Assembly: GCA_903889985.1 (NCBI GenBank) | Contig: CAISZN010000275.1 | Span: 1 to 35,907 of the forward strand | Length of the DNA: 35,907 bases | Direction of reading: 5' to 3' | Source: an uncultured Hyphomicrobiales bacterium | GTDB taxonomy: Bacteria > Pseudomonadota > Alphaproteobacteria > Rhizobiales > Beijerinckiaceae | Shown here: one piece after another, positions 1 to 35,907 of the stretch | Layout of the letters: every line of letters starts with the position of its first letter | Numbering within the stretch: position 1 is the first letter of the stretch | Program-made: the position numbers and the translations under genes | The notes under the pieces: model-generated | What the model was told of the DNA's origin: nothing | Databases searched by the model: none | Seen by the model: the letters and a program-made list of their open reading frames with translations, nothing else

Positions 1-341
1 CCGTCGAACATCAGGATGATGCGCTCATAGGCAGAATCCTTCTCGATGATGGGGGCGATCTGCGCGCCCTCCACGAAAAAGCGGATGCTCGCCTCATTGG
101 GGTTTTCGGCACCCGTCGTCAGATAGACATGCTGCAGTTCAGCATCGCCATCCTTCGCAGTCCCGTGGGCGAGGAAGCTCTCTTCCGAATAGGTCCAGAG
201 CACCTCGTCGAGGGCGTTGAGCCGCTCCTCGCTGCGCAACTGCACGACGGCTTTCCAGCCTTTTTCAAGCGAGCGCTCAAGCAGGATTGGCAGGGCCTTA
301 TCCAGCGTCTGGCGCGTCAGGTGGTAGAACCAGATGTCCAT
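1..341 (-). CDS. holC: DNA polymerase III chi subunit (HolC), 3' part cut by window edge
   Basis: Minus-strand translation from ATG at 341: MDIWFYHLTRQTLDKALPILLERSLEKGWKAVVQLRSEERLNALDEVLWTYSEESFLAHG...ILMFDG; HolC-like, downstream of pepA; start overlaps stop of next gene (ATGA). Confidence 0.88.
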   Translation of the reverse strand, partial: MDIWFYHLTRQTLDKALPILLERSLEKGWKAVVQLRSEERLNALDEVLWTYSEESFLAHGTAKDGDAELQHVYLTTGAENPNEASIRFFVEGAQIAPIIEKDSAYERIILMFD

Positions 342-880
342 CAGCTGCCAACAAGCACGATGAAGGTGCGGTCAGAATTGGTCCAGATGAGCCCGAGCTC
401 AACGTAGTCGGGCTCATGCTCTTCAACCTTCCCTGCCACGGAGACATCACCACGCTCGATCGAGCCACGCAGATATTCGGCGGCGTCGGACGTCATGGTG
501 CGCACCTTGGCGAGGGCCCGCGCAGTTGGCCAGCGCAAGGCCGAGATCAGGGCAGCCTCCTGCACCTTCTCGAACCGGCTGAGCAAGGTCGTATCTGCCG
601 GCAGAGTGATCTTCGCCTCGAAGCTGACGAAGGTTTCGCCCCGGCAGCGCAGGACGCCATCGATCCGGGCCTGACTGACGAGGTCGAACTGGTCGAGCCC
701 CGCCCCGGTGCCGCGAGACACGACGACCGGCCGAATGAATTCCGGCTTCAGGTCGGTCGCATTGCGCACCATGGCCTCCTTGAAGGCCGTGCAGCTTGCC
801 GTCTCCGCAGGCGCGGGCGCTGCGGTAGCAAGCCACCCGGCGGCGGCCAGGGTCAGCGCGGTTGAGAATCGGCGAAACAT
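341..880 (-). CDS. Hypothetical secreted protein (signal peptide MFRRFSTALTLAAAGWLATAAPAPA)
   Basis: ORF 341..949 with likely internal start at 880 giving a clear N-terminal signal sequence; lies between pepA and holC. Confidence 0.75.
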   Translation of the reverse strand: MFRRFSTALTLAAAGWLATAAPAPAETASCTAFKEAMVRNATDLKPEFIRPVVVSRGTGAGLDQFDLVSQARIDGVLRCRGETFVSFEAKITLPADTTLLSRFEKVQEAALISALRWPTARALAKVRTMTSDAAEYLRGSIERGDVSVAGKVEEHEPDYVELGLIWTNSDRTFIVLVGS

Positions 881-897
881 TGGAACCTCGATCAGGC

Positions 898-2427
898 TCA
901 GCTTTCGTAATGCTCGGACACGAGTCTGTCGAGCAGACGAACACCCCATCCCGAGCCCCAGCTCTGGTTCACATCGGTCTGCGGCGAGGACATTCCCGTC
1001 CCGGCAATGTCGAGATGGGCCCAGGGCACGTCATTGACGAAGCGCTGAAGGAGCTGCGCGGCCGTGATCGATCCCGCATGGCGTCCGCCCGTGTTCTTCA
1101 TGTCGGCGAACTTGGAATCGATCAGCTTGTCGTAGGCGGGTCCGAGGGGCATGCGCCAGACCTTTTCGCCAGTCGCCATGCCAACCGTGAAGAGGCGGTC
1201 CGACAGTTCATCATTGTTCGAGAACAGGCCGGCATATTCTGTCCCCAGCGCGACCAGGATCGCACCGGTCAGGGTGGCCAGGTTGATCATGAACTTCGGC
1301 TTGAACTGGTTCTGAACGTGCCACAGCACATCAGCCAGAACGAGACGGCCCTCGGCATCCGTGTTGATGATCTCGATGGTCTGGCCGGACATGGTCTTGA
1401 CGATATCGCCCGGACGCTGGGCCGTACCGCTCGGCATGTTCTCCACAAGCCCGATGGCGCCAATCGCATTGACCCTGGCCTTGCGAGAGGCGAGCGCGTG
1501 CATGAGGCCGACAACGCAGGCCGCACCGGCCATGTCGCCCTTCATGTCCTCCATGCCACCGGCAGGCTTGATGGAGATACCGCCGGAATCGAAGGTGACG
1601 CCCTTGCCAATAAAGGCGACCGGGGCATCGCCCTCCTTGCCGCCCTCCCAGCGCATGATGACGCACCGGCTGTCGTGGACCGAGCCCTGGCCGACGCCGA
1701 GCAGGGCATTCATGCCCAGAGCCTGCATTGCCGCCACATCGAGCACCTCGACCTTGACCCCAAGCGCCTCCAGCGCCTTGGCGCGTTCGGCAAAACTGTC
1801 CGGGAAAAGCACGTTCGGCGGTTCGTTGACGAGGGTGCGGGCCAGGGTCACGCCCTCGACGATGGCAAGGCGGGACTGGGCGGAGCGCTGGGCGGCTTCC
1901 GGATCCGAGACCCCGATGACAACGCTGACAGCGGAGGGCTTTTCGTCGTCATCCTTCTTCTTGGTCTTATACGAATCAAAGGTATAGGCGCGAAGCTTCA
2001 TGCCGCCCAGGAAGTCGGCTGCGGCTGAGGCCGGATCACCGTTCCAATCCGGCAGGTCGAAAAGGACCAGAATATCCGTCGCCCCGTTCGCCTTGCCCAT
2101 GACTGAACCGCCAAGGCTCAGGTAATCGACCGGCGGGGCGCCAGCGGCGGGCTTCTTCGAAGGATGGGATCCGGCAACCAGCAGTCGGGCAACCTTCAAG
2201 CCCGACGGTGCAAGCAGATCCATGGCGGAGGAGGTCTTTCCCTTGAATTTCGCCGCTCCTGCGGCCCGTCCGATCAGCTCCGCCGCCGGTCCAAGGAGAT
2301 TGCGCGTCGCATGGGACTGCGCGAGGTCCTCACCCGCGAAGACAACCAGCGTCGCGCTCTCGGAGCGACCGGCGCGGGCTGCGAGGTCTTCGATGGAGGT
2401 GAACACGATCTCGACGGTCTGCGGCAT
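898..2427 (-). CDS. pepA: Leucyl aminopeptidase (M17 cytosol aminopeptidase)
   Basis: Contains M17 metal-binding signature NTDAEGRL, plus [18 protein letters not shown] may extend to 2463 but MPQTVEIVF is the likelier start. Confidence 0.95.
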
Positions 2428-2719
2428 GGAATCCCTCTCGATTAGCAATTCCGGGCTATTCATCCCGGATCAGGCAGCCAGAAGCTGCATCCAACGACCA
2501 ACTTACGCAAAAGGATCGCATCCCGCCATCAATCCGCCGTGACGAAACAACAAAGTGGCAAAACGGCCACGCTGTGCCTGCTGTGGCCCTTGTCACCGCG
2601 TGGTTTTGGGTAGGGAGCTTGCACCCCCTGCCCGCTCACAGTAGCGAAATAGGAACGCACAGCCGGCGCGGCGACTCAATCGTTTACGCCCCGCTGGATC
2701 ATCAGGTGCCGGAACGCGA

Positions 2720-3856
2720 ATGTCGCTGATCGAACGATATGTCTTCCGGCTTGCGCTGACGGCCTTCCTCGCCGCGCTGACCGGCCTGACCGCAGTGATC
2801 TGGGTGACCCAGGTGCTGAGAGATTTTGATCTTCTGACCACCAAGGGGCAGTCCCTCCTCATATTTCTCTCGGCGACAGGCCTCGTGGTGCCCTCGCTGG
2901 TGATGATCATTGCCCCGGTCGCCCTGTTTGCAGCCGTCATCTTCACGCTCAACAAGCTGAACGGCGACAGCGAGCTCGTGGTCATGAGCGCCGCTGGTCT
3001 GTCGCCATTGCGGCTGCTGCGTCCGGTTGCAATCCTGACCGTCGCTGTTGCCATCCTTGTCGGCTCGATCACGCTCTGGGCGATGCCGGCGAGCTTTGCC
3101 GAGTTGCGGAACCTGCTCATGAAGGTGCGGGCGGACTTCCTCTCCCGCGTCGTACGCGAGGGCCAGTTCACCACCCTCGATCGGGGATTCGTCTTCCACT
3201 ATCGAGAGCGCGAGCCCAATGGGGGCCTTGCCGGCATTTTCATGCAGGACCGGCGCGACCCGGAAAAGCTCAATACTTACATTGCCGAAAAGGGCCTGAC
3301 CGTCGAGAATGAGAAGCAGAACTACCTCATTCTGGAAAAGGGCAGCATTCAGCGCCAGACCCGTGGCAGCCGTGACCCGGCCATGGTCGTCTTCGACCGT
3401 TATGCCATCGATCTCGCCCAGTTCGGGTCAGAAGGAGAAGGCGCTCCGCTGAAACCGCGCGAACGCAGCACGCTTGAGCTGATGCACCCACCTGCCAATG
3501 ACGAATATGCGGTCCGAAACCAGGGCTCGATGCGCTCGGAGCTGCATGACCGTTTCGTCAACCCGCTCTATGCGATTGTGTTTGGGATGGTAGCCTTTGC
3601 AGCATTGGCCAAGCCCAAGACAACCCGCCAGGGCCGGGGCCTTGCGATCGGCGGCGCGGTCGTTGCCGTTCTTGCCATTCGGGTCGCCGGGTTTGGCATC
3701 GCGGCGCTCATTGCTCGCCATCCCTGGGCCGTTCTGGTTCTCTATCTCGTGCCACTGGCGACAATTGCTGCGGCCGGCTGGTATGCCTTCGGGGAACCGG
3801 AACGCTGGTTCGCAAACCTGCGCGCGACGGCGCCCAAGCGCGCGACGGCAGGCTGA
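2720..3856 (+). CDS. lptF: LPS export ABC transporter permease LptF
   Basis: N-terminal MSLIERYVFRLALTAFLAAL, YjgP/YjgQ-type membrane protein; directly upstream of lptG and lptD. Confidence 0.92.
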   Translation: MSLIERYVFRLALTAFLAALTGLTAVIWVTQVLRDFDLLTTKGQSLLIFLSATGLVVPSLVMIIAPVALFAAVIFTLNKLNGDSELVVMSAAGLSPLRLLRPVAILTVAVAILVGSITLWAMPASFAELRNLLMKVRADFLSRVVREGQFTTLDRGFVFHYREREPNGGLAGIFMQDRRDPEKLNTYIAEKGLTVENEKQNYLILEKGSIQRQTRGSRDPAMVVFDRYAIDLAQFGSEGEGAPLKPRERSTLELMHPPANDEYAVRNQGSMRSELHDRFVNPLYAIVFGMVAFAALAKPKTTRQGRGLAIGGAVVAVLAIRVAGFGIAALIARHPWAVLVLYLVPLATIAAAGWYAFGEPERWFANLRATAPKRATAG

Positions 3857-3858
3857 CC

Positions 3859-4941
3859 ATGGTCGGGCGCACACTCACTCGATATATGTCAATTCGCTTC
3901 GTACAGGCCATTGCTGGCGTGTTCGGGACGATCTTTGCATTAGTCTATCTGCTTGATTTCGTGGAGATGCTTCGGCGCGCTGCCGGCATCCCCGAGGCCG
4001 GAACGGGCCTGCTGGCACTGCTCTGCCTGCTTCGTGTTCCGGAAGTGACCGAACAGGTCCTGCCCTTCGCGGTTCTTGCGGGCTCGCTCTTTGCTTTTGT
4101 CTCCCTGTCGCGCAAGCTTGAGCTGGTGGTTGCCCGCGCTGCCGGCATCTCGGTCTGGCAGTTCCTCGTGCCTCCTGTGATGATCGTCCTGCTGATCGGC
4201 ATATTTTCCGTTACCGTCTACAATCCGATGTGTGCTGCGTTCAAGGAAAGGGCCGATCGGATCGAGACAGGGCTGTTCAAGGGTGCGGACACCGGAACCG
4301 ATACAAGCCTTTGGATTCGCCAGCGCAGCGCGGACGGCCAGTCGATCCTGAGGGCGGAGCAGTCCTCCGACAATGGAACCCGCCTGGCCTCTGTGACGGC
4401 CTTTGTCTATCGGCCGAACGGGGCCTTCCAGGAGCGCGTCGAAGCCCCGGAAGCAACCCTCACCACAGGCTTCTGGATCCTCAAGGACGCCCGGGTTTCC
4501 GCGCCGGAGGCAGAGCCAAAAGATGTCGCATCCTACAGGTTGGCAACGACGCTCTCGGCTGAGCAGGTCACCCAGTCCTTCGTGGCGCCGGAAGCCGTCT
4601 CCTTCTGGGCACTCGCCGACACTGCCCGACGGATCGAGGGCGCCGGTCTGGATGCCAACCGCTATCGCCTTCGTTTTCAATCACTTTTGGCCCGTCCACT
4701 CATGCTTGTGGCCATGGTTCTCATCGCTGCATCGTTTTCGTTAAGATTTTTCAGATTTGGTGGAATTGCAAAGATGGTTTCGGGTGGTGTGGCGGCCGGC
4801 TTCATGCTTTATGTGGCGACGAAGCTGATCGGGGATCTCGGCGGGGCTGGCCTCCTGAGTGCTTCGGTCGCGGCATGGTCTCCGGCGATCATCGGTAGTT
4901 TGTTAGGTACACTGGTTTTGCTGCATCAGGAGGATGGTTGA
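3859..4941 (+). CDS. lptG: LPS export ABC transporter permease LptG
   Basis: MVGRTLTRYMSIRFVQAIAGVFGTIFALVYLLDFVEMLRR; YjgP/YjgQ family, follows lptF. Confidence 0.92.
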   Translation: MVGRTLTRYMSIRFVQAIAGVFGTIFALVYLLDFVEMLRRAAGIPEAGTGLLALLCLLRVPEVTEQVLPFAVLAGSLFAFVSLSRKLELVVARAAGISVWQFLVPPVMIVLLIGIFSVTVYNPMCAAFKERADRIETGLFKGADTGTDTSLWIRQRSADGQSILRAEQSSDNGTRLASVTAFVYRPNGAFQERVEAPEATLTTGFWILKDARVSAPEAEPKDVASYRLATTLSAEQVTQSFVAPEAVSFWALADTARRIEGAGLDANRYRLRFQSLLARPLMLVAMVLIAASFSLRFFRFGGIAKMVSGGVAAGFMLYVATKLIGDLGGAGLLSASVAAWSPAIIGSLLGTLVLLHQEDG

Positions 4942-7499
4942 TGGGGCGGCGTTTCAGCCCCGCCGGGATGCGCCGACGTCGCCTTGTCAGGGCGGCGGTC
5001 GTAGCTGCATGGACAGGTCTCGCCTGTACCTGTGCCCTTCCCTCCATGGCGCAGACCCTCAACGACAAAATTTCCCAGCGTGCGGCCCCCAAGCAGGGGC
5101 AGCAGGATCGTTTGCTGCTCCAGGCCGACGAGATGGTCTACGACCGCGACCACAACAAGGTGGAAGCGCACAAGTCGGTCCAGCTTTATTATCAGGGCCG
5201 CATCATGCAGGCCGACAAGGTCACCTATGACCGGGACAAGAACCGGGTCTATGCGGAAGGCCACGTAAAGCTGACCGAGACGGATGGGACCATTTCCTAT
5301 GCGGACCGCATGGAACTGACTGATGACTTCAAGGATGGCTTTGTTGACAGCCTGAAGACCGATTCTGCTGACAAGACACATTTTACCGCGGCCCGTGGCG
5401 AGCGCACCGGCGGCGACGTCACGGTGCTTGACCGCGGCACCTACACGGCCTGTCAGGCCTGTGAAAAGGATCCGTCCAAGCCGCCATTGTGGCAGGTTCG
5501 CGCCAAGCGGATCATCCACAACAATGACGAGCAGATGGTCTATTACGAGGATGCGTCACTCGAGCTGGCCGGTATTCCCGTCGCCTGGTTGCCCTATTTC
5601 TCGGTCGCTGACCCAAGCGTGAAGCGCAAGAGCGGCGTCCTGACACCCCACTACGAGGTGCGCTCCAATGTGGGCGTGGGCATCGCGATCCCGTTGTTCT
5701 GGGCCATCGCGCCAAACTACGACCTGACCGTCACGCCGACTCTCTACAGCAAGCAGGGCCTCTACTCGGAAGCCGAATGGCGGCATCAGCTTACGACCGG
5801 CTCCTACAACATCCGCGCAGCCGGGATTTTCCAGGCGCAGCCAGGTCTTTTTCCCACGTATCCGGATGGTCCTGGCTCACGCAAGACACGCGGCGCGCTG
5901 GAGAGCACCGGGCAGTTCTGGATCAATGAGAAGTGGAGCTTCGGCTGGGACGTCAGCCTGCTGAGTGATCGCTGGTTCCTGCAGGACTACCGGATGCCCT
6001 CCGGCACCATGTCCTCGAACTACTTCAAAGAAGCCGTGTCGACGGCCTATCTCACCGGCCAGGGAGACCGCGGGTACTTCGACATGCGGGCCTACTATTT
6101 CAAGGGCCTTAGCCGCTTCGACATCCAGGAGCAGCAGCCCGTCGTTGGCCCTGTCCTCGATTACAACAAGACCTTCGACCTCAACCCTGCCAAGACTTTC
6201 ATCGGCGGCCAGGTCGAGATTGACGCAAACCTCACCCACATCAATCGTGGGCTTGCAGATTATCAGTCAACCACAGCCCGTCAGGTTGATTCAGCCTATA
6301 ACCTCTATGACGTCTGCACGACCTATAGTCGGACGCAGTGCCTCGTGCGTGGTGTTGGCGGGGATTACACCCGAGCAACATTGAATGTGTCGTGGAAGCG
6401 CCAGTTCATTGATCCGATCGGGCAGGTCTGGACGCCCTTCGCTTTCACGCATGTGAATGGGGCCATCCTCTCGATCGATCGCTCGAACTCGCAGACATTC
6501 GTCAATGGCCTTGCCAGCTCGACGATCTCCAACGCTTCTCAATCGGCCTTCTTCGGCACCGGCGAAAGCGCATGGTCTGGACAGGTCACGCCCGGCGTTG
6601 GCCTCGAATATCGCTATCCCTTCGTGATGGCGAATGAGTGGGCGACCCATGTTTTCGAGCCAATCGCTCAGGTCATCATCCGCCCGAACGAGAGCATCAG
6701 CCAGTCACAGGTCAACGAGGACGCCCAGAGCCTCGTTTTCGATGACACCAATCTCTTCGCCTGGAATAAATATTCCGGCTATGACCGCTTTGAAGGCGGC
6801 ACCCGGGCAAACTATGGTGGCCAGTATACAGTCACCTTCAAGAAGGGCGGCTATATCAACTTCATGGCCGGCCAGTCCTTCCAGCTTGCTGGCCGGAACT
6901 CCTATGCGACGCCTGATGCAGCGAATATAGGCCTGTCCTCCGGGCTCGACACCAAGGCATCCGATATCGTGACGCGGTTTACAATCGCGCCGAACTCGCA
7001 GTTCTCTTTCATCGCAAAGGGGCGCTTCGACTCCAAGGACTTCACCTTGAGCCGCCTGGACCTGTCGGCCAATGCGAACTGGGGGCCGATTGAATCAAGC
7101 CTGCAGTATGCGCGATACGAAGCACAGCCAATTATCGGCTACTACAAGCGTCGCGAAGGCCTCTCCACGAACCTCAAGTACAAGTTCGATCAGCACTATT
7201 TCGTGACGGGAAATGTCATCTTCGATCTGACACGCCACCTCTATAACACCGACCCTCAGGTCGGTGGTCATGCAGGCCTCTTCTCCGTGGCCGGTATGGG
7301 CTTCGGTGCGGGCTATATAGACGATTGCACAACCTTCTCTCTCAATTACTCATCGGTCTATCAGGACAAGGGAACTGGAACGCCGGTCCGCAACCAGACT
7401 GTCGTCATGCAGCTGCAGCTGCGCACGCTGGGCACCACGCGCCTCCAGTCGTCGATCGGTGACATCAAGGTCACTGACGGCGTGAAGAGCGAGTACTGA
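4941..7499 (+). CDS. lptD: LPS assembly outer membrane protein LptD
   Basis: OstA-like N-terminus (LLLQADEMVYDRDHNKVEAHKSVQLYYQGRIMQADKVTYDRDKNRVYAEGHVKLTETDG) followed by a beta-barrel; ATG overlaps the lptG TGA (ATGA-type overlap; track start 4938 is a TTG). Confidence 0.94.
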   Translation: MGRRFSPAGMRRRRLVRAAVVAAWTGLACTCALPSMAQTLNDKISQRAAPKQGQQDRLLLQADEMVYDRDHNKVEAHKSVQLYYQGRIMQADKVTYDRDKNRVYAEGHVKLTETDGTISYADRMELTDDFKDGFVDSLKTDSADKTHFTAARGERTGGDVTVLDRGTYTACQACEKDPSKPPLWQVRAKRIIHNNDEQMVYYEDASLELAGIPVAWLPYFSVADPSVKRKSGVLTPHYEVRSNVGVGIAIPLFWAIAPNYDLTVTPTLYSKQGLYSEAEWRHQLTTGSYNIRAAGIFQAQPGLFPTYPDGPGSRKTRGALESTGQFWINEKWSFGWDVSLLSDRWFLQDYRMPSGTMSSNYFKEAVSTAYLTGQGDRGYFDMRAYYFKGLSRFDIQEQQPVVGPVLDYNKTFDLNPAKTFIGGQVEIDANLTHINRGLADYQSTTARQVDSAYNLYDVCTTYSRTQCLVRGVGGDYTRATLNVSWKRQFIDPIGQVWTPFAFTHVNGAILSIDRSNSQTFVNGLASSTISNASQSAFFGTGESAWSGQVTPGVGLEYRYPFVMANEWATHVFEPIAQVIIRPNESISQSQVNEDAQSLVFDDTNLFAWNKYSGYDRFEGGTRANYGGQYTVTFKKGGYINFMAGQSFQLAGRNSYATPDAANIGLSSGLDTKASDIVTRFTIAPNSQFSFIAKGRFDSKDFTLSRLDLSANANWGPIESSLQYARYEAQPIIGYYKRREGLSTNLKYKFDQHYFVTGNVIFDLTRHLYNTDPQVGGHAGLFSVAGMGFGAGYIDDCTTFSLNYSSVYQDKGTGTPVRNQTVVMQLQLRTLGTTRLQSSIGDIKVTDGVKSEY

Positions 7500-7531
7500 G
7501 CCCCGGCGCGGCCAAACTATCCGAGGACGCC

Positions 7532-8449
7532 ATGACAGCATCTTACGCCATGCTTCGAACCCGGCTGCTTGCAGCCTGCATTGTGATCGCCAGCCTTGGC
7601 TCCTTCGCTCTGACCGGCGCAGCATACGCGCAGGCCGTGATCGCAACTGTCAACGATGACCCGATCACCAATGTCGACATCGATCAGCACATGCGCATCC
7701 TCAAGGTCCTGCGCAAGCCGGCAACAAAGGAAGCCGCACTTGAGGATGTCATCGCGACCCGCCTGAAGCTGATGGAGACCGCCAAATACAAGCTGTCAGC
7801 TGGAAATCCCGAGATCGGCATGGCACTGAGCTTCACAGCCCGGACCTTGAAGATGGAGCCGCAACAGTTGCTCGGAGCCCTTCAGGGGGCCGGTGTCACG
7901 CAGGATCAGTGGCAGCAACGCTGGAAGGCAGAGGGTGCCTGGACAACACTCGTTCGCGCCCTCAATCGGTCACTCGAAGTCAGCGAAAACGATGTTCGGG
8001 CCGAGCTTGCCCGGGACAACAAGTCCCGCGCGACGGAATATACGATCCAGCAGGTCATTATGGTCGTGCCCTCCGCCGGCGAAGGCGGGCTGCAGGCAAA
8101 AATAAGCCAGGCCCAATCGTTGCGCGCCCGGTTCACTGATTGCGAAACAGGCCTTCAGCTTGCCAGAGGAATGACGGACACGGCTGTGCGTGACCCCATG
8201 ACGCGCTCGGCCTCCGCCCTGACCCCGGAGTTGCGCAAACTTCTCGACCAAACCGCCGTCGGACACCTCACGCCGCCCTCTCGCGGGGAGGCAGGAATTG
8301 AAATGCTTGCGGTTTGCAAGAAGACAGATCGCGAGGACACTTCCGCCGCAGAAAATGTTCGAAACGACCTGCTTGCCAAGAAGCTTGATAGCCAGGCGGA
8401 TGCGCGCTTTCAGGAGCTCCGTGCCAAGGCGATCATCGTCAAGAAGTGA
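7532..8449 (+). CDS. SurA N-terminal-domain periplasmic chaperone / peptidyl-prolyl isomerase-like
   Basis: Signal peptide, then VIATVNDDPITNVDIDQHMRILKVLRKP typical of SurA N-domain; located lptD-surA-pdxA-rsmA. Confidence 0.82.
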   Translation: MTASYAMLRTRLLAACIVIASLGSFALTGAAYAQAVIATVNDDPITNVDIDQHMRILKVLRKPATKEAALEDVIATRLKLMETAKYKLSAGNPEIGMALSFTARTLKMEPQQLLGALQGAGVTQDQWQQRWKAEGAWTTLVRALNRSLEVSENDVRAELARDNKSRATEYTIQQVIMVVPSAGEGGLQAKISQAQSLRARFTDCETGLQLARGMTDTAVRDPMTRSASALTPELRKLLDQTAVGHLTPPSRGEAGIEMLAVCKKTDREDTSAAENVRNDLLAKKLDSQADARFQELRAKAIIVKK

Positions 8450-8455
8450 GGCTTT

Positions 8456-9487
8456 GTGAGAGATGACGCCGTCCAGAGCCGCCAGCTCCCGCTGGCCTTG
8501 ACGCAGGGCGACCCGTCCGGAATTGGACCGGAGATCGCCCTGAAGGCATGGCTCGCGCGTCAACCACAAGATCGCCCGTGGTTCCTTCTCGCCGACCCCG
8601 ACCACATTCAGCGCGTAGCGACGGAACTGGGCCTGCACGTGCAGGTACGATCAGTTATCCCCGGGCAGGTACCTCACGTGTTTGGCGATGAGCTTCCGGT
8701 CGTGCCCCTCTCGACAAAGGTCTCCGGCGCGTTTGGCAAGCCTCACGAAGATGACGCGTCGGCGACGCTTGAAGCCATCGAACGCGCAGTGTCCATGACC
8801 CATGCCGGCGAAGCGGCTGGTGTCGTCACCAACCCCATCGCCAAGGACGTGCTCTACCGCGCCGGCTTCCGCCACCCCGGTCATACGGAATGGCTTGGGG
8901 AGCTGGGCACGAAGTACTGGAATTGCGGGCCATGCCTGCCCGTCATGCTCCTGTGGTCTCGGCAACTCGCGGTTGTTCCCGTGACCATCCACGTCGCCCT
9001 GTCGCGCGCCATCACTGACCTGACGACAGAGCTGATTGTCGAGACATCCCGCATCGTGGCCAGGGACTATCGAGAGAAGTTCGGCATCTCGGCACCCCGC
9101 CTTGCCATTGCCGGCCTCAATCCGCATGCCGGCGAGAGTGGCAGCATGGGTCGCGAGGACATCGATATGATCGCGCCAGCGGTCCGTATCCTGCAGTCGG
9201 AATGCATCGATGTGCGTGGCCCGTTGCCGCCCGACACCATGTTTCACGCTGCAGCCCGCGCAAAATATGATGTCGCCATCTGCATGTACCATGATCAGGC
9301 ACTCATCCCGATCAAGACCCTCGCCTTCGATGAAGGTGTGAACACCACGCTGGGCCTGCCTTTCGTGCGCACGTCACCTGATCATGGGACCGCCTTCGAT
9401 ATTGCTGGCAAGGGCGTAGCTTCGGAGACGAGCCTGCTGGCGGCCATTCGCCTTGCGGATCAACTCGCCAGCGTGGCTGTTCCGTGA
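8456..9487 (+). CDS. pdxA: 4-hydroxythreonine-4-phosphate dehydrogenase
   Basis: [89 protein letters not shown] start. Confidence 0.96.
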
Positions 9488-10350
9488 GCCAGATCGATGA
9501 TTTGCCGCCCCTGCGCGACGTCGTGCGCGAATTCGAGCTCGACGCGAAAAAATCGCTTGGTCAGAACTTCCTCTATGATCTCAACCTGACGGCGCGCATC
9601 GCGCGTGCAGCCGGGCCTCTCGAAAATGTCACCGTCCTTGAGGTTGGCCCTGGCCCAGGTGGCCTCACGCGCGCGCTTTTGGCAGAAGGCGCGAAGAAGG
9701 TCGTCGCCATCGAGCGCGATACACGCTGCCTGCCGGCACTGGATCAGATTTCGCGCCGCTATCCGGGACGGCTGGAGGTCGTCAGCGGAGATGCGCTTGA
9801 GATCGATATGGCAGCCATTGCGGCAAGGGCCAGCGGCCCCGTGCATATCTGCGCCAACCTCCCTTACAATATCGGCACCCTGCTACTGATCCGCTGGCTC
9901 GAAATCGAGCCGTGGCCGCCCTGGTTCGACCGCATGGTGCTCATGTTCCAGCGTGAAGTCGCAGAGCGAATCGTCGCCACGCCAAACGAGCGCGCGGATT
10001 ACGGTCGGCTGGGCGTGCTCGCGGGATGGCGCACCAAGGCAAACATCCTCTTCGATGTCCCGCCTTCTGCCTTCAACCCACCTCCGAAAGTGACCTCGTC
10101 AGTCGTTGACCTGCGGCCCCGCCCGCAACCGCTCGAATGCGATCCGAAGCTGTTGTCACAGATTACGCAAGCAGCCTTTGGCCAGCGCCGGAAGATGCTG
10201 CGGCAGTCGCTGAAGGGCATGGTCGCAGGCAGCAGGATGGTCGATCCCCAAGCTCTTCTGGAGGCTGCCGGACTGGAGCCCACTCGTCGTGCCGAGGAGA
10301 TCCCCATCGAGGGATTTGTGCGCCTTGCCCGCGCACTATCAGAAGCCTGA
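9484..10350 (+). CDS. rsmA: 16S rRNA (adenine1518/1519-N6)-dimethyltransferase
   Basis: [46 protein letters not shown] start overlapping pdxA stop (GTGA). Confidence 0.96.
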
Positions 10351-10632
10351 TCAGCCGATCGTTTTGTCCCAGCGCATGATCTCGATGCGATCATAGACCC
10401 CATTGACCACATAGGGGTCCAAGGCATTGAAAGCCTCGACTTCCGCGACGTCTACGGCGTCGAAAACGACCAGCGCACCTAATTTGCGGCTGCGACCATC
10501 TGTGGCGAACAGCGGCCCGGACTGCAGGATCTTTGCGATCCCGGAGCGCAGATGCGCCTTGTGGGCCTCCAGCAAGACCTGTCGCTCTGCCCCCTTGTCA
10601 GCCGCGTCATAGGCGAATCGGCAAAAGATCAT
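10351..10632 (-). CDS. YciI family protein
   Basis: Small alpha/beta protein with LLEAHKAHLRSGIAKILQSGPLF...DPYVVNGVYDRIEIMRW, typical of YciI. Confidence 0.82.
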   Translation of the reverse strand: MIFCRFAYDAADKGAERQVLLEAHKAHLRSGIAKILQSGPLFATDGRSRKLGALVVFDAVDVAEVEAFNALDPYVVNGVYDRIEIMRWDKTIG

Positions 10633-10656
10633 GGTTCCCCCTACCCTCGATCAGCC

Positions 10657-11073
10657 TTAAGCCCAGGGAGCGGTCTCACCGTTGGGATAAATCCGCCATG
10701 CCATGAGCCCGGCCTTTGCCAGCACTGTGTGACCCTCCTTAGCCTTGGCAACGAGATGCTTGAACATCAGCGGATTGCGCCATGCATTCGGCTTTTTGGG
10801 GTCGCAGACAGCGAGATATTCATCTGTATCTGCATCGATCATCAGCAGGGTGCCTTGCCTATCCGGCTTCAGCATGGGGCCGACATCTCGCTCGGTCAGC
10901 CACTCGCATTCAAAGTCACGACAGACCTGCGGCCGCTTCTTGTAGATCTTGCAGCCGCCGGTCAGCTTGCAGTTTGAGCAAAGCACGCCTGCCTTCTTGT
11001 CGAACTCTTCGATATCGAGCACCTGGCAGCACATGGTGCACGACCCGCAACTGCGTCCCATTACTGGCGGCAT
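10657..11073 (-). CDS. YkgJ-type (Fe/Zn-chelating Cys cluster) protein
   Basis: Cys-rich pattern CGSCTMCCQVL...LCSNCKLTGGCKIYKKRPQVCRDFECEWL characteristic of the CxxCxxxxC cluster family. Confidence 0.75.
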   Translation of the reverse strand: MPPVMGRSCGSCTMCCQVLDIEEFDKKAGVLCSNCKLTGGCKIYKKRPQVCRDFECEWLTERDVGPMLKPDRQGTLLMIDADTDEYLAVCDPKKPNAWRNPLMFKHLVAKAKEGHTVLAKAGLMAWRIYPNGETAPWA

Positions 11074-11261
11074 ACGTTAGTTTCCATCGCAGTTTGAAGC
11101 CTCATGATCGTGCCTATCCAATCTGTGGCGCACCCAAAAGCCTCAAATGCAAACACAGGGAGGATACGCACAAGCTGCTGAGCAGCGATCCGCAAGCCCG
11201 CCCGGACAGACCCGCTTGGTTTTCGCTGGGTATTGTCATAAGATGCTGAAATTATTGAGAT

Positions 11262-11278
11262 TGTAGAATTGTTCTAAA
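11262..11278. promoter_or_regulatory. Candidate iron control element (ICE box, Irr operator)
   Basis: TGTAGAATTGTTCTAAA matches the ICE consensus TTTAGAAnnnTTCTAAA at 13/14 specified positions, with perfect inverted core TAGAA-TTG-TTCTA; ~100 bp upstream of irr ATG. Confidence 0.7.
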
Positions 11279-11377
11279 GTGGGTGCTGAAAGCCTGATCA
11301 GGCTCCTCACTTGATCGAGATCAATTCGGGCACACCGCGGGCGTCGCCATAGTGTGGGCTCGCGCGGGAGAGATGGA

Positions 11378-11857
11378 ATGACGAAGGTGGAGAATGCGGG
11401 TGCTGTTGGCTGGCGTCCCCAGTCGATGGTCCCCCAGACACAGCAGGCAGGACGCACGCGTGATCTGAGCAACCAGCTCAAGGATGCTGGCTTGCGGCCG
11501 ACGCGCCAGCGACTCGCCCTTGCAGAGATCCTGTTCGGCTCCGGTGACCGCCATTTGACGGCTGAGACGCTGTATGAGGAGGCGCGCGCCACGCGCTATC
11601 CGCCCTCGCTGGCAACGATTTACAACACACTCAACCAGTTTGCGGAACATGGCCTCGTGCGCGAGATCGCGCTTTATGGCTCCAAGGTCTGGTACGACAC
11701 CAAGACTGGTCCCCACTATCACTTCTATCTCGAGGACAAGGACGAACTTTTCGACATCCCGGAGGAGCTGGTCCCGGCGCTGAACATCGCTGCCCCGGAG
11801 GGAACAGAGGTCAGCGGGATCGACGTGGTGATCCGCCTCAAGTCCAGGCGCCGCTGA
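11378..11857 (+). CDS. irr: Fur-family iron response regulator (Irr-like)
   Basis: LKDAGLRPTRQRLALAEILFGSGDRHLTAETLYEEARATRYPPSLATIYNTLNQFAEHGLVREIALYGSKVWYDTKTGPHYHFYLEDKDELFDIPEE; start chosen at MTKVEN. Confidence 0.88.
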   Translation: MTKVENAGAVGWRPQSMVPQTQQAGRTRDLSNQLKDAGLRPTRQRLALAEILFGSGDRHLTAETLYEEARATRYPPSLATIYNTLNQFAEHGLVREIALYGSKVWYDTKTGPHYHFYLEDKDELFDIPEELVPALNIAAPEGTEVSGIDVVIRLKSRRR

Positions 11858-11926
11858 TCCCCGACTTGACACGCCTGCTTCGGGCATGTTCCTGCCCGCC
11901 ACGTTCAGATGGATCGCAGGCAGATG

Positions 11927-12868
11927 ACAAAAGCTTTCGTTTTCCCCGGTCAGGGGTCCCAGACTGTCGGCATGGGCAAGGCCCTGGCCGAAGAGTTTCC
12001 GGCTGCGGCCGCTGTCTTTGCCGAAGTCGACGAGGCGCTCGGCGAAAAGCTCTCAAAGCTCATTTTCGAAGGTCCTGAAGGGGACCTGACCCTCACAGCC
12101 AATGCTCAGCCCGCGCTGATGGCCGTCTCAATGGCAGTGACGCGCGTGCTGCAGGCAGAGGCCGGACTGGATCTCGCCCGCGATGCAGCTTTCGTGGCTG
12201 GCCATTCCCTGGGTGAGTATTCGGCGCTGGCTGCGGCTGGAGCCTTTACTCTTGCGGATACAGCTCGCCTGCTGCGCCTGCGCGGCGATGCCATGCAGAA
12301 GGCGGTTCCGGTCGGTCAGGGCGCCATGGCGGCGATCCTTGGCCTCGACTTCGATCCGGTCGCTGCAATTGCCGCCGAGGCCGCCAAGCGCACCGGCTCG
12401 GTCTGCCAGGCAGCCAATGACAATGGCGGTGGCCAGGTCGTGATTTCAGGCACCAAAGAGGCCGTGGAGATCGCCATGGTTCTGGCCAAGGAAGCAGGTG
12501 CCAAGCGAGCCCTTTCCCTGCCCGTCTCCGCGCCCTTCCATTGCGCCCTGATGCAACCAGCTGCAGATGCCATGAAGGCAGCCCTTGCCAGCGTGACCAT
12601 CAAGGCCCCGGCCGCGCCGTTAGTCGCCAACGTGCTGGCTGCTGCGACCTCTGATCCGGAAGAGATCCGTCGCCGCCTCGTCGAGCAAGTCACTGGAACC
12701 GTGCGCTGGCGCGAATCCGTGGCCTATATGGCTGCCCAGGGGGTCGATACCTTCTTCGAGATCGGTGCGGGCAAGGTCCTGTCTGGCCTCGTCAAGCGCA
12801 TCGCCGACAGCGCCACCGGCGTTTCGATCGGCAACCCCGCCGATATCGCCGCCTACAAGCAGCGCTGA
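11927..12868 (+). CDS. fabD: Malonyl CoA-ACP transacylase
   Basis: FVFPGQGSQTVGMGKALAEEF, GHSLGEYSALAAAGAF; start of fab cluster. Confidence 0.96.
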   Translation, partial: TKAFVFPGQGSQTVGMGKALAEEFPAAAAVFAEVDEALGEKLSKLIFEGPEGDLTLTANAQPALMAVSMAVTRVLQAEAGLDLARDAAFVAGHSLGEYSALAAAGAFTLADTARLLRLRGDAMQKAVPVGQGAMAAILGLDFDPVAAIAAEAAKRTGSVCQAANDNGGGQVVISGTKEAVEIAMVLAKEAGAKRALSLPVSAPFHCALMQPAADAMKAALASVTIKAPAAPLVANVLAAATSDPEEIRRRLVEQVTGTVRWRESVAYMAAQGVDTFFEIGAGKVLSGLVKRIADSATGVSIGNPADIAAYKQR

Positions 12869-12889
12869 AGCGCCTTCAAGGAGATCCTC

Positions 12890-13627
12890 ATGTTTGACCT
12901 GACAGGCCTCAACGCGCTCGTCACCGGTGCGACCGGCGGCCTCGGCGGCGCCATTGCCCGTGCATTACATGCCCAGGGCGCAACAGTCGCCCTCTCCGGC
13001 ACACGTGCAGCCAGCCTTGAGCAGATCGCTGGCGAACTCGGCGATCGTGTCCACATCCTGCCCTGTGATCTCTCCGACAAGGCCTCTGTGGAAGCCCTGG
13101 TGCCTGCGGCAGAGACCGCCATGGGCCAGCTCGACATCCTCGTGAACAATGCCGGGATCACCCGCGACGGCCTGTTCATGCGCATGAAGGACGAGGACTG
13201 GGACAAGGTCATCGAGGTCAACCTCACCTCTGCCTTCCGCCTCTCCCGCGCTGCCCTCAGAGGCATGATGAAGCGCCGCTTCGGGCGCATCATCGGCATC
13301 ACCTCGGTCGTCGGCGTCACCGGAAACCCCGGCCAAGGCAATTACGCGGCCTCGAAGGCCGGCATGATCGGCATGTCGAAGTCGCTGGCCGCCGAAGTGG
13401 CTAGCCGCAACATCACCGTGAACTGCATCGCACCGGGCTTCATCGAGAGCCCTATGACGGACGCGCTCAATGAAAAGCAGCGCGAGGCCATTCTGGGCAC
13501 GATCCCTGCCGGCAAACTGGGTTCAGGCGGCGACATTGCTGGCGGCGTGGTCTATCTGGCGGCCCGGGAATCCGGCTATGTCACCGGCCAGACCCTTCAT
13601 ATCAATGGCGGAATGGCGATGATCTGA
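12890..13627 (+). CDS. fabG: 3-oxoacyl-ACP reductase
   Basis: SDR with VTGATGGLGGAIARALHAQGA, NNAGITRDGLFMRMKDEDWD, YAASKAGMIGMSKSLA, SGYVTGQTLHINGGMAMI. Confidence 0.96.
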   Translation: MFDLTGLNALVTGATGGLGGAIARALHAQGATVALSGTRAASLEQIAGELGDRVHILPCDLSDKASVEALVPAAETAMGQLDILVNNAGITRDGLFMRMKDEDWDKVIEVNLTSAFRLSRAALRGMMKRRFGRIIGITSVVGVTGNPGQGNYAASKAGMIGMSKSLAAEVASRNITVNCIAPGFIESPMTDALNEKQREAILGTIPAGKLGSGGDIAGGVVYLAARESGYVTGQTLHINGGMAMI

Positions 13628-13646
13628 GCGGGAGGAACTGTCCCGC
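13628..13646 (+). terminator. Small GC-rich hairpin after fabG (possible processing/attenuation site)
   Basis: GCGGGA-ggaactg-TCCCGC immediately after fabG stop; no clear U tract. Confidence 0.3.
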
Positions 13647-13863
13647 CCCCGGCTCGCCATCCACGACGAAGTATGCTACTCAGCTGCCGTTCGCGCCCCG
13701 GGACTTGCCTTTCGGCGGCAACGTGTGCTTCACGGTCCCGGCAAAGCCGGAAAGAAGGTGGCGCTGCGAACACTGCTCGGGGCCGGTTATCCGGTCCGTC
13801 GGCCATCCAGCCGTGAACGGGCTTTGACAGATTTACAGGAACTTCGAGGACGAGGACCCAACA

Positions 13864-14100
13864 ATGAGCGATGTCGCCGAGCGCGTGAAGAAAATCGTTA
13901 TCGAACATCTCGGCGTGGACGCCGACAAGGTGGTCGACAAGGCCAATTTTATTGATGACCTGGGCGCTGACTCGCTCGACACCGTCGAGCTCGTCATGGC
14001 GTTCGAAGAAGAATTCGGCGTCGAGATTCCCGACGACGCAGCTGAGACCATCGTCACGGTCGGCGACGCAGTGAAGTTCCTCGAGAAGGCCAAGGGTTGA
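13864..14100 (+). CDS. acpP: Acyl carrier protein
   Basis: [66 protein letters not shown] phosphopantetheine site. Confidence 0.98.
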
Positions 14101-14156
14101 GGACTTCCGGGCGCACCCGGTGCCTGAGCTCGGTGGCCCGATGAACAAGAATCTTG

Positions 14157-14182
14157 CGAAGGCCGGGTTATTCCGGCCTTCG
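14157..14182 (+). terminator. Hairpin between acpP and fabF, probable (partial) terminator
   Basis: Perfect 10-bp stem CGAAGGCCGG-GTTATT-CCGGCCTTCG; weak downstream T content (TCGTCACT). Confidence 0.6.
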
Positions 14183-14217
14183 TCGTCACTGGCACTCACT
14201 TTCGGACAGGCATCAGC

Positions 14218-15480
14218 ATGAGAAGGGTCGTCATTACCGGCCTCGGCATGGTTTCGCCTCTGGCCAGCGGAGTTGAAGCAACCTGGAAACGGCTTCTCGC
14301 CGGAGAGAGCGGCGCTGGACGCATCGAAAGCTTCGATGTGTCGGACCTGCCCTGCCAGATCGCCTGCCAGGTTCCGCGCGACAAGGCCGTGGCCGACGCT
14401 TTCAATCCAGACGAATGGTTTGAGCCGAAGGAACAACGCAAGGTCGATGACTTCATCATCTTTGCTGTCGCGGCTGCAGGCCAGGCTCTTAAGGACGCGA
14501 ATTGGGCTCCCAAGACCCATGAAGACCAGTGCGCCACCGGCGTTCTCATAGGCTCTGGGATTGGCGGCATTGGCGGCATCAATGATGCTGCGATCCTGCT
14601 CAAGGAAAAGGGACCTCGCCGTCTCTCGCCATTCTTCATTCCTGGTCGCCTGATCAATCTCGCCAGCGGCTACGTGTCGATCCAGCACGGGCTCAAGGGT
14701 CCGAATCACTCGGTCGTCACCGCGTGCTCGACTGGCGCTCATGCCATCGGCGATGCCGCCCGCATGGTGGGGCTTGGAGATGCCGACGTGATGGTTGCGG
14801 GCGGTGCCGAATCTGCTGTCAATCGTCTAGGCCTTGCCGGCTTTGCGGCATGCCGTGCCCTGTCCACCGGCTTCAATGACCGCCCGAGCGAAGGCTCGCG
14901 CCCCTATGACAAGGATCGCGATGGCTTCGTCATGGGCGAAGGCGCCGGCTGTGTGGTGCTCGAAGACTACGATCACGCCAAGGCACGCGGCGCGAGGATC
15001 TATGCGGAAGTGATCGGCTACGGCATGTCAGGTGATGCCCACCACATCACGGCTCCTGCCGAGGATGGCGACGGCGCATTCCGTTGCATGACCATGGCGC
15101 TGAAGCGGGCGGGCATTTCACCCTCAGAGATCGACTACATCAACGCTCACGGCACCTCGACGCCTCTGGGTGACGAGATCGAACTGGGCGCAGTCACGCG
15201 GCTCCTCGGGAATGCCACTGGCCAGCTCTCGATGTCATCCACCAAGTCGTCGATCGGGCATCTGCTCGGGGCGGCCGGCGCTGTGGAGGCCATTTTCTGC
15301 GCGCTGGCCATTCGTGACCAGATTGCTCCAGCCACGCTCAACCTGCAGAATCCATCGGTGGAGACTGCGATCGATCTGGTTCCGCTCGCGCCGCGCAAGC
15401 GTCACATCAATGTCGCCCTGTCGAATTCGTTCGGCTTTGGCGGCACCAATGCATCGCTGGTCTTCCGGCGGGTTGACTGA
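14218..15480 (+). CDS. fabF: 3-oxoacyl-ACP synthase II (beta-ketoacyl-ACP synthase)
   Basis: MRRVVITGLGMVSPLASGVEATWKRLLAGESG, HSVVTACSTGAHAIGDAARMV, NAHGTSTPLGDEIE, SSTKSSIGHLLGAAGAVEA. Confidence 0.97.
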   Translation: MRRVVITGLGMVSPLASGVEATWKRLLAGESGAGRIESFDVSDLPCQIACQVPRDKAVADAFNPDEWFEPKEQRKVDDFIIFAVAAAGQALKDANWAPKTHEDQCATGVLIGSGIGGIGGINDAAILLKEKGPRRLSPFFIPGRLINLASGYVSIQHGLKGPNHSVVTACSTGAHAIGDAARMVGLGDADVMVAGGAESAVNRLGLAGFAACRALSTGFNDRPSEGSRPYDKDRDGFVMGEGAGCVVLEDYDHAKARGARIYAEVIGYGMSGDAHHITAPAEDGDGAFRCMTMALKRAGISPSEIDYINAHGTSTPLGDEIELGAVTRLLGNATGQLSMSSTKSSIGHLLGAAGAVEAIFCALAIRDQIAPATLNLQNPSVETAIDLVPLAPRKRHINVALSNSFGFGGTNASLVFRRVD

Positions 15481-15488
15481 CAAAATTT

Positions 15489-15512
15489 GCGGCCCCGCTT
15501 GTGCGAGGCCGC
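15489..15512 (+). terminator. Possible terminator hairpin after fabF
   Basis: GCGGCC-ccgcttgtgcga-GGCCGC followed by CTTCGTCT. Confidence 0.4.
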
Positions 15513-15605
15513 CTTCGTCTATCGCAAATCCCCGTTTCGCCACATTGCGGGATAGGTTACGTTTTTGAGGTTGCACCTGTTGTTGACGAGGCGATGGTCT
15601 AAGCG

Positions 15606-17531
15606 ATGAGCGGCTCTTCACCGACGGACCCGGAAATTCAGGGCGAGGCACAGCCGCGCGCGGGCCTTTTTGGTCGCCGCATGCTGCAATCTCCGCGCGA
15701 GGCATTGCAGCCTGAAGATGCCCCGCCACCGCCACCCCCGCCCCCGCGCAAGAAGCGCCGTCGGCCAGGTCTCTTGTCCGCTGTCAGCGGCTTCATGTCA
15801 TTTCTGCTGATTGTCGCGGTGGCGGGCATCGGCGGTCTCATGCTGATGCAGAGTCAGTTGCGTGATCCTGGCCCATTGGCCAACGACAAGGTGGTCATCA
15901 TCTCCCCGCGGACCGAAGTCTCGGAGATCCTGAACCAGCTCGAAGTCGAAGGCGTGATCGAACATCCGATCCTTTTGAATCTTGCGCTTGTCATGGAAGG
16001 CAATCGCTCGAAGGTGAAGGCCGGCGAATATCTCTTCAAGCAGCAGGCGAGCCTGCGCGATGTGATCGACACGCTGGTTTCCGGCAAGGAGATCCTGCAT
16101 TCGATCACCATCCCCGAAGGCCTGACCAGCGAACAGATCATCCAGCGCCTGCGCGAAAACGATTTGCTCACCGGCGACGTGCGCGAAATGCCGAAGGAAG
16201 GCACGCTTCTGCCTGAGACCTATCGCGTGGCGCGCGGCATGGCGCGCAGCGATCTCATCCGCAAGATGCAGGACGACCAGAAGCGTGTTCTCGATCAGGT
16301 CTGGGCGCGCCGTCCGGCCGATACGACGCTGCGCTCGCCCTATGAACTCGTCACACTCGCGTCCATCGTCGAGAAAGAGACGGGCAAGGCGGATGAACGT
16401 CCACGCGTCGCCGGGGTATTCATCAATCGCTTGCAAAAGCACATGAAGCTGCAGTCCGATCCAACCATTGTCTACGGGCTGGTTGGCGGCAAGGGCACGC
16501 TTGGCCGTGGGATCCTGCGTAGCGAAGTCGAGCGGCCAACGGCCTACAATACCTACGTGATTGAAGGTCTGCCTCCGGGCCCGATCGCCAATCCGGGTCG
16601 CGCAGCGCTTGAGGCGGTGATCAGTCCGTCGCGCACGAAGGACCTCTACTTCGTGGCTGACGGCACCGGTGGCCACACCTTTGCGGAGACGCTCGATCAG
16701 CATAACCGCAATGTGGTGCGCTGGCGGCAGATCGAGAGAGAAGCGCGCGAAAAGCAGGGGCAAGGAGTCACGGTCGATCAGGTCATGCCCGACGCGGCGC
16801 CCGCAGCAGCCAATCCTGCGGCACCAGCGACTGGCCCTGCTCCACTGCGCGGCACACGTGGCGACCTGCAGGGGCCAGCGGACGGCGCGGCAACCGGAGT
16901 GACGACAGCCACCGCGGCCATGGATGCTGCGACGCAGTCAGCACCCCCGCAAAGCAAGGCTGTGCCTGGTCAGCAGCCCAACCGCTTCGGCGGCCTCTCC
17001 TTCGCAACGCAGGGCATGGACCAGCTCTTCGCCCCGCCACCAACTGCCCGCTCAATGCTCGATGGGCCGGTTGATGAACCTGCGGCTGTGCCGGGTGATC
17101 CCACAACCTATCCGGTCAATGCGCGCATGGCTGCCGAACAACGCGCCCGCGCTGCCCGCCTCGGCCTTCCCACGATGGACGATAATGAGGCCTCGACGCC
17201 TGCGCCAGCTGCGCAGGCCCCCGCCGTGCCGAAAGTGGTGCGGATCTATGATGCGTCAGAAGGAACACCGCTCGACCCGCTTAAGGATAAGAGCTGGGAC
17301 CTTAATTCCGCGAAGGTGATCCCCGACCTGCCAGCGCCGGGCGCGGCGCCGGCGGCAACTGGAAAGCCCGCAGCAGCAGGTGCCAAGCCAAGCGCCCCGA
17401 AGCCGCCAACGAAGGTTGCGGAAAAACCAGCTGCCCCCAAGCCCGCGGCAGCAAAGCCCGCCCCCAAGCCGGCTGCGCAGAAGCCCAAGCCTGCTTCCAC
17501 GCCCGCACCCGCCGCTGCGGACGACGACTGA
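15606..17531 (+). CDS. mltG: Endolytic murein transglycosylase MltG (YceG-like) with long low-complexity C-terminal extension
   Basis: Single TM, then ITIPEGLTSEQIIQRL, ELVTLASIVEKETGKADERPRVAGVFINRLQKHMKLQSDPTIVYG, YNTYVIEGLPPGPIANPGRAALEAVISPSRTKDLYFVADGTGGHTFAETLDQHNRNV; PAK-rich C-terminus. Confidence 0.94.
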   Translation: MSGSSPTDPEIQGEAQPRAGLFGRRMLQSPREALQPEDAPPPPPPPPRKKRRRPGLLSAVSGFMSFLLIVAVAGIGGLMLMQSQLRDPGPLANDKVVIISPRTEVSEILNQLEVEGVIEHPILLNLALVMEGNRSKVKAGEYLFKQQASLRDVIDTLVSGKEILHSITIPEGLTSEQIIQRLRENDLLTGDVREMPKEGTLLPETYRVARGMARSDLIRKMQDDQKRVLDQVWARRPADTTLRSPYELVTLASIVEKETGKADERPRVAGVFINRLQKHMKLQSDPTIVYGLVGGKGTLGRGILRSEVERPTAYNTYVIEGLPPGPIANPGRAALEAVISPSRTKDLYFVADGTGGHTFAETLDQHNRNVVRWRQIEREAREKQGQGVTVDQVMPDAAPAAANPAAPATGPAPLRGTRGDLQGPADGAATGVTTATAAMDAATQSAPPQSKAVPGQQPNRFGGLSFATQGMDQLFAPPPTARSMLDGPVDEPAAVPGDPTTYPVNARMAAEQRARAARLGLPTMDDNEASTPAPAAQAPAVPKVVRIYDASEGTPLDPLKDKSWDLNSAKVIPDLPAPGAAPAATGKPAAAGAKPSAPKPPTKVAEKPAAPKPAAAKPAPKPAAQKPKPASTPAPAAADDD

Positions 17532-17586
17532 CAGGCCTCAGCCCGCTTGAGGCGCCGGCGCCACCCCTCTAAGGTGCGCGCCTCAC

Positions 17587-18498
17587 GTGACCGGAGAACC
17601 AGTGTCCATGAGCCTGAAGAGCATGACGGGATTCGCCCGCACGTCCGGCCATGCCGCGCCATGGGCCTGGGCCTGGGAGTTGAAGGCCGTCAACGCCAAA
17701 GGGCTGGACCTGCGCCTGCGGCTCCCCCCAGGTTTCGACCGCATTGAGGCGGAAGCACGCGCCAAGCTGGCGCAGAAGCTCGCTCGCGGCACCTGCTATG
17801 CGACTCTGACCGCCCAGCGCGACAGCGTGACCCCTGAGATCCGGGTCAACGAAGCTGCACTGCGCGCGCTCGTCGAGGCAGTCGGGCGCATTCCAACAGA
17901 GGGTACCGGTTTGCAGCCGGCCTCGCTCGATGCCCTGCTCGGTGTGCGCGGCATCGTCGAGGTGACGGAAGCTTCCGACGAGGAAGGCGTGATTGCAGCT
18001 GCCTGCAGTGCCGTACTTAAGGGCCTCGATTCAGCGCTCGCCGATTTTGTTGCGACCCGCGAAGCTGAGGGAGCCAATCTCACTGCCGTACTGAGACAAC
18101 GGGTGGAACGCATCGCCTCGCTGACGCAGGAGGCCGAGGACTGCCCCGGCCGCAAGCCTGAAGCCGTGCGTGCACGCCTTGCACAGGCTGTGGCAAATCT
18201 GACCGTGGCCTCGCCCGCGCTCGATCCTGCACGCCTGCATCAGGAGGCGATCCTGCTTGCGGCAAAAGCCGATATCCGCGAGGAACTCGACCGGCTGAAA
18301 AGCCACGTGGCCGCCGCCCGGGAGCTGCTGGCCTCGAAGGAGCCGGTGGGACGCAAACTTGATTTTCTGGCGCAGGAGTTCGGCCGCGAGGCCAATACGC
18401 TCTGTGCCAAGTCCAATGACACAGCCTTGACCGCCTTCGGGATGGAACTGCGCGTCGAGATCGAGCAGCTCCGCGAGCAGGTCCAGAACATCGAGTGA
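17587..18498 (+). CDS. YicC family protein (RNA endonuclease-related)
   Basis: MSLKSMTGFARTSG...WELKAVNAKGLDLRLRLPPGFD; C-term KLDFLAQEFGREANTLCAKSNDTALTAFGMELRVEIEQLREQVQNIE. Start may be 17608 (MSLKS). Confidence 0.93.
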   Translation: MTGEPVSMSLKSMTGFARTSGHAAPWAWAWELKAVNAKGLDLRLRLPPGFDRIEAEARAKLAQKLARGTCYATLTAQRDSVTPEIRVNEAALRALVEAVGRIPTEGTGLQPASLDALLGVRGIVEVTEASDEEGVIAAACSAVLKGLDSALADFVATREAEGANLTAVLRQRVERIASLTQEAEDCPGRKPEAVRARLAQAVANLTVASPALDPARLHQEAILLAAKADIREELDRLKSHVAAARELLASKEPVGRKLDFLAQEFGREANTLCAKSNDTALTAFGMELRVEIEQLREQVQNIE

Positions 18499-19175
18499 TT
18501 GCCATGGTAGATTCGCAGACATCCTCCACTCAGGCCTCCCCGATCGAAGAAGGTCGACGTGGCCTGATGCTGATCCTGTCGTCACCCTCGGGTGCTGGCA
18601 AGACGACGCTGACGCGCATGCTTTTGCAGGACAAGGCGGTGGACCTGTCATTGTCAGTGTCCGTCACAACGCGCGCTCGCCGTTCATCCGAGGTGGATGG
18701 TATCCATTATTATTTCATCAGCCGGGCGGAATTCGAGCGGCTGCGCGATGCCGGAGACCTTCTTGAACATGCAGAAGTGCATGGCAACTATTACGGCTCC
18801 CCGCGCGCCAAGGTCGAAGAAGTCCTCGCTGCCAGTCGCGATGTGCTGTTCGACATCGACTATCAGGGCACCCAGCAGGTGCGACAGAAGGCGCCCGGCG
18901 ATGTGGTGACGATCTTCATCCTGCCGCCCTCCATGCGAGAGCTTCAGGCGCGTCTCGAACGGCGCGCAGAGGATTCCGCCGACACCATTGCCAAGCGCCT
19001 GGCCAATGCGAAAAACGAAATCCAGCGCTGGACCACCTATGATTATGTGCTGGTGAACGACGACCTGCAGCGCACCTATCGGCAGGTCCTGTCGATCCTT
19101 GAAGCGGAGCGCCTGAAGCGGGCGCGTGCGCAGACTGCCATCACGCAGTTCGTCGATATTCTCCTCAAGGAATAA
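18495..19175 (+). CDS. gmk: Guanylate kinase
   Basis: LMLILSSPSGAGKTTLTRMLL, DGIHYYFISRAEFERL, EHAEVHGNYYGSPRAKVEEVL; GTG start overlapping yicC stop or ATG at 18504. Confidence 0.95.
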   Translation: MIAMVDSQTSSTQASPIEEGRRGLMLILSSPSGAGKTTLTRMLLQDKAVDLSLSVSVTTRARRSSEVDGIHYYFISRAEFERLRDAGDLLEHAEVHGNYYGSPRAKVEEVLAASRDVLFDIDYQGTQQVRQKAPGDVVTIFILPPSMRELQARLERRAEDSADTIAKRLANAKNEIQRWTTYDYVLVNDDLQRTYRQVLSILEAERLKRARAQTAITQFVDILLKE

Positions 19176-20579
19176 TCAGACCGCGCGAGGGCCGCTGCGC
19201 TTTGACTGGGCGCCAGCAGCCGCAATGTCCGCGACCAGGGTCGCGATATGTGCGCATGACGTCACGCTGAGCGGCATCTTCTCACCCTCCTGCTGGGAGG
19301 GCGGTGCGACTGCAGCCCTGAACCCGAGCTTTGCAGCCTCCTTCATGCGCAAGCCCGCATGAACGACCGGGCGAACGCTGCCTGAAAGCGCGACTTCACC
19401 GAAGTAAACCGTCTCGGGGGGAAGCTGGGCCCCGGTTAGCGATGACACCAGCGCTGCAGCAGCCGCAAGATCTGCTGCTGGTTCGTTGATGCGAAGCCCT
19501 CCGGCCACATTCAGGTAGATGTCGTGCTGGCCAAGGCGCAAGCCAGCCTGAGCCTCAAGCACCGCGACCACCATGGACAGGCGCGCCGGATCCCATCCAA
19601 CCACGGCCCGGCGCGGTGTCCCCAGTGCGGTTGGCGCCACGAGCGCCTGCACCTCCACGAGCACGGGCCGCGTGCCTTCCATTCCCGCAAAGACAGCTGC
19701 CCCGGGTGACGCGGCATCACGCCCGGCGAGGAAAAGCGCCGATGGATTGGCAACCTCGCTGAGGCCGCCACCCGTCATTTCAAAAACGCCGATCTCGTCG
19801 GTCGGACCAAAACGGTTCTTCACCGCGCGCAGGATGCGGAAGTGATGCCCGCCGTCGCCCTCGAAGGAGACCACTGCGTCGACCATGTGCTCGACGACAC
19901 GAGGTCCTGCGATCTGCCCATCCTTCGTAACGTGGCCAACGAGGATGACCGTTGCCCCACTCGTCTTCGCATAGCGGATCAGGGCCTGTGCGCTGCCTCG
20001 GACCTGAGTCACGGTACCGGGGGTGGATTCAACCATCTCGGTCCACATGGTCTGGATGGAGTCGATCACCACAAGGGAGGGTGCACGCCCCTGCATGAGT
20101 GTTGTCACGATGTCTTCAACGCTGGTCTCGGCGGCAAGCTCGACTGGAGACTTTGCAAGGCCGAGGCGTTCGGCGCGCAGGCGCACCTGTGCCACCGCCT
20201 CTTCGCCGGAAATATACACGACGCGATGACCCTGATTGGCGAGGGTCGCACAGGCCTGGATCAGAAGGGTCGACTTGCCGATGCCTGGTTCGCCGCCTAG
20301 CAACAGCACGGATCCCGGCACGAAGCCGCCACCGGTCAATCGATCGAGTTCACCGATGCCGGTCATGATGCGTGGTGGCGATTGGTTCTCGCCTGCCAGA
20401 CCCTGAAGGGGAAAGACTCGCCCCTTGCGGGCACCGCGCGCCGCCTGCGCCCCGATCCCCGTCGGATTACCCTCCTCCGACATGGAGTTCCATTCCCCGC
20501 AGGCGTCGCATTTGCCCTGCCATTTCTGGCTGATGGCGCCGCAGTTCTGGCAGGCGAAGGAGGTGCGGGTCTTGGCCAT
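19176..20579 (-). CDS. radA: DNA repair protein RadA/Sms
   Basis: C4 zinc motif CQNCGAISQKWQGKCDACGEWNSM, Walker A GGEPGIGKSTLLIQ, KNRFG motif. Confidence 0.97.
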   Translation of the reverse strand: MAKTRTSFACQNCGAISQKWQGKCDACGEWNSMSEEGNPTGIGAQAARGARKGRVFPLQGLAGENQSPPRIMTGIGELDRLTGGGFVPGSVLLLGGEPGIGKSTLLIQACATLANQGHRVVYISGEEAVAQVRLRAERLGLAKSPVELAAETSVEDIVTTLMQGRAPSLVVIDSIQTMWTEMVESTPGTVTQVRGSAQALIRYAKTSGATVILVGHVTKDGQIAGPRVVEHMVDAVVSFEGDGGHHFRILRAVKNRFGPTDEIGVFEMTGGGLSEVANPSALFLAGRDAASPGAAVFAGMEGTRPVLVEVQALVAPTALGTPRRAVVGWDPARLSMVVAVLEAQAGLRLGQHDIYLNVAGGLRINEPAADLAAAAALVSSLTGAQLPPETVYFGEVALSGSVRPVVHAGLRMKEAAKLGFRAAVAPPSQQEGEKMPLSVTSCAHIATLVADIAAAGAQSKRSGPRAV

Positions 20580-20582
20580 GGG

Positions 20583-20798
20583 TCAGGCTGCCTGTCGAAC
20601 TTCTGAAGGGGCTTCAACTGGAAATGAATGGAGATACCGGCGCAGGTCGCTGAGCTGGAGTTCCAGGCTTTCCTCGGCAGCACGAAGGGCATTGAGCGCT
20701 TCTTCGACCCGTGCTGTGGCCTCATTGAAGCTCGGAGCTGGGCCGAGTCGGCGGGAAAGATCGAGGTCGGCAGCGGACGGCGCGACATGCATGGTCAT
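20583..20798 (-). CDS. Small hypothetical protein upstream of radA
   Basis: ORF 20583..20831; likely start MTMHVAPSAADLDLSRRLG; ends 3 bp before radA start, consistent with coupling. Confidence 0.5.
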   Translation of the reverse strand: MTMHVAPSAADLDLSRRLGPAPSFNEATARVEEALNALRAAEESLELQLSDLRRYLHSFPVEAPSEVRQAA

Positions 20799-20904
20799 CG
20801 AACGGGTCTCCAGAATCGCAGAAGAGAACAATACAAGAACATTTGAGTGCTGGCGAGTCAGAAAGCCGAAATAGCGGCAAACTTGCAGACCGTCCTGATT
20901 TGTG

Positions 20905-20935
20905 TACTTATCGGTAAACTATATACTGAAAGGTA
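20905..20935. promoter_or_regulatory. Candidate TetR operator pair upstream of DUF1348-tetR
   Basis: Two copies of TACTnnnnGGTA: TACTTATCGGTA (20905-20916) and TACTGAAAGGTA (20924-20935), 19 bp apart, ending 11 bp before the ATG at 20947. Confidence 0.55.
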
Positions 20936-20946
20936 CAGAATTAATC

Positions 20947-21414
20947 ATGGACAGCAGGCCACCCTTTCCGCCCTTCACCGAGGAGACCGTCGCGCAAAAG
21001 GCCCGCATGGCCGAGGACGCCTGGAACAGCCGCGATCCAGACCGTGTCGCTCTGGCCTATACGACCGACAGCCTCTGGAGGAATCGCGCTGAATTCATCA
21101 AGGGGCGTGAAGACATTGCAGCCTTCCTGAAGCGCAAGTGGATGCGTGAGATCGACTACCGGCTCATCAAGGAGGTCTGGGCATTCCGGGACAATCGAAT
21201 TGCGGTGCGCTTCGCCTATGAGTGGCACGATGACGCCGGCCAGTGGTTTCGCAGCTACGGCAACGAAAACTGGGAATTTGACGAGCATGGTCTCATGCGG
21301 CGGCGCATTGCCAGCATCAACGACTTGCCGATCAGGGAAACGGACCGCAAGTTCTTCTGGCCGCTTGGGCGTCGACCCGAAGATCATCCAAGCCTGACGG
21401 AACTAGGCCTGTAA
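20947..21414 (+). CDS. NTF2-like DUF1348 (SnoaL-type fold) protein
   Basis: [80 protein letters not shown]...[41 protein letters not shown]. Confidence 0.88.
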
Positions 21415-21986
21415 TGGCACGCATGATCCGCGAGCGTTCAGATGTTCTGCCCATGCTGGCGGAGGTGTTCCGCGAGCATGGGTTCGAGGGCGCGAGCCTA
21501 GCCTTGATCACAGCGGCAACCGGACTTGGAAAGGGTAGCCTCTATCACTTCTTTCCCGGCGGGAAAGAGGAGATGGCGGCAGCAGTCCTTGAAGAAATTG
21601 ATGGCTGGTTCGAACGGGAAATCTATGCGCCCCTTCGCCATCAATCAGACCCCGTCATTGCAATCGTAATCACCCTCGGCGCGGTTGAAGACTACTTCCG
21701 CTCTGGCCGCCGGGTGTGCCTCGTCGGCGCATTTGCTCTTGGAGAAACAAGAGACCGATTCAAGGAGGGTCTGCGTAGCTATTTCACGCGGTGGATCGAA
21801 GCGCTGGTCATGGCACTGACCCGTAGCGGACGCAGTGACCGGGATGCGCGGCTGCTTGCAGAGGACGCAGTGCTATCGATTCAGGGGGCGATTGTTCTGT
21901 CCCGTGCGCTCGATGATACCGGACCGTTCACGCGCACGATCACGCGGCTTCGAAGCGCGCTGACAGGATCTGGTCAGCCTAGATAG
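21414..21986 (+). CDS. TetR/AcrR family transcriptional regulator
   Basis: LPMLAEVFREHGFEGASLALITAATGLGKGSLYHFFPGGKEEMAAAVL = TetR HTH; ATG overlaps the stop of DUF1348 gene (TAATG). Confidence 0.92.
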   Translation: MARMIRERSDVLPMLAEVFREHGFEGASLALITAATGLGKGSLYHFFPGGKEEMAAAVLEEIDGWFEREIYAPLRHQSDPVIAIVITLGAVEDYFRSGRRVCLVGAFALGETRDRFKEGLRSYFTRWIEALVMALTRSGRSDRDARLLAEDAVLSIQGAIVLSRALDDTGPFTRTITRLRSALTGSGQPR

Positions 21987-23083
21987 ACGCGATGATACCG
22001 CCGTCCCAGATTGGTGAGGATCTCATAGCCGATCGTCCCAGCTCGCTGGCCCATGTCATCCACCGTGATGGCTGAGCCGAGCAGTTCAACTTTAGTGCCG
22101 ATGGATATGTCCGAGTCAGGCACATCGGTGACATCGATGATCGTCAGATCCATGGAGACGCGACCGGCAAAAGCACAGCGTCGCCCAGCCACGACCGCTT
22201 CGCCGCCAGGACGCGCATCCGTTGCCATCAGGTCGCGCGGCAGGCCATCTGCATAGCCAACACCGATTGTGGCAAGCCGGGATGCACGCTTTGCAGTCCA
22301 TTGGGCATTATAGCCAACCGTCGTTCCAGCCTCGATTTCGCGCAGCTGCAGGATCGGAGCGGTCAGGCGCACCACAGGCCGCATTGGATTGCGGTCATTA
22401 GGAGTGGGGTTGCCGCCGTAGAGCGCATAGCCCGGCCGTGCCAGGTCATAGGCAGGCAGTTGCGGCAGGAACAGAGCCGATGAATTGGCAAGACTGGCAG
22501 GAATACCAGGGAGCCGCTGCCGAGCTGCCTCAAATCGCTCAATCTGCAGAACATTGACCGGATCTTCGGGCACTTCCGAAGAGACGAGATGGCTCATGAC
22601 CAGAGCGACGTGCAAGCGAGACGGATCGACAAGATCGAGATCGGGAAGACTGCAGCCGAGCCTGTTCATCCCGGTGTCGACATGAATGGCGCAGGCCTGC
22701 CCTCCCGCTCCGGCCGAAAGCCACTTTTTAAGATCGCTGCGGGACCCAAGCACAGGATTGAGGGCGTGCGCCAGATAAAGCGCCGGATCAGCGCTGAGCC
22801 CGTTGAGGACGAAAATGCGTGAGACACCCGAAGTGCCAAGTGCTTCGCGTACGCGAATTCCCTCACTGACATGGGCAACAAAGAATGTCCGGCAACCAGC
22901 CCCAAAGAGTGCAGGAACCGCCTGTTCGATCCCGATCCCATAGGCATCGGCCTTGACCACGGCGGAACACTCGGTCGGCGCAATACGCGCGGCCAGCAGG
23001 CGCCAGTTGCCTGCCAGCGCGCCGAGATCGATCGTGAGCTCGGCCTGCGCTGCTTCTCGCGGGATGGGGAGAAGGCCCGCCAC
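21974..23083 (-). CDS. alr: Alanine racemase
   Basis: CSAVVKADAYGIG PLP-lysine motif, VGYADGLPRDL, GRVSMDLTIIDVTDVPD. Confidence 0.96.
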   Translation of the reverse strand: MAGLLPIPREAAQAELTIDLGALAGNWRLLAARIAPTECSAVVKADAYGIGIEQAVPALFGAGCRTFFVAHVSEGIRVREALGTSGVSRIFVLNGLSADPALYLAHALNPVLGSRSDLKKWLSAGAGGQACAIHVDTGMNRLGCSLPDLDLVDPSRLHVALVMSHLVSSEVPEDPVNVLQIERFEAARQRLPGIPASLANSSALFLPQLPAYDLARPGYALYGGNPTPNDRNPMRPVVRLTAPILQLREIEAGTTVGYNAQWTAKRASRLATIGVGYADGLPRDLMATDARPGGEAVVAGRRCAFAGRVSMDLTIIDVTDVPDSDISIGTKVELLGSAITVDDMGQRAGTIGYEILTNLGRRYHRVYLG

Positions 23084-24586
23084 TCAGATCCGCTCCGGAA
23101 GGGCATCCTCGCGTGCGAGATTGCCGAACCGGGTCATCTCAGCCTCGAAGGACAATTCCACTGTGCCAGTAGGACCATGACGCTGCTTGCCGATAATGAC
23201 TTCGGCCTTGCCATGGGCGCGTTCCATCTCGGTCATCCAGGCCACATGCTCCTCCGTGCCGGGGCGTGGCTCACGGTTCTTGAGATAGTATTCTTCACGA
23301 TAGACGAACATGACCACGTCGGCGTCCTGCTCGATGGAGCCAGATTCACGCAGATCTGACAGCTGCGGGCGCTTGTCGTCGCGCGATTCAACCTGACGGG
23401 ACAATTGTGACAGGGCGATGAGCGGAACATTGAGTTCCTTGGCCAGCGCCTTGAGGCCCGTCGTGATCTCGGTCAACTCCTGAACGCGGTTTTCTCCCTT
23501 GGACTTGGATCCAGAGAGAAGCTGCAGGTAGTCAACCACCAGAACGTCCAGGCCCCGTTGTCGCTTCAGCCGGCGAGCCCGCGCCACGAGTTGCGCAATG
23601 GAAATGCCGCCCGTCGGATCGATATAAAGAGGCACGGTCTGCATCTCGCGCGCAGCTTCCGAGATGCGGTGGAATTCGTGGTCGGTGATATCGCCTCGGC
23701 GGATTTTATAAGAGGCGACACCTGATTGTTCGGCAATCACGCGGGTGGCCAGCTGCTCGGACGACATTTCGAGCGAGAAGAAGCCCACGACGCCGCCATT
23801 GATGGCCTTGATGGAGCCATCGGGCTGCTGCTGGGACTGATAGGCGCGGGCCACGTTGAAGGCGATGTTGGTCGCCAGCGCCGTCTTGCCCATGCCAGGG
23901 CGTCCTGCGACGATAATCAAGTCGGACGGCTGCAGGCCACCCATCTTGGCGTCGAGATCGTTCAGCCCGGTCGAGATGCCCGACAGCTTGCCGTCCCGCT
24001 CATAGGCCGCGGCAGCCATGTCGATGGCTGTCGCCAAGGCGGTCTGGAAGCTCTGAAAACCGCCGTCGTAGCGCCCCTTTTCCGCAATCTGGTAGAGGCG
24101 CCGCTCGGCGTCCTCGATCTGCTCGCGCGGGCCAAGGTCAACCGGAGCGTCATAGGCCGTGTTGACGAGGTCTTCGCCGATATTGATCAGGTCTCGGCGG
24201 ATTGCGAGATCATAAATCGTGCGGCCATAGTCTTCCGCATTGATCACCGTTGTCGCTTCTGCTGCGAGGCGGGCCAGATATTGTGGAATCGTGATCCCAC
24301 CTAGATCTTGTTCGCCCAGAAACGTCTTGAGAGTGACAGGGGTCGCAACCTTGCCGGCGCGGATGAGCTGCGACATGACCTCGAAGATGCGCTTGTGCAG
24401 CTCTTCGGAAAAATGCGCAGGCTGCAGGAAATCCGAGATACGGTCGTAGGCGTCATTATTGACGAGAACAGCGCCCAGAAGGGCCTGCTCCGCCTCCACA
24501 TTGTGAGGCTGGACACGATATGTGGGGCCTTCCTGTTGGTCCGGCGAAAAGCCGAAACGGCCCGTCAATTGTTCGACGGCTGACAT
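23084..24586 (-). CDS. dnaB: Replicative DNA helicase DnaB
   Basis: PHNVEAEQALLGAVLVNNDAYDRISDFLQPAHF, VAGRPGMGKTALATNIAFN, VDYLQLLSG, LSQLSRQVESRDDKRPQLSDLRESGSIEQDADVVMFVYREEYY. Confidence 0.97.
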   Translation of the reverse strand: MSAVEQLTGRFGFSPDQQEGPTYRVQPHNVEAEQALLGAVLVNNDAYDRISDFLQPAHFSEELHKRIFEVMSQLIRAGKVATPVTLKTFLGEQDLGGITIPQYLARLAAEATTVINAEDYGRTIYDLAIRRDLINIGEDLVNTAYDAPVDLGPREQIEDAERRLYQIAEKGRYDGGFQSFQTALATAIDMAAAAYERDGKLSGISTGLNDLDAKMGGLQPSDLIIVAGRPGMGKTALATNIAFNVARAYQSQQQPDGSIKAINGGVVGFFSLEMSSEQLATRVIAEQSGVASYKIRRGDITDHEFHRISEAAREMQTVPLYIDPTGGISIAQLVARARRLKRQRGLDVLVVDYLQLLSGSKSKGENRVQELTEITTGLKALAKELNVPLIALSQLSRQVESRDDKRPQLSDLRESGSIEQDADVVMFVYREEYYLKNREPRPGTEEHVAWMTEMERAHGKAEVIIGKQRHGPTGTVELSFEAEMTRFGNLAREDALPERI

Positions 24587-24778
24587 GGATCTCGACTGTT
24601 GGAACGGTTACGCGCCAGACGCGATCGGATGCCAATGGCCCTCTGCGCGTCTTCCCTCTTGTGACACGTCGCTGGGGGAGTCGGGAGTCGCATTCCTGCT
24701 TGTGTCCCGCTTTTCACAGCAGGCCGAAGAAGGATCCAGAACGGGATTGACTCCGGACAGGCCCGGTTTATCTGGGAA

Positions 24779-26314
24779 TCAGCCAGTCTCGGCCAGGAGC
24801 GAGAGCTGCTTGCGGCCATCCTGCTCCGTAAGATCGGTCAAATGGGTAGGGTAGTCTCCGGTAAAGCAGTGATCGGTGAACTGCGGACGCAACGGATTGC
24901 GGCCATCTTCGCCCATCGCCTTATAAATCCCGTCGACCGACAGGAACGCGAGGCTATCACAGCCGATATACGCTCGCATTTCCTCAAGATTATGTGTGGC
25001 AGCGAGTAGCTTTTCCTTCCGGGGCGTATCGATGCCGTAATAGTCCGGATGGGTGATCGGCGGCGAAGAAATGCGGAAATGCACTTCCTTGGCGCCTGCA
25101 TCGCGCATCATCTGAACGATTTTCACCGAGGTGGTCCCGCGCACGATCGAATCGTCGATCAGGATGATGCGCTTGTCTTTCACAACCGAACGATTGGCGC
25201 TGTGCTTCAGTCGCACGCCGAGCTCTCGGATCGACTGTGTCGGCTGAATGAAGGTTCGTCCGACGTAATGATTGCGGATGATGCCGAGTTCGAATGGAAT
25301 GCCAGAGGCCGATGCATAGCCGATAGCTGCAGGCACGCCAGAATCTGGCACTGGCACCACCACGTCCGCCTCGACGCCCGATTCTTCAGCAAGCTGGGCG
25401 CCCATGCGCTTGCGCACATCATAGACGTGTCGGCCGTGCACGATGGAATCGGGTCGCGCAAAATAGATGTATTCGAAAATACAGGGGCGCGCCGGCACCG
25501 GCGGGAATGGCTTGTGCGATTCAATGCCCGCGGGATTCTCCGCCGTCTTTTCGGAAATGACGACCACCTCGCCATTTTCGACGTCGCGCACGAATGTTGC
25601 GCCAATGATGTCGAGCGCGCAGGTTTCTGACGCCAGAATGTAATGACCGTCGAGCTCACCGAGCACCAGCGGCCGGATCCCAAGCGGATCGCGCACACCG
25701 ATGAGCTTCTTGTTGGTGACAGCGACAAGTGAATAGGCGCCCTCGAGCTGGCGCAGGGCCTCGATGAAGCGATCGAGGATGCGTCCCTTCCGGCTTCGCG
25801 CCACAAGATGAAGGATGACCTCCGTGTCGGACGTCGACTGATAGATGGCGCCCTGCCGCACGAGTTCGCGGCGCAGAGACAATCCATTGGTCAGGTTGCC
25901 GTTATGGGCGACCGCAAATCCACCGGAATCGAGTTCAGCAAACAGCGGCTGCACATTGCGAAGAATGGTCTCGCCCGTTGTCGAATAGCGTACATGGCCG
26001 ATGGCCGCGCTGCCGGGAAGTCGGTCAATGGTCGCCCGCGACGAGAAGTGGTCACCCACGAGGCCCATGCGACGTTCGGAATTGAACCGTTTGCCGTCGA
26101 ACGCGACGATGCCGGCCGCCTCCTGGCCACGATGCTGCAGAGCATGTAGGCCCAAGGCCGTGATGGCCGCAGCATCCGGATGTCCAAAAATACCAAAGAC
26201 GCCGCACTCTTCCCGAAGGCGATCACCCTCCAGATCGAAATCCTCGATCTGGCTCTCCGGCGGATACTGATCGTGGATCGCACCGGGGTTCTGGGACGAA
26301 TCGACTCGGCTCAT
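24779..26314 (-). CDS. purF: Amidophosphoribosyltransferase
   Basis: EECGVFGIFGHPDAAAITALGLHALQHRGQEAAGIV (Ntn Cys) and IILIDDSIVRGTTSVKIVQMMRDAGAKEVHFRISSPP PRTase motif. Confidence 0.97.
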   Translation of the reverse strand: MSRVDSSQNPGAIHDQYPPESQIEDFDLEGDRLREECGVFGIFGHPDAAAITALGLHALQHRGQEAAGIVAFDGKRFNSERRMGLVGDHFSSRATIDRLPGSAAIGHVRYSTTGETILRNVQPLFAELDSGGFAVAHNGNLTNGLSLRRELVRQGAIYQSTSDTEVILHLVARSRKGRILDRFIEALRQLEGAYSLVAVTNKKLIGVRDPLGIRPLVLGELDGHYILASETCALDIIGATFVRDVENGEVVVISEKTAENPAGIESHKPFPPVPARPCIFEYIYFARPDSIVHGRHVYDVRKRMGAQLAEESGVEADVVVPVPDSGVPAAIGYASASGIPFELGIIRNHYVGRTFIQPTQSIRELGVRLKHSANRSVVKDKRIILIDDSIVRGTTSVKIVQMMRDAGAKEVHFRISSPPITHPDYYGIDTPRKEKLLAATHNLEEMRAYIGCDSLAFLSVDGIYKAMGEDGRNPLRPQFTDHCFTGDYPTHLTDLTEQDGRKQLSLLAETG

Positions 26315-26439
26315 CTCGGATATCCTCTGCCCGGCTCAAAGCGGACCTGGCGCCAGTGGCGACTCGGCGCCCGGTCCGATCATGACATAGTGTGACGGTC
26401 CTTGCTTTTTAAGCCGTCAATCGAACTGTTCAAAGCCCT

Positions 26440-27123
26440 TCAGCGCTTTGGCGACGGATTGTCGCGACTGAGCAAGGCGTCGATCGTCTGGGAGCTGGCA
26501 GGCGCCGGGGTCGCAGGCTGGACCTGCGTGCGCTGGCCGGGCCGCACCGGAGGCGGCGGGGGCGAGACCTTGTCCGTATCGCCCTCGGGAGGCGGCTCAT
26601 CACCAGCCCCGGCCGGCTTCTTTTTGAGGATCTTCGACAGGCTCTGATCCAGATTTTCTGGCAACATGGCCTGAAGGGAGGTGCCTGTCGCCTCAAGCCA
26701 GGTGCGCGTCTTCGAGTTCTGAACCCAGGCCGGATAGGACTTTTCCGGCACCAGCCAGGCGAAGAACACAAAGGCAATGGCGCACAGGAGATAGCCACGC
26801 CCGGCACCAAACAGGAACCCAAGAGACCGGTCGAGCGCTCCGATCTTCGAGTCCAGGATCATGTCCGAGACCTTGACCGTGATGATCGACACCACGACGA
26901 GGGTCACGAAGAAAACCGCTCCGGCAGCGGCTGCGAGCGCCAGCTGGTCCTTTGCAATATAGGGCTTCACATAGGGCAGCAGAATGGGGTGGAAGACATA
27001 GGCCGCCGCAGCTGCCGCCGCCCATGAGGCAATCGCCAGAACTTCCCTGGTAAAGCCCCGCAACATGGCCAGGAGCGCAGACAGGAAGACTACGGCAATG
27101 ACGCCGAGATCAAGATAGGATGG
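26440..27123 (-). CDS. cvpA: CvpA family protein
   Basis: MPSYLDLGVIAVVFLSALLAMLRGFTREVLAIASWAAAAAAAY; upstream of purF. Confidence 0.92.
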   Translation of the reverse strand, partial: PSYLDLGVIAVVFLSALLAMLRGFTREVLAIASWAAAAAAAYVFHPILLPYVKPYIAKDQLALAAAAGAVFFVTLVVVSIITVKVSDMILDSKIGALDRSLGFLFGAGRGYLLCAIAFVFFAWLVPEKSYPAWVQNSKTRTWLEATGTSLQAMLPENLDQSLSKILKKKPAGAGDEPPPEGDTDKVSPPPPPVRPGQRTQVQPATPAPASSQTIDALLSRDNPSPKR

Positions 27124-27384
27124 CATATGATACAGGCCTCGGGCACGGGGTCGCTTCACCGCCAAACGTTAACTGCCGTGCCGCGCGGTTATACAAAAGG
27201 CGAGACCGCACGTCACCCTCCTGCATGGCGAAATCCATGTTCGGATGGGGAAAATGGAAATATCTTCCCGTCGGGCCTGTGTAAGGGTTTGGATCGGATG
27301 GGCAACGGTCCCATTCCACCGCTAAACTTGCATCCGCGGCCAAACAGTGTAAAAGCCGCCTCCTCAGCTCCGGCCGGGGGCTAA

Positions 27385-27431
27385 ACGGAAGGGTGGCTTT
27401 GCCACTAGGACCTGTCGGTCCGTCTTCCCGT
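27385..27431 (+). ncRNA. Candidate structured 5' leader element of rpsF-rpsR mRNA (three-way junction)
   Basis: Outer stem ACGGAAG/CTTCC(C)GT enclosing two perfect hairpins GTGGC-TTT-GCCAC and GGACC-TGTC-GGTCC, 86 nt before rpsF ATG. Confidence 0.45.
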
Positions 27432-27516
27432 GTCTCCGCCTTCGCAGTGACATCCGTCGGGCCTTTCCGGGGCTCGGAGGGCTCCGCGCCGGGCGACACT
27501 AGAGAAAGGCAGATCC

Positions 27517-27945
27517 ATGGCTCTCTATGAGCATGTCTATCTTGCTCGTCAGGACGTCACGGCCCAGCAGGTCGAGGCGCTTACCGAGCAGTTCAAGACC
27601 GTCATCGAACAGAATGGCGGCCAGATCACCAAGATCGAATACTGGGGCGTGAAGTCCCTCGCCTATCGGATCAACAAGAACCGCAAGGCGCATTTCTCGC
27701 TTCTCAACATCGACGCCCCCCCGGCAGCCCTTGCCGAGCTGGAGCGCCTCGAGGGCATCAACGAAGACATCCTTCGCCAGATGACCATCCGCGTCGACGC
27801 GCATGAGGAAGGCCCCTCGGCCATGATGCGCAAGCGCGACGAAGGTGACCGTGAAGATCGTGGCGATCGCGGCGACCGCCGTGGCCCGCGCCCGGACCGT
27901 CCGCGCCGTCGTGACGAGTCGTCCGTTGAAGGAGGAATTGCGTAA
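27517..27945 (+). CDS. rpsF: 30S ribosomal protein S6
   Basis: [60 protein letters not shown]. Confidence 0.98.
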
Positions 27946-28184
27946 TGTCGGCTGCTGCTGCTCGTCGTCCCTTCTTCCGCCGTCGCAAGACCTGCCCCTT
28001 CACGGGCCCGAATGCGCCGAAGATCGATTTCAAGGACGTTCGTCTCCTTTCGCGCTACATCTCCGAGCGCGGCAAGATCGTCCCTTCCCGCATCACTGCG
28101 GTCTCGGCCAAGAAGCAGCGTGAGCTCGCCCAAGCGATCAAGCGCGCCCGCTTCCTCGGCCTGCTGCCCTACGTCATCAAGTAA
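27945..28184 (+). CDS. rpsR: 30S ribosomal protein S18
   Basis: [70 protein letters not shown]. Confidence 0.98.
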
Positions 28185-28189
28185 GGCAC

Positions 28190-28243
28190 TCTGGAGGGCC
28201 TGAGGGCCCTTCCACCGTCGGCTGCTGGCGAAGAGCCGGTGGC
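28190..28243 (+). terminator. Two consecutive hairpins after rpsR
   Basis: GGAGGGCC-tga-GGGCCCTTCC and CCACCGtcGGCT-gctggcgaag-AGCCGGTGG; no clear U tract. Confidence 0.35.
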
Positions 28244-28312
28244 TTGGTTGGGTGAGGCGGAATTGGCCGGCTCACCCTAACCGCTTCTCGCAGCGGGACA
28301 GCTCGGCGCATC

Positions 28313-29266
28313 ATGTTGTATCAGCTCGCCATCGCCCTCGGCTCCGGTCTCGCATCGGCCGTGCTTTTCCTGGTTCCCGCCAAGGGATCCATGGCGGCGC
28401 TATTCTTTGGCGTGCTCGCTCCCCTGCCCCTCATGATTGCTGCGCTTGGGTTCGGCCCCCGCTCTGCGGGACTGGCTGCCCTGACCGGCACTGTAACAAT
28501 CGCGGCCGTTCTTCACCCCTATCTCGCCGGCGCTTTCGCCTTCTCGGTTGTGGTCCCGGCCATTTTGTTGGGATGGCAGACCCTGCGCCGCAACACCCTC
28601 CATGGGCGATGGACCAGCCCCGCCGCCCTGCTCATCTGGATTGTCGTGCTCACCATTGCCATGGACTATGCAGGCATCGCGGTTATGGCCGTGCGCTATC
28701 AGAGTTTTGACGTCGCAGTGTCGGAATTTGCAGCCCGCCTGGCACCGATGGTCGCTGGCGTTCTTGGCTCGAGTGACACCTCAAGCGTCTCGCCGCTCGA
28801 GTTTGCGCGCGTCATGGTGCTGGCCATGGCGCCGATCGCGGCCGCTTGGGGCGTTGTCGCACTCACCCTCAATCTTTGGCTGGCAGCCAGGATCGCCCAG
28901 ATTTCGGGTCGCCTCACCCGTCCATGGCAGTCCCTGCCGGAGAACTTGAAACTACCGCGCGAGGCGCTCTTCTTCTTTATCGGCGCACTTGGCCTCACCC
29001 TTGGGCTGAGCGACTTCCCTCGCATTCTGGCGTCGACGATGGCCGCCGCACTCGGCATGGCATTCGCACTTTATGGGCTCGCCGTCGTGCATCGACGCAC
29101 CCGCAAGACAGGGGCCCGCGCCGGCCTGCTGGGTGCGCTCTATGTGGCGATCTTCGCCCTGTTTCCCTGGCCTTTGGTCGCTGTGGCGACGGCCGGGATT
29201 TTCGATGTTTTTCGGCCGCGGGCAGCGGTCGCAAATCCCACCTCCAAATCCACTGAAATCATCTAA
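28313..29266 (+). CDS. DUF2232-type polytopic membrane protein
   Basis: Multi-TM protein between rpsR and rplI, a conserved alphaproteobacterial position for DUF2232. Confidence 0.82.
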   Translation: MLYQLAIALGSGLASAVLFLVPAKGSMAALFFGVLAPLPLMIAALGFGPRSAGLAALTGTVTIAAVLHPYLAGAFAFSVVVPAILLGWQTLRRNTLHGRWTSPAALLIWIVVLTIAMDYAGIAVMAVRYQSFDVAVSEFAARLAPMVAGVLGSSDTSSVSPLEFARVMVLAMAPIAAAWGVVALTLNLWLAARIAQISGRLTRPWQSLPENLKLPREALFFFIGALGLTLGLSDFPRILASTMAAALGMAFALYGLAVVHRRTRKTGARAGLLGALYVAIFALFPWPLVAVATAGIFDVFRPRAAVANPTSKSTEII

Positions 29267-29278
29267 AAGGAGTTACCT

Positions 29279-29836
29279 ATGCAAGTGATCCTGCTCGAAC
29301 GCGTCGCCAAGCTCGGCCAGATGGGCGAAGAAGTCCGCGTCAAGGACGGCTACGCCCGCAACTTCCTGCTGCCGCTTGGCAAGGCGCTGCGCGCCAGCGA
29401 TGCCAATCGCAAGCGCTTTGAATCGCAGCGCGCCCAGCTTGAGGCCCGCAACCTCGAACAGAAGAGCGAAGCCTCGAAGATCGCAGAGAAGATCGACGGC
29501 CAATCCTTCGTGATGATCCGTCAGGCTGGCGAGAGCGGCCAGCTCTACGGTTCGGTCTCCTCGCGCGATATCGCCGATGCGGTGACCGCAGGCGGCTTCA
29601 GCATCGCCCGCGGCCAGGTTGCCATCAAGGCGCCGATCAAGACCCTCGGCCTGCACGAAGTTCCGCTGCACCTGCATCCGGAAGTCGAGGCCAAGGTCTC
29701 GATCAACATCGCCCGTTCGCCGGAAGAAGCCGAGCGCCAGGCGAAGGGCGAGCAGGTTCTCGATCGTGAAGAAGTTTCGATGGACGATCTCGGCCTCGAA
29801 GTCGGTGCGGCCCTCGCCGAGGCTGGCGAGGACTAA
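29279..29836 (+). CDS. rplI: 50S ribosomal protein L9
   Basis: [40 protein letters not shown]. Confidence 0.98.
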
Positions 29837-29857
29837 GCTTTACGTTTGTTTTGATTG

Positions 29858-29895
29858 GAGGGCGTGGCAACTCCGTTGCCACGCCCTCTTTCGTT
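29858..29895 (+). terminator. Rho-independent terminator after rplI
   Basis: Perfect 14-bp stem GAGGGCGTGGCAAC-TCC-GTTGCCACGCCCTC followed by TTTCGTT. Confidence 0.85.
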
Positions 29896-29944
29896 GTTAA
29901 GATATTATAGCGTCCGGAATTCGGGCATTGGGGGAGGCTTAGTC

Positions 29945-30413
29945 ATGAAACGCGCAGGTTTGGCGTGTCGCCATCGCTCTCTGCCCGCTCGCATCGCTTG
30001 GGGCGAGTGCACAGGAAGCCCCGAAATATTCGCTCCAGTTCGACACTGTGCGAGGAGGTGGCCCGACAGCTCAGGGGCCAGCCTGTGTCCTGAACAGCCA
30101 GTTCAAACGCAAGGAAGCCTTTGTCTGGCGGGTGCGCATTACCGAGACAAAGACCGGCAAGGACGTCGATGAGAAGGCTCTCAAGAGCCTCCATATCGAA
30201 TTACCGGACGGCGAGAAGGTGCCGATGAGCTATCACGGCCATCCGCCGAAGGACTCCACCGACCACTTCTGGAGCGGAGGTTGGATTGTTCCGGAAAACC
30301 ATCCGACCGGCAGCTTCACCTACACGGTCGTTGCCACAGATGCGTCGGGCGCCGAGACCAAGGCCAAGCCCTTCAACGTCGCCAACTCCCAGCTGACCAT
30401 CGTGGGGAACTGA
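29945..30413 (+). CDS. Small secreted Ig-like hypothetical protein; needs a 1-nt frameshift near 29963-29966 to join its signal peptide
   Basis: ATG at 29945 encodes MKRAGLA; removing one base near 29965 yields MKRAGLAVAIALCPLASLGASAQEAPKYSLQFDTVRGGGPTAQGPACVLNSQF..., continuous with ORF 30048..30413. Confidence 0.6.
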
Positions 30414-30417
30414 CCCG

Positions 30418-31896
30418 GTGACCCGCTCCGTGCTTGCAACGGCACTCGTCTCCATCGGGTTGCTCGTTGTGGGCGCCGTCGGGTCTTCTGCTTCCGCAAA
30501 GCTGGCGAAGGAGTTCGGGCCCAGCGTGAGCCTGGCCGAGCCCTCAGGGGGCTTTGTCGGCCAGATAGCGCTTGCGCCGGAACATGGAACTGCGGGCACT
30601 CCCGTCACCGTGAAGGGACGGAACTTTCCAAAGGATCGCGACTTCGACCTGGCCTGGCGCACCATGGACGGGCGATGGAACACCAATGACAAGGGGGAGT
30701 ATCACGGACGAAGCTATGCGCCCGTTGCCTATCGGATCGCCCGCGTTCATTCGGACGTCCAGGGCAATTTCGAAGCGCATTTCACAACGCCCGAAGACTT
30801 TGGTTTCCAGCACGACATCGTCGTTCAGGATGGCAACCGCCTGCTGACCCAGGCGGGCTTCGACATCGACATGACCATGGATGTGACCCCTGCCAGCGGC
30901 CCTGTCGGCACGCCCATTACGGTCGAGTTCAAGGGCATTGGCTGGCGTCAGCTCGAGAACAGCTGGGACCTCGTCTATGACAATGCCTTCACCGGCTGGG
31001 TTTCATCCGTCACAACTAACGGGACGGCGCGCTTTACCATTCCCGCGACCGGCCGACCGGGCGTGCACGTGCTCGAGGCGATCCACGGCGAGTTCACCTT
31101 CCCCTATCGCAACCCGCAGCAGAATCCGCGACCTGACCGTCCCCGCTTCGTGAAGCAGTTCACCATCACTCCGGGGGCTCCGGTGCTGCCTCCTGCGCCG
31201 GAAGCGCAATTGCAGACAGCCCCACGCGGCCTGCCACCTCAGGGCGATCTCAAGGCTGATCCGCCCTTTGCCCCCGTCGGCACGACCGTTGCCATCAAGG
31301 GCTCGGGCTTCAAGCCCGGCCAGACCTACAAGCTTGCCTTCGCCAGCATGACGGGAAACCGGGTCGGCGGCGTCGACATGTCTGAAGCCCTCAGCACGCT
31401 CACGGAGGCTGTGGCAGGTGCGGACGGCACTGCCACCTTCCGCATCAAGGCCCCGGACGATCTCGGCGGCCCTCATGGCCTCGTGGTGAAGGACGGCAAC
31501 AAGGCCAGCACGGGCGTCTTCAGCATCATCCCGAGCGCCCTTCCCCTGACCGCGTCGAAAGGTCCTGCTGGCGCGCCATTCAGCATCCACCTGAAAGGTG
31601 TTGGCTGGACCGAAACGGCAAACATCTACGCCATGGTCTATGACAACTTCTATTCGGGCTATGCCTGCGGCTTCAACAGCCAGGGAGATGTCGAGATCCA
31701 GATGTATGCGACCGGGGATCCCGGCTGGCATTTCATCGATCTCTATCCGGCCATCTACAAGGGCCAGGAGAGCCGCCCGAACAACTTCCGCATCCCTCAG
31801 CTGACCTACGAGGCTGATCACCCAGGCGAAGACCTTCCGCGATTCAGCTTTGCTTTCGAGATCGTGGAAGGTGATTTGCAGGGCGCAACGCGATAG
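30418..31896 (+). CDS. Large secreted hypothetical protein with duplicated Ig/IPT-like modules
   Basis: GTG start, signal peptide MTRSVLATALVSIGLLVVGAVGSSASA; repeated P..G..G.P(I/V).(V/I)...G.G(W/F) motifs; 4 bp after the preceding secreted ORF. Confidence 0.75.
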   Translation: MTRSVLATALVSIGLLVVGAVGSSASAKLAKEFGPSVSLAEPSGGFVGQIALAPEHGTAGTPVTVKGRNFPKDRDFDLAWRTMDGRWNTNDKGEYHGRSYAPVAYRIARVHSDVQGNFEAHFTTPEDFGFQHDIVVQDGNRLLTQAGFDIDMTMDVTPASGPVGTPITVEFKGIGWRQLENSWDLVYDNAFTGWVSSVTTNGTARFTIPATGRPGVHVLEAIHGEFTFPYRNPQQNPRPDRPRFVKQFTITPGAPVLPPAPEAQLQTAPRGLPPQGDLKADPPFAPVGTTVAIKGSGFKPGQTYKLAFASMTGNRVGGVDMSEALSTLTEAVAGADGTATFRIKAPDDLGGPHGLVVKDGNKASTGVFSIIPSALPLTASKGPAGAPFSIHLKGVGWTETANIYAMVYDNFYSGYACGFNSQGDVEIQMYATGDPGWHFIDLYPAIYKGQESRPNNFRIPQLTYEADHPGEDLPRFSFAFEIVEGDLQGATR

Positions 31897-31932
31897 GGTG
31901 CCGGCGAATATTCAACGCCGGAGTACCATTCC

Positions 31933-32682
31933 ATGTCCCTGCCGCTCGAGAACCGCATCGCCCTCGTTACCGGGGCCTCGCGTGGCATTGGGCGCGCCGT
32001 CGCTCTCGAGCTCGCCCGGCGTGGTGCTCATGTCATAGCACTGGCAAGGACGCAGGGCGGGCTCGAGGAGCTTGATGATGAGATCCGGGCCGTGGGCGGC
32101 GAGGCGACGCTCGTGCCCTGCGACCTGAAGGATTTCGACGCGCTAGACCGTCTTGGCCTAGCGATCTATGAGCGCTGGAAGAAGCTCGACATTCTGGTGG
32201 GCAATGCAGGCGTGCTGGGTCCCGTCACGCCACTCGGTCATGTGGAGCCAAAGCAGTGGGACGATGTAATGGCCGTGAATGTCACAGCCAACTGGCGCCT
32301 GATCCGCTCGCTTGATCCACTGCTGCGGGCCTCCGATGCAGGGCGAGCTGTCTTCGTCACCTCAGGCGTCGGCAGCAGGGCCCAGATGACCGCCTATCTC
32401 GGCCCTTACTCGATCTCCAAGTCGGCGCTCGATTCGCTGGCGCGCATGTATGCGGCAGAGACTGCCAATACGACCAATGTCCGCGTGATGATTGCAAACC
32501 CCGGACCTCTTCGCACCAGGATGCGCGCCTCCCTGATGCCCGGCGAGGATCCGCAGACGCTGCGCACGCCAGAGGACTTTGCACCGCATGTTGTTGATCT
32601 TTGCTCGCCGACATCGACCGAAACGGGAAAGCTCTGGGATTTTGCGAGTGGTGCACTGAAGAGCTTCCGCAGCCCGGACTAG
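31933..32682 (+). CDS. SDR family oxidoreductase
   Basis: ALVTGASRGIGRAVALELARRGAHVIALART, VGNAGVLGP, YSISKSALDSLARMYA. Confidence 0.93.
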   Translation: MSLPLENRIALVTGASRGIGRAVALELARRGAHVIALARTQGGLEELDDEIRAVGGEATLVPCDLKDFDALDRLGLAIYERWKKLDILVGNAGVLGPVTPLGHVEPKQWDDVMAVNVTANWRLIRSLDPLLRASDAGRAVFVTSGVGSRAQMTAYLGPYSISKSALDSLARMYAAETANTTNVRVMIANPGPLRTRMRASLMPGEDPQTLRTPEDFAPHVVDLCSPTSTETGKLWDFASGALKSFRSPD

Positions 32683-32715
32683 GATCTGCGCTCATTGCTG
32701 GTTTATTGAACCCCG

Positions 32716-33224
32716 TCAGATACGGATCATCATGCCATCCGATGGAAGATCAGTCCGGACTGCGTCGTCGGATGGCTTGCTTATGATCTGTCTCCAGTTG
32801 CACGCGAGCTCGCCAAAGGATTGGATGGACGCCACCAGACGACCAAGGTGCAAGCCTGCCATTGACAGGTCATAAATGAACAAAACGTTATTTGCGGGCG
32901 CATCCAGCGACAGTCGGCTACCGCCAGTCACGTGCCACTGGTCATTATAGATAAGAAGCAGCTCATAGAGTTTGCTTCGGTCTCCGTGTGGTGGCATCCC
33001 CACATTGCAGGACAGGAACAGCTTGCTATTGATTTCCTCAAAGTCCGCGATCACGAGCGTTTTCGGTTGATGGTGCTCTCTAACTTTGAAAGCTCAGGAT
33101 CCGTGATTGTCGCTGTGCACTTGGTCTCTTACTCGTTCAGATAGACCCGGATCCTGCCAAGATCAGAGCGCTTTATGCCCTCAAGGTCAATAAAAGTCAG
33201 AAACCCAACTTTCCAGCTGTAGCA
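32716..33224 (-). pseudogene. Apparent CesT/SycH-type (type III secretion chaperone-like) gene, disrupted
   Basis: ORF 32716..33054 reads IADFEEINSKLFLSCNVGMPPHGDRSKLYELLLIYNDQWHVTGGSRLSLDAPANNVLFIYDLSMAGLHLGRLVASIQSFGELACNWRQII, matching the chaperone C-half pattern; upstream coding-like text in another frame with an in-frame TAA at 33129-33131. Confidence 0.45.
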
Positions 33225-33346
33225 TCAGCCATTACAGCCGCGCCCTCCGCCTCATCGCCGGAATTGTGCCCCGATGAATCGCCAGATAGCAAGCATGCTC
33301 AAATTACAACGCGCACCCACGGGTCGCTGTGCCAAACGTGCTAGGT

Positions 33347-34768
33347 CTATGTACGACGGCGGCGTCCACTGAAAGGATTGTTAGAGGTTCGCTTGCTGAT
33401 GCGGATTGGCACACCGTGCAGCCCGAAGGTCTCTCGCAACCCGTTGATCAGAAAGCGTTCGTAGCTTGTCGGGAGGGCATCGAGCTGATTTCCGAACAGA
33501 ACGAAATGCGGCGGTCGGGCCTTTGGTTGCGTCGTATAGCGGATCTTGATGCGGAATCCGGACACTGCCGGCGGCGGCGTACGCTCGATCACGGGTGCAA
33601 GCCAGCGGTTGAGGCGGCCAGTCGAGATGCGGATGTTCCAGATCTCGTGGACCTTGAAGATGGCTTCCATGAGCTTCTCGACACCGCTTCCAATCAGTCC
33701 GGAAAGCGGGATCACGGGTGTTCCGCGCACCTGAGGCAACAGGCGATCAGCTTCCTCGCGAAGCTCGAGCAATCGCTTGCCCGGTTCAGCAACCAGATCC
33801 CACTTGTTGAGGCCGATCACCAGTGCACGGCCTTCCTTGGCGACCAGATCGGTGATTGTCAGGTCCTGCTTCTCGAAGGGAATGGTTGCATCGAGCAAAA
33901 CCACAACAACTTCGGCGAAGCGCACGGCTCTGATAGCGTCAGCAGCGGCCAGTTTTTCGAGCTTGTCCTGAACGTTGGCACGTTTGCGCAGGCCTGCCGT
34001 GTCGAACATCTTCATCTTGCGATAGGAGCCGTCACGACGCGACCAGTCGAACGAAACGCCGATGGAATCGCGCGTGATCCCTGCCTCAGGACCAGTCAGG
34101 AGGCGCTCTTCGCCAAGAATCCTGTTGATCAGGGTCGACTTGCCTGCATTGGGCCGGCCGACGATGGCAACCCGCAGGGGCTTTGAAACATCGAGTTCAG
34201 TACCATCCTCTTCGTCGCCGAACTCAGGATGCTCTTCCTCTTCCTCGACCTGCTCCACCGGCACGGCGGTGTGCTCCGGCAGGGAGCGAAGCAGCGCCTC
34301 ATAGAGCGCACTCAGGCCATCACCGTGCTCGGCTGAAAAGACCAGCGGCTCGCCAAGGCCCAGTTCGAAGGCCTCCATTGCACCGGCCTCGCCCTGCTTG
34401 CCCTCAGCCTTGTTGGCAAGGAGCACGATGGGCTTGTCCGCACGGCGCACGAGATCGGCGAAGTAGCGGTCGTTCGGGACCACGCCAACCCGGGCATCGA
34501 TCATGAACAGGATGAGATCTGCCTGCAGGATCGCCGCCTCGGTCTGGGCGCGCATGCGACCCGACATGGACGCCTCATCACCTTCCTCAAGGCCAGCAGT
34601 GTCGATGATCGTGAAGTCGAGATCGCCCAGATGGGCCTCACCCTCTCGGCGGTCACGGGTCACGCCGGGCTGGTCGTCGACGAGCGCGAGCTTCTTTCCG
34701 ACGAGGCGATTGAACAAGGTCGACTTGCCGACATTCGGCCGGCCGATAATGGCAGCTGTAAAAGACAT
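33347..34768 (-). CDS. der: Ribosome biogenesis GTPase Der (EngA)
   Basis: Two GTPase domains: [20 protein letters not shown] and [22 protein letters not shown]-like C-terminus. Start at MSFTAAI. Confidence 0.97.
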
Positions 34769-34897
34769 GAGAGCCGTCTGGTTCGTCGAACGCGCACGTA
34801 CGGGGCATCGGGCCACCGCCGCCGGTCGACAGGCAACAAGGCGCTACCACAAACCCCGGCGAAACGCGAGGAATTGCGCAGGCAAGCGGAAAAAGGG

Positions 34898-35575
34898 TTA
34901 CTTCTGGGCTGGAGCCGGGGCAGCAGCCTTGGGTGCACCGGTCACCAGGCCAAGAAGGGCTTCTGCCCGTTGGCGCACGTTCTGGGGCGCCTGGGCGTCA
35001 ACCACGATGGCATCCAGCCAGCGACCGGCAGCCTCGTAATTCTCCTGCTTCAGGGCAGCCACGGCCAAAAGCTCGCGGGCGGTATTGCGGAATGGCGCTC
35101 CAGCCTGTGCCAGCGGCGAAAGGCGGTTGTCGATCTCCTTGGCATCGGCCTCGTCGAGCCGCAGCATGGCTGCTCGGATCCTCGCGATGTCCTTCAGAGG
35201 CTGATCAAGAGCCTTGTCGGCGGCCAGCAGGTCATAAATCTGGACGGCCTTGGGCCGATCCTTATCGGCCGCATCCGCAGCAGCCCTGAAGCGCGCAAGT
35301 AACGCATAACCCGATGGGCCCTGCTTGACGATCTGCTGGAAGGCTTCATCTGCCTCGGCGGGCTTGTTGTCACGGGCAAGCTGGAGGGCGGCCTCATAGC
35401 TTGCGCCTGCGGCCTCGGCCTCGCTGCGCTTTTTCTCCTGCCAGAACCGCCAGCTCCCCGCTGCAGCGACGACCACGACGGCCAGAACGATGAAAAGCGT
35501 CTGGTTTTTCTTCCAGAATTCGAGAGCTCGGTCGCGACGGACCTCCTCGTCGACTTCGCGGAAAATATCGGCCAT
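34898..35575 (-). CDS. YfgM-like tetratricopeptide repeat membrane protein
   Basis: MADIFREVDEEVRRDRALEFWKKNQTLFIVLAVVVVAAAGSWRFWQEKKRSEAEAAGASYEAALQLARDN; single N-terminal TM, upstream of der. Confidence 0.85.
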   Translation of the reverse strand: MADIFREVDEEVRRDRALEFWKKNQTLFIVLAVVVVAAAGSWRFWQEKKRSEAEAAGASYEAALQLARDNKPAEADEAFQQIVKQGPSGYALLARFRAAADAADKDRPKAVQIYDLLAADKALDQPLKDIARIRAAMLRLDEADAKEIDNRLSPLAQAGAPFRNTARELLAVAALKQENYEAAGRWLDAIVVDAQAPQNVRQRAEALLGLVTGAPKAAAPAPAQK

Positions 35576-35825
35576 TTGCGGTTCCAATCGCGCCCGGCTG
35601 CGTCCATCGCAGCAGTCTGAGACTTGCGGTTAGCACAGCCTCTGCGCGAACGCGAGTACCACCCTGCTCGAAACAGGCGGGCTTGCCACATGCTTGTCCA
35701 AATTGGTCGCTCAATATGCCTTCAGGAATCCGGGATGGCCGACAGGTCCAGTCCTGCGCAGGCCTGTCATGGCATCGAGAACGCTCGATTTCTGCTGATT
35801 CACGAAAGGGTTCCGGGGCGGACGC

Positions 35826-35907
35826 ATGGCAAGGCATTTCGAGCCACCGGCGACGGACGAAACCAGGGGGCCAAAGGTCCTCACTCTGGTCCTCGTCGCG
35901 CTCGGCG
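35826..35907 (+). CDS. Start of an uncharacterised CDS, truncated by window edge
   Basis: ATG at 35826: MARHFEPPATDETRGPKVLTLVLVALG..., hydrophobic segment beginning; open to window end. Confidence 0.4.
   Translation, partial: MARHFEPPATDETRGPKVLTLVLVALG

What the first reader, a model, noticed from the sequence alone, without database searches (positions are those of the whole stretch)
30418..31896. Large secreted protein built as an internal A-B-A'-B' duplication
The 492-aa product has a signal peptide and four Ig/IPT-like modules. Second-module text recurs: GIGWRQLENSWDLVYDNAFTGWVSSVTTNGTARFTIPATGRPGVHVLEAIHG versus GVGWTETANIYAMVYDNFYSGYACGFNSQGDVEIQMYATGDPGWHFIDLYPAIYKG. First modules (GTAGTPVTVKGRNF...DIVVQDGNRLLTQAGFDI versus APVGTTVAIKGSGF...GLVVKDGNKASTGVFSI) also align. 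I recognise no named family. The conserved DxVYDN / GxHxxxxxP pattern suggests a specific binding or scaffolding role outside the cytoplasm.
Basis: partly seen in the sequence, partly recalled or inferred. Interest (0 to 1): 0.65.

Follow-up and report, generated by a model that had tools for sequence, protein, structure and literature searches.

The report
Secreted Ig-repeat protein with small partner
The gene encodes a secreted protein built from four immunoglobulin-like modules as a duplicated pair; together with a small secreted neighbour it forms an undescribed two-gene unit found across at least seven bacterial phyla, often beside electron-transport genes, so it is probably an unrecognised part of respiration outside the cytoplasm.

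Summary
ORF 30418-31896 (+) encodes 492 aa with a signal-peptide-like start and an A-B-A'-B' internal duplication far beyond chance. A confident AlphaFold2 model shows consecutive beta-sandwiches. No Pfam, NCBIfam or PDB family covers it beyond a weak IPT/TIG signature.

A short secreted Ig-like protein lies directly upstream (30048-30413; its signal-peptide start looks frameshifted here). I found the pair in about 75 loci of Pseudomonadota, Chloroflexota, Acidobacteriota, Actinomycetota, Deinococcota, Bacillota and Armatimonadota. The large protein has one invariant cysteine (C417, 72/72; the only one in 57/72), in the most conserved module. The small one also has a single conserved cysteine.

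In 19 of 60 loci with enough upstream sequence, redox genes precede the pair on the same strand or are fused to it: 4Fe-4S protein + NrfD (15 loci), Rieske + cytochrome b + cytochrome c, NapC, or cytochrome c.

Best reading: a periplasmic partner, possibly the substrate-facing part, of quinone-linked electron transfer, acting through module B2. The redox role and the disulfide or metal site are inferred. The window genome has no NrfD or NapC, only cytochrome b.

The parts
30048..30413 (+). Small partner gene: Ig-like secreted protein, conserved core; its single Cys codon is at 30084-30086
   Evidence: Homologous to P0006 (62% identity) and to the small protein upstream of the large gene in about 70 loci. 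Homologs start about 35 codons earlier with a signal peptide; here that reading frame stays open from 29949 but has no start codon.
29945..30047 (+). Apparently frameshifted signal-peptide start of the small gene (ATG at 29945 is in another frame than the mature part)
   Evidence: Read: in frame with 30048 the stretch gives ...WRVAIALCPLASLGASAQEAPKYS, which resembles the signal peptides of P0006 and L010. Either an assembly indel or a real lesion.
30418..31896 (+). Large protein, 492 aa, four Ig-like modules A1-B1-A2-B2
30418..30498 (+). Signal peptide (residues 1-27), by inspection
   Evidence: no signal-peptide predictor was available
30550..30873 (+). Module A1 (residues 45-152)
   Evidence: 8 columns of the A1 range (41-152) conserved in at least 90%
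30874..31179 (+). Module B1 (residues 153-254)
   Evidence: 22 columns conserved in at least 90%
31180..31242 (+). Proline-rich linker between the halves (residues 255-275)
   Evidence: No column conserved in at least 90%
31243..31533 (+). Module A2 (residues 276-372)
   Evidence: 8 columns conserved in at least 90%
31534..31872 (+). Module B2 (residues 373-485), the most conserved module
   Evidence: 36 columns conserved in at least 90%; holds H391, K393, W397, D409, N410, C417 and H438
31666..31668 (+). Codon of invariant Cys417
   Evidence: 72 of 72 members; the only Cys of the mature protein in 57 of 72
31588..31590 (+). Codon of His391 (66 of 72), present only in B2
31729..31731 (+). Codon of His438 (72 of 72)

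Best explanation
The large protein and the small protein encoded just upstream form one periplasmic (or membrane-anchored, outward-facing) complex. It serves as the soluble partner of quinone-linked electron-transfer modules, and may be their substrate-facing component. SHOWN: the two genes are adjacent and co-inherited in many phyla; both proteins are Ig-like and exported; each has one conserved cysteine; module B2 is the most conserved module; redox genes sit directly upstream on the same strand in several branches of the family. INFERRED: the proteins bind each other, by a Cys-Cys disulfide or a joint site; B2 (C417, H391, H438, K393, W397, D409/N410) is an active or metal site; electrons pass between this site and an Fe-S/NrfD, NapC, bc or cytochrome c partner. 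In the window organism that partner would have to be the bc complex or a cytochrome c, because no NrfD or NapC is found in the genome.
For: Small gene adjacent to the large one in 67 of 87 large ORFs by script; most of the rest are contig ends, tandem copies or overlapping ORF calls, and two have the small gene just downstream; only 4 loci with room truly lack it. Small and large divergence matrices correlate, r 0.87 over 46 loci, permutation maximum 0.18. C417 in 72/72, the sole mature Cys in 57/72; small Cys in 56/58, and both exceptions have another small domain or gene with the Cys. B2 has 36 columns at 90% or more, against 8-22 in the other modules. Fe-S and/or NrfD genes precede the pair in 15 loci; Rieske/cyt b/cyt c in L045, NapC in L014, cyt c in L049 and L082, and cyt c fused to the small protein in Calidithermus L063. 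Redox genes (CxxCH or c3/c4 cluster) near the pair in 20 of 60 loci (19 after removing one alcohol dehydrogenase) against 3 of 248 distal genes. NrfD linkage is scattered over the tree, at least 4 changes forced. A read-through small+large chain folds with pTM 0.76, above the roughly 0.65 expected if the small domain were unplaced (my estimate).
Against: Most loci (41 of 60), including the window and its closest relatives, have no redox gene next to the pair. The window genome has no NrfD and no NapC, only cytochrome b. No classical metal motif is present, and no cofactor was demonstrated. The docking inference rests on pTM alone; no coordinates or PAE were available. Genes were called by a simple ORF script.
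Confidence: 0.45

Rival explanations
1. The pair is an exported metal (copper) chaperone or assembly factor for respiratory metalloenzymes rather than an electron carrier; Cys417 and the His residues hold the ion during delivery.
For: Single conserved Cys plus His. Cupredoxin-like genes sit in several of the NrfD operons (L057, L062, L064). NosL, NnrS and multicopper-oxidase genes occur near some Chloroflexota loci (L064, L031, L036).
Against: No CxxC, Met-rich or other known chaperone motif. Copper-enzyme neighbours are single cases. The direct operon partners are Fe-S/NrfD and c-type cytochromes, which need no copper.
Confidence: 0.2
2. A purely structural secreted or surface Ig-repeat complex (scaffold, adhesin, envelope support); redox neighbours are incidental.
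For: All-Ig architecture; Foldseek finds only generic multi-Ig proteins. Most loci lack redox neighbours.
Against: Conservation is concentrated in one module and one cysteine, unlike repeat adhesins. Near-obligate pairing across phyla. The cyt c fusion and repeated redox operons.
Confidence: 0.2
3. An extracytoplasmic ligand-binding or sensing pair that signals to the membrane modules; in Chloroflexota two-component genes lie next to the operon.
For: Histidine kinase and LuxR-type regulator genes next to the NrfD operons.
Against: The two-component genes occur mainly with the NrfD operons and are more simply their regulators; elsewhere the pair stands alone.
Confidence: 0.1

Closest known systems
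IPT/TIG Ig-like domain proteins (Pfam PF01833)
   Same: Weak match in 35 of 72 members, 24.5 bits over a 20.9 cut-off in the window protein; Ig-like fold.
   Different: In the window protein the best stretch is only 21 residues; the fixed four-module duplicated layout, the invariant Cys and the small partner are not TIG features.
NrfD/PsrC-type quinone-linked complexes (polysulfide reductase, Nrf, alternative complex III)
   Same: In 15 loci the pair follows NrfD, mostly with a Tat-type 4Fe-4S protein, in one operon.
   Different: No molybdenum or multiheme catalytic subunit was seen in these operons; the Ig-like pair stands in that place. The word searches 'Ig-like' and 'immunoglobulin' give 0 hits in the NrfD review PMC8076601.
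SoxYZ sulfur carrier
   Same: A two-protein periplasmic unit with an Ig-like component and one functional Cys (from general knowledge).
   Different: SoxY carries its Cys in a C-terminal GGCGG tail; C417 is internal in module B2, and no Sox genes were noticed nearby.
Thiosulfate:quinone oxidoreductase subunit DoxA (NF041178)
   Same: One member gave E 1.6e-5; a DoxX/DoxD-like gene lies near L075.
   Different: In a 47-genome search the only hit had 16 bits against a cut-off of 300, over 57 residues; treated as chance.

Membership tests
IPT/TIG domain (PF01833) | Profile score above the curated cut-off | tested here: met
   24.5 bits vs 20.9, but only residues 53-73 as the best stretch; 35 of 72 members hit at E <= 0.01
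IPT/TIG domain (PF01833) | Ig-like beta-sandwich modules | tested here: met
   AF2 model, pLDDT 95.3, all beta; Foldseek hits are multi-Ig proteins
NrfD/PsrC-type complex | NrfD membrane subunit and 4Fe-4S subunit next to the pair in relatives | tested here: met
   NrfD-cluster genes in 15 related loci, most with the Fe-S gene
NrfD/PsrC-type complex | NrfD present in the window organism | tested here: not met
   No NrfD in the whole genome; no NapC either
NrfD/PsrC-type complex | Known catalytic subunit (Mo enzyme or multiheme cytochrome) in the operon | tested here: inconclusive
   None seen in the inspected NrfD operons; judged by gene content, not by a dedicated profile search
SoxYZ | C-terminal GGCGG motif | tested here: not met
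   C417 lies in GYACGFNSQGD, 75 residues from the C-terminus
TQO DoxA (NF041178) | Score above cut-off 300 | tested here: not met
   Best 16 bits
Neocarzinostatin / enediyne chromoprotein | Score above curated cut-off | tested here: not met
   13.9 vs 25 and 10.6 vs 86 bits
Cupredoxin (type 1 copper) | C-x(2-4)-H-x(2-4)-M ligand motif | tested here: not met
   C417 is followed by GFNSQGD; the next conserved His is 21 residues on; no Met column above 26 of 72
Any redox enzyme | Bound cofactor or activity | not testable with these tools
   Needs purified protein

The most novel reading that the evidence does not exclude
An undescribed class of quinone-linked periplasmic redox complex in which two Ig-like proteins, joined or bridged through one cysteine each, replace the usual molybdenum or heme catalytic subunit and carry a new Cys/His active site in the fourth Ig module.
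Probability: 0.25. Interest if true: 0.85.

Novelty: new variant of a known kind. Interest (0 to 1): 0.55.

Why it matters
A conserved, unnamed two-protein unit spread over at least seven phyla and repeatedly placed next to quinone and cytochrome genes suggests an unrecognised electron donor or acceptor step outside the cytoplasm. In Chloroflexota it would explain NrfD/Fe-S modules that have no visible catalytic subunit in their operon. The invariant single cysteines make the idea directly testable by mutation and spectroscopy.

Tried and rejected
Pfam, NCBIfam and PDB sequence searches: only weak TIG. Foldseek vs PDB: generic multi-Ig proteins, TM-score on the query about 0.2 or less. Phages and viral contigs: none, so no sign of a phage gene; plasmids: one Deinococcus replicon. 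DoxA/TQO: one weak member hit, not confirmed. SoxYZ, cupredoxin, neocarzinostatin: motif or score not met. The four GxH histidines as a metal motif: set aside because they occupy the same fold position in all four modules. Literature searches found no description. No Rfam match or tRNA in the window.

Full report
OBSERVATION. The ORF at 30418-31896 (+, GTG start, 492 aa) is real. Its two halves align with score 248, where 1000 shuffles reach at most 66. A1 matches A2 and B1 matches B2; the cross pairs are weaker or at chance, so the protein is a duplicated A-B unit. AlphaFold2 with 72 natural sequences gives pLDDT 95.3 and pTM 0.92, all beta. Foldseek finds only generic multi-Ig proteins with whole-chain TM-scores on the query of about 0.2 or less, so the arrangement has no close solved counterpart. 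Pfam gives a weak IPT/TIG match (35 of 72 members); NCBIfam and a PDB profile search give nothing specific.

A PARTNER GENE. Directly upstream (30048-30413, 4 bases before the GTG) lies a short Ig-like protein. Its homologs in L003, L010 and the Deinococcus plasmid (L006) start with a signal peptide. Here the signal-peptide stretch is open in the same frame but the likely start codon (ATG 29945) is in another frame, so either the assembly has an indel or the gene is damaged. A genome-collection scan returned 80 loci from Pseudomonadota, Chloroflexota, Acidobacteriota, Actinomycetota, Deinococcota, Bacillota and Armatimonadota. The small gene directly precedes the large one in 67 of 87 large ORFs by script; nearly all the rest are contig ends, tandem copies or overlapping ORF calls, two have the small gene just downstream, and only four loci with room (L013, L037, L048, L052) truly lack it. 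Small and large divergence correlate strongly (r 0.87, 46 loci); shared ancestry accounts for part of this. The family is sporadic: 2 of 199 sampled genomes of the window's family have a strong match, and 1 of 299 of its phylum. Phages and viral contigs have none.

CONSERVED RESIDUES. Module B2 is the most conserved (36 columns at 90% or more, against 8, 22 and 8). Cys417 is present in 72 of 72 and is the only cysteine of the mature protein in 57. H391, K393, W397, D409, N410 and H438 are at 91-100%. The equivalent position of C417 in B1 is a serine in the window protein, so the second copy of the duplication seems to have been specialised (inference). The small protein also has one conserved cysteine (56 of 58); the two exceptions carry a second small domain or gene that has it. 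Two exported partners with one near-invariant cysteine each suggests an inter-protein disulfide or a shared site (inference). An Actinomycetota subgroup adds a CxxxC in A2.

NEIGHBOURHOOD. In 15 loci (mostly Chloroflexota, also Bacillota- and Armatimonadota-labelled MAGs) the pair follows NrfD, mostly with a Tat-type 4Fe-4S protein ahead of it and, in many, a further Ig-like or cupredoxin-like protein, often beside a histidine kinase and a LuxR-type regulator. L045 has Rieske, cytochrome b and cytochrome c genes just upstream; L014 has NapC 34 bases upstream of the small ORF; L049 and L082 have cytochrome c genes; in Calidithermus (L063) the small protein is fused to a cytochrome c. By script, 20 of 60 loci with upstream sequence have such genes, 19 after removing one alcohol dehydrogenase that matched by chance, against 3 of 248 distal genes. 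On the tree (quick method, SH-aLRT only) the NrfD label needs at least 4 changes, and the other redox types fall in other branches. The window's own genome has no NrfD or NapC, only cytochrome b, and its closest relatives show no redox gene adjacent.

MECHANISM. I commit to a periplasmic redox partner role (confidence 0.45): the pair sits outside the membrane and exchanges electrons with, or forms the substrate-facing part of, quinone-linked modules, using module B2. Adjacency, co-inheritance, invariant residues and operon linkage are shown; export rests on signal peptides and lipoboxes read by eye and by pattern; complex formation, cofactor and electron transfer are inferred. A single-chain read-through model of small plus large (stop codon read as glycine; L085) gave pTM 0.76; the large protein alone would contribute about 0.65, so the small domain seems placed against it. 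This is a rough argument without coordinates.

COMPARISON. It works somewhat like the soluble part of a Psr/Nrf/ACIII-type complex, but no catalytic subunit of those families was seen. It is not SoxYZ, a cupredoxin, DoxA or a chromoprotein by the features tested. The NrfD review PMC8076601 gives 0 hits for 'Ig-like' and 'immunoglobulin', and literature searches returned no description. Gene calls in the loci were made by a simple script, so exact starts are uncertain.

Noticed in passing
window 29945-30413: Small partner gene with an apparent frame break in its signal peptide, either an assembly indel or a true lesion.
   Followed up: partly
L063 7061-7915 (Calidithermus chliarophilus): Small protein fused to a C-terminal mono-heme cytochrome c.
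   Followed up: yes
L006 11347-13329 (Deinococcus sp. D7000 plasmid CP058536): The pair is plasmid-borne in a cultured seawater isolate, a possible experimental host.
   Followed up: partly
L031 10400-12980, L036 1004-2779, L064 952-1467: NnrS, NosL and multicopper-oxidase/cupredoxin genes near Chloroflexota copies, hinting at nitrogen-oxide or copper respiration.
   Followed up: partly
L057 6089-9362, L062 1734-6741, L028/L033, L032/L039, L024/L025: Tandem or duplicate copies of the pair or of the large gene in one genome, mostly Chloroflexota.
   Followed up: no
L067-L079: Actinomycetota copies add a CxxxC in module A2; most have an RND/MMPL-like transporter gene next door (named from sequence, not scanned).
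   Followed up: no
L035, L037, L051, L017, L020, L030: DUF6152-like and other short secreted proteins cluster near several copies.
   Followed up: no
window 24779-34816; L003, L008, L010: In Rhizobiales relatives the pair lies between purF and a short-chain dehydrogenase gene; in the window the rpsF-rplI ribosomal genes sit between purF and the pair.
   Followed up: partly
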